From positions 390,001-454,000 of the forward strand of contig NZ_CP018822.1 in assembly GCF_002000985.1 (NCBI RefSeq): DNA of 64,000 bases. The letters are read 5' to 3'. Source of the DNA: Streptococcus gallolyticus subsp. gallolyticus DSM 16831 (GTDB lineage Bacteria; Bacillota; Bacilli; Lactobacillales; Streptococcaceae). Shown here one piece after another: positions 1-64,000 of the stretch. The notes below the pieces were generated by a model. It saw only the letters and a list, made by a program, of their open reading frames with translations. It was not told where the DNA came from and did not search any database. Numbering within the stretch: position 1 is the stretch's first letter; each line of letters starts with the position of its first letter. Position numbers and translations under genes: made by a program.

Positions 1-38
1 CAACAAGTATCGTTGACCCTCGTGTACGCTTGCAGTAA
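1..38 (+). CDS. oppB: OppB C-terminus (partial)
   Basis: Only the last eleven codons and the TAA stop (36-38) lie in the window; they read TSIVDPRVRLQ. A DPRVR(L) ending is typical of OppB/DppB-type permease subunits, and the gene sits 10 bp before oppC. It would be the first membrane subunit of the peptide importer whose other parts follow. The assignment rests on this short tail and on context. Confidence 0.75.
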   Translation, partial: TSIVDPRVRLQ

Positions 39-48
39 GGAGAATAAC

Positions 49-1080
49 ATGGCAGAAAAAAATAGAGAATTTAAACTTGTTGGCGTTGGTTCAGCCAGCT
101 CACAAGAAAAAATCGAAAAGCCTGCTCTTTCTTTCATGCAAGATGCTTGGCGTCGTTTGAAAAAAAATAAATTAGCTGTCGTTTCAATGTGGTTCTTGGC
201 TATCTTGATTGTCTTTTCAATGATTTCAGTCGTTTTAGTTCCGCGTGATGATGCTAATGCATTTAACACAAAAGAAGTTACGACATATCGTAACCTTCCA
301 CCAAAAATTAGTGATAATCTTCCATTCTGGAATGGTACAATTACTTATTCTGGAAATACAGAAGCAACAGATGTTTATGCTGACCAAGGTGTACCAGAAG
401 GAACAAAATTCATTTTAGGTACTGATAATTTGGGACGTAGTATCGCCAAACGTATTATTGTCGGTGTTCGTATTTCCCTTCTTATCGCAATCGTAGCTAC
501 TTTGATTGACCTCTTGATTGGTGTAACATACGGTTTAATTTCAGGTTATGTCGGTGGTAAAGTCGATATGATTATGCAACGTATCATTGAAGTTATTTCA
601 TCAATTCCTAACTTGGTTATTGTAACAATGCTAGGACTTTTGCTTGGTAATGGTGTCACATCAATCATCATTTCAATCGCTATCGTCGGTTGGACTTCAA
701 TGGCTCGTCAAGTGCGTAACTTAACACTTTCTTATCGTGAACAAGAGTTTGTCCTTGCAGCTCGTTCATTGGGTGAAAGTGCGCCAAAAATTGCCTTTAA
801 ACATATTCTTCCAAACATTTCAGGGATTATTATTGTTCAAATCATGATGACAGTTCCAAGTGCCATCATGTACGAAGCTGTTCTTTCAGCTATCAACCTT
901 GGGGTGAAACCACCTACAGCATCACTTGGTTCATTGATTACTGATGCCCAAGAATATTTACAATATTACCCTTATCAAGTTATTTTACCAGCCCTTGCTT
1001 TGGTATTGATCTCACTTGCTTTCATCTTATTAGGTGATGGACTTCGTGATGCATTCGATCCAAAATCTGGTGATCGTTAG
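49..1080 (+). CDS. oppC: Oligopeptide ABC transporter permease OppC
   Basis: The second membrane subunit of a peptide importer, 343 residues, pairing with OppB. There is a cytoplasmic N-terminal arm, one TM helix at about residues 45-65, a large extracytoplasmic loop, then five further helices with the BPD_transp_1 EAA-type loop (around LAARSLGESAPKIAFKHILP). The ATG at 49 was chosen because AAGGAG lies just upstream; the reading frame is open back to 13 but that stretch overlaps the end of oppB. OppD follows after 11 bp, so this is one operon. Peptide uptake feeds nutrition and, in streptococci, can import signalling peptides such as XIP, which is relevant to comX nearby. The OppA binding protein lies outside the window. 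Confidence 0.95.
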   Translation: MAEKNREFKLVGVGSASSQEKIEKPALSFMQDAWRRLKKNKLAVVSMWFLAILIVFSMISVVLVPRDDANAFNTKEVTTYRNLPPKISDNLPFWNGTITYSGNTEATDVYADQGVPEGTKFILGTDNLGRSIAKRIIVGVRISLLIAIVATLIDLLIGVTYGLISGYVGGKVDMIMQRIIEVISSIPNLVIVTMLGLLLGNGVTSIIISIAIVGWTSMARQVRNLTLSYREQEFVLAARSLGESAPKIAFKHILPNISGIIIVQIMMTVPSAIMYEAVLSAINLGVKPPTASLGSLITDAQEYLQYYPYQVILPALALVLISLAFILLGDGLRDAFDPKSGDR

Positions 1081-1091
1081 GAGGAAAAACT

Positions 1092-2138
1092 ATGACTGAA
1101 GAAACAATTTTACAAGTTAAAAACCTCCGTGTAGATTTCCATACCTATGCTGGGGAAATTAAAGCTATTCGTGATGTCAGCTTTGACTTAAAAGAAGGTG
1201 AAACGCTTGCCATTGTTGGTGAGTCAGGTTCAGGTAAATCTGTAACAACAAAAACGTTGATGGGCTTGTCAGCTTCAAATGCAGAAGTTACAGGAGACAT
1301 CGATTTCAAAGGTAAAAAATTAACAGAATTAAAAGAAGACGAATGGATTAAGGTTCGTGGAAATGAAATTGCAATGATTTTCCAAGACCCTATGACAAGT
1401 CTTGATCCAACAATGAAAATTGGTCAACAAATTGCTGAACCAATTATGATTCATGAAAAAGTTTCTAAACAAGAAGCTTTAAAACGTGCTTTGGAACTCA
1501 TGAAAAATGTCGGTATTCCAAATGCAGAAGAACATATTAATGATTATCCGCACCAATGGTCAGGTGGTATGCGTCAACGTGCTGTTATTGCGATTGCCTT
1601 GGCAGCAAACCCAGATATTTTGATTGCTGATGAACCTACAACAGCCTTGGACGTAACCATTCAAGCACAAATTTTGAATTTGATGAAACAAATTCAAAAA
1701 GAACGTGGTTCATCAATCGTCTTTATCACACATGACCTTGGTGTTGTTGCGGGTATGGCTGATCGTGTTGCTGTTATGTATGCTGGTAAGATTATTGAAT
1801 ATGGAACAGTAGATGAAGTATTCTATAACCCACAACATCCATATACTTGGGGGCTTTTGAATTCAATGCCAACAACTGATACTGAAGCAGGAAGCCTTCA
1901 ATCTATCCCAGGGACACCGCCAGATCTCCTTAATCCACCAAAAGGTGATGCTTTTGCACCACGTAACGAGTTTGCTTTAGATATTGATTACGAAGAAGAA
2001 CCACCAATGTTTAAAGTTAGTGATACGCATTTTGCAGCTACATGGTTGTTAGATGAACGTGCACCTAAAGTAACACCACCATTACCAATTCAAAAACGTT
2101 GGGCAAAATGGAAAGAACTTGAAGGGAGAAAAGCTTGA
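1092..2138 (+). CDS. oppD: Oligopeptide ABC transporter ATPase OppD
   Basis: One of the two nucleotide-binding subunits of the Opp peptide importer, 348 residues. Visible motifs are Walker A (GESGSGKS), the signature LSGGM-type motif (WSGGMRQR), Walker B (ILIADEPTTALD) and the H-loop (THD). The C-terminal part carries the oligopeptide-transporter extension typical of OppD/DppD (PYTWGLLNSMP onward), which often binds an iron-sulfur cluster in homologues, although I do not see the usual Cys cluster here. AGGAGG precedes the ATG. Its stop TGA overlaps the oppF start (TGATG), so the two ATPases are probably translationally coupled. Confidence 0.95.
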   Translation: MTEETILQVKNLRVDFHTYAGEIKAIRDVSFDLKEGETLAIVGESGSGKSVTTKTLMGLSASNAEVTGDIDFKGKKLTELKEDEWIKVRGNEIAMIFQDPMTSLDPTMKIGQQIAEPIMIHEKVSKQEALKRALELMKNVGIPNAEEHINDYPHQWSGGMRQRAVIAIALAANPDILIADEPTTALDVTIQAQILNLMKQIQKERGSSIVFITHDLGVVAGMADRVAVMYAGKIIEYGTVDEVFYNPQHPYTWGLLNSMPTTDTEAGSLQSIPGTPPDLLNPPKGDAFAPRNEFALDIDYEEEPPMFKVSDTHFAATWLLDERAPKVTPPLPIQKRWAKWKELEGRKA

Positions 2139-3067
2139 TGACTGAAAATAGAAAAAAGCTTGTTGAACTTAAAAATGTATCATTGACTTTTAATGAAGGT
2201 AAAAAGAACGAAGTAAAAGCTATTGATAATATCAGTTTTGATATTTACGAAGGTGAAGTTTTCGGTCTTGTTGGAGAATCAGGTTCTGGTAAGACAACCA
2301 TTGGTCGTGCTATTTTGAAATTGTACGACATTAATAAAGGTGAAATTGATTTTGATGGCGAAACTATCTCTCACCTTAAAGGAAAAGAATTGCACGAATT
2401 CCGTAAAAATGCTCAAATGATTTTCCAAGACCCACAAGCTAGTCTTAATGGTCGTATGAAAATTCGTGACATTGTTGCGGAAGGACTTGACATCCATAAA
2501 TTAGTTAACAGTAAAGAAGAACGTGACCAAAAAGTTCAAGATTTACTTGCTTTAGTTGGACTTAACAAAGACCATTCAACACGCTATCCACATGAATTTT
2601 CAGGTGGACAACGTCAACGTATTGGTATCGCTCGTGCTCTTGCTGTTGAACCAAAGTTCATCATTGCCGATGAACCAATTTCAGCCCTTGACGTGTCAAT
2701 CCAAGCTCAAGTTGTTAACCTTATGCAAAAACTTCAAAGAGAACAGGGGTTAACATATCTCTTTATCGCTCACGATTTGTCAATGGTTAAATACATCTCA
2801 GATCGTATTGGGGTTATGCACTGGGGTAAAATGCTTGAAATTGGAACATCTGATGATGTCTATAATCATCCAATTCACCCATATACTAAGAGCTTATTGA
2901 CTGCAATTCCAGAACCAGACCCAGAATCTGAAAGAAATCGTATCCATGAAGAATACGATCCAAGTGCAGAACTAGATGGCCAACCACGTGAAATGCGTGA
3001 AATTACACCTGGCCACTTTGTTCTTTGTACAGAAGCAGAAGCAGAAGCTTATAAACAAGAATTATAA
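2138..3067 (+). CDS. oppF: Oligopeptide ABC transporter ATPase OppF
   Basis: The second ATPase of the Opp importer, 309 residues. It has Walker A (GESGSGKTT), the signature (FSGGQRQR), Walker B ([12 protein letters not shown]) and the H-loop (AHD). A TTG three bases upstream is also in frame, but the ATG at 2138 overlaps the oppD stop and has the better-spaced GGGAG. It is the last gene of the operon; a strong hairpin terminator begins a few bases after its stop. Confidence 0.95.
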
Positions 3068-3070
3068 GAC

Positions 3071-3098
3071 AAAGAGAAGGGGTTCCTTCTCTTTTTTT
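3071..3098 (+). terminator. opp operon terminator
   Basis: A perfect 10-bp stem (AAAGAGAAGG/CCTTCTCTTT) with a GGTT loop runs into a T tract directly after oppF. Confidence 0.9.
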
Positions 3099-3231
3099 GC
3101 ATATCTAAATTTCAGCCTCTAATCGCTCTCTTTCCCCACTCTACACCCTTTCTACAAGCTCCTTAGTCAATAATCTTACCACCCCCACCCAAAAGGGAAC
3201 AAGGCACACTTAAAAAAGTTCAGAGAATCGG

Positions 3232-3260
3232 TTGACAGTTTTTCCTAAGTTTAGTATACT
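3232..3260 (+). promoter_or_regulatory. rrn promoter P1
   Basis: TTGACA (3232-3237), a 17-bp spacer, then TATACT (3255-3260). It is the first of three near-equivalent promoters ahead of 16S. Upstream, 3099-3231 is AT-rich and pyrimidine-rich with no gene seen. Confidence 0.85.
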
Positions 3261-3316
3261 AGATGAGCTGTCGCAAGAGGGCAGGTCTTAGGTTTACAGA
3301 AAAGCTAAAAAAGTTC

Positions 3317-3345
3317 TTGACAAAGTAAGCTTGAGATGATACACT
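3317..3345 (+). promoter_or_regulatory. rrn promoter P2
   Basis: TTGACA (3317-3322), a 17-bp spacer, then TACACT (3340-3345). About 85 bp after P1, with a similar AAAAAAGTTC lead-in and a GTTGTC-plus-purine-rich start region. Confidence 0.85.
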
Positions 3346-3419
3346 AATATAGCTGTTGTCCGAGAGGGGTGCGGCGGAAATCGGATTGAAACAGAGTTGA
3401 AAAAAACTTGAAAAAGTAG

Positions 3420-3448
3420 TTGACAAGCTGTTTCAGATTTGATAGAAT
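3420..3448 (+). promoter_or_regulatory. rrn promoter P3
   Basis: TTGACA (3420-3425), a 17-bp spacer, then TAGAAT (3443-3448). It is the promoter nearest to 16S and is followed by GTTGTCTCGCAAGAGG, echoing the sequence after P1. Confidence 0.85.
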
Positions 3449-3490
3449 ATAGAAGTTGTCTCGCAAGAGGCAAAGACCTTTGAAAACTGA

Positions 3491-3510
3491 ACAAGACGAA
3501 CCAAACGTGC
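3491..3510 (+). other. 16S processing stalk, 5' arm
   Basis: ACAAGAC-GAA-CCAAACGTGC here is complementary to GCACGTTTGG-GAA-GTCTTGT at 5136-5155, on the other side of 16S. The two arms give 17 base pairs with a symmetric GAA/GAA internal loop, the expected layout of an RNase III stalk that releases pre-16S. Confidence 0.8.
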
Positions 3511-3569
3511 GGGTTGAGAAATCGACCTGTTAAGAAAATAAATCTGTCAGTGACAGAATGAGAACAAGA

Positions 3570-5124
<1,555 letters not shown>

Positions 5125-5135
5125 AAAAAACGGAA

Positions 5136-5155
5136 GCACGTTTGGGAAGTCTTGT
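5136..5155 (+). other. 16S processing stalk, 3' arm
   Basis: Complement of the 3491-3510 arm, lying between the 16S 3' end and tRNA-Ala. Confidence 0.8.
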
Positions 5156-5175
5156 TTAGTTTTGAGAGGTCTTGT

Positions 5176-5248
5176 GGGGCCTTAGCTCAGCTGGGAGAGC
5201 GCCTGCTTTGCACGCAGGAGGTCAGCGGTTCGATCCCGCTAGGCTCCA
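5176..5248 (+). tRNA. tRNA-Ala (TGC)
   Basis: 73 nt in the 16S-23S spacer. The acceptor GGGGCCT pairs with AGGCTCC, the anticodon loop is CTTTGCA (anticodon TGC), and the T loop is GGTTCGATCC. No CCA is encoded after the discriminator A. Confidence 0.97.
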
Positions 5249-5275
5249 TTGAATCGAAAGATTCAAGATGATTGT

Positions 5276-5299
5276 CCATTGAAAATTGAATATCTATAT
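5276..5299 (+). other. 23S processing stalk, 5' arm
   Basis: The stretch around ATTGAAAATTGAATATC is largely complementary to sequence at about 8335-8359 after 23S (TATTCAATTTTGATTGG), forming a stalk around 23S like the one around 16S. A few mismatches are present. Confidence 0.65.
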
Positions 5300-5392
5300 C
5301 AAATTCCACAATTAGAAATAATTGTAGAAAGTAACAAGAAATAAACCGAAACGCTGTGATTTAATGAGTTTAAGGTCAGAAGACCAAAATAA

Positions 5393-8293
<2,901 letters not shown>

Positions 8294-8372
8294 TAACTGA
8301 GACGAATTGACAGCGCGTCGGAAACTTGTTAGAATATATAGGTATTCAATTTTGATTGGATAATCAATCAGA

Positions 8373-8489
8373 GTTAAGTGATGATAGCCTAGGAGATACA
8401 CCTGTTCCCATGCCGAACACAGCAGTTAAGCCCTAGAACGCCTGAAGTAGTTGGGGGTTGCCCCCTGTTAGATATGGTAGTCGCTTAGC
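8373..8489 (+). rRNA. rrf: 5S ribosomal RNA
   Basis: About 116 nt, from GTTAAGTGATGATAGCC to GTCGCTTAGC, with the conserved CACACC-like ACACCTGTTCCCATGCCGAA core. It lies 80 bp after 23S. The ends are approximate to a few bases. Confidence 0.95.
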
Positions 8490-8494
8490 TTTTA

Positions 8495-8568
8495 TCCGCC
8501 ATAGCTCAGTTGGTAGTAGCGCATGACTGTTAATCATGATGTCGTAGGTTCGAGTCCTACTGGCGGAG
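8495..8568 (+). tRNA. tRNA-Asn (GTT)
   Basis: 74 nt. Acceptor TCCGCCA/TGGCGGA with discriminator G; the anticodon loop CTGTTAA gives GTT; the T arm is GGTTCGAGTCC. It follows 5S by a few bases and is the last product of the rrn operon. No CCA is encoded. Confidence 0.97.
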
Positions 8569-8582
8569 TAAAGAAGACGGTG

Positions 8583-8609
8583 ACAATAGCTGAGGCTGTT
8601 GTTTTTTTC
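8583..8609 (+). terminator. rrn operon terminator
   Basis: Stem ACAATAGC/GCTGTTGT (one G-U pair) with a TGAG loop, followed by TTTTTTCTT. Confidence 0.85.
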
Positions 8610-8630
8610 TTACTTCATAAGCACTTTTGT

Positions 8631-8678
8631 GACCATGACAAAAATGTCATGGTCTTTTTGCGCTTTCCTTTTTATAAT
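8631..8678 (+). promoter_or_regulatory. ComR-box-type promoter of comX
   Basis: A perfect inverted repeat GACCATGACA-AAAA-TGTCATGGTC (8631-8654) with a GACA-N4-TGTC core. It is followed by a T-rich stretch and a consensus -10 TATAAT (8673-8678) with no good -35. Known ComR boxes of bovis, mutans and pyogenes streptococci have this layout: a GACA/TGTC palindrome, a T tract, then a -10 about 20-25 bp on. ComR bound to the XIP peptide would activate comX from here. The palindrome plus T run also resembles a terminator, but the rrn operon already has one upstream. Confidence 0.75.
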
Positions 8679-8726
8679 GGGATTACCTTTTAAGTAAGGG
8701 AAACTAACTGTCAAGGAGATTTGAAA

Positions 8727-9215
8727 ATGATGGAAACCTTTGAAAGCTATTTTGAAAAGGTCAAACCGATTGTGCTTAAGTTGCGTCGTCACTATTTTGT
8801 CAAATTATGGGACTATGATGATTGGTTACAAGAGGGACGGGTGGTTCTGTTCCGTCTCCTGCAAGAAAAGCCAGACTTGTTGCAGGACGACTTGTCCCTT
8901 TATGCCTATTTTAAAACGAAGTTTTCCAACTATCTCAAGGATGTGATTCGCCATCAAGAGAGTTTGAAACGCAAGTTTAATCAGCTGCCATATGAGGAGA
9001 TTAGTGACGTGGGGCATTGTTTGGCGCAAGCAAGCTTTCTGGATCTGGCGGATTATGTGGCTTATCAGGAGCGGCTGCAGGCGGTTGAGCAGCGACTGGG
9101 AGTAGGGGCACGAGAGAAATTGGCGAAGGTGATGCGAGGGGAGCGCTTTGAGGGCAAGAAGGCGTTTCTAACCCAAATTGAGCCCTTCTTTAACGAGTTT
9201 AAAAATAATTTCTAG
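8727..9215 (+). CDS. comX: Competence sigma factor ComX (SigX)
   Basis: Alternative sigma factor that directs RNA polymerase to cin-box promoters of late competence genes. 162 residues, the usual ComX size. Sigma-70 region-2-like sequence lies at about residues 25-80 (LWDYDDWLQEGRVVLFRLL, then YFKTKFSNYLKDVIRHQES), matching my memory of streptococcal ComX. AAGGAG at 8713-8718 sets the start at ATG 8727; an in-frame TTG at 8721 would be too close to it. Its place directly after an rRNA operon is also the comX location in S. pyogenes and S. pneumoniae. Regulation is probably by ComRS through the palindrome at 8631. No comR or comS is in the window. Confidence 0.92.
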   Translation: MMETFESYFEKVKPIVLKLRRHYFVKLWDYDDWLQEGRVVLFRLLQEKPDLLQDDLSLYAYFKTKFSNYLKDVIRHQESLKRKFNQLPYEEISDVGHCLAQASFLDLADYVAYQERLQAVEQRLGVGAREKLAKVMRGERFEGKKAFLTQIEPFFNEFKNNF

Positions 9216-9264
9216 ATATTGAAAATATTATTTGGAGAGCACAAGGCTATAGAATAATAGAGAT

Positions 9265-9300
9265 GCAAAAAAGCAGTTCGATATGAACTGCTTTCATAGA
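9265..9300 (-). terminator. Terminator between comX and the GH5 gene
   Basis: Perfect 9-bp stem AAGCAGTTC/GAACTGCTT. The T tract is strong on the minus strand (GCTTTTTTGC) and weak on the plus strand, so it mainly ends the GH5 gene but may also serve comX. Confidence 0.8.
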
Positions 9301-9325
9301 CTACATATTATTATAAGTCAAATTC

Positions 9326-10948
9326 TTAGACTGGTGCGGCATAAACACCGTAAATTTCGGTATATGCAGATGTAAATGCTAAAACTTTTCCCATGTCATA
9401 GATACTTACGCCATATTTTGAAAAGGCCGCTGCAATGTCACTGTAATTATAGTAGGCAACATTATTTTCACCATATTCAATAGAGCTTGGTTCAACGGTA
9501 ACGTCCCAACTATAAGAATAAGCATTTTCCACAACGAGTTTCGGTGCGTTTTGCCCCCTATATAAAACTACGATTTTATAATCGTTGTTAATGTAGTTTA
9601 GAGCATTAGGAATTTCTTGTGATTGCCAAGCTTGCAAGCAAGCTGCTCCATTGGCACCAAACAAATCTTTCCATGAATAGTCCTTTTCTGAACCTGAATT
9701 ATCACCAGTATTATCTGTACTGCCTGTGTTACCAGTATTGCTAGTATCAGTTGAGGTATTCTTTTTAGCGTAGTTAATGAGTGTTGAAACGACACTTTTA
9801 GCGTTGTCATAAAGTTCGTTGGTTGAACGGTTAATAAATCCGAAATTCTCGCTTGATGAGTAGTCATTATCAGCATTATTATCCCAAAGGACACATACAA
9901 AGCCAGCGCTAGTAGCCTGAGTCATGTAGTCTTTTGCCCAAGCAACGCGTTCGTCTGTATTGTTGAAATCTGAGGCACCAAATTCACCGATAATAATTGG
10001 AGCATTTTTTTCGCTTTGAATCTTTTTAAGGTCGTTCATGATACTTTTTAGAGTATCTGGATTATAGCCCCCGTATTTGTTGTTGCTTTGGTATTTATGG
10101 CTTTCGCTACTATCCATTGTAAATGAATATGGTTCATAGGCATGGACGGAAATGGCGATATTTCCGCTGTTGCTAGGAATGTCAAGATGACTTAGCGCTT
10201 CGTAATTATCGGCTGCATGGTAAGAAGGAATCATTAGCAAACGTTCAGAGTTATAGCCAGAGGAATTGCTTCTTACGGTTGAAATGAACGTGCTGTTAAG
10301 TTGGTTAATATAATCCCACGAATATGAATCTCCATTTCCCCATTCTACAGAGGAGTTATAAGTTTGTCTTGGCTCGTTCATTCCTTCAAAAATAAGACGT
10401 TGGTCATAATTAGCAAAGGTAACTGAAAGCTGTTGCCAAATGTCTTTGAGTTTTGTTTTTGCGGTAGCAAGATTTGAATCATTAAAGTAATCTACGTTAA
10501 CCCAATTTTCATGGTGAACGTTGATAATAACAAACATGTCATTATTGTAGGCGTAGTCAACTGTTTTTTTGACATAATCCAACCAATCTTGATTGATTTC
10601 GTAAGTTTGTGTGGCATTATTGTAGGTAAGATGTTGATACCAAGTTACTGGTATTCTCACTGTGTTAAATCCTAAAGATTTTACCTTGTCAAAAAGTTGT
10701 TGTGTTGGTTCAGGGTTTCCCCAAGCGGTAACGGATTGGACTGGAGTAGGATTGTCAGTCCAATAGGTTGCATCAAGTGAATTTCCCAAGTTCCACCCAA
10801 TAGTCATTTTACTTGTGATTTCCCAAGAGTTAAGTCCAGTAGTTGCGGCATAAGCCACTTCAGTATTACTGTCAATAGCAAAGAGTGCCACTAGCGCTAG
10901 TATTAAAGCTGTAGTGATTTTTTTTAGATTCTTTGTTACTTTGTACAT
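9326..10948 (-). CDS. Secreted GH5 endoglucanase (cellulase) with C-terminal accessory domain
   Basis: Extracellular beta-1,4-glucanase-type enzyme, 540 residues. Signal peptide at 1-34 (basic, hydrophobic, AYA-A cleavage site). The GH5 domain spans about 36-395: the NEP motif gives acid/base Glu192, GEFG gives nucleophile Glu322, and VRIPVTW and NVHHENW are typical family segments. A Thr/Asn/Gly/Ser-rich linker at about 397-421 leads to a 119-residue C-terminal domain rich in aromatic residues that could bind carbohydrate; I do not recognise its family. There is no LPXTG, so it is probably released. RBS AGAGGAGC. A palindrome 37-50 bp upstream suggests regulation. Cellulases are unusual in streptococci but fit a gut or rumen member. 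Substrate (cellulose, beta-glucan or mannan) is inferred only. Confidence 0.88.
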   Translation of the reverse strand: MYKVTKNLKKITTALILALVALFAIDSNTEVAYAATTGLNSWEITSKMTIGWNLGNSLDATYWTDNPTPVQSVTAWGNPEPTQQLFDKVKSLGFNTVRIPVTWYQHLTYNNATQTYEINQDWLDYVKKTVDYAYNNDMFVIINVHHENWVNVDYFNDSNLATAKTKLKDIWQQLSVTFANYDQRLIFEGMNEPRQTYNSSVEWGNGDSYSWDYINQLNSTFISTVRSNSSGYNSERLLMIPSYHAADNYEALSHLDIPSNSGNIAISVHAYEPYSFTMDSSESHKYQSNNKYGGYNPDTLKSIMNDLKKIQSEKNAPIIIGEFGASDFNNTDERVAWAKDYMTQATSAGFVCVLWDNNADNDYSSSENFGFINRSTNELYDNAKSVVSTLINYAKKNTSTDTSNTGNTGSTDNTGDNSGSEKDYSWKDLFGANGAACLQAWQSQEIPNALNYINNDYKIVVLYRGQNAPKLVVENAYSYSWDVTVEPSSIEYGENNVAYYNYSDIAAAFSKYGVSIYDMGKVLAFTSAYTEIYGVYAAPV

Positions 10949-11346
10949 GTTTAGCTCCTCTGTTAGAATGTAAAAAGTTTTTAGTATAAACGTTTATAGC
11001 AATGTTAACGATTTGCCTGGTATGAATTATAATCAGGACATTCCGCTAGATAGCGGTTACATATGTATAATATTAGCCTATAGCAATTACTTTCTTATGT
11101 CAATACAGGTAAAATAGTGTTTGTTACCCGATAAAGTAGAGGTTTTGAATTGTTGTTTCTTATAAGGGAAAAATGTTTTGAACAGAAAAAGTATTTTGCT
11201 AATTTTTCAGTTTAGGCTTCAAGTACTGGAGATTTTGAGTTATGCCAATCTAATAAAAGGGAGAAAACTAAGAAACATAAAAATAATGACAACTTTAGTC
11301 AGTTTGAATTTTCTATATATCACAGTTTGATTAGTAGGGTTTATCA
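10949..11346. other. Intergenic region upstream of the GH5 gene
   Basis: About 400 bp without a gene. It holds two palindromes, TATAAACGTTTATA at 10985-10998 and CCGCTAGATAGCGG at 11043-11056. A minus-strand TTGACA (11098-11103) has only a poor -10 (TAGGCT) 17 bp on. The remainder, 11110-11346, is AT-rich with nothing recognisable. Confidence 0.6.
10985..10998 (-). promoter_or_regulatory. cre-like or LacI-type operator before the GH5 gene
   Basis: Perfect palindrome TATAAACGTTTATA with the central AAACGTTT of CcpA/LacI-family sites, but two positions off the strict cre consensus. Its closeness to the start codon suggests catabolite or substrate repression of the cellulase. Confidence 0.45.
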
Positions 11347-11385
11347 TCAAAAATAAAACTCTGAGACTTTATTGCCTCAGAGTTT
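11347..11385 (-). terminator. Aspartokinase terminator
   Basis: Perfect 10-bp stem AAACTCTGAG/CTCAGAGTTT; on the minus strand it is followed by ATTTTTG. Confidence 0.85.
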
Positions 11386-11396
11386 CGTGTGTAGAA

Positions 11397-12758
11397 TTAA
11401 TTTTGTTCTTCTGTGAAGAAAGCATTATATAAAGCGCGGACGGCTTGTTTTTCTTGTTCTGTTTGGGTTACAAACATGACAGAAACTTCACTTGAACCTT
11501 GAGAAATCATTTCAAGGTTGATGTGTTTATCTGAAAGAGCTTTGGTTGCTGTAGCAGTTACCCCGATATGGTTTTTCATATCTTCACCAACAATCATGAT
11601 GATTGAAAGATTGTGCTCGATATCAACTTCATCAACACCTAACTCTCGTGTGAGGTAAGAGATGATTTCTTGTTCTTTGATTGGTGTTAATTCGCGTTCA
11701 CGGACGATAACTGACATATCGTCGATACCTGTTGGCATGTGTTCCCAACGGATATTGAGGTCTTCTAAAATTTGGAGGACTTTTCGACCAAATCCGACTT
11801 CGCGGTTCATGAGGTATTTAGACATGTTGATACTTGCGAAGTTATCATCTGCAGCGATACCGATGACAGGAATTGTAGGTCCGCTGTGTTTTAAAGTAAT
11901 ACGTGTCCCTGGGTGGTCAGGATTATTTGTATTTTTAATGACAAGTGGAATTTTACCACGGTAGGCAGGAATCAACGCTTCGTCATGTAGGACAGAGAAC
12001 CCTGCATAGGCAAGCTCACGCATTTCTCTGTATGTTAATTCTTTAATAGTGTGGGGTTTATGGACAACGCCTGGGTGGGCTGCAAAAATACCATTAACAT
12101 CAGTAAAGTTTTCATATAAATCAGCTTTGACACCAGCGGCAACGATAGAACCTGAAATATCTGACCCACCACGTGAGAAGGTACAAATTTGCCCATCAGT
12201 TGTTACACCAAAGAAGCCAGGGATAACAAGGACTTCTTCAGAATCACGTAATTCTTCAAGCTTGTCATAACTTGACGGAAGAATACGAGCGTTTCCTGGT
12301 TCACTAGATACGATGATTCCAGCCTCTTTAGGGTGAACATAACGAGCAGCAATACCGTTTTTACGGAAGTATTCCGCAACGAGTTTTGCGTTATTGTCCT
12401 CACCAGCTGCTAGGAAGGTATCATAAAGAAAATCATTTCCGTCAATAGGAAGAGTTGCAAGATTTGTAATGGCACCAGCAATTTTGCTCACGATAGAAGA
12501 GTTTAAACCGAGTTCTTCTGCCATGGCTTGATAACGATTGATGATCCATTCTTGCGCAGCAGTAACGTCATCGCCAGCTGTATATGCTTTATAGTATTTA
12601 ATAAGGGCGTCTGTTACCTTGGTATCTTCAGCGTTACGCTTACCTGGGGCAGACACAACGACAAAGCGTCGTTCTGAGTCTGATTTAACAATGTTCAATA
12701 CTTTTTTGAGTTGCTCAGCAGAAGCGAGCGAGCTACCACCAAATTTGATTACTTTCAT
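11397..12758 (-). CDS. lysC: Aspartate kinase
   Basis: Phosphorylates aspartate, the first step towards lysine/diaminopimelate, threonine and methionine. 453 residues, the usual streptococcal size. The N-terminal kinase domain starts KVIKFGGSSLAS (nucleotide binding) and contains TFSRGGSDISGS; two ACT-type regulatory domains occupy about residues 300-450 (for example SIIMIVGEDMK), implying feedback control. The start at 12758 was chosen for its GGAGAAG and because the open frame upstream to 12788 lacks family sequence. It diverges from the HAD gene at 12852. In S. pneumoniae, as I recall, an aspartokinase gene also sits beside fabM. Confidence 0.93.
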   Translation of the reverse strand: MKVIKFGGSSLASAEQLKKVLNIVKSDSERRFVVVSAPGKRNAEDTKVTDALIKYYKAYTAGDDVTAAQEWIINRYQAMAEELGLNSSIVSKIAGAITNLATLPIDGNDFLYDTFLAAGEDNNAKLVAEYFRKNGIAARYVHPKEAGIIVSSEPGNARILPSSYDKLEELRDSEEVLVIPGFFGVTTDGQICTFSRGGSDISGSIVAAGVKADLYENFTDVNGIFAAHPGVVHKPHTIKELTYREMRELAYAGFSVLHDEALIPAYRGKIPLVIKNTNNPDHPGTRITLKHSGPTIPVIGIAADDNFASINMSKYLMNREVGFGRKVLQILEDLNIRWEHMPTGIDDMSVIVRERELTPIKEQEIISYLTRELGVDEVDIEHNLSIIMIVGEDMKNHIGVTATATKALSDKHINLEMISQGSSEVSVMFVTQTEQEKQAVRALYNAFFTEEQN

Positions 12759-12839
12759 GACTTCTCCAAAATTTAAATTTGTAAACAATTATAGCAAAAT
12801 TCTGAAAATTTGTCAGTAGTTTTTAAAAGAAAAAGATAG

Positions 12840-12845
12840 TATAAT
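12840..12845 (+). promoter_or_regulatory. -10 element giving a probable leaderless HAD transcript
   Basis: TATAAT ends six bases before the ATG at 12852, so transcription would start at or next to the initiation codon. The -35 is weak (TAGTTT, 16 bp upstream). Confidence 0.6.
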
Positions 12846-12851
12846 AGAGGA

Positions 12852-13499
12852 ATGGAAAATTTTAATGCTATTATTTTTGATATGGACGGTGTATTATTTG
12901 ATACAGAGACTTTTTATTATCATAGACGTGAAAAATTTTTAGCTGAAAAAGGAATTAGTATCAAGCATTTACCACCTAGTTTTTTTATTGGTGGAAACAT
13001 GAAACAAATTTGGCGAGATATTTTACGTGATGATTATGAGAATTGGGATATTCACCAATTGCAAGAAGAATATACAACCTATAAGCATAATCACCCACTT
13101 CCTTATAAGGATTTAATTTTTCCAGATACTTTTGAAGTGATTAAGAAGCTTTATGATAATGGTTATCGTTTGGGCTTAGCATCAAGTTCAACAAAACATG
13201 ATATTTTAAAGGCTTTAGACGATACAAAGATGAGAGCGTATTTCTCAGTTATTTTATCGGGGGAAGAATTTCCAAAAGGAAAACCTCATCCAGCTATTTA
13301 TCAGGAAGCTGCTCGGCAATTAGGAACGAATCATGATAATATTTTGGTTGTTGAGGACAGTGAAAAAGGTATTCAAGCAGGTGTTTCTGCTGACTTGCAA
13401 GTTTGGGCAATTGAAGATAAGTTATTTGGAATGAACCAAAGCAAGGCAAATCGCTTGGTTGACAATTTGACTCAGATTTTTGAAGAACTTGTTGATTAA
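12852..13499 (+). CDS. HAD-family hydrolase, beta-phosphoglucomutase-like
   Basis: Cytosolic phosphatase or mutase of HAD subfamily IA, 215 residues. Motif I is FDMDGVLFD (Asp10 nucleophile, Asp12); motif II is at LASSSTK; Lys sits in GKPHPAIYQEA; motif III/IV is VVEDSEKGIQAG. The cap domain lies between motifs I and II. The substrate is not predictable; likely candidates are sugar phosphates. It is monocistronic, with a terminator after it, and is divergent from aspartokinase. Its -10 lies so close to the ATG that the message is probably leaderless; AGAGGA abuts the ATG and could not work as a normal Shine-Dalgarno. Confidence 0.88.
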   Translation: MENFNAIIFDMDGVLFDTETFYYHRREKFLAEKGISIKHLPPSFFIGGNMKQIWRDILRDDYENWDIHQLQEEYTTYKHNHPLPYKDLIFPDTFEVIKKLYDNGYRLGLASSSTKHDILKALDDTKMRAYFSVILSGEEFPKGKPHPAIYQEAARQLGTNHDNILVVEDSEKGIQAGVSADLQVWAIEDKLFGMNQSKANRLVDNLTQIFEELVD

Positions 13500-13514
13500 A
13501 GTAAGAAAAGGCGT

Positions 13515-13551
13515 GGAAAGGTAGCAATTATCGCTAGTTTTCCATTTTTTT
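13515..13551 (+). terminator. Terminator after the HAD gene
   Basis: GGAAAGGTAGC/GCTAGTTTTCC stem (one mismatch, one G-U pair) followed by ATTTTTTTATT. Confidence 0.75.
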
Positions 13552-13618
13552 ATTACAATCATTTGATTGTTGAATTATTTATATATCAAATTATTTTTGT
13601 GAAATAAGTAGTTTTTAC

Positions 13619-13681
13619 TTGATAAAAAAAGAAATAATATGCTAAAATAGCACTTGCTAAATAGTTAAATCATCAAACTAT
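13619..13681 (+). promoter_or_regulatory. fabM promoter with FabT-like operator
   Basis: TTGATA (13619-13624), 18 bp, TAAAAT (13643-13648). Just downstream is an imperfect 21-bp inverted repeat (13661-13681) whose right half ATCAAACTAT matches the half-sites of the FabT-type boxes before fabT and fabK. FabT control of fabM is an inference. Confidence 0.6.
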
Positions 13682-13708
13682 TTTTGTCCTATTTATTGGA
13701 GGTAATAG

Positions 13709-14497
13709 ATGTCTTTTAATAATGTTATTTATGAAAAGGGCGAAGTGGCAACTTTAACCTTGAATCGTCCTGATATTTCAAACGGTTTTAATATCCCGAC
13801 ATGTCAAGAGATTCTTGAGGTTTTAGATAACGTTAAATCAGATGATTCTGTCAAGATTTTGGTTATTAAGGCAGTTGGAAAAGTTTTTTCAATTGGCGGT
13901 GATTTGGCAGAAATGCAACGTGCCGTAGAATCTGACAATGTTGAATCATTGGTTGAAATTGCTAGTTTGGTTAATAAAATTTCATTTGCAATGAAAAAAT
14001 TGCCAAAGCCAGTTATTATGAGTGTAGATGGTGCGGTTGCGGGAGCAGCTGCAAATATGGCTGTCGCTGCAGATTTTGTTGTTGCTAGTGAAAAAGCTAA
14101 ATTCATTCAAGCTTTTGTTGGTGTAGGTCTTGCGCCAGATGCTGGAGGCCTTTTCTTAATGAGCCGTGCGATTGGTACAACTCGTGCCATTCAATTGGCA
14201 ATGACTGGGGAAGGTTTAAATGCCCAAAAAGCGCTTGAATATGGCATTGTTTACCGACTATGCGAGTCTGAAAAGCTTGAACGAACAACAAATCAACTCA
14301 CAAAACGTTTGCTACGAGGCTCAGCAAATTCTTACCGTGCGATTAAAGAAATGTCATGGAAGGCATCTTTTGAAGGTTGGGAAGATTATACGTCACTTGA
14401 ATTGCAACTTCAAGAAGAACTAGCATTTAAGGAAGATTTTAAAGAGGGCGTCCGTGCTTTTGCTGAAAAACGTCGTCCAAAATTTTCAGGAAAATAA
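13709..14497 (+). CDS. fabM: trans-2,cis-3-decenoyl-ACP isomerase FabM
   Basis: Makes the unsaturated branch of streptococcal fatty-acid synthesis by isomerising trans-2- to cis-3-decenoyl-ACP. 262 residues with the crotonase fold: oxyanion-hole segments around [10 protein letters not shown] and [24 protein letters not shown] lies 8 bp before the ATG. It is the first gene of the fab cluster in the usual streptococcal order (fabM, fabT, fabH, acpP, fabK, and so on). Enoyl-CoA hydratases look alike; position separates this one. Confidence 0.92.
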
Positions 14498-14550
14498 TGT
14501 AAGAAGATGATTCGATTTTCAAATTATTGAATGGAAGAATCTTAAATATC

Positions 14551-14593
14551 TTGCAAAATGTTTTGATGTTTGATATACTTTGACTGTCAAAGT
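14551..14593 (+). promoter_or_regulatory. fabT promoter with FabT operator
   Basis: TTGCAA (14551-14556), 17 bp, TATACT (14574-14579). The palindrome ACTTTGACTGTCAAAGT (14577-14593) overlaps the end of the -10 and the expected start site, so FabT binding would block initiation and autoregulate the operon. Confidence 0.8.
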
Positions 14594-14612
14594 TTATTTA
14601 GGAGGTGAAATC

Positions 14613-15047
14613 TTGGATTATAATAGAATCAATGAATACCTTGTTGATATTTTTAATCGTGTTCAAGTCATTGAAGAGACAAGTCTAAGAACAAGTCAGT
14701 TCAATGATGTTTCATTAAAAGAAATGCATACCATTGAGATTATTGGTAAAAATTCTAATGTTACTCCAAGTGATATTGCTCGTGAGTTGATGTTAACGCT
14801 CGGAACAATAACCACTAGCCTGAATAAACTTGAGGCAAAAGGTTATATTGAAAGACGACGTTCAAAATTGGACCGCCGTGTTGTTCACTTAACTTTGACA
14901 AAAAAAGGAAGATTACTAGACAGACTTCATCATAAATTCCACAAAAATATGGTTATCCATATTGCGGAAGATATGAATGAAGAGGAATTTGAAGCCTTGG
15001 CTCAAGGGTTGAAGAATCTTCATAAGTTTCTTGAGGAGTTAATGTAA
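14613..15047 (+). CDS. fabT: Fatty-acid synthesis repressor FabT (MarR family)
   Basis: MarR-type winged-helix repressor that uses acyl-ACP as corepressor and shuts down the fab/acc genes. 144 residues beginning [10 protein letters not shown], as in other streptococcal FabT. The recognition-helix region is [21 protein letters not shown] and the wing is around [12 protein letters not shown]. The start is TTG at 14613 after AGGAGGTG; an earlier in-frame TTG at 14580 lies inside the operator and upstream of the ribosome binding site, so it is rejected. It overlaps none of its neighbours, and fabH starts 3 bp after its stop. Confidence 0.93.
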
Positions 15048-15049
15048 TA

Positions 15050-16024
15050 ATGGTATTTGCAAGAATTGCTCAGGCAGCAGCCTATGCCCCTGAACAAGTG
15101 ATTACAAACGATGATTTGTCGAAAATTATGGATACTAGTGATGAGTGGATTTCATCACGTACTGGTATCAAAAGACGACACATCACTCGAAATGAAACAA
15201 CTAGTGATTTAGGGACACAAGTTGCCAAGCAACTGATTTCTAAAGCTGGTTTATCGGCTGAAGATATTGACTTCATCATTGTTGCAACGATAACCCCTGA
15301 TAGTTTAATGCCTTCTACGGCAGCACGTATTCAAGCGAATGTTGGTGCGGTTAATGCCTTTGCAATGGATTTGACGGCAGCATGTAGTGGTTTTGTATTT
15401 GCTTTGGCAACTGCGGATAAATTCATCCAGTCAGGTATGTACAAAAAAGGAATTGTGATTGGCGCTGAGACTTTGTCAAAAACGTTAGACTGGTCTGAAC
15501 GTAGCAGTTCGGTTTTGTTTGGCGACGGTGCTGGTGGTGTCTTGATTGAGGCTTCTGAAACAAAACATTTCTTAGCTGAATCACTCCATACAGACGGCAG
15601 TCGTGGGCTTAGTTTGACTTCAGGGAAAGTTGGCTTGTCTTCGCCATTTTCAGAAGAAGAAACTGATGATAAATTCTTAAAAATGGATGGTAGAGCAATT
15701 TTTGATTTTGCAATCCGTGACGTTTCTAAGAGTATCAAGGCTTTAATTGAAGCTTCTGATGTGGCAGCTGAAGATTTGGATTATTTGTTTTTACACCAAG
15801 CTAATATCCGTATTTTAGATAAAATTGCTAAAAAAATTGGTGTTGATGTAGATAAACTTCCAGCTAACATGATGGAATATGGAAATACCAGTGCAGCAAG
15901 TATTCCGATTCTTTTATCTGAGTATGTTGATAAAGGATACATTAAATTAGACGGTTCACAAACAGTTCTTTTCTCTGCTTTTGGTGGAGGTTTGACATGG
16001 GGCAGTCTAATTGTTAAAATCTAG
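15050..16024 (+). CDS. fabH: 3-oxoacyl-ACP synthase III FabH
   Basis: Starts fatty-acid chains by condensing acetyl-CoA (or another acyl-CoA) with malonyl-ACP. 324 residues. The catalytic triad is visible: Cys112 (TAACSGF), His249 (LFLHQANIR), Asn279 (YGNTSAAS). The C-terminal FGGGLTWGS is typical. Gene spacing of 2 bp after fabT indicates coupling. Confidence 0.96.
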
Positions 16025-16086
16025 TTACAAACTTGTGTATAAGCACAAGATAAAATTTTTATTTATATTTATAAGGAGAAATAATC

Positions 16087-16311
16087 ATGGCAGTATTTGA
16101 AAAAGTACAAGAAATTATCGTTGAAGAACTTGGTAAAGAGACAGATGAAGTAAAATTGGAAACTACTTTCGATGAACTTGATGCTGATTCACTTGATGTT
16201 TTCCAAGTTATTTCAGAAATCGAAGATGAATTCGACATCCAAATTGAAACTGAAGAAGGTCTTAATACTGTAGGTGACTTGGTTGCTTACGTTGAAGAAA
16301 AAACAAAATAA
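16087..16311 (+). CDS. acpP: Acyl carrier protein AcpP
   Basis: Carries the growing acyl chain on 4'-phosphopantetheine. 74 residues, very acidic. The attachment serine is Ser35 in [15 protein letters not shown] precedes the ATG. It is the last gene before the internal hairpin and the second FabT box, so it may be made from both a long and a short transcript. Confidence 0.96.
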
Positions 16312-16320
16312 TAGCATGGC

Positions 16321-16347
16321 TGGAGTTGGTGCTAAAAACTAACTCCA
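16321..16347 (+). other. Hairpin between acpP and fabK
   Basis: Ten-bp stem TGGAGTTGGT/ACTAACTCCA (one G-U pair) with a 7-nt loop but no immediate T run. It may be a weak terminator, a stabiliser or a processing site dividing fabT-fabH-acpP from fabK onward. Confidence 0.5.
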
Positions 16348-16426
16348 CTATATTTAGTAGGAAGGGTTGTGGGATATGTAACTAAGACATTAGTGCTTAT
16401 CTTACTCCCTCTCTTCTTATTATGAT

Positions 16427-16443
16427 AGTTTGACTATCAAATT
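16427..16443 (+). promoter_or_regulatory. FabT operator before fabK
   Basis: AGTTTGACTATCAAATT, nearly identical to the box before fabT, placed over the end of a possible -10 (TATGAT, 16421-16426). No convincing -35 is seen. It supports a second, FabT-regulated promoter for fabK through accA. Confidence 0.75.
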
Positions 16444-16473
16444 ATTGTTTTATAAAGACTAAGAAGGTTTAAT

Positions 16474-17430
16474 ATGAAAACACGTATAACAGAATTATTA
16501 AATATAAAATATCCAATTTTTCAAGGAGGAATGGCATGGGTTGCTGATGGTGATCTAGCTGGTGCTGTTTCTAATGCTGGTGGTTTAGGTATTATCGGTG
16601 GTGGTAATGCCCCAAAAGAAGTTGTTAAAGCTAATATCGATAAAGTTAAAGAAATTACAGACAAACCTTTTGGTGTCAATATTATGCTTTTATCACCATT
16701 TGTTGATGATATTGTAGATTTAGTCATTGAAGAAGGTGTAAAAGTTGTCACAACAGGTGCTGGTAACCCTGGTAAATACATGGAACGTTTCCATGAAGCA
16801 GGTATTACAGTTATTCCAGTTGTTCCAAGTGTTGCTCTTGCAAAACGTATGGAAAAATTAGGTGCTGATGCAGTTATCGCAGAAGGTATGGAAGCTGGTG
16901 GACACATCGGTAAATTGACAACAATGACACTTGTTCGTCAAGTTGTGGATGCGGTAAATATTCCTGTTATTGGTGCTGGTGGTGTTGGTGATGGACGTGG
17001 TGCTGCAGCGATCTTTATGCTTGGTGCGGAAGCTATTCAAGTTGGAACACGCTTTGCAGTTTCTAAAGAATCTAATGCACACCAAAACTTTAAAGATAAA
17101 ATCTTGAAAGCAAAAGATATTGATACCGTTATTTCAGCGTCAGTTGTTGGACACCCAGTTCGTGCTGTCAAAAATAAATTAACAACATCATATGCACATG
17201 CTGAAAAAGATTTTCTAGCTGGACGTAAGACGGCAGAAGATATTGAAGTGCTTGGTGCAGGTGCTTTACGTAATGCGGTTGTTGACGGTGATGTTGTTAC
17301 TGGTTCAGTTATGGCCGGTCAGATTGCAGGGCTTATTCGTAAAGAAGAAACTTGTGAAGAAATCTTGAAAGACCTTTACTATGGCGCTCAAGAAGTCATC
17401 TTGGAAGAAGCTAAACGTTGGTCTGATTAG
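16474..17430 (+). CDS. fabK: Enoyl-ACP reductase II FabK
   Basis: FMN-dependent enoyl-ACP reductase that replaces FabI in streptococci, which makes them insensitive to triclosan-type FabI inhibitors. 318 residues with a TIM-barrel nitronate-monooxygenase-like fold: N-terminal YPIFQGGMAWV, the EGMEAGGHIG segment, and FMN-phosphate binding at IGAGGVGDGR and QVGTRF. AAGAAGG precedes the ATG. Confidence 0.96.
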   Translation: MKTRITELLNIKYPIFQGGMAWVADGDLAGAVSNAGGLGIIGGGNAPKEVVKANIDKVKEITDKPFGVNIMLLSPFVDDIVDLVIEEGVKVVTTGAGNPGKYMERFHEAGITVIPVVPSVALAKRMEKLGADAVIAEGMEAGGHIGKLTTMTLVRQVVDAVNIPVIGAGGVGDGRGAAAIFMLGAEAIQVGTRFAVSKESNAHQNFKDKILKAKDIDTVISASVVGHPVRAVKNKLTTSYAHAEKDFLAGRKTAEDIEVLGAGALRNAVVDGDVVTGSVMAGQIAGLIRKEETCEEILKDLYYGAQEVILEEAKRWSD

Positions 17431-17490
17431 TGATAAAGACTAAAAAACTTTAATATAAAATAAACCAATTTTCCCGCTTAGGAGGATTTA

Positions 17491-18411
17491 ATGACAAAAA
17501 CAGCCTTTTTATTTGCCGGTCAAGGGGCTCAAAAACTTGGAATGGCAAGTGATTTATATGAGAAATATCCTATTGTTAGAGAAACTTTTGAACAAGCTAG
17601 CAGCATTCTCGGATATGATATTCGTGAATTAATTGACAATGAGGAAGATAAGCTCAACCAAACTCGCTATACTCAACCAGCGATTTTGACAACTTCGGTT
17701 GCCATTTTCCGCTTGTTGCAAGAAAAGGGATATCGTCCTGATATGGTGGCTGGTCTTTCTCTTGGTGAATATTCTGCTTTGGTGGCTTCAGGTGCTTTAA
17801 GTTTTGAAGATGCCGTTGCGCTTGTTGCTAAGCGTGGTGAATTTATGGAAACAGCAGCGCCAGCTGGTACTGGGAAAATGGTTGCTGTCATGAATACAGA
17901 GGCTTCATTGATTGAAGAAATTTGTCAAAAGGCTTCTAGCAAGGGAATTGTGACACCTGCTAACTACAATACACCTGCACAAATCGTTATCGGTGGAGAA
18001 ACAGAAGCCGTTAATTATGCCGTTGAGTTGCTAAAAGAAGCAGGCGTAAAACGTTTAATTCCTTTGAAAGTTTCAGGACCTTTCCATACTGCTTTACTAC
18101 AATCTGCTAGTGAACGTTTGGCAGAGGTTCTTGATAAGGTGACATTTTCTGAATTTCAAGTTCCTTTAATTGGCAATACAGAAGCAAAAGTTATGGACCA
18201 TGCTGATATTAAAGCTTTACTTGCTAGACAAGTTAAGGAGCCTGTTCGTTTTTATGATTCTATCGAAACAATGCGTGAGCTTGGAATGACAGAAGTTATC
18301 GAAATTGGTCCTGGTAAAGTTTTGAGCGGATTTCTTCGTAAAATCGATAAGGCTATTCCAGCCTCAACGGTTGAAGATGAAGCTAGTTTAGAAGCTTTGC
18401 TAGAAAAATAG
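17491..18411 (+). CDS. fabD: Malonyl-CoA:ACP transacylase FabD
   Basis: Moves malonyl from CoA to ACP. 306 residues; LFAGQGAQ at the N-terminus, nucleophile Ser90 in GLSLGEYSA (Leu replaces the more usual His of GHSLG), and catalytic His199 in SGPFHT. TTAGGAGG gives a strong start. FabG starts 9 bp after it. Confidence 0.96.
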   Translation: MTKTAFLFAGQGAQKLGMASDLYEKYPIVRETFEQASSILGYDIRELIDNEEDKLNQTRYTQPAILTTSVAIFRLLQEKGYRPDMVAGLSLGEYSALVASGALSFEDAVALVAKRGEFMETAAPAGTGKMVAVMNTEASLIEEICQKASSKGIVTPANYNTPAQIVIGGETEAVNYAVELLKEAGVKRLIPLKVSGPFHTALLQSASERLAEVLDKVTFSEFQVPLIGNTEAKVMDHADIKALLARQVKEPVRFYDSIETMRELGMTEVIEIGPGKVLSGFLRKIDKAIPASTVEDEASLEALLEK

Positions 18412-18420
18412 GAGAAAATC

Positions 18421-19155
18421 ATGGAAATCAAAGATAAAAATGTTTTCGTAACGGGTTCAACTCGTGGAATTGGTTTAGCTATCGCACGTCAATTTGCTAG
18501 TCTTGGCGCTAATATTGTCCTTAATGGGCGTTCTGAAATTTCGCAAGATTTGATTGATAGTTTTAAAGACTATCACGTTAAAGTGATTGCTATTTCGGGT
18601 GATGTGTCAAATTTTGACGATGCTAAGCGTATGGTTGATGAAGCTATCAACGAGCTTGGTTCTGTTGATGTTTTAGTTAATAACGCAGGTATTACCAACG
18701 ATAAATTAATGCTAAAAATGTCAGAAGCTGATTTTGAGTCTGTGCTTAAAGTTAATTTGACTGGTGCGTTTAACATGACACAATCAGTCTTAAAACCGAT
18801 GACACGTGCTCGTCAAGGTGCTATCATTAACTTATCAAGCGTTGTTGGTTTGACTGGTAATGTTGGACAAGCTAACTACGCTGCTTCAAAAGCTGGTTTG
18901 ATTGGTTTTACGAAATCAGTTGCTCGTGAAGTAGCTGCGCGCGGTGTTCGTGTCAATGCTATTGCCCCTGGTTTTATTGAATCAGATATGACTGATGCGA
19001 TTCCTGAAAAAATGCAAGAAGCGATTTTGGCAGGAATTCCAATGAAACGCATTGGTAAAGCTGAAGAAGTGGCTTCTGTTGCTAGTTTCTTAGCACAGCA
19101 AGATTACTTGACAGGTCAAGTGATTGCTATCGACGGTGGTATGACAATGCAATAA
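18421..19155 (+). CDS. fabG: 3-oxoacyl-ACP reductase FabG
   Basis: NADPH-dependent short-chain dehydrogenase that reduces 3-ketoacyl-ACP. 244 residues: cofactor motif TGSTRGIG (11-18), NNAG (87-90), catalytic Ser140, Tyr153 and Lys157, and the PGFIESDMT loop. RBS AGGAG lies just before the ATG. Confidence 0.96.
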   Translation: MEIKDKNVFVTGSTRGIGLAIARQFASLGANIVLNGRSEISQDLIDSFKDYHVKVIAISGDVSNFDDAKRMVDEAINELGSVDVLVNNAGITNDKLMLKMSEADFESVLKVNLTGAFNMTQSVLKPMTRARQGAIINLSSVVGLTGNVGQANYAASKAGLIGFTKSVAREVAARGVRVNAIAPGFIESDMTDAIPEKMQEAILAGIPMKRIGKAEEVASVASFLAQQDYLTGQVIAIDGGMTMQ

Positions 19156-19217
19156 TCGATTGCTTTGTCTTGATGATTTTAATTAGAGTTGAAAATTTCT
19201 CTTAAAAGGAGACAAAA

Positions 19218-20450
19218 ATGACATTAAATAGAGTTGTAGTTACAGGCTACGGTTTAACATCCCCTATTGGAAATACACCAGAAGAGTTTTGGAATAATCT
19301 TCACGACGGTAAAATTGGTATTGGACCAATCACTAAATTTGATAATTCTGAAATTCCTGTTCACAACGCTGGTGAAATTCACGATTTTCCATTTGATAAA
19401 TACTTTGTTCGCAAAGATAAAAATCGTATGGACCAATATTCACTTTATGCGATTTATGCGACTTTAGAAGCTCTTGAAAATGCAAAACTGGATATGGACA
19501 CTGTTGACCGTGACCGTACAGGTGTTATCGTGTCATCTGGTATTGGTGGTTTGCAAGAAATGCAAGAGCAAATTATTCGTATGCACGAAAAAGGAATCAA
19601 ACGTATTCAACCAATGTTCATTCCGAAAGCTTTGTCAAATATGGCTGCAGGAAACATTGCTTTGCGTATTGGTGCTCGTGGTGTATGTAAATCAATCACA
19701 ACAGCTTGTGCCTCATCTAATGATGCAATCGGTGAAGCTTTCCGTGAAATTAAATTCGGTTATCATGATGTGATCTTAGCTGGTGGTGCTGAATCAACAA
19801 TCAATGAAATCGGTATTGGAGGTTTCAACGCCTTGACTGCCCTTTCAACAACAGAAGACCCAGCTCGCTCTGCTATTCCATTTGATAAAGACCGTAACGG
19901 TTTTGTGATGGGTGAAGGTGCAGGTGTCCTTGTTCTTGAAAGCCTTGAACACGCTCAAAAACGTGGTGCAACAATCCTTGCTGAAGTTGTTGGTTATGGT
20001 AGCAACTGTGACGCTTATCACCAAACAACACCAACACCAGACGGTTCTGGTGCGGCTAAAGCGATTAAATTGGCTATTAAAGAAGCAGGTATTTCTCCAG
20101 AAGATGTGGACTATGTCAATGCACACGGTACTTCTACACAAGCCAATGAAAAAGGCGAAAGCAAAGCTATCGTAACAGTTCTTGGTAAAGATGTTCCAGT
20201 TTCTTCAACAAAATCATTTACTGGTCACCTTCTTGGTGCTGCTGGTGCTGTTGAAGCTGTTGCTACTATCGAAGCACTTCGTCATAACTACATTCCAATG
20301 ACAGCTGGTACACGTGAGTTGTCAGAAGATATTGAAGCCAATGTCGTTTATGGACAAGGTCAAGAAGCAGAGCTAGAATATGCTATTTCAAATACATTTG
20401 GCTTTGGTGGACACAATGCTGTTTTAGCATTTAAACGTTGGGAGGCGTAA
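19218..20450 (+). CDS. fabF: 3-oxoacyl-ACP synthase II FabF
   Basis: Elongating condensing enzyme. 410 residues with the Cys-His-His triad: Cys164 (TACASS), His303 (NAHGTSTQAN), His337 (TGHLLGAAG). The stop TAA overlaps the accB start ATG, implying coupled translation. Confidence 0.96.
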   Translation: MTLNRVVVTGYGLTSPIGNTPEEFWNNLHDGKIGIGPITKFDNSEIPVHNAGEIHDFPFDKYFVRKDKNRMDQYSLYAIYATLEALENAKLDMDTVDRDRTGVIVSSGIGGLQEMQEQIIRMHEKGIKRIQPMFIPKALSNMAAGNIALRIGARGVCKSITTACASSNDAIGEAFREIKFGYHDVILAGGAESTINEIGIGGFNALTALSTTEDPARSAIPFDKDRNGFVMGEGAGVLVLESLEHAQKRGATILAEVVGYGSNCDAYHQTTPTPDGSGAAKAIKLAIKEAGISPEDVDYVNAHGTSTQANEKGESKAIVTVLGKDVPVSSTKSFTGHLLGAAGAVEAVATIEALRHNYIPMTAGTRELSEDIEANVVYGQGQEAELEYAISNTFGFGGHNAVLAFKRWEA

Positions 20451-20938
20451 TGGTGAATATTTCAGAAGTAAAAGATTTGATGGCACAATTTGACCAATCA
20501 AGCTTACGTGAATTTTCATTTAAAACAGGTGAAGCTGAATTGACATTTAGCAAAAATGAATACACTTCACCAGTAGTACCACAACAAGCTAGTCAAGCTC
20601 CTGCTGCGGCACCAGTTGAAGTAGCAGCAACTGCTCCTGTGGCACCTGCGCAAGCAGCAAGCGATTCTGAAGAAACAGTTGTTGATACTGATATTTTTGC
20701 TGAAGGTGATGAAGTAACAAGTCCGCTTGTTGGTGTGGCTTATCTTGCTCCAGCTCCTGATAAACCAGCCTTTGTTTCAGTTGGAGATTCTGTTAAAAAA
20801 GGTCAAACATTGTTGATTATTGAGGCAATGAAAGTGATGAATGAAATTCCAGCTCCAAACGATGGTATTGTCACAGAAATTATGGTAAATAACGAAGATG
20901 TTGTTGAATTTGGACAAGGATTGGTACGTATTAAATGA
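20450..20938 (+). CDS. accB: Biotin carboxyl carrier protein AccB
   Basis: Carries biotin for acetyl-CoA carboxylase. 162 residues: N-terminal helix, Ala/Pro/Gln-rich linker at about 41-75, then the biotinyl domain with Lys128 in [14 protein letters not shown] at 20441 sets the ATG at 20450 (GTG 20453 is the alternative). FabZ overlaps it by 4 bp. Confidence 0.95.
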
Positions 20939-21357
20939 TTGATATTAAACAAATTCGTGAAGCTTTGCCACACCGTTACCCAATGCTTTTGGTTGACCGT
21001 GTGCTTGAAGTGAGTGACGATGAAATTGTTGCAATTAAAAATGTGACAATCAATGAGCCGTTTTTCAATGGTCATTTTCCAGAATATCCAGTAATGCCAG
21101 GCGTTCTTATTATGGAGGCTCTTGCGCAAACTGCTGGTGTTTTGGAACTTTCAAAAGAAGAAAATAAAGGGAAACTAGTTTTCTACGCTGGAATGGATAA
21201 AGTTCGTTTCAAGAAACAAGTTGTTCCAGGTGACCAATTGGTGATGACAGCAAAATTTGTCAAACGTCGTGGTACAATTGCTGTAGTTGAAGCAAAAGCA
21301 GAAGTTGACGGGAAATTAGCAGCTTCTGGCACATTGACATTTGCTATTGGCAGTTAA
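20935..21357 (+). CDS. fabZ: 3-hydroxyacyl-ACP dehydratase FabZ
   Basis: Dehydrates 3-hydroxyacyl-ACP. 140 residues, hot-dog fold; catalytic His47 ([12 protein letters not shown]) and Glu61 (MEALAQ). ATGA overlap with accB. The only sizeable gap in this part of the operon, 95 bp, follows it. Confidence 0.96.
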
Positions 21358-21452
21358 GAAGAATAGTAGTTTAACGTAAACTGTGACAACATAAAGAATT
21401 TTGACAAGGGTTGCAAAGATGCAATTCCTGATAGGAGGATAAAAGCAGACGT

Positions 21453-22823
21453 ATGTTTAAAAAATTATTAATTGCCAATCGTGGTGAGATTGCGGTGCGT
21501 ATTATTCGTGCAGCGCGTGAATTGGGAATCAATACGGTAGCTGTCTATTCTGAAGCGGATAAAAATTCTTTGCATACAATTTTGGCTGATGAAGCAATCT
21601 GTATCGGTCCAGCTCGTTCAACCGATTCTTATCTTAATATGAATGCTGTCTTGTCAGCTGCTATTGTGACAGGAGCGCAAGCCATTCACCCAGGTTTTGG
21701 TTTTTTAAGTGAAAATTCAAAATTTGCTACCATGTGTGAAGAAATGCACATCAAATTTATCGGTCCTAGTGCTGAAATCATGGATAAAATGGGTGATAAA
21801 ATCAATGCTCGTGCTGAAATGATTGCTGCAAACGTACCTGTTATTCCTGGTTCTGACGGTGAGGTATTTACTGCAGAGGAAGCACTTGAAGTGGCTGATA
21901 GACTTGGTTATCCTGTTATGCTAAAAGCTTCTGCTGGTGGCGGTGGTAAAGGAATTCGAAAAGTCGAATCTGCAGAAGAACTTGTACCTGCCTTTGAATC
22001 AGCTTCACAAGAAGCTTTGGCGGCTTTCGGTAACGGTGCTATGTACATCGAAAAAGTCATCTATCCAGCTCGACACATCGAAGTTCAAATTTTAGGTGAT
22101 TCTCATGACAATGTCGTTCATCTTGGTGAACGTGACTGCTCTCTTCAGCGTAATAACCAAAAAGTTTTAGAAGAAAGTCCATCAGTTGCTATTGGTAAAA
22201 CCTTGCGTGCTCAAATTGGCGATGCCGCTATTCGTGCCGCAAAAGCAGTTCACTATGAAAATGCAGGTACGATTGAATTCTTGCTTGACGAGAAAACATC
22301 AGAATTTTACTTTATGGAAATGAACACACGTGTTCAGGTAGAACACCCTGTCACTGAGTTTGTTACTGGTGTTGATATTGTTAAGGAACAAATTCGTATT
22401 GCAGCAGGTCAACCATTATCTGTGACACAAGATGATATTACAATCACAGGTCATGCGATTGAATGTCGTATTAATGCTGAAAATCCGAAATTCAATTTTG
22501 CACCGAGCCCTGGTAAAATTACAGATTTGTATTTGCCAAGTGGTGGTGTTGGATTACGTGTTGATTCAGCTGTTTACAATGGTTATAGTATTCCACCTTA
22601 TTATGACAGTATGATTGCTAAAATTATTGTTCATGGTGAGAATCGATTTGATGCTCTGATGAAAATGCAGCGTGCCCTTTATGAGTTAGAAATTGAAGGT
22701 GTTACCACAAATGCAGAATTCCAAATGGATTTAATTTCAGATGAGCATGTCATCGCTGGAGACTACGATACGTCATTCTTGATGGAGACTTTCTTGCCAA
22801 ATTATAATAAAGAAAATGATTAG
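21453..22823 (+). CDS. accC: Biotin carboxylase AccC
   Basis: ATP-grasp enzyme that carboxylates AccB-bound biotin. 456 residues: N-terminal [16 protein letters not shown], the Gly-rich ATP loop [21 protein letters not shown], and the active-site region [13 protein letters not shown]. The Shine-Dalgarno AGGAGG is about 14 bp from the ATG, a little far. Confidence 0.97.
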
Positions 22824-22831
22824 GAGATTTC

Positions 22832-23698
22832 ATGGCTTTATTTAGTAAAAAAGATAAATACATTCGAATTACTCCCAATAACTCCCTAAACCAATCAGCG
22901 CCTCGTGAAGTACCAGAGGTACCTGATGAATTGTTTGCAAAGTGCCCAGCTTGTAAGCATATGATTTATCAAAAGGATTTAGGAGTGGCAAAAATTTGTC
23001 CAGCTTGTTCTTATAATTTTCGAATTTCTGCCAAAGAGCGCTTAGCTATTACCGTAGATGAAGGAAGTTTTGAGGAACTCTTTGCTGGGCTACAAACGCA
23101 AGACCCTCTTAAATTCCCAGGTTACCAAGAAAAATTAGCTAAAATGCGTGAAAAAACTGGACTTGATGAAGCTGTTTTGACTGGTAAGGCTTTGATAAAG
23201 GGGCAAAAAGTGGCGCTTGCCATTATGGATTCAAACTTTATCATGGCATCAATGGGGACAGTTGTTGGTGAAAAAATAACACGCTTATTCGAATTAGCAA
23301 TTGGAGAAAAACTACCTGTTGTCATTTTCACAGCATCAGGTGGCGCTCGTATGCAAGAAGGTATTATGAGCTTGATGCAAATGGCAAAAATTTCAGCTGC
23401 TGTTAAGCGTCATTCTGAAGCTGGTCTGTTTTATTTAACGATTTTGACCGACCCTACAACGGGTGGTGTGACAGCAAGTTTTGCTATGGAAGGTGATATT
23501 ATTATTGCTGAACCACAAGCTTTAGTCGGCTTTGCTGGACGACGTGTTATTGAAACGACTGTTCGAGAAAACTTGCCTGAGGATTTTCAAAAGGCAGAAT
23601 TCCTTTTGGAACATGGTTTTGTTGATGCGATTGTTAAACGCACGGAAATGCCAGATGTTATTGCCAAATTAGTTGCGTTTCATGGAGGTGCTAAATGA
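22832..23698 (+). CDS. accD: Acetyl-CoA carboxyltransferase subunit beta AccD
   Basis: Pairs with AccA to transfer the carboxyl group to acetyl-CoA. 288 residues. A four-Cys zinc ribbon (Cys38, Cys41, Cys56, Cys59) is intact, followed by the crotonase-like carboxyltransferase domain ([12 protein letters not shown]). It overlaps accA by 4 bp. Confidence 0.97.
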
Positions 23699-24468
23699 GT
23701 AGCGATGTATCAAGAATATTGAAAGAAGCGCGTGACCAAGGACGTTTGACAACCTTGGAATACGCTGAACTCATTTTTGATGATTTCATGGAACTTCATG
23801 GTGATCGTCATTTTGCCGATGACGGTGCCGTTGTTGGCGGTATCGCACGCCTAGATGGTCGTCCTGTGACAGTTATTGGTATTCAAAAAGGAAAAAATTT
23901 ACAAGAAAATCTCAAACGCAATTTTGGTCAACCAAATCCAGAAGGTTACCGTAAAGCATTACGTTTGATGAAACAAGCTGAAAAATTCGGTCGTCCTGTC
24001 GTTACGTTTATCAATACAGCGGGAGCTTATCCTGGTGTTGGTGCTGAAGAACGTGGGCAAGGGGAAGCCATTGCACGCAATCTACTTGAAATGAGCGACC
24101 TTAAAGTGCCAATTATCGCTATTATCATTGGTGAAGGGGGCTCTGGTGGTGCTCTTGCACTCGCTGTAGCTGATAAGGTTTGGATGCTCGAACACAGCAT
24201 GTATGCGATTTTGAGTCCAGAAGGCTTTGCCTCTATTCTTTGGAAAGATGGCTCTCGTGCGACAGAAGCCGCTGAATTGATGAAAATCACAGCTGGTGAG
24301 CTTTATAATATGGGAGTAGTTGATAGAGTTATTCCCGAACATGGCTATTTTTCAAGTGAAATTGTTGAAATGATTAAAACAAATCTAATCACTGAATTAG
24401 ATGAGCTTAGTCAACTACCATTGGAACAACTCCTTGAAAGTCGTTATCAACGTTTTAGAAAATATTAA
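23695..24468 (+). CDS. accA: Acetyl-CoA carboxyltransferase subunit alpha AccA
   Basis: Partner of AccD, 257 residues, shorter at the N-terminus than the E. coli protein as is usual in streptococci. The core is seen at [14 protein letters not shown] and [16 protein letters not shown]. Last gene of the fatty-acid operon, followed by a long terminator. Confidence 0.97.
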
Positions 24469-24540
24469 AAAATCCCGCTTGTGCTAGCCTCAAATCCTGA
24501 AAAATTTCTTGGTTTGAGGATGGTTCAAGGGGATTTTTAT
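24467..24540 (+). terminator. fab/acc operon terminator
   Basis: Long interrupted hairpin: AAAATCCC/GGGATTTT with an inner CCTCAAA/TTTGAGG stem, ending in TTTTTATTG. The A-rich 5' flank makes it potentially bidirectional. Confidence 0.8.
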
Positions 24541-24562
24541 TGTATTCTGGTTTCTTTAGTAA

Positions 24563-24592
24563 AAAACACCTGCTAGTCAGTTGGCTAGCAGG
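24563..24592 (-). terminator. serS terminator
   Basis: Perfect stem CCTGCTAG/CTAGCAGG; on the minus strand it is followed by TGTTTTTTAC. Confidence 0.85.
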
Positions 24593-24600
24593 ATATTTTA

Positions 24601-25878
24601 TTATTTAGGTGAGATGACTTCAGCTCCACCCATGTATGGACGAAGAACTTCTGGAATTGTTACAGAACCGTCTTCGTTTTGGTAGTTTTCAAGGATTGCA
24701 GCGACTGTACGTCCAACGGCAAGACCTGAACCGTTAAGTGTGTGAAGAAGTTTAACTTTGCCGTCTGCTTCGTCACGGTAACGGATTTGGGCACGACGGG
24801 CTTGGAAATCTTCAGTATTTGAACAGCTTGAGATTTCACGGTAAGTATTTTGTGCTGGAATCCAAACTTCTAAATCATAAGTTTTAGCAGCTGAGAATCC
24901 CATATCGCCAGTACAAAGTGTGATAACACGGTATGGCAAACCAAGTTTTTGAAGAATGTTTTCAGCGTTAGCCACCATTTTTTCCAATTCGTCGTATGAT
25001 GTTTCTGGTTTAGAGAATTTCACCATTTCAACTTTGTGGAATTGGTGAAGACGAATCAAACCACGTGTGTCACGACCAGCTGAACCAGCTTCTGAACGGA
25101 ATGATGGGCTCATTGCTGTGAAGTAAACTGGAAGTTCTTTACCGTCAAGGATTTCACCACGGTAGTAGTTTGTAAGTGGCACTTCCGCAGTTGGGATAAG
25201 AACGTAGTCAGAGTCAGCTAATTCAAATGTGTCCTCTTTGAATTTTGGATATTGACCAGTACCGAACATTGAGTCATGGTTGACCATGTAAGGTGGGATA
25301 ACTTCTGTGTAACCTTCTTTAGCGTGTTCATCCAACATAAAGTTGTAGATAGCACGTTCTAGGCGAGCACCAAGTCCTTTGTAGAAAAGGAAGCGAGAGC
25401 CAGTAACTTTGGCACCACGTTCCCAGTCAAGAATACCGAGGTCTTCACCAAGGTCCCAGTGAGCTTTGATGTCAAAGTCAAAGTCACGAGGTGTTCCCCA
25501 ACGGCGAACTTCTACGTTTTCATCTTCGTCAGCCCCGACAGGAACATCAGCGGCTGGGATATTTGGAAGTGTAGTTGTGAATTCGGCTAATTTGTCATCG
25601 ATTTCAGCTAATTCAGCATCAGTAGCTTTGATGTCTGCTGATAATTTTTGCATTGCGGCAATTTGTTCAGAAGCGTCTTCTTTGTTGCGTTTTGCTTGAG
25701 CGATAGCGGCAGATGCTGTGTTGCGTTCAGCCTTAGCTGATTCAGATTTGACAAGCAATTCACGGCGTTTGTCGTCAAGTTCTTTTAATTCAGCTAATTT
25801 TTCAGCAGCAACGCCACGTGTTGCTAATTTTTTAGCGACTTCGTCAAAATCATTACGAATACGTTTGATGTCTAACAT
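24601..25878 (-). CDS. serS: Seryl-tRNA synthetase
   Basis: Charges tRNA-Ser (one is encoded at 40083). 425 residues. The N-terminal coiled-coil tRNA-binding arm spans about 25-105 (alternating Lys/Glu/Ala); the class II catalytic core has motif 2 around [15 protein letters not shown] and motif 3 around [24 protein letters not shown] sets the start at 25878; an in-frame ATG at 25908 lacks a ribosome binding site. Control is by a T-box leader directly upstream. Confidence 0.97.
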
Positions 25879-25930
25879 AGTTTTCCTCCAGTAGTCTTCA
25901 GCGTTCATATGGCTAAATAAAGCTCAGATG

Positions 25931-26117
25931 AACAAAAAGCACAGCATGTAAACTTGCTGGAGCGCAATCGCGCGGTTCCATCCAGCTTCACATCCTGTGC
26001 ACTTAATTTTCTATTTTTAAATGATATAACGGTAGAATTTCGGAATTATCACTCTATCTGCTCACAGCAACCGCAGACTTTCTGAAAGAGCTCCACTCTT
26101 ACTTATCCGTACTCTTT
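25931..26117 (-). promoter_or_regulatory. T-box riboswitch leader of serS
   Basis: On the minus strand the conserved T-box core reads GGATGGAACCGCG (25971-25983). A long terminator hairpin pairs 25982-26000 with 25939-25960, encloses a small GCGC-GATT-GCGC stem, and is followed by CTTTTTG. The upstream 100 nt contain Stem I-like pairings. Uncharged tRNA-Ser would favour antitermination and raise serS expression. I could not assign the specifier codon with confidence. Confidence 0.85.
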
Positions 26118-26146
26118 ATTATACTAGATTTATTTCCTTTTGACAA
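26118..26146 (-). promoter_or_regulatory. serS promoter
   Basis: Minus strand TTGTCA (26141-26146), 17 bp, TATAAT (26118-26123). It overlaps the last codons of manO. Confidence 0.8.
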
Positions 26147-26501
26147 ATCTTGATAGTCTTTTAATAATGGTTTGAACCAAGGTTAGCATACGGACAACTT
26201 TGTCGTTTCCGATATGTTGGCGAGCTACTTTTAGAATCTTTCCTGAATCTTTTGAGGCAAAAAGAAATTTACCTTTGTCAGTAAAGACTTCAAAGTGACG
26301 GCTGACTTTATTGCGAGAAACATTTGCTCCGATTTTTTCAATATTTTCCCAAGGAATTTGAATGTAATCTTCAACATTAGCATCGCTGTAAAATTCTAAG
26401 CCTTTATTTCCTAAAAGAAATTTGCCAACTTTTCCCCCCATACCGAGGTAAGAAACACCAGTAGTCGTTAATTCTACCGTAGAATTAATTGATTGTGCCA
26501 T
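26130..26501 (-). CDS. manO: ManO, DUF956 protein of the mannose PTS
   Basis: 123-residue cytosolic protein of the DUF956 family, found next to manLMN in streptococci and lactococci, where the gene is called manO. No catalytic motif is evident; the N-terminal half looks like a PH-type beta-sandwich (FLLGNKGLEFYSD, IPWENIEKIGANV). GAGGAG precedes its ATG. A strong terminator separates it from manN, and a TATAAT (26530-26535) right after the terminator suggests its own promoter. Confidence 0.88.
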   Translation of the reverse strand: MAQSINSTVELTTTGVSYLGMGGKVGKFLLGNKGLEFYSDANVEDYIQIPWENIEKIGANVSRNKVSRHFEVFTDKGKFLFASKDSGKILKVARQHIGNDKVVRMLTLVQTIIKRLSRFVKRK

Positions 26502-26541
26502 GTCATCTCCTCTGATAAGCTTTTAGTCTATTATAACATAA

Positions 26542-26570
26542 TAAAAAAAGAAGGATCGAAATCCTTCCTT
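26542..26570 (-). terminator. manN terminator
   Basis: Minus strand GAAGGAT-TTCG-ATCCTTC then TTTTTTTATT; a stable UUCG-type tetraloop. Read-through into manO may be partial. Confidence 0.88.
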
Positions 26571-26577
26571 TCTTTTA

Positions 26578-27489
26578 TTACATGATTCCGAAGAAGCGAG
26601 CGATGATACCAACGATGAACAATCCAATGATGATTGTGATTGGTGAAACTTTTTTCTTAAGCAACCACATACAGAAGAATGTGAGAAGAAGTCCCATCAA
26701 ACCAGGAATCAATGAGTCTAATTGACTTTGAAGGGTATTAGTTTGTGTAGAAGTCAAGCTAAGTCCGTTAGCGACATCACCAAGAATACCTTGAAGTTCA
26801 GTACCTGTTACGTTTCCTTTAGGGAATTCGATGTAAGCACCCTCTGACAATTGAGTTGAAGGAAGATTTACAGTAAATGTAATTGATACCCAACGTTCAA
26901 CCAAGACAGCAAGGATGAACATACCAAGGATTGAAGCACCTTTAGTGATTTTTTGGATAATACCACCTGAAAGGTCTTTAGTGATTTCAGAACCAGCTTT
27001 ATAACCAAGCTCTTGAGTGTACCACAAGAATGCCATACGAATGATGTTCCATCCAAAGAAGAATAGGAGTGGACCAACAATGTTACCTGCCATAGCAAGT
27101 GAAGCACCAAGGGCACCAAGGATAGGACGAACAGTAAACCAGAAGACTGGGTCACCGACACCAGCAAGAGGTCCCATCATACCGATTTTAACCCCTTGGA
27201 TAGCTGTGTCATCAATTTCAGCACCATTTGCGCGTTCTTCTTCAAGGGCAAGAGTTACACCGATGATCGGAGCAGCAACGTATGGGTGAGTATTGAAGAA
27301 TTCCAAGTGACGTTCAAGAGCAGCAGCTCGGTCTTCTTTAGATGTATAAAGTTTTTTGATGGCAGGGATTAAAGCATATGCCCAACCTAAGTTTTGCATA
27401 CGTTCGTAGTTCCAAGAACCTTGAAGGAAAGTTGAACGCCACCAAACTTTTTGACGGTCAGATTTTGATAATTGAAGTTTTTCAGTCAT
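26578..27489 (-). CDS. manN: Mannose/glucose PTS subunit IID (ManN)
   Basis: Membrane subunit of the mannose-family PTS permease, 303 residues. Typical IID features: SDRQKVWWRSTFLQGSWNYERMQNLGWAYALIP at the N-terminus (shown in several databases as the family start), GPLAGVGDPVF, and a C-terminal hydrophobic helix region. It works with IIC to move glucose, mannose and amino sugars. AAAGGGG precedes the ATG, and 14 bp separate it from manM. Confidence 0.95.
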   Translation of the reverse strand: MTEKLQLSKSDRQKVWWRSTFLQGSWNYERMQNLGWAYALIPAIKKLYTSKEDRAAALERHLEFFNTHPYVAAPIIGVTLALEEERANGAEIDDTAIQGVKIGMMGPLAGVGDPVFWFTVRPILGALGASLAMAGNIVGPLLFFFGWNIIRMAFLWYTQELGYKAGSEITKDLSGGIIQKITKGASILGMFILAVLVERWVSITFTVNLPSTQLSEGAYIEFPKGNVTGTELQGILGDVANGLSLTSTQTNTLQSQLDSLIPGLMGLLLTFFCMWLLKKKVSPITIIIGLFIVGIIARFFGIM

Positions 27490-27503
27490 GTTTGTGCCCC
27501 TTT

Positions 27504-28307
27504 CTAGTAGTCTTCTAGGATATCGCCAATTGGGTCACCAGAACCTGAAGCAGTTCCGCCACCGTTTCCACCTTTTTCTGAAAGGTTAAGGTAGATGAAG
27601 GCAAGGGCAACACCGATTGTACCAAGTGCGATAAGAGTAAGATCAGAGACAGCTGCTACTGCAAAACCGATAGCGAAGAATGGCCATACTTCACTTGTAG
27701 CCATCATGTTGATAACCATAGCGTAACCTACGGCAACAACCATACCACCACCGACAGCCATACCACCTGACAACCAGTCTGGCATAGCGTTAAGAACAGA
27801 TTGTACTACTGATGTTGGTACTGCAAGAAGAAGTGCAGCAGGAACAGCAATACGAAGTCCTTGAAGGAAAAGAGCAACTAAGTGAGTGCGTTCAACAGCA
27901 GCGATGTTTCCTTCTTTAGCGGCAGCGTCAGCACCGTGAACAAGGGCAACAGAAGCTGTACGAACAAGCATTGTAAGGAAAAGACCAGCAACAGCAAGAG
28001 GGATAGCAGTCGCAGTTGCAACAGCGATACCTTTAGTTGTGAAATCTCCACCTTTGACCATGATAATGGCAGCAGCTACTGAGGCGAGGGCAGCATCAGG
28101 CGCAACAGCGGCACCAATGTTAGCCCAACCAAGAGCGATCATTTGAAGTGAACCACCAAGGATGATACCTGCTTCAAGGTTACCAGTAACAAGACCGATA
28201 AGCGTGCAGGCAACTAGTGGTTGGTGGAATTGGAATTCGTCAAGGATACCTTCAAGACCAGCGAAGAAGGCAACTACAACGACTAAAATCATAGAAATAA
28301 CTGACAT
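27504..28307 (-). CDS. manM: Mannose/glucose PTS subunit IIC (ManM)
   Basis: 267-residue membrane subunit with multiple helices; IIC signature near GSLQMIALGWANIGAAVAPD. The C-terminus ends in a Gly/Ser-rich tail (EKGGNGGGTASGSG) before an acidic end. In related species the IIC/IID pair is the receptor for class IIa bacteriocins. A 159-bp gap separates it from manL; that gap holds an imperfect inverted repeat GTGTTT/AAACAC but no clear terminator. Confidence 0.95.
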   Translation of the reverse strand: MSVISMILVVVVAFFAGLEGILDEFQFHQPLVACTLIGLVTGNLEAGIILGGSLQMIALGWANIGAAVAPDAALASVAAAIIMVKGGDFTTKGIAVATATAIPLAVAGLFLTMLVRTASVALVHGADAAAKEGNIAAVERTHLVALFLQGLRIAVPAALLLAVPTSVVQSVLNAMPDWLSGGMAVGGGMVVAVGYAMVINMMATSEVWPFFAIGFAVAAVSDLTLIALGTIGVALAFIYLNLSEKGGNGGGTASGSGDPIGDILEDY

Positions 28308-28466
28308 TATTCTAGTTCCTTTCGTTTATAAAAGTTTTCAATGTGCAATAGGTAAGCCAGAAACCACGGCTTACTTAATTTGGATAAAAACAGGATGTTG
28401 AGTTTGTGTTTATGATAATCGGTAATGTATAGAAACGCTTACTTTTTATGTTAAACACAGCTCATA

Positions 28467-29450
28467 TTATTGAACGTTTGCTTTTTTGATAAGATCAAAC
28501 AAGTCTTTCTTAGAATCATTAGGGACTTTACGTACGTCAAATGTTACGCCAAGGTCACGTAATTTTTCAAATGTGGCAACATCATCTTTATCCATAGATA
28601 AAACGTTGTTAACCATTGTTTTACCTGTTGAGTGAGCCATTGAACCAACGTTAAGTTCTTTAATTGGCACACCGCCTTCGATAGCTTCAAGAGCTTCTTG
28701 AGGTGTTTCAAACAAGATAAGTGCATGTGTGTTACCAAAACGAGGGTCTTTAGATGCTTCAATCAATTTCTTGATTGGAACAACGTTTGCTTTAACACCG
28801 TTTGGCGCAGCTTGTTTAATCAAACCTTTACGCAATTCGTCTTTAGAGACTGTATCAGAAGCAACGATGATACGATCTGCTTTAGACGCTGGTGTCCAGT
28901 TTGTTGCAACTTGTCCATGAAGAAGACGTGTGTCGATACGAGCGAGGTTAATTTTAAGTTTACCATCACCGATGACAGTTCCTTCTGGGATAGCACCTTG
29001 AGGTGCAGCTTGTGCAGCAGCAGCTTCTTCAGCTGGGTTGAGTTCTTCAGGAAGTGCTTTAACACCGTCTTTAGACTCTTTAATGATATTTGCAACAACT
29101 TGTTCAACACCTGCATTAGCGTCCATCATACGCTCTGTGTAGGCTTGGATAAGCATTGGCAAATTGAGACCTGTAATGATAGCCATCTTGCGGTCTGGAT
29201 TTTCACCCATCACGCGACTAGCTTGGTTAAATGGAGAACCACTCCAAAGGTCAGCTAGTACGAGGATTTCATCATCAGCATCAAATTGTGCGATAGCATC
29301 GTTGAAGTGTGCATACAAATCATCTGGTCCTTCGCTTGGCATGAAAGTTACGACTTGAACTTTCTCTTGTTCGCCAAAAATCATAGAACCTGATTGATGA
29401 ATACCTTCAGCAAATTTACCATGGCTGGCAATAATAATACCGATACCCAT
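28467..29450 (-). CDS. manL: Mannose/glucose PTS subunit IIAB (ManL)
   Basis: Fused cytosolic phosphotransfer subunit, 327 residues. The IIA domain (about 1-130) has phospho-His10 in [11 protein letters not shown]; an Ala/Glu/Pro-rich linker (about 135-160) leads to IIB with phospho-His178 in [15 protein letters not shown] sets the start at 29450; the open frame upstream runs through the leader hairpin and is not coding. It receives phosphate from HPr and also acts in glucose signalling in streptococci. Confidence 0.95.
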
Positions 29451-29477
29451 TCTTGTTCTTCCTCCTTTTAAATATTT

Positions 29478-29544
29478 TTCGTTGAAACAAAAAAGAATAA
29501 TCTCCTTCCAAGCGAACTTGGCAATTCTTTTCCGTTTCAACGAA
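29478..29544 (-). promoter_or_regulatory. Long hairpin in the manL mRNA leader
   Basis: Arms 29524-29544 and 29478-29498 form a 21-bp stem (all Watson-Crick except two G-U pairs). Inside is a second stem CCAAG/CTTGG with a 4-nt loop (29508-29521). It ends about 28 nt before the manL start codon, just ahead of the AGGAGG. Confidence 0.75.
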
Positions 29545-29560
29545 ATTTAAGAACGATATT

Positions 29561-29589
29561 ATTGTAAAACGTTTTCAATAAAAAAGCAA
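29561..29589 (-). promoter_or_regulatory. manL promoter with cre-like site
   Basis: Minus strand TTGCTT (29584-29589), 17 bp, TACAAT (29561-29566). The palindrome-like TGTAAAACGTTTTCA (29563-29577) overlaps the spacer and -10 and resembles a CcpA cre site, so CcpA binding would compete with polymerase. Confidence 0.65.
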
Positions 29590-29714
29590 TAGCTTTTTGA
29601 GAAAAAATAGCACAAATCATGAAAAATTTTCAGAAACGCGCAGGATAAGACGACTGAATTTGACAGAAAAATAGCATTTGTTCGGATACTGCCGATCAAA
29701 AAATGAAAATGCTG

Positions 29715-29728
29715 TGAAAACGTTTTGA
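29715..29728 (-). promoter_or_regulatory. Second cre-like site upstream of manL
   Basis: TGAAAACGTTTTGA; read on the minus strand, TTCAAAACGTTTTCA matches the cre consensus at all but one position. About 140 bp before the promoter -10. Confidence 0.6.
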
Positions 29729-29741
29729 AAAGAATGAAAAA

Positions 29742-29772
29742 AAGAAAAAACTTCCCAAAAGAAGTTTTTTCA
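29742..29772 (-). terminator. Terminator of the HAD phosphatase gene
   Basis: Perfect 10-bp stem AAAAAACTTC/GAAGTTTTTT, T-rich on both sides and so possibly bidirectional. Confidence 0.8.
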
Positions 29773-29777
29773 TAAAT

Positions 29778-30590
29778 TTATAGAAAAATTTTTTCAAGTT
29801 CTTTGGCAACACCGTCTTCTTCATTAGAAAATTCAGTTTGTTTATCGGCAAATGGCAGAAGAATGTCACTTGCATTTTTCATAGCGTAGCCTGTTCCAGC
29901 AAATGATAACATCTCGGTGTCGTTATGTTCGTCGCCAAAAGCAATCAAGTTATCTTGAGAGATATTGAGTGCTTTTAGGAGATATTTCAAAGCGTAAGCT
30001 TTGTTGATGCCTTTTGGTGAAAATTCGAGAATGTTAAGCGGACCACCCCAAGAATCAATTTCGATTTCGTAATTGAAGTGTTTACGCATTTCGTCAGCAA
30101 GAGCGTATTTATCTTGGTGACGTGTTTGCATGAGAATGCCGTTCGGATTTTCAGTGATTTTTTTGATGTCCATTGACATTTTTTCAGTAATTTCTGGGAC
30201 ACCGAAAAGTTGAGGATTTACGCGATTGTGGTCTTGGGCGCTAATATAGAATTTTTTTCGGTACTCGCTGGCAATAAAATCCGCTTCAATGCTTTGTTGC
30301 ATATCAAGAACATCAAGCAGGTATTGCTTGTCAATCGTAACGCTATGTTCCCATTCCCATTTTTTCTCGGGTAAATGTGTGAGCGAGCCATTGAAAGAAA
30401 TCATCGGAGTTGATAATTCAAGGCGGCGATAGTGTTCAAGTGCCATACGATAAGGACGTCCAGTTGCAATAACGACCTTATGCCCTTTGTTTTGAATTTT
30501 TTTAATCGTTTCAACGGTATAATCTGAAATGGTATTGTCGCTGCGCAACAATGTACCGTCTAAATCAAGTGCAATCATTTTCTTTGTCAT
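29778..30590 (-). CDS. Cof-type HAD phosphatase
   Basis: HAD subfamily IIB hydrolase, 270 residues: motif I LDLDGTLLRSD (Asp9, Asp11), motif II at ATGRPYRM, Lys at PKGINKAYALKYLL, and motif III FGDEHNDTEML. A large C2-type cap lies between. Family members dephosphorylate sugar phosphates, FMN or similar compounds; the substrate is unknown here. Monocistronic and minus strand, upstream of the mannose PTS with a terminator between them. Confidence 0.9.
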   Translation of the reverse strand: MTKKMIALDLDGTLLRSDNTISDYTVETIKKIQNKGHKVVIATGRPYRMALEHYRRLELSTPMISFNGSLTHLPEKKWEWEHSVTIDKQYLLDVLDMQQSIEADFIASEYRKKFYISAQDHNRVNPQLFGVPEITEKMSMDIKKITENPNGILMQTRHQDKYALADEMRKHFNYEIEIDSWGGPLNILEFSPKGINKAYALKYLLKALNISQDNLIAFGDEHNDTEMLSFAGTGYAMKNASDILLPFADKQTEFSNEEDGVAKELEKIFL

Positions 30591-30643
30591 AGCTGTTATT
30601 ATAACAAAAAAGACTATTAAATTAAAAGAAAAGATTTCTATGC

Positions 30644-30649
30644 TATAAT
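30644..30649 (+). promoter_or_regulatory. Extended -10 promoter before the first DUF1361 gene
   Basis: TGCTATAAT, an extended -10 with no strong -35. The same TGCTATAAT occurs before the second DUF1361 gene (31378-31383). Confidence 0.65.
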
Positions 30650-30679
30650 AGTAGTAATAAAAAATGAGGTTTTGGATTC

Positions 30680-31264
30680 ATGTATAAAATTGTTTGGAGT
30701 CATTTATTTGCCCTAGGCATTATTTTGGGAGTTGTTTATTATCAGTCTAACATTGATGGCTTGATGAATGACGTCTTGTTTTCGTTGCTGACTTTGGAGA
30801 TGGGATTTTTATTCTATTATTTTAAACACGTTTTGTTACGTGGCTTGGTTTTAATATTTTGGTGCTTTTTCTATCCTTATAATTTGAACGTTTTGTTTAG
30901 TGTGGCTGACACGTCTTGGGATACTGCCGCTTTATGGACATCAAATGGGATGAAATCTTTCATGCTTTATTTGGCAGTTCTTGTATTTGCCTTGATTGCT
31001 GGAACATTGAGCATACGGTTGATTTTAAATGCATTTAAATTAAATCATTACATTCAAGTATTCTTTGTAATGGGAATTGCATTTTTTGCTAGTCTGATGT
31101 TTCAAATTTTACGAACATTGGGAATTACTTGGAAAGTGATTTTATCACAACACCTCAATATTTTTGAGCAGGTCTCAAAAGCTCTGACAACAATTAATAT
31201 GCCATTTATTCTAGGGTTAATGGTTGTGCAGGTGATGATGTTTGTTTTGTTGGATAATGATTAA
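30680..31264 (+). CDS. DUF1361 membrane protein, copy A
   Basis: 194-residue integral membrane protein with about six hydrophobic helices (roughly 8-24, 27-47, 49-72, 90-115, 121-145, 168-190). The central WCFFYPYNLNVLF corresponds to the family FYPN...LTD segment. Function unknown. It has its own extended -10 and a terminator right after it. A paralogue follows 145 bp later. Confidence 0.8.
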   Translation: MYKIVWSHLFALGIILGVVYYQSNIDGLMNDVLFSLLTLEMGFLFYYFKHVLLRGLVLIFWCFFYPYNLNVLFSVADTSWDTAALWTSNGMKSFMLYLAVLVFALIAGTLSIRLILNAFKLNHYIQVFFVMGIAFFASLMFQILRTLGITWKVILSQHLNIFEQVSKALTTINMPFILGLMVVQVMMFVLLDND

Positions 31265-31266
31265 TT

Positions 31267-31298
31267 AAGCTAAGGAATTGTCCTTGGCTTTTATTTTT
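31267..31298 (+). terminator. Terminator after DUF1361 copy A
   Basis: AAGCTAAGGA/TCCTTGGCTT stem (one G-U pair), ATTG loop, then TTATTTTT. Confidence 0.8.
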
Positions 31299-31353
31299 CA
31301 GTATTTTATCGCTTTGTTCTTGTGGTTATGCTTACTTTGTTTGTTAGTTTTAA

Positions 31354-31383
31354 AGGGCTTTTTAAGCTCTTTTTTGCTATAAT
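31354..31383 (+). promoter_or_regulatory. Hairpin and extended -10 before DUF1361 copy B
   Basis: AGGGCTT-TTT-AAGCTCT followed by TTTTTGC resembles a small terminator and runs directly into the extended -10 TGCTATAAT (31378-31383). The two copies are therefore probably transcribed separately. Confidence 0.55.
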
Positions 31384-31408
31384 GTCTGTTTAAAGAAAGG
31401 AGAAAAAT

Positions 31409-32008
31409 ATGGCTAAGAAAATTGTTTTTATTCATCTCTTTTTCGGGGTTATTGCTTTTGGCATTTACCATTATCATCTTGAAGGACCAGACCTTGTTTG
31501 GAATATGTTTTTAGCTTTGGTGGCTCTTGATTTTTCACTTGTTTCCTATTATATAAGTAAAAAAGTTGTAAGGGGATTAGGAGCTATTCTGTGGCTATTT
31601 TTTTATCCTAATACCTTCTACATGTTAACGGATATTGTTCATATGCAATTTACAAGTACAGTATTGTGGAACAAAACGAGTTTGATTTTGTATATGCTAT
31701 ATGTGTCTAGTATTTTGTTTGGTGTTCTTTGTGGGATTGAAAGTGTTAAAAATATTGTTCTTACTTTTAAACTAAAAAATTATTCTTTACGGTTGCTTTT
31801 TATTGGTGTTTTGTCATTTATTTCAAGTTTTGCTATCCATATCGGACGTTACGCCCGCTTGAATTCTTGGGATATTTTCACACGTCCAAAAACTGTTATT
31901 AGTGAAATTCTAGACGTTGTTAGCTGGGATGCTGTTCATTTTGTGTTAGGGTTTACATTTATTCAGATTTTATGTCTGGTATTTCTTGACCGAGAAAATT
32001 TCAAATAA
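31409..32008 (+). CDS. DUF1361 membrane protein, copy B
   Basis: 199-residue paralogue of the preceding protein with the clearer family signature FFYPNTFYMLTDIVHM. Six predicted helices in the same arrangement. AAAGGAG precedes the ATG. Function unknown. The two proteins share helix layout and motif but are well diverged, so the duplication is old. Confidence 0.82.
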   Translation: MAKKIVFIHLFFGVIAFGIYHYHLEGPDLVWNMFLALVALDFSLVSYYISKKVVRGLGAILWLFFYPNTFYMLTDIVHMQFTSTVLWNKTSLILYMLYVSSILFGVLCGIESVKNIVLTFKLKNYSLRLLFIGVLSFISSFAIHIGRYARLNSWDIFTRPKTVISEILDVVSWDAVHFVLGFTFIQILCLVFLDRENFK

Positions 32009-32013
32009 AGTTA

Positions 32014-32042
32014 TTGAAAAGTGAACAATCTTTTGGTAAAAT
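32014..32042 (+). promoter_or_regulatory. Promoter of the purine permease gene
   Basis: TTGAAA (32014-32019), 17 bp, TAAAAT (32037-32042) with a TG just before the -10. The 70-nt leader contains a small AGTCG/CGACT hairpin; I see no purine-riboswitch core. Confidence 0.75.
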
Positions 32043-32112
32043 ATGTAAGTCGTTCGGAAATAGAACAAAAAGCGACTATTATTAACCTTATCAAAGGAGA
32101 AACCATTTTAAA

Positions 32113-33534
32113 ATGGAAAAGTTTTTTAAACTTAAAGAACATGGTACAGATGTTCGTACAGAAGTAACTGCTGGTTTGACAACTTTCTTTGCAATGTCTT
32201 ATGTTTTGTTTGTCAATCCGTCAATCCTCTCACAAACAGGAATGCCTGCACAAGGTGTGTTCCTTGCTACTATTATTGGTGCTGTTGTTGGTACATTGAT
32301 GATGGCTTTCTATGCTAATCTTCCATATGCACAAGCACCAGGTATGGGACTTAACGCATTCTTTACTTATACAGTTGTCTTTTCATTAGGATACACTTGG
32401 CAAGAAGCGTTAGCAATGGTATTCATTTGTGGACTTATTTCACTTGTTATTACAGTAACGAAAGTTCGTAAATTGATTATTGAGTCAATTCCTGCAACAT
32501 TGAAATCAGCAATTTCAGCAGGTATTGGTATTTTCCTTGCTTACGTTGGTATTAAAAATGCTGGTTTCTTGAAATTCTCTGTTGATGCAGGAACATACAC
32601 AGTGTCTGGAACAGGTGCTGACAAAGGTCTTGCTTCAATCACAGCTAATGCCTCAGCTACACCAGGTTTGGTTGCTTTCAACACACCAACTGTTATCCTT
32701 GCATTGATTGGTCTTGCTATCACTATCTTCTTTATCGTTAAAGGTATCCGTGGTGGTGTTATTCTTTCAATCGCTGTAACAACTATTGTTGGTATTTTCA
32801 TGGGTGTTGTTGATCTCGGTTCAATCAACTGGTCAGCGACTAACTTATCTGCTTCAATCAATGATTTGAAACAAGTCTTTGGTGTTGCTCTTGGAAGTCA
32901 AGGTTTGGGGTCATTGTTCTCAGATGCTTCACGTATCCCAGGTGTTTTAATGGCAATTCTTGCTTTCTCATTGACAGATATTTTTGATACAATTGGTACA
33001 CTTGTTGGTACTGGTGAAAAAGTTGGTATTGTTGCCACAACTGGTGAAAATAAAGAATCTAAATCACTTGACCGTGCCCTTTATTCTGATTTGGTTGGTA
33101 CAACATTAGGTGCGATTGCAGGTACTTCAAACGTAACAACTTACGTTGAATCAGCAGCAGGTATCGGTGCTGGTGGTCGTACTGGTTTGACTGCTCTTGT
33201 TGTAGCTGTTCTCTTTGCTATTTCAAGCTTCTTTAGTCCACTTGTTTCAATCGTTCCTACACAAGCAACAGCACCTATCCTTATCATCGTTGGTGTGATG
33301 ATGCTTTCAAATCTTAAAAATGTTAAATGGGATGATTTGAGCGAAGCTATTCCAGCTTTCTTTACATCAATCTTTATGGGATTCAGCTATAGTATCACTT
33401 ACGGTATCGCAGCTGGATTTATCACTTACACATTAGTTAAAATTGTGAAAGGTCAAGCTAAAGATGTTCACTTTGTTATGTGGATTTTGGATTTCTTGTT
33501 CATTCTTAACTTTGTTTGCTTGGCAATTTTGTAA
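32113..33534 (+). CDS. pbuG: NCS2/AzgA-type purine permease (guanine/hypoxanthine)
   Basis: 473-residue polytopic transporter of the NCS2 family, AzgA branch. Recognised from the N-terminal TEVTAGLTTFFAMSYVLFVNP, QAPGMGLNAFFTYTVV, and GTSNVTTYVESAAGIGAGGRTGLT. Likely imports hypoxanthine, guanine or adenine by proton symport. The start codon lies in a perfect palindrome CCATTTTAAAATGG (32103-32116). Substrate within the purines is not certain. Confidence 0.9.
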   Translation: MEKFFKLKEHGTDVRTEVTAGLTTFFAMSYVLFVNPSILSQTGMPAQGVFLATIIGAVVGTLMMAFYANLPYAQAPGMGLNAFFTYTVVFSLGYTWQEALAMVFICGLISLVITVTKVRKLIIESIPATLKSAISAGIGIFLAYVGIKNAGFLKFSVDAGTYTVSGTGADKGLASITANASATPGLVAFNTPTVILALIGLAITIFFIVKGIRGGVILSIAVTTIVGIFMGVVDLGSINWSATNLSASINDLKQVFGVALGSQGLGSLFSDASRIPGVLMAILAFSLTDIFDTIGTLVGTGEKVGIVATTGENKESKSLDRALYSDLVGTTLGAIAGTSNVTTYVESAAGIGAGGRTGLTALVVAVLFAISSFFSPLVSIVPTQATAPILIIVGVMMLSNLKNVKWDDLSEAIPAFFTSIFMGFSYSITYGIAAGFITYTLVKIVKGQAKDVHFVMWILDFLFILNFVCLAIL

Positions 33535-33554
33535 GAGATATAGTTTTAGACGAA

Positions 33555-33586
33555 AGTTGGAGGAGAAATTCCTCCAGCTTTTTTAA
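33555..33586 (+). terminator. pbuG terminator
   Basis: AGTTGGAGGA/TCCTCCAGCT stem (one G-U pair), GAAAT loop, then TTTTTTA. Confidence 0.88.
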
Positions 33587-33683
33587 ATCCTTTTTAGGCG
33601 GTATTGAGTAGCTGTTTTAAGGTGTTTGGAGGATTAGAATTTTGAAATTTTATAATGAAAATAGGAGAAAAGTCGGACGAGAC

Positions 33684-33712
33684 TTGGAAGAGTTTCAGTT
33701 TTTTGATATAAT
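33684..33712 (+). promoter_or_regulatory. tsaE promoter, probably leaderless
   Basis: TTGGAA (33684-33689), 17 bp, TATAAT (33707-33712). The -10 ends six bases before the ATG at 33719, and there is no Shine-Dalgarno, so the mRNA probably begins at or very near the AUG. Confidence 0.75.
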
Positions 33713-33718
33713 AGTTCC

Positions 33719-34162
33719 ATGTTTTATAGTCACAATGAAGATGAGTTGATTGCTTATGGAAATCGGCTCGGTCAAGAATTACAGGCAGGAGATATTCTTG
33801 TTTTAACAGGAAATCTTGGTGCTGGTAAGACAACCTTAACCAAGGGAATTGCTAAGGGACTTGATATTCACCAGATGATTAAGAGTCCAACATACACGAT
33901 TGTTCGGGAATACGAAGGACGTTTACCACTTTATCATTTAGATGTTTATCGTATCGGAAATGATCCTGATTCTATCGATTTAGATGATTTTTTGTATGGT
34001 GATGGCGTAACTGTGATTGAGTGGGGTGAGCTTCTTGAGACTGACTTGCTTGGTGATTATCTAGAGGTTGTTATTACGCCGTCAGGAGATGGGCGTGAAA
34101 TAACACTACATGCTAACGGTTCACGGAGTCAAACGCTTTTGGAGGCGATTGAACGTGGCTGA
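33719..34162 (+). CDS. tsaE: tRNA threonylcarbamoyladenosine biosynthesis ATPase TsaE
   Basis: ATPase needed with TsaB and TsaD for the t6A37 modification of ANN-decoding tRNAs. 147 residues; Walker A GNLGAGKTT at 31-39, then the family segments KSPTYTIVREYE and LYHLDVYRI. It overlaps the following acetyltransferase gene by 8 bp. The order tsaE, GNAT, LCP is, as I recall, also found in S. pneumoniae. Confidence 0.94.
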   Translation: MFYSHNEDELIAYGNRLGQELQAGDILVLTGNLGAGKTTLTKGIAKGLDIHQMIKSPTYTIVREYEGRLPLYHLDVYRIGNDPDSIDLDDFLYGDGVTVIEWGELLETDLLGDYLEVVITPSGDGREITLHANGSRSQTLLEAIERG

Positions 34163-34667
34163 GCAGGAAGTTATCATTGAGGAAGCGCAGCCTTCAGATG
34201 CCAAAGCTTTGATTGATTTACTTAATCAAGTAAATGCAGAAACAGATTTTATCATTTTAGAGAAGAACTTATCTCTTGATGATATGCAGACTTTTTTACG
34301 AACACGTGCAGAAGTCTTAAATGAAATTTGTTTGGTTGTTAGAGTTGGGTCTGAGCTTGCGGGAGTGCTTAATATTGTTAGCACGAACTCACCACAAACT
34401 AATCATATTGGAGATATTTTCATTGCATTGCAAGAAAAATATTGGGGATACGGGCTTGGTTCGCTTTTAATGGAAGTTGCTCTTGATTGGGCAGAGCAAA
34501 CGCCAATGATTCGCCGTTTGGAGTTAACAGTTTAAGCTAGAAATAGCAGAGCTGTTCACCTTTATGAAAAGTTCGGTTTTAAGATTGAAGCTACGAAAGA
34601 ACGTGGCGCAAAAACTAAAGATGGAGAATTTCTTGACGTCTACTTGATGAGTAGGTTGATAGACTAA
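34155..34667 (+). pseudogene. GNAT acetyltransferase broken by an in-frame stop
   Basis: GTG start at 34155 after GGAGG. The N-terminal 126 codons give a GNAT fold (GDIFIALQEKYWGYGLGSLLME is the acetyl-CoA motif A region). A TAA at 34533-34535 then interrupts the frame after LELTV. The same frame stays open afterwards, reading ARNSRAVHLYEKFGF and on to a TAA at 34665-34667, exactly the C-terminal motif B expected for this family. A single CAA-to-TAA change would explain it. Either a real nonsense mutation or a sequencing error; a protein truncated here would lack part of the acetyl-CoA site. Confidence 0.85.
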
Positions 34668-34677
34668 AAGTAAACAA

Positions 34678-35835
34678 ATGAAACTCGGAAAAAAAATTCT
34701 GCTAATGATAGCAGCAATCTTTGTAACAACAATTGTTGCCTTAGGTGTTTATATTACAACAGCTTACAATTTCTCAACAAGTGAGCTTTCAAAAACGTTT
34801 AAAGACTACAAGACGTCTGATTCTAGTAGTAATGCTATTGAGCAAACAAAACCTATCTCAATTCTTTTAATGGGGGTTGATACGGGAGATTCAGAACGTA
34901 CGTCAACGTGGGAAGGTAACAGTGACTCTATGATTTTGGTGACTGTTAATCCTGAAACGAAAAAAACAACGATGACTAGTTTGGAACGTGACGTTTTGGT
35001 GACACTTACTGGACCAGAAGATAATGATATGAATGGCGTTGAAGCTAAATTGAATGCCGCATATGCTTCTGGCGGTGCGCAAATGGCTATCATGACGGTA
35101 CAAAGTTTGTTGGATATTACTATTGATTACTATGTCCAAATCAACATGCAAGGTTTGGTAGATTTGGTTGATGCTGTTGGTGGTATTACCGTAACCAATA
35201 ATTTCGATTTTGCCATTTCGATTGCTGAAAATGAACCTGAATATACAGCAACCGTTGAACCTGGTACTCACAAGATTAATGGTGAACAAGCTTTGGTTTA
35301 CGCACGTATGCGTTATGATGACCCAGAAGGTGACTATGGACGTCAAAAACGCCAACGTGAAGTCATTCAAAAAGTCTTGAAGAAAATTTTAGCGCTTGAT
35401 AGTGTAAGTTCATATAAAAAAATCCTTTCTGCTGTAAGTAGCAATATGCAAACAAATATTGAAATTTCATCTAGCACGATTCCAAGTCTACTTGGTTATA
35501 CAGATGCTTTGAGTGATATTGAAACCTACCAACTACAAGGTGAGGATGCGACGATTAATGGTACATCATATCAGATTGTCACATCAGATCATCTGCTTGA
35601 AATTCAAAATAATATCAAGAAACAACTTGGTTTGGATGAAAGTACAACCTTGCAAACAACAGCTGTTCTCTATGAAAATCTCTATGGTAGTGGAACATCA
35701 AGTTCTTATGATAGTGGCTATGGTGATTATAGTAGTTCTAGCGGCTATGACAGTGGTTATAGTGATTACAATAGTGGTGGTTATAGCGACTATAGCACAG
35801 ATACTTATTCTGATTACAGTGCTTATTCATATTAA
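34678..35835 (+). CDS. LytR-CpsA-Psr (LCP) family cell-envelope ligase
   Basis: Membrane-anchored enzyme that links glycopolymers (teichoic acid or capsule) from undecaprenyl carriers to peptidoglycan. 385 residues: one TM helix at about 6-27, LCP domain at about 78-235 with conserved NSDSMILV, Arg104 in SLERDV, and ALVYARMRYDD followed by basic GRQKRQRE. The last 50 residues are a Ser/Tyr/Gly/Asp repeat tail (units such as SGYSDY), outside the catalytic domain. The Shine-Dalgarno is poor, suggesting coupling to the acetyltransferase frame 10 bp upstream. Family is certain; the polymer is unknown. Confidence 0.92.
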   Translation: MKLGKKILLMIAAIFVTTIVALGVYITTAYNFSTSELSKTFKDYKTSDSSSNAIEQTKPISILLMGVDTGDSERTSTWEGNSDSMILVTVNPETKKTTMTSLERDVLVTLTGPEDNDMNGVEAKLNAAYASGGAQMAIMTVQSLLDITIDYYVQINMQGLVDLVDAVGGITVTNNFDFAISIAENEPEYTATVEPGTHKINGEQALVYARMRYDDPEGDYGRQKRQREVIQKVLKKILALDSVSSYKKILSAVSSNMQTNIEISSSTIPSLLGYTDALSDIETYQLQGEDATINGTSYQIVTSDHLLEIQNNIKKQLGLDESTTLQTTAVLYENLYGSGTSSSYDSGYGDYSSSSGYDSGYSDYNSGGYSDYSTDTYSDYSAYSY

Positions 35836-35844
35836 GATAATAGA

Positions 35845-35871
35845 AGCTGAGATAAAATCTCAGCTTTTTTA
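35845..35871 (+). terminator. LCP gene terminator
   Basis: AGCTGAGAT-AAA-ATCTCAGCT followed by TTTTT. Confidence 0.9.
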
Positions 35872-35961
35872 GTTTATTTACAAGTCGCTGTCAAGAAATA
35901 TTAAAACAGCAATTACCAACTTGAGTCAACCTAGATTTTCCCATGTACAATTGATTAGGCA

Positions 35962-35996
35962 TTATAAAACCACCAAGCTAAAAGGCTTGGTGGTTG
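35962..35996 (-). terminator. hit operon terminator
   Basis: Perfect 11-bp stem AACCACCAAGC/GCTTGGTGGTT; minus-strand tail TTTTAT. Confidence 0.85.
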
Positions 35997-36000
35997 TTGC

Positions 36001-36303
36001 TTAGTTTTCTTTTTGATATTTTGCTAGCGTTGCTTTGATTTGCTCTAAGCGGCTATTGGTTTCTTGTTCAAAAAGGCGACGTTTGTAATCCAAATCTTGG
36101 CTGATTGTTTGAAGTATTGGAAGCTGGTTGTTAATGTCATCAATACTGCGACGAATTTTTGCGATGTCAGTTGAAATTCTTTCGCTAATGTCATCAGCTT
36201 CTACGATTTCTGCTTTAAATTGGTCGCGGTTTTTATAGACGTGATAAGCTGCATATCCTGCGCAACCAGCCACGCCGAGTGCGATAAGATGTCTTAATTT
36301 CAT
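36001..36303 (-). CDS. Small membrane-anchored coiled-coil protein
   Basis: 100 residues. A short N-terminal hydrophobic segment (about 5-22, Gly/Ala-rich) is followed by a soluble part predicted as alpha-helical coiled coil (about 35-98, heptad-like Ile/Leu spacing, many charged residues). I do not recognise a named family; it resembles YtxH-type proteins only in layout. Its start overlaps the hit stop by 4 bp, so it is co-translated with hit. Confidence 0.7.
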   Translation of the reverse strand: MKLRHLIALGVAGCAGYAAYHVYKNRDQFKAEIVEADDISERISTDIAKIRRSIDDINNQLPILQTISQDLDYKRRLFEQETNSRLEQIKATLAKYQKEN

Positions 36304-36719
36304 GCTTTTACCTCTTGAGAGATTTGCTCTGCTAATTTACCAAGCGCTTCAAAGTCAGGTTCGTGTTCTGTGAAGGCAAATGTGACTTCGTCGTTAGTAT
36401 CATAACGTGGGATGAGGTGGACGTGTGCATGGAAAACAGTTTGTCCAGCGACTTCTTCGTTGTTATTAAGAATATTCATGCCGACAGCACCAGTAGCTTT
36501 TTGGACGGCACGTGCGACTTTTGGTAAACGAGCAAAGAGTATTTCTGATGTTTCTTGAGACATGGCAAGAACATTGCGGACGTGCTCTTTTGGAATTAAT
36601 AGAGTATGTCCTTTAGTTGTTTGTGAAATGTCTAAAAAAGCAAGTACTTGGTCATCTTCATAGACTTTTGATGATGGGATGTCACCAGCGATAATTTTAC
36701 AAAAGATACAATTTTCCAT
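36300..36719 (-). CDS. hit: HIT-family nucleotide hydrolase
   Basis: 139 residues; histidine-triad motif HAHVHLIPR and N-terminal CIFCKIIAGDIPSSKVYED. Likely hydrolyses adenylylated or dinucleoside compounds. An in-frame ATG three codons upstream (36728) is less well spaced from AGGTGAT. It is divergent from ecsA, with a shared 60-bp promoter region. Confidence 0.92.
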   Translation of the reverse strand: MENCIFCKIIAGDIPSSKVYEDDQVLAFLDISQTTKGHTLLIPKEHVRNVLAMSQETSEILFARLPKVARAVQKATGAVGMNILNNNEEVAGQTVFHAHVHLIPRYDTNDEVTFAFTEHEPDFEALGKLAEQISQEVKA

Positions 36720-36782
36720 TTGAATCACCTATAATCCTTTGATTTTGTTATAATTATTATATCAAAAATTTGTGGGTATCTT

Positions 36783-37508
36783 ATGTTAAAAATTGAAAAT
36801 GTAACTGGGGGATATATTAACATCCCTGTCTTAAAAAATATTTCTTTTGAAGTTGGTGACGGTGAGCTTATTGGCTTAATTGGTTTGAATGGGGCTGGTA
36901 AGTCAACGACAATCAATGAAATTATCGGACTTTTAACGCCATATCAAGGGCAAATTTCGATTGATGGTTTGACTTTGGCGCAGGATCAGGCGGAATATCG
37001 TAAGAAAATCGGATTTATCCCAGAAACGCCAAGTTTATATGAAGAACTGACTTTACGTGAACATTTAGAAACGGTTGCAATGGCTTATGACCTTAATTAT
37101 GATGAGGCGATGGCGCGTGCGACAGAATTGTTGGAACTTTTCCGTTTATCTGATAAATTAGAGTGGTTTCCGATTAATTTCTCTAAAGGGATGAAGCAGA
37201 AGGTCATGATTATTTGTGCCTTTATGGTCAATCCAAGTTTGTTTATCGTTGATGAACCCTTTTTGGGATTGGACCCATTAGCGATTTCGGATTTGACAGA
37301 ATTATTGGCGCAAGAAAAGGCAAAAGGAAAAGCGATTTTGATGTCAACACACGTTTTGGATGCTGCTGAAAAGATGTGTGACCGTTTTGTGATTTTGCAT
37401 CAAGGGCAAATTCGTGCGACTGGTACATTAGCAGAGCTACGTGAAGCTTTTGGTGATGAGACAGCAACGCTTAATGATATTTATATGTCATTGACTAAAG
37501 AGGTGTGA
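36783..37508 (+). CDS. ecsA: ABC transporter ATPase EcsA
   Basis: 241-residue ATPase: Walker A GLNGAGKST, signature NFSKGMKQK (degenerate LSGGQ), Walker B LFIVDEPFLGLD. Pairs with EcsB. In B. subtilis, Ecs affects protein secretion, competence and intramembrane proteolysis; the cargo is unknown. A TATAAT at 36749-36754 may be its promoter. Confidence 0.93.
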   Translation: MLKIENVTGGYINIPVLKNISFEVGDGELIGLIGLNGAGKSTTINEIIGLLTPYQGQISIDGLTLAQDQAEYRKKIGFIPETPSLYEELTLREHLETVAMAYDLNYDEAMARATELLELFRLSDKLEWFPINFSKGMKQKVMIICAFMVNPSLFIVDEPFLGLDPLAISDLTELLAQEKAKGKAILMSTHVLDAAEKMCDRFVILHQGQIRATGTLAELREAFGDETATLNDIYMSLTKEV

Positions 37509-37509
37509 T

Positions 37510-38544
37510 ATGAAAGAAGTTTTTCAAAAGCGCCGTAGTGCTTTTTTAGGGCAATGCTTAAAGTATCTTCGTTATGTTTTTAATGACCATTTTGTGCTAG
37601 TCTTGGTTTTCTTAACAGGTTTTCTGATGGTTCAATACAGCCAGCTGTTACGTCAGTTTCCAAGTCAGACAGTCGTTATTGACGTGATTTTGGTCTTGGT
37701 TATCCTTGTTTTGCTTAGCCTTGGGAAGATTGCGACTTATTTGGAAGCACCTGATAAATTGTTCTATTTGCCAAAAGAAATTGAGATTTTGCAATGGCTA
37801 TCACAGGCAAGACGTCGTGCTTTTGTGATTTGGACGATCGTGCAAACGGTAATTCTTGTCTTATTAGCTCCTATCTTCTTTAAACTAGGTTTTTCAACGG
37901 TTACCTTTGGCATTTTATTGCTTGCTTTAGCGGTTGTGAAATGGCTTGTAATGAAAGAAAAAAGCAAGGTATTCTTTTCTCAAGGAAAATTTTCATGGGA
38001 TGCTGCCATTTCTTATGAAGCAAAACGTCGTCAAGGAGTGCTTAAATTCTTTTCACTTTTCACAACGGTTAAGGGAATTTCAGCTAGTGTGAAACGTCGT
38101 TCGTATTTGGATGGTCTGCTTGGTTTGGTCAAAAAAACACATGCCGAAACATGGTCAAATTTGTACCTACGTGCGTTTTTACGGAGTTCAGATTATTTTG
38201 CTTTAACCTTGCGATTACTCGCATTGAGCTTGCTTGCGCTTATCTTTATTTCTAATCGCTTGGTAGCAGTTGGCTTGGCTTTGGTCTTTAATTATTTATT
38301 ACTTTTTCAATTATTAACCCTATCCCAACATTTTGATTATCAATATTTGACCAGTCTTTATCCAATTTCTGAAAAGCAAAAGGCGGCTAATTTAAAGACA
38401 TTTTTGAAAAAATTATCGTATTTACTGGGCTTTTTGGAGTTGTTATTAACGTTTTCTTGGCAAGCAGCGGGCTTGTTGGTTTTGGTAACGGTTATTATTA
38501 CAGAATGGTATCTTCCTTACAAAATCAATAAGATGATTGACTAG
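37510..38544 (+). CDS. ecsB: ABC transporter permease EcsB
   Basis: 344-residue membrane partner of EcsA, starting 1 bp after its stop. Helices are in two clusters (about 28-75 and 95-150, then 220-280 and 300-340) separated by a basic loop containing EAKRRQG. Typical of the EcsB family in size and location. Confidence 0.92.
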   Translation: MKEVFQKRRSAFLGQCLKYLRYVFNDHFVLVLVFLTGFLMVQYSQLLRQFPSQTVVIDVILVLVILVLLSLGKIATYLEAPDKLFYLPKEIEILQWLSQARRRAFVIWTIVQTVILVLLAPIFFKLGFSTVTFGILLLALAVVKWLVMKEKSKVFFSQGKFSWDAAISYEAKRRQGVLKFFSLFTTVKGISASVKRRSYLDGLLGLVKKTHAETWSNLYLRAFLRSSDYFALTLRLLALSLLALIFISNRLVAVGLALVFNYLLLFQLLTLSQHFDYQYLTSLYPISEKQKAANLKTFLKKLSYLLGFLELLLTFSWQAAGLLVLVTVIITEWYLPYKINKMID

Positions 38545-38608
38545 GCGCTGTAAAACAAGTAAAATAGGAGTAAACAAACGATTCACGAAAGAAAAGGAGG
38601 GCGGACAG

Positions 38609-39403
38609 GTGACAGTATCGGATCAAGAATTGACAATGACTCCCTTGCAAGGTAAGAGTGGTAAAGCCTTTATTGGTCAATATCCAAACGGTGAAAAAAT
38701 CTTTATTAAATTGAATACGACACCGATTTTGCCTGCACTTGCTAAAGAACAGATTGCACCACAATTATTGTGGGTACGTCGAACTGGCAATGGTGATACA
38801 ATGAGTGCTCAAGAGTGGCTTGATGGTAGAATTTTGACAAAAGAGGATATGGGGAGTAAACAAATTGTCCATATTCTTTTGCGTTTGCACAAATCACGCC
38901 CTCTAGTTAATCAGCTGTTACAGTTGAACTATAAGATTGAAAATCCTTATGATTTGTTGGTGGATTGGGAAAAAAATGCCCCACTTCAAATCCAAGAGAA
39001 TACTTATCTGCAAAGTATCGTCAAAGAATTAAAACGCAGTTTACCAGAGTTTCGTTCAGAAGTTGCAACGATTGTGCATGGTGATATTAAGCATAGCAAC
39101 TGGGTCATTACGACTAGTGGTATGATTTACCTTGTTGATTGGGATTCTGTGCGATTGACAGATAGAATGTATGATGTAGCCTTTCTTTTGAGCCATTACA
39201 TTCCATATTCACGTTGGCATGAGTGGTTAAATTATTATGGTTACAAGGATAATGAGAAAGTACGCCAAAAAATTGTTTGGTACGGACAATTCTCATATCT
39301 TTCACAAATTTTAAACTGTTTTGATAAGCGTGACATGGAGCACGTGAATCAAGAAATTTATGGTTTACGAAAATTTAGGGAGTTAGTTAGTAAAAAGAAA
39401 TAA
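38609..39403 (+). CDS. ccrZ: Cell-cycle regulator CcrZ (phosphotransferase-like)
   Basis: 264 residues, the size of pneumococcal CcrZ, a regulator linking division to DnaA-driven replication. A choline/aminoglycoside-kinase-type fold: His157 and Asp159 in [10 protein letters not shown], Asn164, and Asp177 in LVDWD; these positions equal residues I recall as important in pneumococcus. The start is GTG at 38609, 8 bp after AAAGGAGG; the frame upstream to 38537 overlaps the end of ecsB and is rejected. Its stop overlaps trmB, as in other streptococci. Confidence 0.92.
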
Positions 39404-40041
39404 TGCGAGTTAGAAAACGTAAGGGTGCTGAGGAGCACTTAGAAAATAACCCACACTATGTTATTTTAAATCCAGAAGAAGCCAAAGGACGTTGGCGCGA
39501 AGTATTTGGTAATGATAATCCGATCCACATTGAAGTAGGTTCAGGAAAAGGAGCTTTCATTACTGGAATGGCTTTGCAAAATCCAGATATTAACTATATC
39601 GGAATTGACATTCAAGTATCTGTGCTTAGCTATGCTTTAGATAAAGTGTTAGATAGTCAAGCACCGAATGTTCGTTTGTTGTTAGTTGATGGCTCTGATT
39701 TGACAAATTATTTTGCAGATGGTGAGATTGATTTAATGTATTTGAATTTTTCAGATCCATGGCCGAAAAAACGTCATGAAAAACGCCGTTTAACTTATAA
39801 GACATTCTTGGATACTTACCGTCAAATTTTACCAGAACAAGGTGAAATTCATTTCAAAACGGATAACCGTGGTTTGTTTGAATACAGTTTGGCAAGTTTC
39901 TCACAATATGGCATGATTTTAAAACAAGTTTGGTTAGATCTGCATGCTAGTGATTTTGAGGGAAATGTCATGACTGAATATGAGGAAAAATTTTCTCAAA
40001 AAGGACAAGTCATTTACCGTGTTGAAGCACAATTTCAGTAA
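39403..40041 (+). CDS. trmB: tRNA (guanine-N7-)-methyltransferase TrmB
   Basis: Makes m7G46 in tRNA. 212 residues; SAM-binding [11 protein letters not shown], then YIGIDIQ, and the diagnostic [15 protein letters not shown] motif. TAATG overlap with ccrZ. Confidence 0.96.
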
Positions 40042-40082
40042 TTAGTGGACTGGTTAAAGAAGTGGTTATCTAAGCTTCTTTC

Positions 40083-40167
40083 GGAGAGGTCGCATAGTGG
40101 TCGAGTGCGCACGCTTGGAAAGCGTGTAGTCCAATTGGGCTCGGGGGTTCGAATCCCCTCCTCTCCT
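40083..40167 (+). tRNA. tRNA-Ser (GGA)
   Basis: 85 nt with the long variable arm of class II tRNAs. Acceptor GGAGAGG/CCTCTCC, anticodon loop TTGGAAA (anticodon GGA), T arm GGGGGTTCGAATCCCCT. The discriminator position reads T rather than the usual G of bacterial tRNA-Ser, and no CCA is encoded. It is the left boundary of the exopolysaccharide cluster. Confidence 0.93.
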
Positions 40168-40272
40168 TACAAAATTGAATAGTAAAAAACGCCCTTTATT
40201 TTATAGATAATGATGTAAAAAATCAAGGCATTTTTTTGTACTCAATTATCGTAATGTTATTGAGATTTATGA

Positions 40273-40368
40273 ATGGGAAAAACTCTCACCGGAGTTAAGA
40301 AATATTTAAAAAATAACAACTATAGTTTGAATGTTTGGGAGCAAGCTGCTGGTAGTAAAACTACTTAG
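40273..40368 (+). CDS. Possible 31-codon small ORF or gene remnant
   Basis: ATG at 40273 opens a 31-codon frame (begins MGKTLTGVKKYL, ends AAGSKTT) that stops 15 bp before dgc. There is no good Shine-Dalgarno and I do not recognise the product. It could be a leader peptide, a remnant, or chance. The rest of 40168-40383 has a weak hairpin (about 40190-40240) ending in ATTTTTTTG that may terminate tRNA-Ser transcription. Confidence 0.2.
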   Translation: MGKTLTGVKKYLKNNNYSLNVWEQAAGSKTT

Positions 40369-40383
40369 AATGGTGAGGCTGTA

Positions 40384-41409
40384 ATGGTATTAGGAAAAGT
40401 AAGTGATTTTTTAATCAAGCATCAAAGATTGTTAACGTACTTAAGTATTTTTGCTGCGTTAATATTATTAATGCGCTTAGTGTATGATGATGTTTTGATT
40501 GACCATGATAATCCCATCGTTTTAGCAATCTTGATAGGAATACTAGTTCTTTGGACCCTAGCATCTTACCTTAATCGAAGACAGCATATGCTATCCCACT
40601 TTATCTTACAGAGTTCGAAACTTATTAACGTCTATGCTGTAGACTTAGATTATCGTTTTATTGCGGTTAATAAGAATGATATTCGGCTCATGGAAGAAAT
40701 CTTTTATTTCACTCCCAAAATTGGTGACTTTCCAATGAATTATCTTGATAGTGAAGATGCTGCGCGTTTAAAAGCAAATGTTGATCGTGCGAAAAAGGGT
40801 GAAACATTTACATTTATGGATACTATTAAGACAGGCGACAAAACGCTTTACTGGCAAAATATGTATTCTCCCATTTATAACAATCGCCAAAAAGTGATTG
40901 GTGTTTTTTGTTTTGTTCTTGATGTTACAGAGCAGAGACTTCATGAACTTGAAATACAGAGGATGGCATACGAAGATGTTTTAACACGGGTTCATAATCG
41001 ACGATATATTGAGCTTGCTTTTGAGGAATGTCTGACGCGTAAAGAAGAACAAATTACGGTTATTATATCTGATTTGGATAAATTCAAGGAAGCAAATGAT
41101 ACCTTTGGACATGCTACGGGGGATAAGATTCTAATTGAATTTGGTGATATTTTAACGAAGATAATGCCTGAAAGTGCTGTAATAGCAAGGTTAGGTGGAG
41201 ATGAATTTGCGGTTCTATTACCGGAAGTTTCTGAAAATCAAGCTGAATTTTTAATAAAACTTGTTCAAGCAGAAATGACTGTCAAAGATATGGGTGTCAC
41301 AGCATCTCTAGGTGCTTATACAGATTCTTATCAATCACATAAAACCTTCGTTGATTTTTGTGCAATGGCGGATAAGAAAATGTACGAAAATAAAAGTCAG
41401 AAAGGATAA
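40384..41409 (+). CDS. Membrane diguanylate cyclase (PAS-GGDEF)
   Basis: Synthesises c-di-GMP from two GTP. 341 residues: two TM helices (about 17-34 and 44-61), a PAS-like domain (about 72-186: VYAVDLDYRFIAVNK, YWQNMYSPIYNNRQKVIGVFCFVLDVTEQR), then GGDEF (about 195-338). Active features are intact: DVLTRVHNRR, metal-binding SDLDKFKEANDTFGHATGD, and LGGDEFAV at 270-277. The inhibitory I-site (RxxD at 262-265) reads PESA, so feedback inhibition is probably absent. First gene of a four-gene operon whose third product has a PilZ receptor domain. RBS GTGAGG. GGDEF proteins are rare in Streptococcus. The PAS ligand is unknown. Confidence 0.92.
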   Translation: MVLGKVSDFLIKHQRLLTYLSIFAALILLMRLVYDDVLIDHDNPIVLAILIGILVLWTLASYLNRRQHMLSHFILQSSKLINVYAVDLDYRFIAVNKNDIRLMEEIFYFTPKIGDFPMNYLDSEDAARLKANVDRAKKGETFTFMDTIKTGDKTLYWQNMYSPIYNNRQKVIGVFCFVLDVTEQRLHELEIQRMAYEDVLTRVHNRRYIELAFEECLTRKEEQITVIISDLDKFKEANDTFGHATGDKILIEFGDILTKIMPESAVIARLGGDEFAVLLPEVSENQAEFLIKLVQAEMTVKDMGVTASLGAYTDSYQSHKTFVDFCAMADKKMYENKSQKG

Positions 41410-41414
41410 AGCAG

Positions 41415-42482
41415 ATGATATATCAAGATGTTGTTATTGTTATTCCTGCCTATGAACCTGATGAACGTTTGTTGGAACTTTTGAAAAATATTCGTGACAA
41501 GGAAAATCACGCATTTGACATTGTTCTTGTTGATGACGGTAGTGGGGTGGAGTTTGCGTCGTTATTTGCAACAGCACAGAGTAACTATGCTTGTCATTTG
41601 CAAAGACACGCTGAAAATAAAGGAAAGGGTCGTGCTTTAAAAACGGCTATTTCATATATTTTGGACAATTTTCCTAATGCCAAAGGAATTGTGACGATTG
41701 ATTCTGATGGTCAACATACCTACGAAGACATGATGAAATGTTTGGCTGAATTTTTGCAACATCCTGATAGTTTGGTGCTGGGTGTTAGAACATTTGAAAA
41801 ATCTGTTCCTTTACGTAGTAAATTTGGAAATTTATTGACAAGAGACGTCTTGGGGGCTATGACAGGTATGAACGTTTCTGATACGCAAACAGGGCTTCGT
41901 GTGATTCCTATGTCATGGCTACCAAAACTCTTAACCGTGGAGGGTGAACGGTATGAATTTGAGATGAATATGTTACTTGAGGCAAAAGAGGAAAATATTC
42001 CGATTCGTGAAGTTGGTATTGCAACGATTTATTTGGATGAAAATCAGTCGTCGCATTTTGATGTGATTCGTGACTCGATTAGAATTTACAAGGTTTTCTT
42101 CAAGTACATTTTTTCATCATTGTTTTCCTTCTTGGTTGATATTGTTGCTTTTACGATTTTAATTTCTTTGTTTAATGGATTGAGTTTTAGTGCGGTGACG
42201 TTAGCTTCGATTTTAGCGCGTGCGATATCATCTGTTGTTAATTTCACCTTGAATCATAAAGTGGTCTTTAAACAAGGTCAATCAAATAGTGCGATAAAAT
42301 ACTTCACTTTGGTGGTAGTACAGATTGCTCTGTCAAGTTTATTGGTAACAGTTCTAGGAAATGCCTTGACGATGCTGCCAATTTCAGTGGTGAAGATTTT
42401 AGTTGATGGTACACTTTTCTTTGTCAGTTATTTTGTGCAAAAACATTTGATTTTTAGTGGAGGCGAGAATGAAAACCAGTAA
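41415..42482 (+). CDS. GT2 glycosyltransferase fused to a GtrA membrane domain
   Basis: 355 residues. The GT2 domain (1-225) has VVIVIPAYEPDE, VLVDDGSG and the DxD motif in TIDSDGQHTYED; it resembles dolichol/undecaprenyl-phosphate glycosyltransferases. The C-terminal GtrA domain (about 232-347, four helices: KYIFSSLFSFLVDIVAF, NFTLNHKVVFK) is linked to flipping or handling lipid-linked sugars. Likely role: making polyprenyl-phosphate-sugar for a later transferase that decorates an exported polymer. It starts 5 bp after the cyclase and overlaps the synthase gene by 14 bp. The sugar is unknown. Confidence 0.88.
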   Translation: MIYQDVVIVIPAYEPDERLLELLKNIRDKENHAFDIVLVDDGSGVEFASLFATAQSNYACHLQRHAENKGKGRALKTAISYILDNFPNAKGIVTIDSDGQHTYEDMMKCLAEFLQHPDSLVLGVRTFEKSVPLRSKFGNLLTRDVLGAMTGMNVSDTQTGLRVIPMSWLPKLLTVEGERYEFEMNMLLEAKEENIPIREVGIATIYLDENQSSHFDVIRDSIRIYKVFFKYIFSSLFSFLVDIVAFTILISLFNGLSFSAVTLASILARAISSVVNFTLNHKVVFKQGQSNSAIKYFTLVVVQIALSSLLVTVLGNALTMLPISVVKILVDGTLFFVSYFVQKHLIFSGGENENQ

Positions 42483-44694
42483 GAGGATACTCTATTTCGT
42501 TGCATTTGTAACGACTGCCTTTTATTTAACTTGGCGTTTGGTGGCGACTATTCCGTGGCATGATTCATGGTTTGCGCTGATTTTTGGGATTTTATTGTGG
42601 GGAAGTGAGGTAGTTTCAGCCATTACAGGATACATTCTCATTTGGAATAAGCAAAAGGACTTTGAGCTTGAAAAGCCTGAGATTGCTAAGGAGCGTTACC
42701 CAGATGTGGATGTTTTGATTGCAACGCATAATGAGGATCCAGAGTTGCTTTATAAGACGATTAATGCCTGCACTTTTATGGAATATCCTGATAAGTCTAA
42801 GGTGCATATCTACGTCTGTGATGATACCAATCGTCTAGAAGTTGCCAAATTGTCTGATGAGCTTGGTGTTGGTTATTTTGGTTTGGCGGATAATAAAGAT
42901 GCCAAATCAGGAAACTACAATAATGCTTTACGTCAGACGTCATCACCTTTGGTGGCGACATTTGATGCGGATATGATTCCTTATCGTGAATTCCTGTTGG
43001 AAACTGTGCCTTATTTTGTTGAACAAGTTGAGGCTTATGAAAATGGTGACGATTATGATAAGTCAAAAGTTGGTTTGATTCAAACGCCACAAAGTTTTTA
43101 CAATGCTGATATTTTCCAATTTAACTTGTTTTCAGAATCAACCTTACCAAACGAACAAGATTTCTTTTCCAAAGAAATTAATGTTTTCAATAATTCGCAC
43201 GGCGCAGCGGTTTATACGGGGTCTAATACGGTTATTTTCCGCAAGGCGATTGAAGATGTTGGTGGTTTTCCGACAGATACCATTACGGAGGATTTCGAGC
43301 TAGGTGTTCGGATGAATGCGGCTGGTTATGTAAATTATTCGACGAAAAGTCCAATGGCTAGCGGGTTAACGCCAACAGATTTGAAGAGTGTCATCAAACA
43401 GCGCGTGCGCTGGGGACGTGGCGTTATTCGCAGTAGCTACAATATGAATATCTTCTTTAATCCCAAATTGACAAAGGGGCAAAGAATTGTTTATATTAAT
43501 GGCTATCTTTACTGGTGGTCTTTCTTTAGACGGTTGTTGTATATCTTGGCGCCAATTTTATATACGGTTTTCCATGTGCGTGTGGTGGTGTCAAATATCT
43601 GGCTACTGTTCCTATTCTGGTTGCCAAGTTACGCCTTGACACGCTTGTCAATGCGAGAAGTCTCAAAACAATACCGAACACAGGTTTGGGGAGAAATTGT
43701 GGAAACGATTTTTGCTCCGTATTTGTTTATTCCCATGATGTTGGAGTCCTTTGGCATTAGCGAGAAAAAATTTAAGGTGACACGTAAGGGAAATGATACG
43801 TCGTGGACGTTGTACCTTTATGCGCTTCCTTATCTTGTTTTGTGGGGATTAGCCGTTTATGGTTTGGTGACTTTTAACTATGGAAAATTTGGTTCAGAGC
43901 TTTTTTATGGAAGTATTATCAGTTTTTGGTTGATTTATCATATTATCAATTTGACCTTTGCGATTTTCTGTGCGCTTGGTCGTCCGATTTATCGCTCAAG
44001 TGAGCGTTTTACTGTTGATGAAGCTATGGTTATTGAGGTTGATGATGATTCTTACCAAGTGAGAGTCTGTGATATTTCAGAAACGGGGATTTCATTCTAT
44101 ACGGATTTACCATTGTATTTGCCGAAAGAAAAAGAACTGACGCTTAATTTGCAATCACGTGATTACCATGCGAGAGTAAAAGGTCATGTTGTTCGTGTTT
44201 TTGCGATTGATAATGGTTGGCGCTACGGCGTTCAATTTTCAGAAGTTCCTGAAGCTGATAAGCGCGAATTTTATCAGTACATTTATGACCGCATTAATCA
44301 CAATCTTCCGAAGGAAAAAGACCCTTGGATGACAACATGGGATGATTTATTTGAGAACTTTAGTCAACGTTTCCAAAGTAATGAACGTCCTGTTTCAGCC
44401 TATGACCAAGTAGCTTTTCCGAAAGTTCGCGTCAATGAAGAGGTTCAAGTTGCTGGAAAAAAACGCCAGCTTAGAAAGACAGATTATTATTACATGACAT
44501 TTTCTGGAAAATTGACAAATCCTAAAAAAGAACCGAATGTCGCATTTACCTACAAAGATTTGCCAATTCAGTTGACTTTTGTGTCCTATGATATTGATAG
44601 AGACGAATCGCTTTATCAAGTTACCAATTTAGCGGATTTGGATAGCCTACCTGCTTTTAAAGCCTTGGCAAATGAATGGAGAGGGAGAGTATGA
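42469..44694 (+). CDS. BcsA-like processive glycan synthase with PilZ domain
   Basis: 741 residues. N-terminal helices (about 8-58), then GT2 catalytic motifs: VCDDT (118-119), FDADM (166-168), TED (273-275), QRVRW (311-315). Membrane helices follow (about 340-395 and 445-500), with the gating-loop motif FKVTRKG (435-441) known in cellulose synthase. A PilZ domain comes next (about 503-608): RPIYR (RxxxR, 505-509) and DISETG (DxSxxG, 535-540) are both intact, so c-di-GMP binding is expected. A further 130 residues at the C-terminus match nothing I know. BcsA FFCGS appears as VYTGS. No bcsB is present. The product may be cellulose, a mixed-linkage glucan or another glycan. ATG 42469 follows GGAGG. 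Confidence 0.92.
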   Translation: MKTSKRILYFVAFVTTAFYLTWRLVATIPWHDSWFALIFGILLWGSEVVSAITGYILIWNKQKDFELEKPEIAKERYPDVDVLIATHNEDPELLYKTINACTFMEYPDKSKVHIYVCDDTNRLEVAKLSDELGVGYFGLADNKDAKSGNYNNALRQTSSPLVATFDADMIPYREFLLETVPYFVEQVEAYENGDDYDKSKVGLIQTPQSFYNADIFQFNLFSESTLPNEQDFFSKEINVFNNSHGAAVYTGSNTVIFRKAIEDVGGFPTDTITEDFELGVRMNAAGYVNYSTKSPMASGLTPTDLKSVIKQRVRWGRGVIRSSYNMNIFFNPKLTKGQRIVYINGYLYWWSFFRRLLYILAPILYTVFHVRVVVSNIWLLFLFWLPSYALTRLSMREVSKQYRTQVWGEIVETIFAPYLFIPMMLESFGISEKKFKVTRKGNDTSWTLYLYALPYLVLWGLAVYGLVTFNYGKFGSELFYGSIISFWLIYHIINLTFAIFCALGRPIYRSSERFTVDEAMVIEVDDDSYQVRVCDISETGISFYTDLPLYLPKEKELTLNLQSRDYHARVKGHVVRVFAIDNGWRYGVQFSEVPEADKREFYQYIYDRINHNLPKEKDPWMTTWDDLFENFSQRFQSNERPVSAYDQVAFPKVRVNEEVQVAGKKRQLRKTDYYYMTFSGKLTNPKKEPNVAFTYKDLPIQLTFVSYDIDRDESLYQVTNLADLDSLPAFKALANEWRGRV

Positions 44695-46631
44695 TTAGTA
44701 TTGCTAGATTACTGTTGTTCTTTGTAATTACTATGGGGTATGATGCCTTTTTCCGTAATACTGTGAAGATGAATCGTCGTTTGACATGGGTGTTTACATT
44801 TTCGGTCATTACATTGGTATTGTACCTTGGTAGTTTGTTAGGCTTTATGTTGCAGACTGTGTATGCCATTTCTGTTTTAGGCTGTCTTTTGAGTCTTTAT
44901 TATCTTTGGGCGGTATGGAAAAAGAAATATCGCTTTAGGAGACTTGATTATATTGCGCTTGGAATGATGGCTTATTTGCTTTTGTTTGGAATAACGCTCT
45001 GGCATTCACCGCTTTTACATTATGATAATTTTACGCATTGGGCAACGATTGTAAAATTTTTCCATATCAATAATGCTTTGCCAACACAGCAGGATACGAT
45101 TATTAGTTATTATACCTATCCTGTTGGAAGTTCACTTTTCATTTATTTTTTCACGACTATCGTAGGCTTTTCAGAAGGCAGTATGTTGGTCGGGCAATTC
45201 TTCTTGATTGCTTCATCTCTTTATGCCATGTTTGCAGCACTTCGTGATGATCGACGTGTCTTAATGGTTAGCATGATTTTTGCTTCGTTTGCTGTTTTTA
45301 ATACGTTCAACGTTGCTATTCGATTAAATAATTTGCTGGTTGATTTTCTGCTTCCAGCCTTGGCCTTGGCAGCCATAGCAGGTTGTTTTGCCTATCGTAA
45401 TCGTTTCTGTTTTTTGTCGCTAAATACGGCGGTAATTCTTGGATTATTAAGTATCGTCAAAGTAAGTGGACTTTTCTTTGTCGCTCTCGTTTTAGTAGCT
45501 TATGTGGTTTGTATTGTGCGTTTACTTGTTCGTAAAAGAGCACGCTTAAAAGCACTAGTGCTGCTCATAATGACCTTGCTAGTCAGCTTTCTTCCCTTTG
45601 TTATTTGGCAAAAGCACGTGACGGATAATTTCCCAAATGCCTCAAGTGCCAAGCATGCGGTGTCCATGTCAGAACTTGGTCAGGTATTGACTGGGAATCT
45701 GTCAGGCGACCCACAAAAAATTATCACTCTTTTTGTCAAATCGGTGTTTACGTTTGACAGTTTGGCAAGCAATGGAATTTTGATAATCAATCTGATTATG
45801 CTGATTGCCTTTATTGTGATTGGCATTCGTTTGAAACATAAGAAATTTGTCTTGTTGACATGGGGATTTGTTAATATTTCGATTGTGACTTACTATATTG
45901 GCATTTTACTCATGTATTTGACAGCAATGCCGACTGATGAAGCGTTAGAATTAGCAGGATTTGAGCGCTATGCTTCGAGCATCGTTATCTTTGCTTTTGG
46001 TTGTTTGACCATGGCTTTAGCATGGGTAATGGACAAGTGTCTGTATGAAAAAATCATTAGTAAACGTAATGCTAGGTCTTACAAGAGCTTATTTAATAAA
46101 CGCTTGTACCAATATGTGAGCCTTGTTTTGACAGTTTATGCCATTGGAATGTTCTTGTCAGAAAATAATAGCATTGTTTACAATAACAATCAGGAAACAA
46201 ACGAGGTCGCAAAAGAAATTCATCAGCTTACTGGAAGTCAGAGTGATTCGTCAACGGATAGAATTTTGGTTGTAACAGCAGACAAGGAGAATGTAGATAG
46301 TTATTTTGTCCAATATGCTAGTCGTTATTATCTGTGGGATGTCAATGTTGATGCCAGAGAAAATTTTGTGTCGGCTGACCAAGAATTTTTAGATTTAATG
46401 GCATCATACAGCGACAGCGCAACAAGTTATTACCTCTGGAATGAAAATATCGATACTAGAGATGATTTCAATTTAACAGACGATGACTTTATTGCACTCT
46501 TAAAAACATATGACGAAGTCTTGATTTTAGATGACCATTATACGTTTAATGCCTTGACGAAAAAGCTTTTCGGTCGGACATATTCCCCAGGATTGTATAA
46601 AGTATCAGATATTCTTGCTGGAAAAGGGTAA
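44691..46631 (+). CDS. Large polytopic membrane protein, GT-C-like
   Basis: 646 residues with about a dozen hydrophobic helices through residue 490, then a soluble extracytoplasmic or C-terminal part (about 495-646) with two similar segments, YYLWDVNVDARENF and YYLWNENIDTRDDF. The first long loop carries LHYDNFTHWATI, an acidic/aromatic layout common in GT-C transferases that use polyprenyl-phosphate sugars. No closer family recognised. The start ATG 44691 overlaps the synthase stop (ATGA). Inferred role: transfer of the sugar made by the GT2-GtrA protein onto the polymer outside the cell, or export. Confidence 0.75.
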   Translation: MISIARLLLFFVITMGYDAFFRNTVKMNRRLTWVFTFSVITLVLYLGSLLGFMLQTVYAISVLGCLLSLYYLWAVWKKKYRFRRLDYIALGMMAYLLLFGITLWHSPLLHYDNFTHWATIVKFFHINNALPTQQDTIISYYTYPVGSSLFIYFFTTIVGFSEGSMLVGQFFLIASSLYAMFAALRDDRRVLMVSMIFASFAVFNTFNVAIRLNNLLVDFLLPALALAAIAGCFAYRNRFCFLSLNTAVILGLLSIVKVSGLFFVALVLVAYVVCIVRLLVRKRARLKALVLLIMTLLVSFLPFVIWQKHVTDNFPNASSAKHAVSMSELGQVLTGNLSGDPQKIITLFVKSVFTFDSLASNGILIINLIMLIAFIVIGIRLKHKKFVLLTWGFVNISIVTYYIGILLMYLTAMPTDEALELAGFERYASSIVIFAFGCLTMALAWVMDKCLYEKIISKRNARSYKSLFNKRLYQYVSLVLTVYAIGMFLSENNSIVYNNNQETNEVAKEIHQLTGSQSDSSTDRILVVTADKENVDSYFVQYASRYYLWDVNVDARENFVSADQEFLDLMASYSDSATSYYLWNENIDTRDDFNLTDDDFIALLKTYDEVLILDDHYTFNALTKKLFGRTYSPGLYKVSDILAGKG

Positions 46632-46684
46632 GTTTTCTAGCTTTATCAAGCATAAGTCTTGATATTTCAAATAAAATGTGCTAT

Positions 46685-46882
46685 TATAATAAAAAATATG
46701 TAGAAGGAGGCGGAGTTTGTGACTTCGCCTCTTGTGGTGCTTAAATCTCATTTTAGCTAAAAAGGCTAGTGATTACATGAGATTAGGAGCGAAGTTCTAC
46801 GATGAGACGCTACAAGTCCACTTCGTAGAAGTGAATGAGCGTAGTGAACTTTCTATTTTTGATTTTGAAGATAAAGGAGGGG
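46685..46882 (+). promoter_or_regulatory. Promoter and structured leader of the rimP-nusA-infB operon
   Basis: TATAAT (46685-46690; no well-spaced -35) begins a leader of nearly 190 nt with three hairpins: 46707-46715 with 46723-46731 (GAGGCGGAG/CTTCGCCTC), 46744-46751 with 46777-46784 (AATCTCAT/ATGAGATT, inner TAGC/GCTA), and 46795-46802 with 46823-46830 (TTCTACGA/TCGTAGAA). No T run follows any of them. The leader ends in AAAGGAGG before rimP. Confidence 0.6.
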
Positions 46883-46888
46883 ATTCTT

Positions 46889-47368
46889 ATCGCAAACGCA
46901 AATACAATCATTGATGTTGTTACAGAAGTGGTTGCACCAGCTATTAAAGAGCCGTTTGAATTGGTTGATGTCGAGTATGAGAAAATGGGGAGCGATTATG
47001 TGCTTAGCATTTTAATTGACAAACCAGAAGGGATTACGGTAGATGATACAGCAGAGTTGACTGAAATTATCAGCCCTTTGCTTGATGCGATTAAACCAGA
47101 CCCATTTCCAGAGCAGTATATGTTGGAAGTGTCTAGCCCTGGTTTAGAGCGTCCGTTAAAAACGAAAGAAGCTCTTGAAAAAGCTGTAGGTTCTTATGTC
47201 AATGTTAGTCTCTACAAAGCGATTGATAAAGTTAAGGTATTCCAAGGGGACCTTGTTGCTTTTGACGGTGACACATTGACCATTGATTATTTGGATAAAA
47301 CGCGGAAAAAAACAGTTGAAATTCCGTATTCGACAGTTGCAAAAGCGCGTTTGGCAGTGAAATTGTAG
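46889..47368 (+). CDS. rimP: Ribosome maturation factor RimP
   Basis: Assists 30S subunit maturation. About 159 residues from the chosen start; family core [39 protein letters not shown] and [11 protein letters not shown] is complete. The strong AAAGGAGG at 46873-46880 is not followed by any ATG, GTG or TTG: the in-frame codons are ATT (46883), CTT, ATC (46889). ATC has ideal spacing (8 bp), so a non-canonical AUC or AUU start is proposed. The first canonical in-frame start upstream, ATG 46835, lacks a ribosome binding site and would add leader-encoded residues. Confidence 0.85.
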
Positions 47369-47412
47369 TCAAGATTTACAAACTACAATCTGATTTTATT
47401 TAGATATAGACG

Positions 47413-47446
47413 AAAGGATACGCTCTACTGACCATGTAGAGCAATG
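47413..47446 (+). promoter_or_regulatory. Hairpin between Shine-Dalgarno and AUG of nusA
   Basis: AAAGGA (47413-47418) lies 25 bp from the ATG at 47444, too far for normal initiation, but a perfect hairpin GCTCTAC-TGACCAT-GTAGAGC (47422-47442) fills the gap and would bring them within a few bases. Confidence 0.7.
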
Positions 47447-48643
47447 AAAACAATGAGCAAAGAAATGCTAGAAGCCTTCCGTATTTTGGAAGAAGAAAAA
47501 CACATTAACAAAGAAGACATCATTGACGCTGTGAAAGAGTCTTTGAAATCAGCTTACAAACGTCGTTATGGTCAATCTGAATCATGTGTTATTGAATTCG
47601 ATGACAAAAAAGGTGATTTTAAAGTTTACACTGTTCGTGAAGTTGTTGAAGAAGTTTTTGATAGCCGTTTAGAAATCAGTTTGTCAGATGCGTTGAAAAT
47701 CAGTTCAGCTTATGAACTCGGTGATAAAATTCGTTTTGAAGAATCTGTTGCTGAATTTGGTCGAGTTGCTGCTCAATCAGCTAAACAAACAATCATGGAA
47801 AAAATGCGCCGTCAAATTCGTGAAGTAACTTACAATGAGTACAAACAACACGAAGGTGAAATCATGACTGGTACTGTTGAACGTTTTGACCAACGTTTCA
47901 TCTATGTTAACCTTGGTTCGCTTGAAGCGCAATTATCACACCAAGATCAAATTCCTGGTGAAACCTTCAAATCACATGACCGTATTGAAGTTTATGTTTA
48001 CAAAGTTGAAAACAATCCAAAAGGTGTCAACGTTTTTGTAAGCCGTAGCCATCCACAATTCATCAAACGCATTATGGAACAAGAAATTCCTGAAGTATTT
48101 GACGGAACAGTTGAAATCATGAGCGTTTCACGTGAGGCTGGAGACCGTACAAAAGTTGCTGTTCGTAGCCACAATCCAAACGTTGATGCTATCGGTACTA
48201 TCGTCGGTCGTGGTGGAAGCAACATCAAGAAAGTGATTAGCAAATTCCATCCAAAACGTTACGATGCCAAAGCTGGTGTTGAAGTGCCAATCGAAGAAAA
48301 TATCGATGTTATCCAATGGGTTGAAGATCCAGCAGAATTCATCTACAACGCCATTGCGCCAGCAGAAGTTGATATGGTTCTTTTTGACGAAGAAGACAGC
48401 AAACGTGCGACTGTTGTCGTTCCTGACAACAAATTGTCACTTGCTATCGGTCGCCGTGGACAAAACGTTCGTTTGGCAGCTCATTTAACTGGTTACCGTA
48501 TCGACATCAAATCTGCATCAGAATACGAAGCACTTGAAGCTGAACGTGAAGCAAACGCAGCTGTAGCACAAGAAGAAGTTGCACCTGTTGAAGAAGCAGC
48601 TGAATCTGTTGAAACTGAAGTTGTAGCAAACGACGCAGAGTAA
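47444..48643 (+). CDS. nusA: Transcription termination/antitermination factor NusA
   Basis: 399 residues: N-terminal polymerase-binding domain (SKEMLEAFRILEEEKH), S1 domain (about 135-200: GEIMTGTVERFDQRFIYVNLG), two KH domains (GTIVGRGGSNIKKV; LSLAIGRRGQNVRLAA), and an acidic Glu/Val/Ala tail. No C-terminal AR repeats, as in other Firmicutes. A second ATG at 47453 gives the MSKEML form common in databases. Operon with rimP and ylxR. Confidence 0.96.
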   Translation: MKTMSKEMLEAFRILEEEKHINKEDIIDAVKESLKSAYKRRYGQSESCVIEFDDKKGDFKVYTVREVVEEVFDSRLEISLSDALKISSAYELGDKIRFEESVAEFGRVAAQSAKQTIMEKMRRQIREVTYNEYKQHEGEIMTGTVERFDQRFIYVNLGSLEAQLSHQDQIPGETFKSHDRIEVYVYKVENNPKGVNVFVSRSHPQFIKRIMEQEIPEVFDGTVEIMSVSREAGDRTKVAVRSHNPNVDAIGTIVGRGGSNIKKVISKFHPKRYDAKAGVEVPIEENIDVIQWVEDPAEFIYNAIAPAEVDMVLFDEEDSKRATVVVPDNKLSLAIGRRGQNVRLAAHLTGYRIDIKSASEYEALEAEREANAAVAQEEVAPVEEAAESVETEVVANDAE

Positions 48644-48662
48644 AGAAAGATAGAGGTGTTTG

Positions 48663-48959
48663 ATGGCTAAAACACGTAAAATACCTTTAAGAAAATCAGT
48701 TGTTTCAGGCGAAGTAATTGATAAGCGCGATTTGCTTCGCGTTGTTAAGAACAAAGAAGGCGAGATTTTTATCGACCCGACTGGTAAGAAAAACGGTCGC
48801 GGTGCTTACATCAAGCTTGACAATGAAGAAGCAATCCAAGCTAAAAATAAAAAAGTGTTTAATCGTAGTTTTTCAATGGAAGTTCCTGACGAATTTTACG
48901 ATGAATTAATTGCTTACGTCGATCACAAAGTTAAAAGAAGAGAGTTGGGTCTTGAATAA
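48663..48959 (+). CDS. ylxR: YlxR, DUF448 RNA-binding protein
   Basis: 98 residues. KTRKIPLRKSVVSGE near the N-terminus is a variant of the family RKC..R motif without the Cys, then GRGAYIKLD. A conserved nucleic-acid-binding protein between nusA and infB in Firmicutes, implicated in RNase P or transcription control. The ATG at 48663 follows GAGGTG; ylxQ overlaps its end by 8 bp. Confidence 0.92.
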   Translation: MAKTRKIPLRKSVVSGEVIDKRDLLRVVKNKEGEIFIDPTGKKNGRGAYIKLDNEEAIQAKNKKVFNRSFSMEVPDEFYDELIAYVDHKVKRRELGLE

Positions 48960-49254
48960 CCGTGAAAGATTGTCAAATTTGATTGGTCTAGCACAGCGAG
49001 CAGGAAAAGTTATCTCTGGTGAAGAATTAGTTATCAAAGCGATTCAATCTGGAAAAGCACAGCTTATTTTCCTAGCCAATGATGCTGGCGCTAATTTGAC
49101 AAAGAAAACAACTGATAAATGTCAATATTACAAAGTAGAAGTCTCCACAGTGTTTAACACACTGGAATTAAGTGCTGCTCTTGGAAAACCGCGTAAAGTG
49201 GTAGCCATAGCAGATGCTGGATTTTCAAAGAAAATGAGGACTCTTATGAACTAA
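48952..49254 (+). CDS. ylxQ: YlxQ, L7Ae-family ribosomal protein
   Basis: 100 residues starting at TTG 48952 ([19 protein letters not shown]), which overlaps the ylxR stop. The L7Ae/L30e RNA-binding fold is seen at [16 protein letters not shown] and [12 protein letters not shown]; members bind kink-turn RNA. In the usual place before infB. Confidence 0.9.
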
Positions 49255-49273
49255 AAGAATAGGAGGACATCAA

Positions 49274-52000
49274 TTGTCAAAGAAAAGATTATATGAAATC
49301 GCTAAAGAATTGGGTAAATCAAGCAAGGAAGTTGTTGAATATGCTCAAGAATTAGGACTTGCTGTTAAGAGCCATTCTTCTAGCGTTGAAGAATCTGATG
49401 TCAAACGCATTGTGGCAAAATTTTCAGATAAGCCTCAATCTACTCCAGCTAAACCTAAAGTAGAAAAAGCATCTGAAAAAACAGTTGCACAAGCTCCAAA
49501 AGCTACTCCTGCAACACCAGCAAAACCACAAAGCCGTAATTTTAAGGCTGAGCGTGAAGCGCGTGCCAAAGCCGAAGCTGAAAGACGCGCTAATGGTGGC
49601 GATAAAAAACGTCGTAACGACCAACGTCGCGATGACCGTTCAAATCGTAATGATCGACAAGGGAATGCCCAAAATAATCGTAAACAAAATAAACGCGATC
49701 GCAATTCTCAAAATCATAATCGAAGAGATCAACGTGATAATCGCCACGATAACCGTCAGCAACCAGCAAAACCACGTGTTGACTTTAAAGCACGTGCCGC
49801 TGCTATAAAAGCTGAACAAAATGCTGAGTATTCACGTCAAAGCGAAAATCGAATTCATGAGCAAGAAAATGCCAAACGCAAAGCAACCGCTGCAAAAGAG
49901 CAAGAACAAAAGGCTCGTGTTGAGGCAAAAGCTAAGGCTGAAGAAAAGAAAGCAGTAGTTAAAAAGGCTGCGCCTTCTCCACAAACTGTGGTGGCAGAAC
50001 ATCCTGCACCAACTGCTGATAAACGTCGTAAGAAACAAGTTCGTCCTGAAAAATCACATGATTACAATCATGAGCATGAAGACGGACCGCGCAAGAATAA
50101 AAATAGAAAAAACTGGAATAATCAAAACCAAGTGAGAAATCAAAGAAATAGTAACTGGAATAATAATAAGAAAAACAAAAAAGGTAAAAATAATCGTAAT
50201 AATGCTCCAAAACCTGTAACAGAGCGTAAGTTCCATGAATTGCCTAAAGAATTTGAATATACTGAAGGTATGACAGTCGCTGAAATCGCAAAACGTATTA
50301 AACGCGAACCAGCTGAAATTGTTAAAAAATTGTTCATGATGGGTGTTATGGCAACACAAAACCAATCCCTCGACAGCGATACAATCGAATTGTTGATGGT
50401 TGATTATGGTATTGAAGCTCATAAAAAAGTTGAGGTTGACGAAGCTGATATCGAACGCTTCTTCGTAGATGAAGATTACCTCAATCCTGAAAATATGGTT
50501 GAACGTGCACCTGTTGTTACAATCATGGGTCACGTTGACCATGGTAAAACAACCCTTCTTGATACCCTTCGTAATTCACGTGTCGCTACAGGCGAAGCTG
50601 GTGGTATCACTCAACATATTGGTGCTTATCAAATCATTGAAAATGGTAAGAAAATTACTTTCCTTGATACACCAGGACACGCGGCATTTACATCAATGCG
50701 TGCGCGTGGTGCGTCAATCACAGATATTACAATCTTGATTGTTGCTGCTGATGACGGTGTTATGCCTCAAACAGTCGAAGCCATTAACCACTCTAAAGCT
50801 GCTGGTGTCCCAATCATCGTTGCAATCAACAAAATTGATAAACCAGGTGCCAACCCAGAACGTGTTATCGGTGAATTGGCAGAACACGGTATCATCTCAA
50901 CTGCTTGGGGTGGCGACTGTGAATTCGTTGAAATTTCAGCCAAATTTGGTCAAAACATTGATGAATTGCTAGAAACAGTTCTCCTTGTTGCTGAAATGGA
51001 AGAATTGAAAGCTGACCCAACAGTTCGTGCTATCGGTACAGTTATCGAAGCTCGTCTTGATAAAGGTAAAGGTGCTATCGCAACACTTCTTGTTCAACAA
51101 GGTACTCTTCACGTTCAAGACCCAATCGTTGTTGGTAACACATTTGGTCGTGTTCGTGCTATGGTTAATGACCTTGGACGTCGTGTAAAAGTAGCTGAAC
51201 CATCAACACCAGTATCAATTACCGGTTTGAATGAAGTACCTATGGCAGGTGACCACTTCGCCGTTTATGAAGATGAGAAAGCTGCGCGTGCCGCTGGTGA
51301 AGAACGTGCTAAACGTGCATTGATGAAACAACGTCAAGTAACACAACGTGTTAGCCTTGAAAACCTCTTTGATACGCTTAAAGCAGGTGAAGTTAAGACT
51401 GTTAATGTTATCATCAAAGCCGATGTACAAGGTTCAGTTGAAGCTCTTGCTGCCTCACTTCTTAAAATTGATGTTGAAGGCGTGAAAGTTTCAGTTGTCC
51501 ACTCAGCTGTTGGTGCTATTAACGAATCAGACGTTACCCTTGCTGAAGCCTCAAATGCCTTCATTATTGGATTTAACGTACGTCCTACACCACAAGCACG
51601 TCAACAAGCAGAAACTGATGAAGTGGAAATTCGTCTTCATTCAATTATCTACAAAGTTATCGAAGAAGTTGAAGATGCCATGAAAGGTATGCTTGACCCT
51701 GAATACAAAGAAAAAATCATCGGTGAAGCTATCATCCGCGAAACCTTCAAAGTTTCTAAAGTTGGTACAATCGGTGGATTCATGGTTACAAGTGGTAAAA
51801 TCACTCGTGATGCTAACGCCCGTGTCATCCGTGACGGTGTCGTTATCTTCGACGGGAAACTTGCTAGCCTTAAACATTTCAAAGACGACGTTAAAGAAAT
51901 CGGAAATGGCCAAGAAGGTGGTTTGATGATTGAAAACTACAACGACATTAAAGTTGATGACGTCATCGAAGGCTACATCATGGAAGAAATTAAACGTTAG
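49274..52000 (+). CDS. infB: Translation initiation factor IF-2
   Basis: GTPase that delivers initiator tRNA to the 30S subunit. 908 residues with a TTG start at 49274 after AGGAGG. IF2_N modules lie at the beginning and at about 330-380; between them is a very basic, Asn/Arg/Lys-rich low-complexity linker (about 100-310). The G domain starts near residue 411 with GHVDHGKTT, then DTPGHAAF and NKIDKP; C-terminal domains follow to GYIMEEIKR. The stop codon abuts a repeat element. Confidence 0.97.
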
Positions 52001-52180
52001 GGAGTGGTACAGAACCCAAAGATTCAAAGTTCGTCGTACCACCCCCGCACAGTTGACTAGGTTGGTCGCAATTTTTGCGAAGCAAAATAAGAACTGCCAG
52101 TCAACCACTGCGCAACGATTGAGACTAAAGTCTCTAATGGGAATACGGCAATCTCTATGGAGCATTGCCTAAACGTTACA
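52000..52180 (+). repeat. Structured intergenic repeat, copy 1
   Basis: Begins GGGAGTGGTAC at the last base of the infB stop. Stem 1 is GTGGTAC (52004-52010) with GTACCAC (52036-52042); then CCCGCACAG; stem 2 GTTGACT (52052-52058) with AGTCAAC (52100-52106), enclosing TCGCAA/TTGCGA; then CACTGCGC and a 23-bp unit containing GAGACTAAAGTCTC (52119-52141) and a GGCAAT/ATTGCC hairpin. I recall similar TTCGTCGTCCCACC...CCGCACAG intergenic repeats dispersed in streptococcal genomes. Confidence 0.75.
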
Positions 52181-52235
52181 CTAGTCTAAAACTTCCAGTA
52201 TTATCGACTGAAAGTTTTAGCCGTCGAAACGCTTG

Positions 52236-52440
52236 GGAGTAAGACAACCACCAAAAAAAGTAGGTTCGTCGTCTTACACCCGCACAGCTCAAAAACTTTG
52301 GGGAAGCTTTTGAGGTTGGAAATGAAGTCAAGCGTAGCTTGATGTCAAAAGGGGTGTAAAAGCTGATTTATCAGCGCATTAGAACCCACTCAACTACTGC
52401 GCCAAGTATTGAGACTAAAGTCTCTAATGGCGTATGATAA
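52236..52440 (+). repeat. Structured intergenic repeat, copy 2
   Basis: Same plan as copy 1. Stem 1 is GTAAGAC (52240-52246) with GTCTTAC (52272-52278), then ACCCGCACAG, stem CTCAAAA/TTTTGAG (52289-52315), extra hairpins TCAAGC/GCTTGA and GCTGAT/ATCAGC, CTACTGCGCC, and the identical 23-bp unit at 52409-52431. Compared with copy 1 both sides of stem 1 changed together, keeping pairing. Between the copies is a CTAAAACTT/AAGTTTTAG hairpin (52187-52221). Confidence 0.75.
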
Positions 52441-52853
52441 GCTCTAGCAGACTTTCAGTTGATGGCTAGCTTTCAAGAATTCTCTAGTAAAAACAGAGCT
52501 ACATACTGCAGTCTTGTTTTACCACGGTGGTAGCTATCTTTAGAGTATCAACAAATTTAGTTTTTATGAAATAATTTCTAAAATTTGCAAGTCTTGTCTA
52601 TTGATTGATTATTTGCGAGCGAAGCGAGCAACAAGACGATACTTACCGCTGTGGTGAAAGTGGCTGAATTTACTACTATTCAGCCACTCGGAAGTTTTGA
52701 GACTTTAGGCTCAAAACTTAGGCATGGAATTTCTTGGATTCCTTCAATAGTCCACTGGACTATTGAACCTGCCGTCCGCACCACTTAAGGAAAGTATCAA
52801 AAAGACTTCTTTAGAAAAATAAAAAATATCAAAATAACTAGAAAGGATATTTT
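52441..52853 (+). repeat. Hairpin-rich non-coding block before rbfA
   Basis: No gene seen. Perfect or near-perfect hairpins: GTGGCTGAAT/ATTCAGCCAC (52660-52687), AAGTTTTGAG/CTCAAAACTT (52692-52719), GGAAT/ATTCC (52726-52742), CAATAGTCC-ACT-GGACTATTG (52745-52765). GTCTTG/CAAGAC flank an AT-rich part with GCGAGCGAAGCGAGC at about 52616. It ends just before GAAAGGA of rbfA. Probably further dispersed repeats inserted in the operon. Confidence 0.6.
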
Positions 52854-53204
52854 ATGGCTAATCATCGTGTTGACCGTGTTGGTATGGAAATCAAACGTGA
52901 AGTAAACGAAATTTTGCAAAAAAAAGTTCGTGACCCACGTGTTCAAGATGTGACAATTACTGATGTTCAAATGCTTGGAGATCTTTCAATGGCTAAAGTG
53001 TATTACACTATTCACTCTGAACTTGCGTCAGATAATCAAAAAGCTCAAACTGGTCTTGAAAAAGCAAAAGGAACTATCAAACGTGAACTTGGTCACAACT
53101 TGACTATGTACAAAATTCCAGATTTGACATTCATCAAAGATGAATCAATCGAATACGGCAATAAAATTGACCAAATGCTTCGTGATTTGGAAGCTAAAAA
53201 ATAA
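52854..53204 (+). CDS. rbfA: Ribosome-binding factor A
   Basis: 30S maturation and cold-shock factor, 116 residues: [32 protein letters not shown], and the C-terminal [22 protein letters not shown] precedes the ATG. Normally next to infB in streptococci; here 853 bp of repeats intervene, so it may depend on read-through or on a promoter in the repeat block. Confidence 0.95.
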
Positions 53205-53242
53205 CATAGCTTTCCATTTCAGTTAAAAATAGAAAAACAATT

Positions 53243-53270
53243 AAGAACTCGCTAATTGGCGGGTTCTTTT
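53243..53270 (+). terminator. rbfA terminator
   Basis: AAGAACTCGC/GCGGGTTCTT stem (one G-U pair) followed by TTG; directly after it is a TATAAT (53275-53280) for the next gene. Confidence 0.8.
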
Positions 53271-53314
53271 GTGTTATAATAAAAGTGTTTTTTTGAAATG
53301 GGGAAATAAAAAAG

Positions 53315-53857
53315 ATGAATATCACGGTTTATTTGGCTTCAAGTATGGGAAATACGCCAGATTATTATGAACAAGTTGTCGCATTTGCGCATTGGTTAGC
53401 TCAACATGACCATTGTTTGGTTTATGGTGGAAGTAAAACTGGGCTTATGGGAGTTTTGGCGGACACGGCATTGGCACAGGGTGGTAAAGTCTATGGTATC
53501 ATGCCTGATTTTATGCAAAAACGTGAAAAGGCACATCAAGGCTTAACACACTTGCAAATTGTTGATGACATGGACGAGCGTAAGCGTCTCTTAATGGAAG
53601 AGGGCGACATTTTAGTCGCATTTCCAGGCGGTCCAGGGACACTTGAAGAGATTATTCAGGCTATTTCATGGGCGCGTGTTGGGCAACTCGACAAGCCCTG
53701 CTTGCTTTTTAACATGAACGGTTACTATGATAGCCTCAAAGAACAATTTAATCAGATGGTGCAGGCAGGATTTTTAACGACAGCTGACCGCAAAAAGGTT
53801 ATCTTTGTCGATAGTCTGCAAGCGTTAGAAGAGGTTATCAGTAGTTATCAGAAATGA
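53315..53857 (+). CDS. LOG-family nucleoside monophosphate hydrolase
   Basis: 180 residues, Rossmann-like. GGSKTGLMG (38-46) and PGGPGTLEE (104-112) are the lysine-decarboxylase-like/LOG motifs. Such enzymes release bases from nucleoside 5'-monophosphates (cytokinin activation in plants); the bacterial role is unsettled. Starts 3 bp before the next gene region in one transcription unit. Confidence 0.9.
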   Translation: MNITVYLASSMGNTPDYYEQVVAFAHWLAQHDHCLVYGGSKTGLMGVLADTALAQGGKVYGIMPDFMQKREKAHQGLTHLQIVDDMDERKRLLMEEGDILVAFPGGPGTLEEIIQAISWARVGQLDKPCLLFNMNGYYDSLKEQFNQMVQAGFLTTADRKKVIFVDSLQALEEVISSYQK

Positions 53858-53869
53858 GGGATGGGATTT

Positions 53870-54418
53870 ATGGATTTACAAGCGTTATTTGTGCAAAATG
53901 AAGAGTTAATGGGGATTCTTAGGGTAATAGCAGAGCTGGATTTGCAAGATTCTTGGCTAGCAGCTGGAACATTACGCAACTATGTTTGGAATGTCTTGTC
54001 AGGAAAAGCTGGCTTGGCACAAGCAAGTGATTTAGATGTCGTTTTTTATGATGCCAATGTGTCTTATGATGAAACGCTGGCGCTTCAGCAAGGCCTTCAA
54101 CAGCGCTACCCAGCCTATCAATGGGAAATCAAGAATCAGGTTTATATGCACAGCCATAGTCCAAATACGCTTCCTTACCAAAATGCGAGAGATGCTGTTA
54201 GCAAATATCCAGAGCGTTGCACAGCCATTGCAGCAAGATTGAAAAATGATGAGTTGGAACTTTTTTTGCTTTATGGTGATGACGATATTGTTAATTTTGT
54301 CGTGCAACCGACACCGCATTTTTTAGAAAATAAGAAACGGATGCAGGTCTATCGTGAACGCCTTGCTAAGAAAGATTGGCAGGAAAAATGGCCAAACTTA
54401 CAACTGCTTGATAAATAA
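53870..54418 (+). CDS. Nucleotidyltransferase-like protein (COG3575 type)
   Basis: 182 residues from ATG 53870 (9 bp after GAGGG; an in-frame ATG at 53861 touches that site). SDLDVVFYD is the metal-binding segment of a nucleotidyltransferase-like fold, preceded by LAAGTLRNYVWN. The family is widespread but of unknown substrate. Co-transcribed with the LOG gene. Confidence 0.82.
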   Translation: MDLQALFVQNEELMGILRVIAELDLQDSWLAAGTLRNYVWNVLSGKAGLAQASDLDVVFYDANVSYDETLALQQGLQQRYPAYQWEIKNQVYMHSHSPNTLPYQNARDAVSKYPERCTAIAARLKNDELELFLLYGDDDIVNFVVQPTPHFLENKKRMQVYRERLAKKDWQEKWPNLQLLDK

Positions 54419-54432
54419 GAATAATACGCTAG

Positions 54433-54477
54433 GTGAAACAGATTGCTTTGAGTTTTGCAATGTGTTTCATTTTTTTA
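54433..54477 (+). terminator. Terminator before the copper operon
   Basis: TGAAACA-G-ATTGC pairs with GCAAT-G-TGTTTCA (one mismatch), then TTTTTTTATC. Confidence 0.85.
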
Positions 54478-54487
54478 TCTTTTATCG

Positions 54488-54531
54488 TTGACAAGTGTAA
54501 ACGATAATCGTATAATAAATCTACAAACGTA
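54488..54531 (+). promoter_or_regulatory. copY promoter with two cop boxes
   Basis: TTGACA (54488-54493), 17 bp, TATAAT (54511-54516). GACAAGTGTA (54490-54499) overlaps the -35 and TACAAACGTA (54522-54531) lies after the -10; each is one base off TACANNTGTA, the CopY operator. CopY bound to both would block the promoter. Confidence 0.8.
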
Positions 54532-54559
54532 AACCAAAGCTATTTTAAAGGAGGTAACA

Positions 54560-54991
54560 ATGTCAATTTCAAATGCAGAGTGGGAAATCATGCGTGTTGT
54601 TTGGACGAAAGAAGAAACAACTAGTAGCCAGATTTTGGAAATTCTCGAGCAAAAGACAGACTGGACAGCCTCAACCGTTAAAACACTGTTGAAACGACTA
54701 GTGGATAAAGGCTATCTAGCAACACAGAAATCGGGCAAATCATTTCTTTATTCAGCACTTGTTTCTGAAGAAGAAGCTATTAATCGACAAGCTGATGAGC
54801 TTTTTGATAAATTTTGTCAGCGCAAGCATACTGCGATTATCAAACATCTCGTGGAAACAACGCCGATGACAATGGCAGATATTAACGACTTGCAAGCTAT
54901 GCTATTGTCCAAAAAAGAAGAGGCACTTGAAGAAGTGCCGTGCAATTGCATCCCTGGGCAATGTCGCTGTAAAGAGCATTTGAGTGCTTAG
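54560..54991 (+). CDS. copY: Copper-responsive repressor CopY
   Basis: BlaI/MecI-type winged-helix repressor, 143 residues (WEIMRVVW, SSQILEILE, TASTVKTLLKRLVDKGYL). The C-terminal CxCx4CxC copper/zinc site is complete (Cys128, 130, 135, 137). Copper displaces zinc and releases DNA. AAAGGAGG precedes the ATG. Confidence 0.96.
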   Translation: MSISNAEWEIMRVVWTKEETTSSQILEILEQKTDWTASTVKTLLKRLVDKGYLATQKSGKSFLYSALVSEEEAINRQADELFDKFCQRKHTAIIKHLVETTPMTMADINDLQAMLLSKKEEALEEVPCNCIPGQCRCKEHLSA

Positions 54992-55014
54992 GGTTAGATT
55001 GGAAAGGAAAATAA

Positions 55015-57252
55015 ATGGCAAAAGAAGAAGTTTTCGTCATTGACGGCATGACCTGTGCAGCTTGTGCCTTAACGGTTGAAAATGCTGTTAAAAAGCTAGA
55101 CCATGTTGACTCCGCTGTTGTCAATCTAACAACGGAGAAAATGACGGTGGATTATAATCCTGACTTAGTCAGTGAAAAAGAAATTGAAAAAGCGGTAGCA
55201 GATGCAGGTTATAGCGCCAGCGTTTTTGACCCGACAACGGCAAAGAGTCAATCAGAGCGCCAAAGTGAAGCCACACAGAATATGTGGCATAAGTTTCTTT
55301 TATCAGCTTTGTTTGCGATACCGCTCCTCTATATTTCTATGGGAAGTATGGTGGGGCTTTGGGTGCCAGAAATCATCAGCATGTCAGCTCACCCATTGAA
55401 CTTTGCTTTGATTCAGCTGATTTTGACGCTTCCTGTCATGTATTTTGGACGTCGTTTTTATGTCAATGGCTTCCGCTCATTGTTTAAAGGGCATCCTAAT
55501 ATGGACTCGTTGGTTGCCTTGGCAACAACGGCTGCCTTCGTTTACAGCCTTTACGGTGTTTATCACATTATACTGGGGCATAGCCACCACGCGCATATGC
55601 TGTATTTTGAATCAGTTGCGGTGATTCTGACCTTAATCACTCTCGGGAAATACTTTGAAACGCTGTCAAAAGGTCGCACGTCAGATGCCATTCAAAAATT
55701 GGTGAAATTATCAGCAAAAGAAGCAACGGTTATCCGTGACGGTGTGGAACAAGCTGTTGCGATTGAGGACGTGCGCGTTGGAGACCTCATTTTAGTAAAA
55801 CCTGGGGAAAAAATCCCTGTTGACGGTAGTGTGGTTTCAGGGCATTCGGCGATTGATGAGTCAATGTTGACAGGGGAAAGTATCCCAGTTGAGAAAGCTA
55901 CAGAGGATAAGGTTTATGGTGCTTCAATCAATGGACAAGGGGCGCTAACCATTCGTGCTGAAAAAGTTGGTGATGAAACCTTGCTCGCCCAAATTATTAA
56001 ATTGGTTGAGGATGCGCAGCAGACCAAAGCACCGATTGCGAAAATTGCGGATAAGGTAGCAGGTGTTTTTGTTCCAACTGTTATCGTGATTGCGCTTGTC
56101 ACCTTCATTTTCTGGTACTTGATTATGGGACAAACCTTTGTCTTTGCTCTCCAAGTTGCCATTGCGGTTCTTGTCATTGCTTGTCCTTGTGCGCTTGGTC
56201 TTGCAACACCGACAGCGATTATGGTCGGAACTGGTCGCGGTGCTGAAAATGGTATCCTCTATAAACGCGGTGATACCCTCGAAAATGCTCACCACCTCGA
56301 TACCATTGTCTTTGATAAAACAGGAACTATCACCCAAGGCAAACCACAAGTTGTTGATATTTTTGCTTATCAAGGCGATAAAGATAAGCTTCTTGCACAA
56401 GTTGCCTCAATCGAGAAATTGTCAGAACACCCTCTTAGTCAAGCTATTGTGGAAAAAGCATCCGCAGATAAGTTAGCTTTGACAGAGGTCACACAATTTA
56501 AGTCCTTAACAGGATTTGGCTTGCAGGCTGATATTGACGGACAAACAGTTTACGTCGGAAACCGCAAGTTAATGGAAAAATATCAGGTTGACTTGACCGC
56601 TAGTCAAGAAGCGGTGCTGGCTGCGACTCAAAAAGGACAAACACCGATTTACATCTCGGCAAATGCACAACTACTAGGACTTATCACCGTAGCTGATTTG
56701 CTAAAAGTAGACAGTAAAGAAACCGTCGCTAAATTGCAAGAAAAAGGCATTGATGTTGTCATGCTGACAGGCGACAATAGCAAGACAGCACAAGCTATTG
56801 CTAAACAAGCTGGTATCAAAAATGTTATTAGCGAGGTCCTACCAGACCAGAAATCGCAAGCCATTCAGGATTTGCAAAGTCAAGGAAAAATGGTTGCCAT
56901 GGTTGGTGACGGGATAAATGACGCACCTGCCTTAGCGGTAGCGGATATTGGTATCGCTGTCGGTTCTGGGACAGACATTGCTATTGAATCAGCAGATATT
57001 ATTCTCATGAAACCAGAAATCTCAGATGTTCTGAAAGCCTTGAGCATTAGTCGTTTAACGATTAAAATTATCAAGGAAAATCTTTTCTGGGCATTTATCT
57101 ACAATATCTTAGCGATTCCTGTCGCTATGGGTGTATTATATCTATTTGGTGGACCTCTGTTAAATCCAATGATTGCAGGACTTGCCATGGGATTTAGTTC
57201 AGTTTCAGTCGTCCTCAATGCCCTTCGCCTAAAATATATTAAACTGAATTAA
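55015..57252 (+). CDS. copA: Copper-exporting P1B-type ATPase CopA
   Basis: 745 residues. One N-terminal metal-binding domain with GMTCAACA (Cys14, Cys17); eight helices; TGES (286-289); the transmembrane CPC motif (390-392); phosphorylated Asp434 in DKTGT; SEHPLS; and [11 protein letters not shown]. Exports Cu(I). A 55-residue disordered Ser/Gln/Glu segment links the metal domain to the membrane part. Second gene of copYAZ. Confidence 0.96.
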
Positions 57253-57273
57253 TGATAAACAAAGGAGTTTCAC

Positions 57274-57477
57274 ATGGAAAAAACGTATGAAGTTACTGGC
57301 ATGAAATGCCAAGGTTGTGTCAAAACAGTAACAGAAAAATTGTCAGCTGTTCGTGGCGTTGAAAAAGTGGTTGTTGATTTGGATAAAAAACAAGCAACCG
57401 TCACAGGAAATCCTTTCAAGCTCTCCCTAAAACGAGCACTCAAGGGAACAAAATTCACCCTTGGAAAAGAAATTTAA
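57274..57477 (+). CDS. copZ: Copper chaperone CopZ
   Basis: 67-residue HMA domain with GMKCQGC (Cys12, Cys15). Passes Cu(I) to CopY and CopA. AAAGGAG lies before the ATG. A Lys/Arg-rich C-terminus (KLSLKRALKGTKFTLGKEI) completes it. Confidence 0.94.
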   Translation: MEKTYEVTGMKCQGCVKTVTEKLSAVRGVEKVVVDLDKKQATVTGNPFKLSLKRALKGTKFTLGKEI

Positions 57478-57492
57478 AAGAATTTTAAAAAT

Positions 57493-57526
57493 CATAAAAA
57501 AACAGACTCAGTGCTGTTTTTTTTTT
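57493..57526 (+). terminator. cop operon terminator
   Basis: AAAAACAG/CTGTTTTT stem with a 8-nt loop and a ten-T run. Confidence 0.88.
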
Positions 57527-57579
57527 GCGTCAAAAATGATAAACTAGTCTAGTAAGAAAAAAATGAATTTGGAACGAAA

Positions 57580-58197
57580 ATGACAATAGATGTTTGGGAT
57601 ATTTTAAGTATTATCGGAACGATTGCTTTTGCACTTTCAGGAGCTATTGTTGCCATGGAAGAAGATTTTGACATTCTAGGATTGTTTATCTTAGGATTTG
57701 TAACAGCTTTTGGTGGTGGTGCCATTCGTAATCTTTTGATAGGATTGCCCATTAGTGCGCTTTGGTCGCAAGGTCAAGCATTTTATTTTGCCTTGGTTGC
57801 TATGTTATTTATCATGGTATTTCCAAATCTCATTACTCATAAAGGTTGGAGAAAGGCAGAAGTGTTGACGGATGCTATCGGGTTAGCGGCGTTTAGCGTG
57901 CAAGGAGCTATGTATGCGGTGAAATTGCATCAACCCTTGAGTGCAGTCATTGTTGCGGCAGTTTTGACTGGTGCAGGTGGCGGTATTGTTCGTGATGTTT
58001 TAGCAGGGCGAAAACCTGGGGTGTTACGAAGCGAAGTTTATGCAGGTTGGTCAATTTTAGCAGCGCTAGCGATTTACTTTAAAATCGTCCATAACGATTC
58101 GGGTTATTATTTGCTTGTTTTGATTCTGACCATCTTACGTATGATAGGTTACTGGCGTCAATGGCATTTGCCAAAAATTAAACGGAAGGTCACTTAG
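57580..58197 (+). CDS. TRIC-type cation channel family protein (UPF0126)
   Basis: 205-residue membrane protein with two UPF0126 repeats: AFALSGAIVAMEEDFDILGLFILGFVTAFGGG in the first, AFSVQGAMYA...VLTGAGGGIVRDVLAG in the second; seven helices expected. Bacterial homologues form trimeric potassium-permeable channels. The HAD gene begins 2 bp later. Confidence 0.88.
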   Translation: MTIDVWDILSIIGTIAFALSGAIVAMEEDFDILGLFILGFVTAFGGGAIRNLLIGLPISALWSQGQAFYFALVAMLFIMVFPNLITHKGWRKAEVLTDAIGLAAFSVQGAMYAVKLHQPLSAVIVAAVLTGAGGGIVRDVLAGRKPGVLRSEVYAGWSILAALAIYFKIVHNDSGYYLLVLILTILRMIGYWRQWHLPKIKRKVT

Positions 58198-58199
58198 AA

Positions 58200-59012
58200 A
58201 TGATTAAATTAATTGCAATTGATTTAGACGGAACTTTACTGAATTCAGATAAAAAAATTCCTGATGAAAATGTCAAAGCTATTCAAGAAGCTGCTAAAGC
58301 AGGTGTGAAAATTGTTCTTTGTACAGGACGACCAAAATCAGGAATTCTGCCTTATTTTGAGCGACTTGGCTTGACTGATGAAGAATACATTATTATGAAT
58401 AATGGCTGCAGCATTTACAATACTAAGAATTGGGAGCTTGTCAGTTATGCCCAAGTTAATAATGATGAATTGGACAAATTAGACCAAGTGTTAGCGGACT
58501 ATCCAGAGGTTTGCTTGACATTGACAGGCGAAAAACATTATTATGCCGTTGGGAGCGAAGTGCCAGAATTGGTTCAATACGATGCAGGGCTTGTTTTCGA
58601 TACAGCTAAAGCTGTTAGCATTGATGAACTGAAAGCTAGTTCAGAAATTATCTTCCAAGCCATGTATATGGCAAGAGCGCCTTATTTGGACCCATTCCAA
58701 GAAGCCAAAGAAAGCGCCTTGGCAGCTGAATTTAGCGTGGTGCGCAGTCAAGAATACATCTTTGAAGCTATGCCGAAAGGTTATACAAAAGCTACGGCTC
58801 TTAAAGCTTTGTCAGAAAAACTTGGCTTTACTCCAGCAGAAGTAATGGCAATCGGTGATGCTGCTAATGACATTGAAATGCTAGAATTTGCTGATAACAG
58901 TGTTGCCATGGGAAATGCGACTGACGAAGTCAAAGCGCTTTGCCGCTACGAAACAACAACCAACGACCAAGCAGGCGTAGCCCAAGCCATTTACGATTAT
59001 GTGTTGAAATAA
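58200..59012 (+). CDS. Cof-type HAD sugar phosphatase (YidA-like)
   Basis: 270 residues, HAD subfamily IIB: DLDGTLLNSDKKIP (Asp8, Asp10), CTGRP, PKGYTKATALKAL, IGDAANDIEML. Closer to YidA than the other Cof protein at 29778. Likely a sugar-phosphate phosphatase; physiological substrate unknown. Confidence 0.9.
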   Translation: MIKLIAIDLDGTLLNSDKKIPDENVKAIQEAAKAGVKIVLCTGRPKSGILPYFERLGLTDEEYIIMNNGCSIYNTKNWELVSYAQVNNDELDKLDQVLADYPEVCLTLTGEKHYYAVGSEVPELVQYDAGLVFDTAKAVSIDELKASSEIIFQAMYMARAPYLDPFQEAKESALAAEFSVVRSQEYIFEAMPKGYTKATALKALSEKLGFTPAEVMAIGDAANDIEMLEFADNSVAMGNATDEVKALCRYETTTNDQAGVAQAIYDYVLK

Positions 59013-59017
59013 CAATG

Positions 59018-59051
59018 AAACCTGATTGAGGCATATCAATCAGGTTTTTAT
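59018..59051 (+). terminator. Bidirectional terminator, HAD and lipase-like genes
   Basis: AAACCTGATTGA/TCAATCAGGTTT stem with TTTATTT on the plus side; A-rich on the other side so it can also end the minus-strand gene. Confidence 0.82.
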
Positions 59052-60125
59052 TTGATAAAAAGGGTCTTGTGGTGGCTAAGTCCTGCCTGACCAAATGTTT
59101 TGGCTACCTGTTTCCAGCTTTCTTTACTACTCGGTGTGGCTTCTTTCAAACCTTTAACCAATAATTTAATGTTCTTTTTCCATTGGCTACTTGCATCTGC
59201 CATGTAAACGCCGTCCAGAGTTTGCGTAATCGTGTAAAGGGAGTCAAGACATTCTTTTTTGGTAGCGTCGTCAAGAGAATTATTCAAAGTTGCGATTGTT
59301 TCGCTAACAAAGTGAGACATTGAGCTTGCTTTATCCACACAGACAAACTGTCCATCTTGAATCAACCAAGTGTAGAGGTCATGTTCAAAGATAAGCTTAG
59401 CCGTACTTTTAACAATGACAATATTCTTCTCTTCAAAATCAAAGATACGTCCGATAACGGAATTTTCAGGGATAAATTTTAACAGTTTCTTTTTTCTTAG
59501 TTGCAATTGTGGGAAATCATACATGGATACTTGAATCCCAGGACCATCAAAACTGTCTGAACGTTTGATATGATTGGCAATTTCCTCAGAGACAAAACCT
59601 GTGGCGTAATGTGCCAAATTGCCCCCCCTTAGAATGTCCACCTAGGTAATGCGTTCCGCCGTATTTAGAGATAATGTGTTCGACATATGCAACAGCCGCT
59701 GTTTGTGAAGGAATAGCGTTCATATAAGAAAGATTAAAATCTTCTTTCCAGCCGACAAAAGTTGAATTTGTCCCACGAAATGCAATGTAATAAAGGTCTG
59801 GAGCAATTTTGAAGGTTGTAGCTGAAAATTGAAGCTCCGAATTAGCGTCAAATTGTGTTTGATTATCCAAAATTTGAATGTGTCGCCAGATAGGGTGTTT
59901 TGCTAAACTAGTGATTAATTTACGGTTCAACGCTTCATTCCAAGTACGCTCGACCAACTGGTCAATGACTTTCTCATCTGTAATGTCAGCAAGTTTCAGC
60001 GATTGTTCAAAGATTTCAAAATGAAGGTAACTTAACTGCGAGAAAATAAGACTTTCCACGCCTTTGATGTAACGCCCCTCAAAAAAATTAGGCGTAGAAA
60101 GCAGATAATCAATCATATTCGACAT
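59048..60125 (-). pseudogene. DUF2974-type lipase-like gene, frameshifted in a G tract
   Basis: Two minus-strand frames join into one alpha/beta-hydrolase-like protein of about 358 residues. The first part (60125 to about 59628) runs to the nucleophile elbow GHSKGG (Ser165), with IAFRGTN earlier. There the coding strand has seven G (59622-59628); six would continue as GNLAHYATGFV in the second frame, which extends to 59048. With seven G the protein ends shortly after the active-site Ser. This is a slippage-prone tract, so phase variation, mutation or sequencing error are all possible. RBS GGAGGAAC. Co-transcribed with the TetR gene upstream, whose stop abuts its ATG. Confidence 0.82.
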
Positions 60126-60719
60126 TTAGAGTTCCTCCGTCAAAACACCATTTAAGCCCTGTAAAATCACTTGACTAGCTTGCGCAGAAAGGGTTTCTAA
60201 ACGATTGTCATTTTGAAATGATAACCAATTATCATAAATGGCAATGAGCCCTCCCACCACAAAAATAATCGTTGTTTCTTTTGTACTTTTATCTTTAAAT
60301 AAGGTCTCAGGAAGAATCTGATTGACTTCCTTAATCAAAGAAGTCTTTAATTTTTGAATTAACGAATGATGTTCTAAACGTCCCAAACGCAACAAGTCAT
60401 TATAATCGTTGTAGTCTGTTTCAATGATATTTGTCAATGCTTGGAAAATGCGACTAAAATTTTTTAAATCAGCTGGAACGAGTAGCAATTCAATGACAGT
60501 TTCAAAATCATCAATGATGTCATTTTCGATTTCTTCGATAACCTCATCCACATTTTGATAAGAATGATAAAACGATTTTCGTGTGATTTCCGCTTGGTTA
60601 GCAATGTCAGTAATGGTAATGTCTCTTAATTCTTTATGCTTTAATAGCGCCAACAAGGCTTCTCTGATTGTTAATCGAGTTTTTAAAGTTCTACGATTTA
60701 ATTTTTCTTCTGTTGCCAT
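60126..60719 (-). CDS. TetR-family regulator of the lipase-like gene
   Basis: 197 residues; N-terminal helix-turn-helix at about 30-60 (ITITDIANQAEITRKSFYHSY). The rest is an all-helical ligand domain, unrecognised. Translation is coupled to the lipase-like gene (TAA then ATG). A palindrome in its promoter suggests autoregulation. Confidence 0.88.
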   Translation of the reverse strand: MATEEKLNRRTLKTRLTIREALLALLKHKELRDITITDIANQAEITRKSFYHSYQNVDEVIEEIENDIIDDFETVIELLLVPADLKNFSRIFQALTNIIETDYNDYNDLLRLGRLEHHSLIQKLKTSLIKEVNQILPETLFKDKSTKETTIIFVVGGLIAIYDNWLSFQNDNRLETLSAQASQVILQGLNGVLTEEL

Positions 60720-60738
60720 AAGCCACCTCTTAAAATAA

Positions 60739-60790
60739 ACAAATGTATAGTTTGTGATTTGATTTTAGAACAAATGTTTACTTTTGTCAA
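60739..60790 (-). promoter_or_regulatory. TetR promoter and candidate operators
   Basis: Minus strand TTGACA (60785-60790), 17 bp, TAAAAT (60762-60767). ACAAATGTATAGTTTGT (60739-60755) is an inverted repeat after the start site, and ACAAATGT recurs at 60770-60777 within the spacer. Confidence 0.65.
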
Positions 60791-60830
60791 AGAAAAAATG
60801 TAATCAAGATTAGATAATTCACCCAAAATA

Positions 60831-60866
60831 AAATCCCTCCAACCAAATCGTGGTTGGAGGGGTTCT
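60831..60866 (-). terminator. Terminator of the second TetR gene
   Basis: Perfect 11-bp stem CCCTCCAACCA/TGGTTGGAGGG; minus-strand tail ATTTTATTTT. Confidence 0.9.
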
Positions 60867-60868
60867 TT

Positions 60869-61426
60869 TCATAAGAAAAGTGGTAAACCAATAGCGGCTA
60901 CTTCTTCGGCAGGAATTCGCATATCGTCGGCTACCCAGTTTGAGAGTACCGAGATAATGGCATTGCTCCAGAAAGAATTAGTGTAGCGAGAATCATGCTT
61001 TTTCTTGAAACGTTGATAAGCTTTTAAGCGTTTAGAAACGATACTTGTCAATAGCTTTTCAAGGTGTTGTTCAAAAATCATTCGTAAAACGTTGGCTTCC
61101 TTTTTCGCTTCCGTCAATATGAAAAGCCATGCTTGGGATAGCTGTGTCTTTAAATCGAAATTTTTGATGCCTCGAAAAATACGGCGAACAATTTGCGTTA
61201 AAATAGATTCAAGAATGGCTTCCTTAGATTTGTAATTTCGATAGAAAGCATTACGTGAAACGCCAGCTTTAGCGACAAGTTCAGAAATCGTAATTTGATT
61301 TAGTGGTTTCTTTTCAAGAAGAAGTAAAAGCGCAGTTTCAAGTGATTCACGCGTTAATTTTTGTGACTCCTTGTTGGACACCTGCAAATTTTGCAAGGAT
61401 TTTTGTGAAATTGTTTTTTCCGTCAT
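60869..61426 (-). CDS. TetR-family regulator, second
   Basis: 185 residues with a long polar N-terminal extension (about 1-20) before the helix-turn-helix (ITISELVAKAGVSRNAFYRNYKSKEAI, about 44-70). C-terminal domain unrecognised. Promoter is a near-consensus TTGACA-17-TAAAAT on the minus strand (61494-61522), divergent from degV. Target unknown; degV is a candidate. Confidence 0.87.
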   Translation of the reverse strand: MTEKTISQKSLQNLQVSNKESQKLTRESLETALLLLLEKKPLNQITISELVAKAGVSRNAFYRNYKSKEAILESILTQIVRRIFRGIKNFDLKTQLSQAWLFILTEAKKEANVLRMIFEQHLEKLLTSIVSKRLKAYQRFKKKHDSRYTNSFWSNAIISVLSNWVADDMRIPAEEVAAIGLPLFL

Positions 61427-61493
61427 GACAAAATCCTCTCACTTGTGACGTCTGATTGTTTTTGATAGCTAAGATAAAGGCTCTAATGATATA

Positions 61494-61522
61494 ATTTTAG
61501 GAGAAAATACTTTGTTTGTCAA
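61494..61522 (-). promoter_or_regulatory. Promoter of the second TetR gene
   Basis: Minus strand TTGACA (61517-61522), 17 bp, TAAAAT (61494-61499). It overlaps a plus-strand TATAAT (61490-61495) that could serve degV, so the divergent promoters share DNA. Confidence 0.75.
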
Positions 61523-61559
61523 ATAATATCAAAATCAAAAGAAATGGAGGAAAAGAGAT

Positions 61560-62405
61560 TTGACTTGGAAAATTGTGACAGATTCTGGCTGTGATATTAA
61601 ACATATCGAAGCTATCGCAGACCACACAGAATTTCAAAATGTCCCTCTAACAATACAGATTGGCTCAGAAATTTTTGTGGATGATGAAGGGTTAGATGTC
61701 GATAATATGATGGCAAGTATGTATGCAAGTCCTACATCATCAAAATCAAGTTGCCCAAGCCCAGATGCCTTCTTACAAGCCTACCAAGGCGCTGAAAATG
61801 TCATTGCTATTACGATTACAGGAAATTTATCAGGAAGTCAAAACAGCGCTCAAGTGGCTAAAAATATGCTTCTTGAAGAACACCCAAATGTTAATATTCA
61901 TGTGATTGACTCACTGTCTGCAGGCGGTGAAATTGACTTGATTGTTTTAGAGTTAAACCGTCTAATTGCTAAAGGTCTCAGCTTTGATGAGGTGGTCGAA
62001 GCGATTACTGCTTACCAAGCTAAGACCAAATTACTCTTTATTCTTGCTCGTGTGGATAACTTGGTGAAAAATGGTCGCTTGAGCAAATTGATTGGTAAAG
62101 TTATCGGACTTCTTAACATTCGTATGGTCGGAAAAGCTAGTGACGAAGGGACTTTAGAGCTTCTTCACAAGGCAAGAGGTCAGAAAAAAGCTGTTCAAGC
62201 AACAATCGATGAAATGTTCAAAGAAGGTTATCAAGGTGGCAAAGTCATGATTACTCACGCCAACAATGAAAAAGCTTGCCAACAGCTAAGTGATAAAATC
62301 AAAGAGAAATACCCTCAAGCCGATATCACATTTATCAAAGCTTCAGGACTTTGTAGCTTCTATGGTGAAGATGGTGGTATCTTATTAGGATACGAAACAA
62401 AATAA
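61560..62405 (+). CDS. DegV-family fatty-acid-binding protein
   Basis: 281 residues; TTG start at 61560, 9 bp after GGAGG (MTWKIVTDSGCDIK). Typical DegV features: SSCPSPDAFLQAY, TGNLSGSQNSAQVA, FILARVDNLVKNGRLSK. Related FakB proteins present fatty acids to the FakA kinase, but a role as FakB is not shown. It may be relevant that the fatty-acid synthesis operon lies in the same window. Confidence 0.9.
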   Translation: MTWKIVTDSGCDIKHIEAIADHTEFQNVPLTIQIGSEIFVDDEGLDVDNMMASMYASPTSSKSSCPSPDAFLQAYQGAENVIAITITGNLSGSQNSAQVAKNMLLEEHPNVNIHVIDSLSAGGEIDLIVLELNRLIAKGLSFDEVVEAITAYQAKTKLLFILARVDNLVKNGRLSKLIGKVIGLLNIRMVGKASDEGTLELLHKARGQKKAVQATIDEMFKEGYQGGKVMITHANNEKACQQLSDKIKEKYPQADITFIKASGLCSFYGEDGGILLGYETK

Positions 62406-62410
62406 ACGTT

Positions 62411-62450
62411 AAAACACCCAAGATGAATATCAGTCTTGGGTGTTTTGTGT
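62411..62450 (+). terminator. Bidirectional terminator of degV and the YgjV-like gene
   Basis: Perfect 13-bp stem AAAACACCCAAGA/TCTTGGGTGTTTT. The last codons and stop (62430) of the minus-strand gene lie inside the hairpin. Confidence 0.9.
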
Positions 62451-62945
62451 ATGACGATTTAAGCCACTGTATTTTTTAATAGCAATAAGTGTTGTAATTG
62501 TGATGACCACGTCCATAACTAAAGCAGGATAGGCTTTAATGGTGAAGTCGTATAAAGACCAAAGTAGCATATTCTCAACCGTTACCCAGCGAAGCCATTG
62601 TACCCTATCAGTCAAAAAAGAAACGATAGTATAAGATACTGATGAAATCAAAGGTAAACAGCCGATTAATCCTAAATTATTGACATGAATGCCTAATGTT
62701 ACTTGAATGATAATGAGGAGGATAGTTGTATAAATTGAATCCCATTTCTTAATCATGAGCGTATTTCGAATAATAGAAACACTGATAGAAATAGCTCCCG
62801 TATAACCACCCAACAAAAAATTGGCAATCATGGTAAAGAAATAATCAGACAGTTGCCAACTCAACATGCTTTTCTTAGTTTTGGCAAAAGATGAGATTGC
62901 TAAACAAGTTGCGCCAATGGCTGAAAAGACAAGCCCGATTGACAT
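62430..62945 (-). CDS. YgjV-family membrane protein
   Basis: 171 residues, about five to six helices, of the bacterial inner-membrane YgjV type (KKSMLSWQLSDYFF, GGYTGAISISVSIIRN). Function unknown. The C-terminus (RHTQNTQD) is encoded by the shared terminator. It starts 5 bp after the end of the repeat-protein gene upstream, so the two form an operon. Confidence 0.78.
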   Translation of the reverse strand: MSIGLVFSAIGATCLAISSFAKTKKSMLSWQLSDYFFTMIANFLLGGYTGAISISVSIIRNTLMIKKWDSIYTTILLIIIQVTLGIHVNNLGLIGCLPLISSVSYTIVSFLTDRVQWLRWVTVENMLLWSLYDFTIKAYPALVMDVVITITTLIAIKKYSGLNRHTQNTQD

Positions 62946-62950
62946 AATGA

Positions 62951-63532
62951 TTAATATCCGTAAGAATCGCTATTAGTGACAGTCGAATCAGAATAAGTAT
63001 TATCGTAAGTGCTGTATGTTGAATCACCTGAAGTAGTATTGCTTTGTGTAGTTGCTGCTGCGATAGCGTTAGAAACAGCATCCAAACGAGCTTGAAGTTG
63101 GTCTTTGACGGTTTCGTTTGTTAGAACATCAATTGCTGCTTGTGCCGCAGTGACATTTGCGCTTGTTTGTTCAGATTCTGCCGTTGCAACAGCTGTTTCC
63201 GCATTGCTTTCATTGGTTACTTCAGCAGAGACAGCATCCAATTGTGATTGTAAATCTGTTTTTTTACTTTCATCAGAAAGTTTATTAATGGCTGCTTGGG
63301 CATTGGTAACAGCTTCTGACGTAGGATTGGCTTGTGCTTCTGCGAGCAATGCTTCTGCATTAGCTTCTAACTCTTCTTCGCTAGTAGATGATGAAGATGA
63401 GACAGCAGTAGTTGTTTGTGAACTTGATGTGCTGGCATAATTGTTACCAAAGATTAGGTAAATACCAGCTCCAAAAGCAATTAAAATAATGCTAAGAATG
63501 AGATAAGTAACTTCACTTCTTGAGGTTTTCAT
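62951..63532 (-). CDS. Membrane-anchored surface protein with two helical repeats
   Basis: 193 residues. One TM helix (about 9-29) as an uncleaved anchor, a Ser/Thr-rich stretch (35-50), then two similar alpha-helical units of about 45 residues (NAQAAINKL...LQSQLDAVSAE and AAQAAIDVL...LQARLDAVSNA), and a Ser/Thr/Tyr/Asp-rich tail (STYDNTYSDS). No LPXTG. The tail resembles that of the LCP protein at 34678. No family recognised. AAGGAG precedes the ATG. Confidence 0.75.
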   Translation of the reverse strand: MKTSRSEVTYLILSIILIAFGAGIYLIFGNNYASTSSSQTTTAVSSSSSTSEEELEANAEALLAEAQANPTSEAVTNAQAAINKLSDESKKTDLQSQLDAVSAEVTNESNAETAVATAESEQTSANVTAAQAAIDVLTNETVKDQLQARLDAVSNAIAAATTQSNTTSGDSTYSTYDNTYSDSTVTNSDSYGY

Positions 63533-63882
63533 GAAAGCTCCTTTTCCTTTTTATAAATTAGATACTACTTCAATAACGTAGCGTTATTCGATAAGTCAAA
63601 TAATGTTAAACTTCTGTGATTAACAGAGCATCTTTCTATATTATAACATAGAAATGACAGCGCATTAATTTTTTTCGATATTCTCTTAAAAATTTAGGCT
63701 AATTTAACCTAAAACGATTATACTGCCAAAAAGGAAACTTCAAAAAATGATCGATTATTAAAAAATCAGTTTTTTATCATTTTAGAAAAAGAACAAAAAA
63801 TACTTGTTTGTTTGCTTTTAATACATTAAAATGGAATTATCGGCTTTTTACGATAAAAATTATAATATTTGAGGATAAAACT
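63533..63882. other. Divergent intergenic region
   Basis: Contains a minus-strand TATAAT (63640-63645) and a leader for the surface-protein gene with a perfect AATAACG-TAG-CGTTATT palindrome (63572-63588), an imperfect CTGTGATTAACAG repeat, and a plus-strand TATAAT (63861-63866) for the gene that follows. The remainder is very AT-rich with no gene. Confidence 0.6.
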
Positions 63883-64000
63883 GTGTCAGTAAATTGGCAA
63901 GAAATTGCTTTTAATTTTTTTGGAGGTCTAGGGCTCTTTCTCTTCAGTATTAAATACATGGGAGACGGTTTACAGCAGGCTGCTGGAGACAGACTTCGTT
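63883..64000 (+). CDS. Na/Pi cotransporter family protein (partial, N-terminus)
   Basis: GTG start at 63883 after GAGGAT. The 39 visible codons (VNWQEIAFNFFGGLGLFLFSIKYMGDGLQ in parts) match the start of NptA/PNaS-type phosphate cotransporters with a PhoU-like tail. The frame runs off the window. Confidence 0.8.
   Translation, partial: MSVNWQEIAFNFFGGLGLFLFSIKYMGDGLQQAAGDRLR

Follow-up and report, generated by a model that had tools for sequence, protein, structure and literature searches.

A four-gene c-di-GMP and glycan synthase module of Streptococcus gallolyticus, with predicted decoration enzymes and relatives across Lactobacillales

Four open reading frames called on the forward strand filled positions 40384-46631 of the window, the 64,000-nucleotide stretch of Streptococcus gallolyticus subsp. 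gallolyticus DSM 16831 DNA that was analyzed (Table 1). ORF1 and ORF2 were separated by 5 nt, ORF2 and ORF3 overlapped by 14 nt (ATG start) or 26 nt (GTG start), and ORF3 and ORF4 overlapped by 19 nt. The operon lay at a tRNA-Ser gene, between trmB (the name we take family PF02390 to stand for) and rimP, as in the described streptococcal c-di-GMP module. Ratios of dN/dS against S. equinus were 0.057 to 0.130 across the four genes and are rough, with dS near saturation (1.4 to 2.3); given these ratios, the four frames are genes under purifying selection and not chance frames. No riboswitch or other regulatory RNA was found near the operon at the Rfam gathering threshold in a search of the whole 64-kb window, and no sigma-70-like site scoring 9/12 was present on the forward strand from the tRNA-Ser to the cyclase gene (40168-40384). 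Elsewhere in the window, the Streptococcus sRNA SSRC34 matched at 29451-29577 on the reverse strand.

Table 1. Positions of the genes, motifs and borders discussed (window coordinates, except in the last line).
Feature	Position	Strand	Remarks
trmB, 5' border of the site	39403-40041	+	PF02390 match
tRNA-Ser(GGA), 5' side of the site	40083-40167	+	
Segment common to moved copies L050, L051 and L053	40345-46745	+	same two ends in all three
ORF1, diguanylate cyclase gene	40384-41409	+	341 aa
GGDEF signature	41194-41208	+	intact; residues 271-275
ORF2, GT2-GtrA fusion	41415-42482	+	355 aa
ORF3, BcsA-like membrane synthase	42457-44694	+	745 aa from GTG 42457; 741 aa from ATG 42469
QRVRW motif	43399-43413	+	presumed motif of processive GT2 synthases
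FKVTRK (FxVTxK) motif	43771-43788	+	presumed gating loop
PilZ domain	43993-44286	+	Pfam
RxxxR (RSSER)	43993-44007	+	intact; in PilZ domain
DxSxxG (DISETG)	44071-44088	+	intact; in PilZ domain
C-terminal region of ORF3	44419-44691	+	predicted second six-stranded beta domain
ORF4, predicted GT-C-fold membrane glycosyltransferase	44676-46631	+	651 aa
Conserved loop HYDNFTHW of ORF4	45018-45041	+	
rimP, 3' border of the site	46835-47368	+	longest frame; Pfam
G382 synthase	L115 10718-12640		synthase fold domain kept, PilZ gone

ORF1 matched PAS_4 (E = 4.5e-11, residues 83-185) and GGDEF (E = 1.6e-32, residues 195-340) in Pfam, and had two hydrophobic segments at its N-terminus (15-33 and 37-55; crude hydropathy scan). 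It kept GGDEF and DLDKF, the intact signature and presumed DxD-type site of active diguanylate cyclases. At the place upstream of GGDEF where an I-site would presumably lie, RxxD was absent and PESA was found instead. ORF2 matched Glycos_transf_2 (E = 4.2e-15, residues 8-137) and GtrA_DPMS_TM (PF04138; E = 9.6e-10, residues 230-347), which points to a probable polyprenyl-phosphate sugar synthase (DPMS-kind GT2) fused to a putative GtrA flippase.

ORF3 matched Glyco_trans_2_3 (E = 1.3e-20) and PilZ (E = 3.1e-15). Its match to NCBIfam TIGR03030 (CelA) covered residues 6-609 with 336 bits, below the curated cut-off of 699, and it is therefore named BcsA-like and not cellulose synthase. The BcsA fold and the processive GT2 motifs were present (FDAD, TED, QRVRW, FKVTRK); QRVRW is taken here as the motif of processive GT2 synthases and FKVTRK, after BcsA structures, as the gating loop. 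The intact RxxxR and DxSxxG motifs that a sequence-only reading of this DNA had placed in the PilZ domain were found there as RSSER and DISETG. Among 35 aligned synthases, R504, R508, R512, S536 and G539 were invariant, and position 534 held D in 20 sequences and N in the other 15 (residues counted from 42472, which gives numbers lower by one than a count from the ATG). The predicted C-terminal beta domain belongs to no family known to us; it was present in the forms of 732-761 aa and missing from the aligned forms of 640-671 aa. As a recognizable second PilZ domain it was unsupported (residues 640-740; hhalign probability 3.3%). ORF3 shares with BcsA of E. coli and Rhodobacter the fold, FDAD/TED/QxxRW, the FxVT gating loop and a C-terminal PilZ with RxxxR and DxSxxG, but identity was about 25% and the extra C-terminal domain is its own. 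Searches of the four genes with Pfam and NCBIfam returned no BcsB-like protein; the locus differs from BcsA systems in that BcsB, BcsC and BcsZ are not among the four genes, and a cyclase and decoration genes stand in the row.

ORF4 had no Pfam match at E = 0.1, no NCBIfam match, and no match in a sequence search against solved structures. Its predicted structure matched the GT-C fold, with Foldseek alone giving moderate values (E = 9.5e-5, TM 0.40-0.52), and ORF4 is likely a membrane glycosyltransferase of that fold. The predicted fold agrees with the earlier label of GT-C-like, and all four gene assignments of the sequence-only reading were borne out. In the conserved loop H115, D117, N118 and W122 were invariant (35/35 aligned proteins), and D117 is a candidate catalytic acid. 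The crude hydropathy scan gave 13 hydrophobic segments; 16 transmembrane helices are given for the fourth protein of the described module.

The locus is the c-di-GMP module already known from streptococci (gallo_0364-0367 in S. gallolyticus). That module has the same four gene kinds (PAS-GGDEF cyclase, Dpm1-GtrA hybrid, cellulose synthase-like protein and polytopic membrane protein) at the same site in the same species group, with no difference in kind in the published excerpts; the GT-C fold is assigned here. It was credited to Liu et al. 2020 in PMC10333796, whose available text mentions horizontal transfer, low identity between cyclases and the additional enzymes found in S. henryi. In the available text of PMC12445087, gallo_0364-0367 were listed for 40 S. 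gallolyticus strains as putative hemicellulose genes, with inactivating changes in a few of the strains. A previously undescribed module was consequently rejected as a description (PMC10333796, PMC12445087, both in excerpt), and the earlier estimate that the module may be partly known was right but too mild, since the four genes, their site and their transfer into Streptococcus had all been published. A limited literature search, with sources in excerpt, found no text in which the fourth gene is described as a GT-C enzyme. The present analysis adds the reading of ORF4 as GT-C, the core found in several families, the case of G382 and the common ends of the moving segment.

The host genome (one contig, 2.49 Mb) had one GGDEF match and one PilZ match, and no match to EAL (PF00563) or HD_5 (PF13487), the phosphodiesterase families searched. 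The proposal that producer, receptor and machinery are in one operon fits this count. Four DHH matches were also found; two of these proteins could, by their length, be of the GdpP and DhhP/NrnA types, and nothing shows that either cleaves c-di-GMP. A review described DhhP as promiscuous between c-di-AMP and pApA, with c-di-GMP not mentioned in that passage (PMC10243994, in excerpt).

GGDEF exceeded the cut-off in 14 of 247 Streptococcus genomes; a fifteenth, weak match lay in a 661-aa frame of G142, apparently at a gdpP locus. The survey of the operon across streptococci proposed in the sequence-only reading gave a synthase relative of at least 54% identity in 13/247, all within the 14 GGDEF genomes, with 52 further genomes having weak synthase matches (<30% identity). 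PilZ was found in 11 Streptococcus genomes, always inside the synthase, and the two synthase genomes without it had a stop in the gene (G139) or a contig end (G224). EAL exceeded the cut-off in three genomes (G078, G148, G198) and was weak in two more; 11 of the 13 synthase genomes had no above-cut-off EAL. In G148, the one of the 14 GGDEF genomes outside the 13 with a synthase, a lone cyclase lay between trmB and rimP (L062), and further GGDEF and EAL genes were present in the genome. Operon copies were broken in G139, G058 and G198. The first is the nearest relative by this region in the genus sample (flanking proteins 94-99% identical), and it had the cyclase and GT2-GtrA genes in pieces, a cut synthase and residues 574-651 of ORF4. 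A broken locus much like this one was reported for S. gallolyticus subsp. macedonicus, with the locus conserved in subsp. gallolyticus (PMC12445087, in excerpt).

The ORF4 profile matched 38 of 345 genomes of Lactobacillales. Eighty genomes were tested: the 33 of these 38 outside Streptococcus, and 47 without an ORF4 match chosen by label number. A synthase above 600 bits was present in 20/33 genomes with ORF4 vs. 0/47 without it; two of the 47 carried a remoter synthase that was 37% identical and scored about 300 bits. Five families (f2, f3, f4, f6, f9) contained the 20 strong-synthase genomes. Fifteen of their synthases were aligned and the other five left out. GT2-GtrA adjoined the synthase in 12/15 loci, the exceptions being L108, L112 and L119, the last of which starts at a contig end. 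A core of GT2-GtrA, synthase and GT-C genes is common to several families of Lactobacillales. In 5/15 loci (L106, L107, L108, L110, L111; BLAST) cyclase and small EAL genes were present in the fetched stretch.

GGDEF (E up to 0.001) was found in 53 of the 80 genomes, i.e. in 19/20 with a strong synthase, 5/13 of the other ORF4 genomes and 29/47 of those without ORF4. The tally of 19/20 is weak alone, because the genomes are related by descent and GGDEF occurs widely in the order (29/47). The exception, G382, had no GGDEF in the genome and a synthase without a Pfam PilZ match, the one synthase among the 15 aligned to lack RxxxR and [DN]xSxxG; three other short synthases of its family did have a PilZ match. 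This exception says more than the tally, yet it is one case. The cyclase of the locus might instead be silent or serve another receptor, leaving the synthase to run on substrate supply alone. An intact PilZ motif is no proof of binding, and no cyclase gene was found adjoining the PilZ-bearing short f9 synthases of L117, L118 and L121 (L119 starts at the contig end); their genomes, however, have GGDEF elsewhere. With a single GGDEF and a single PilZ in the host genome, GGDEF in 13/13 Streptococcus synthase genomes, and PilZ lost in the sole synthase genome free of GGDEF, this alternative is very improbable.

The operon lay away from trmB-rimP in G114, G187 (S. rubneri) and G181 (S. vestibularis), with about 97% DNA identity. 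S. rubneri and S. vestibularis are mouth dwellers. The segment shared by the moved copies includes 39 bases and no more upstream of the first ATG, and from its common ends the four genes are judged to have moved as one 6.4-kb segment. Flanks of the moved copies agreed past both ends (by pair, 32-616 bases upstream and 184-440 downstream), and a single event followed by spread is therefore likelier than three events. Upstream of the moved copies, a truncated 80-aa frame ended just before the cyclase; it appears PfkB-like by comparison with the metagenomic protein P0241, in which PfkB is joined to the cyclase as the junction would predict. In L050 (junction at 4800-5682) a piece matching Epimerase_2 and the DeoR C-terminal family also lay upstream. 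Since the moved operon follows this frame and, in L050, this piece, its transcription in the hosts of L050, L051 and L053 may start at a promoter of foreign origin. Transposase genes were found in L050 and L051, the two of the three moved loci tested. Recent moved copies had dN/dS of 0.18-0.36, above that between old lineages.

At the native site, dS between G096 and the window was 0.05-0.10 in the GT2-GtrA, synthase and GT-C genes, 0.27 in the cyclase gene, and 0.34-0.44 in the diverged flanks. Against S. equinus, dS was 1.4-2.3 in the operon vs. 0.41-0.56 in the flanks. Both patterns would follow from an exchange of alleles at the operon, with the caveat that codon bias in the flanking genes depresses their dS.

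The locus is probably best explained as a c-di-GMP module that makes a glycan with side sugars added by the GT2-GtrA and GT-C proteins. In the scheme that fits the data, built on homology, a signal at the membrane or PAS domain would lead the cyclase to make c-di-GMP, which would bind the PilZ domain of the synthase and free the gating loop, as in the BcsA mechanism (PMC8461298, in excerpt). The freed synthase would polymerize a beta-linked glycan and extrude it. The GT2-GtrA protein would load a sugar on undecaprenyl phosphate and flip it, and the GT-C protein would transfer it onto the emerging glycan, by analogy with the system in PMC8035078 (in excerpt). The polymer would be cellulose-like or another beta-glycan with side sugars.

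It is unlikely that GT2-GtrA and GT-C instead decorate another surface polymer, such as rhamnan or teichoic acid, and merely travel with a synthase whose product is a plain homopolymer. Characterized GT-A/GtrA/GT-C systems do have teichoic acids and wall polysaccharides as their targets (PMC8035078, in excerpt), and in L122, L123 and L124 ORF4 relatives lay near GT2-GtrA genes with no synthase in the stretch, so the pair may also serve other polymers. The gene overlaps, the recurrence of the row of three genes in other families, the finding that among the 80 genomes tested a strong synthase occurred only where an ORF4 relative was present, and the movement of the four genes as one segment nevertheless argue for decoration of the synthase product. 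Synthesis by this pair of a lipid-linked primer or membrane anchor for the glycan, in place of side branches, was judged quite unlikely. Such a role would suit the polyprenyl-linked donors that GT-C enzymes use and the lack of a separate anchoring protein among the four genes, but no requirement for a lipid primer is known for BcsA-type synthases. The characterized GT-C partners of GtrA, moreover, attach side sugars to polymers on the outer side of the membrane (PMC8035078, in excerpt).

If the fourth gene encodes a GT-C transferase, a branched polymer is to be expected, and the surface glycan of S. gallolyticus and related species would be open to a direct experiment. There is about an even chance that the locus is the streptococcal branch of a wider class in several Lactobacillales families, that of c-di-GMP-gated, branch-decorated glycans, in which a BcsA-like synthase works with its own GT-A/GtrA/GT-C set, which attaches sugars to the chain on its way out of the cell; most Streptococcus carriers would have one cyclase, one receptor and no known phosphodiesterase, and the circuit would move between species as a 6.4-kb unit. 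The Pss exopolysaccharide of Listeria, likened here by description only, is likewise made by a c-di-GMP-controlled synthase in a Gram-positive, but its receptor is a degenerate GGDEF protein and not PilZ. The dgcA-pdeA and gts operons of L. acidophilus also give a lactic acid bacterium one cyclase and a BcsA-like synthase, and gtsA-gtsB raised Congo red binding and biofilm in E. coli; they differ in their receptor (the degenerate EAL protein PdeB), in the separate operons of cyclase and synthase and in having a phosphodiesterase (PMC6123363, in excerpt). CsbB-GtcA-YfhO and GtlA-GtcA-GtlB, which carry out GT-A/GtrA/GT-C transmembrane glycosylation, comprise the same three enzyme kinds, whereas here GT-A and GtrA are fused and the partner is a processive synthase rather than a pathway for teichoic acid or rhamnan (PMC8035078, in excerpt). 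In L117 and L119, two tandem ORF4 genes stood behind one synthase, as if adding two different side sugars.
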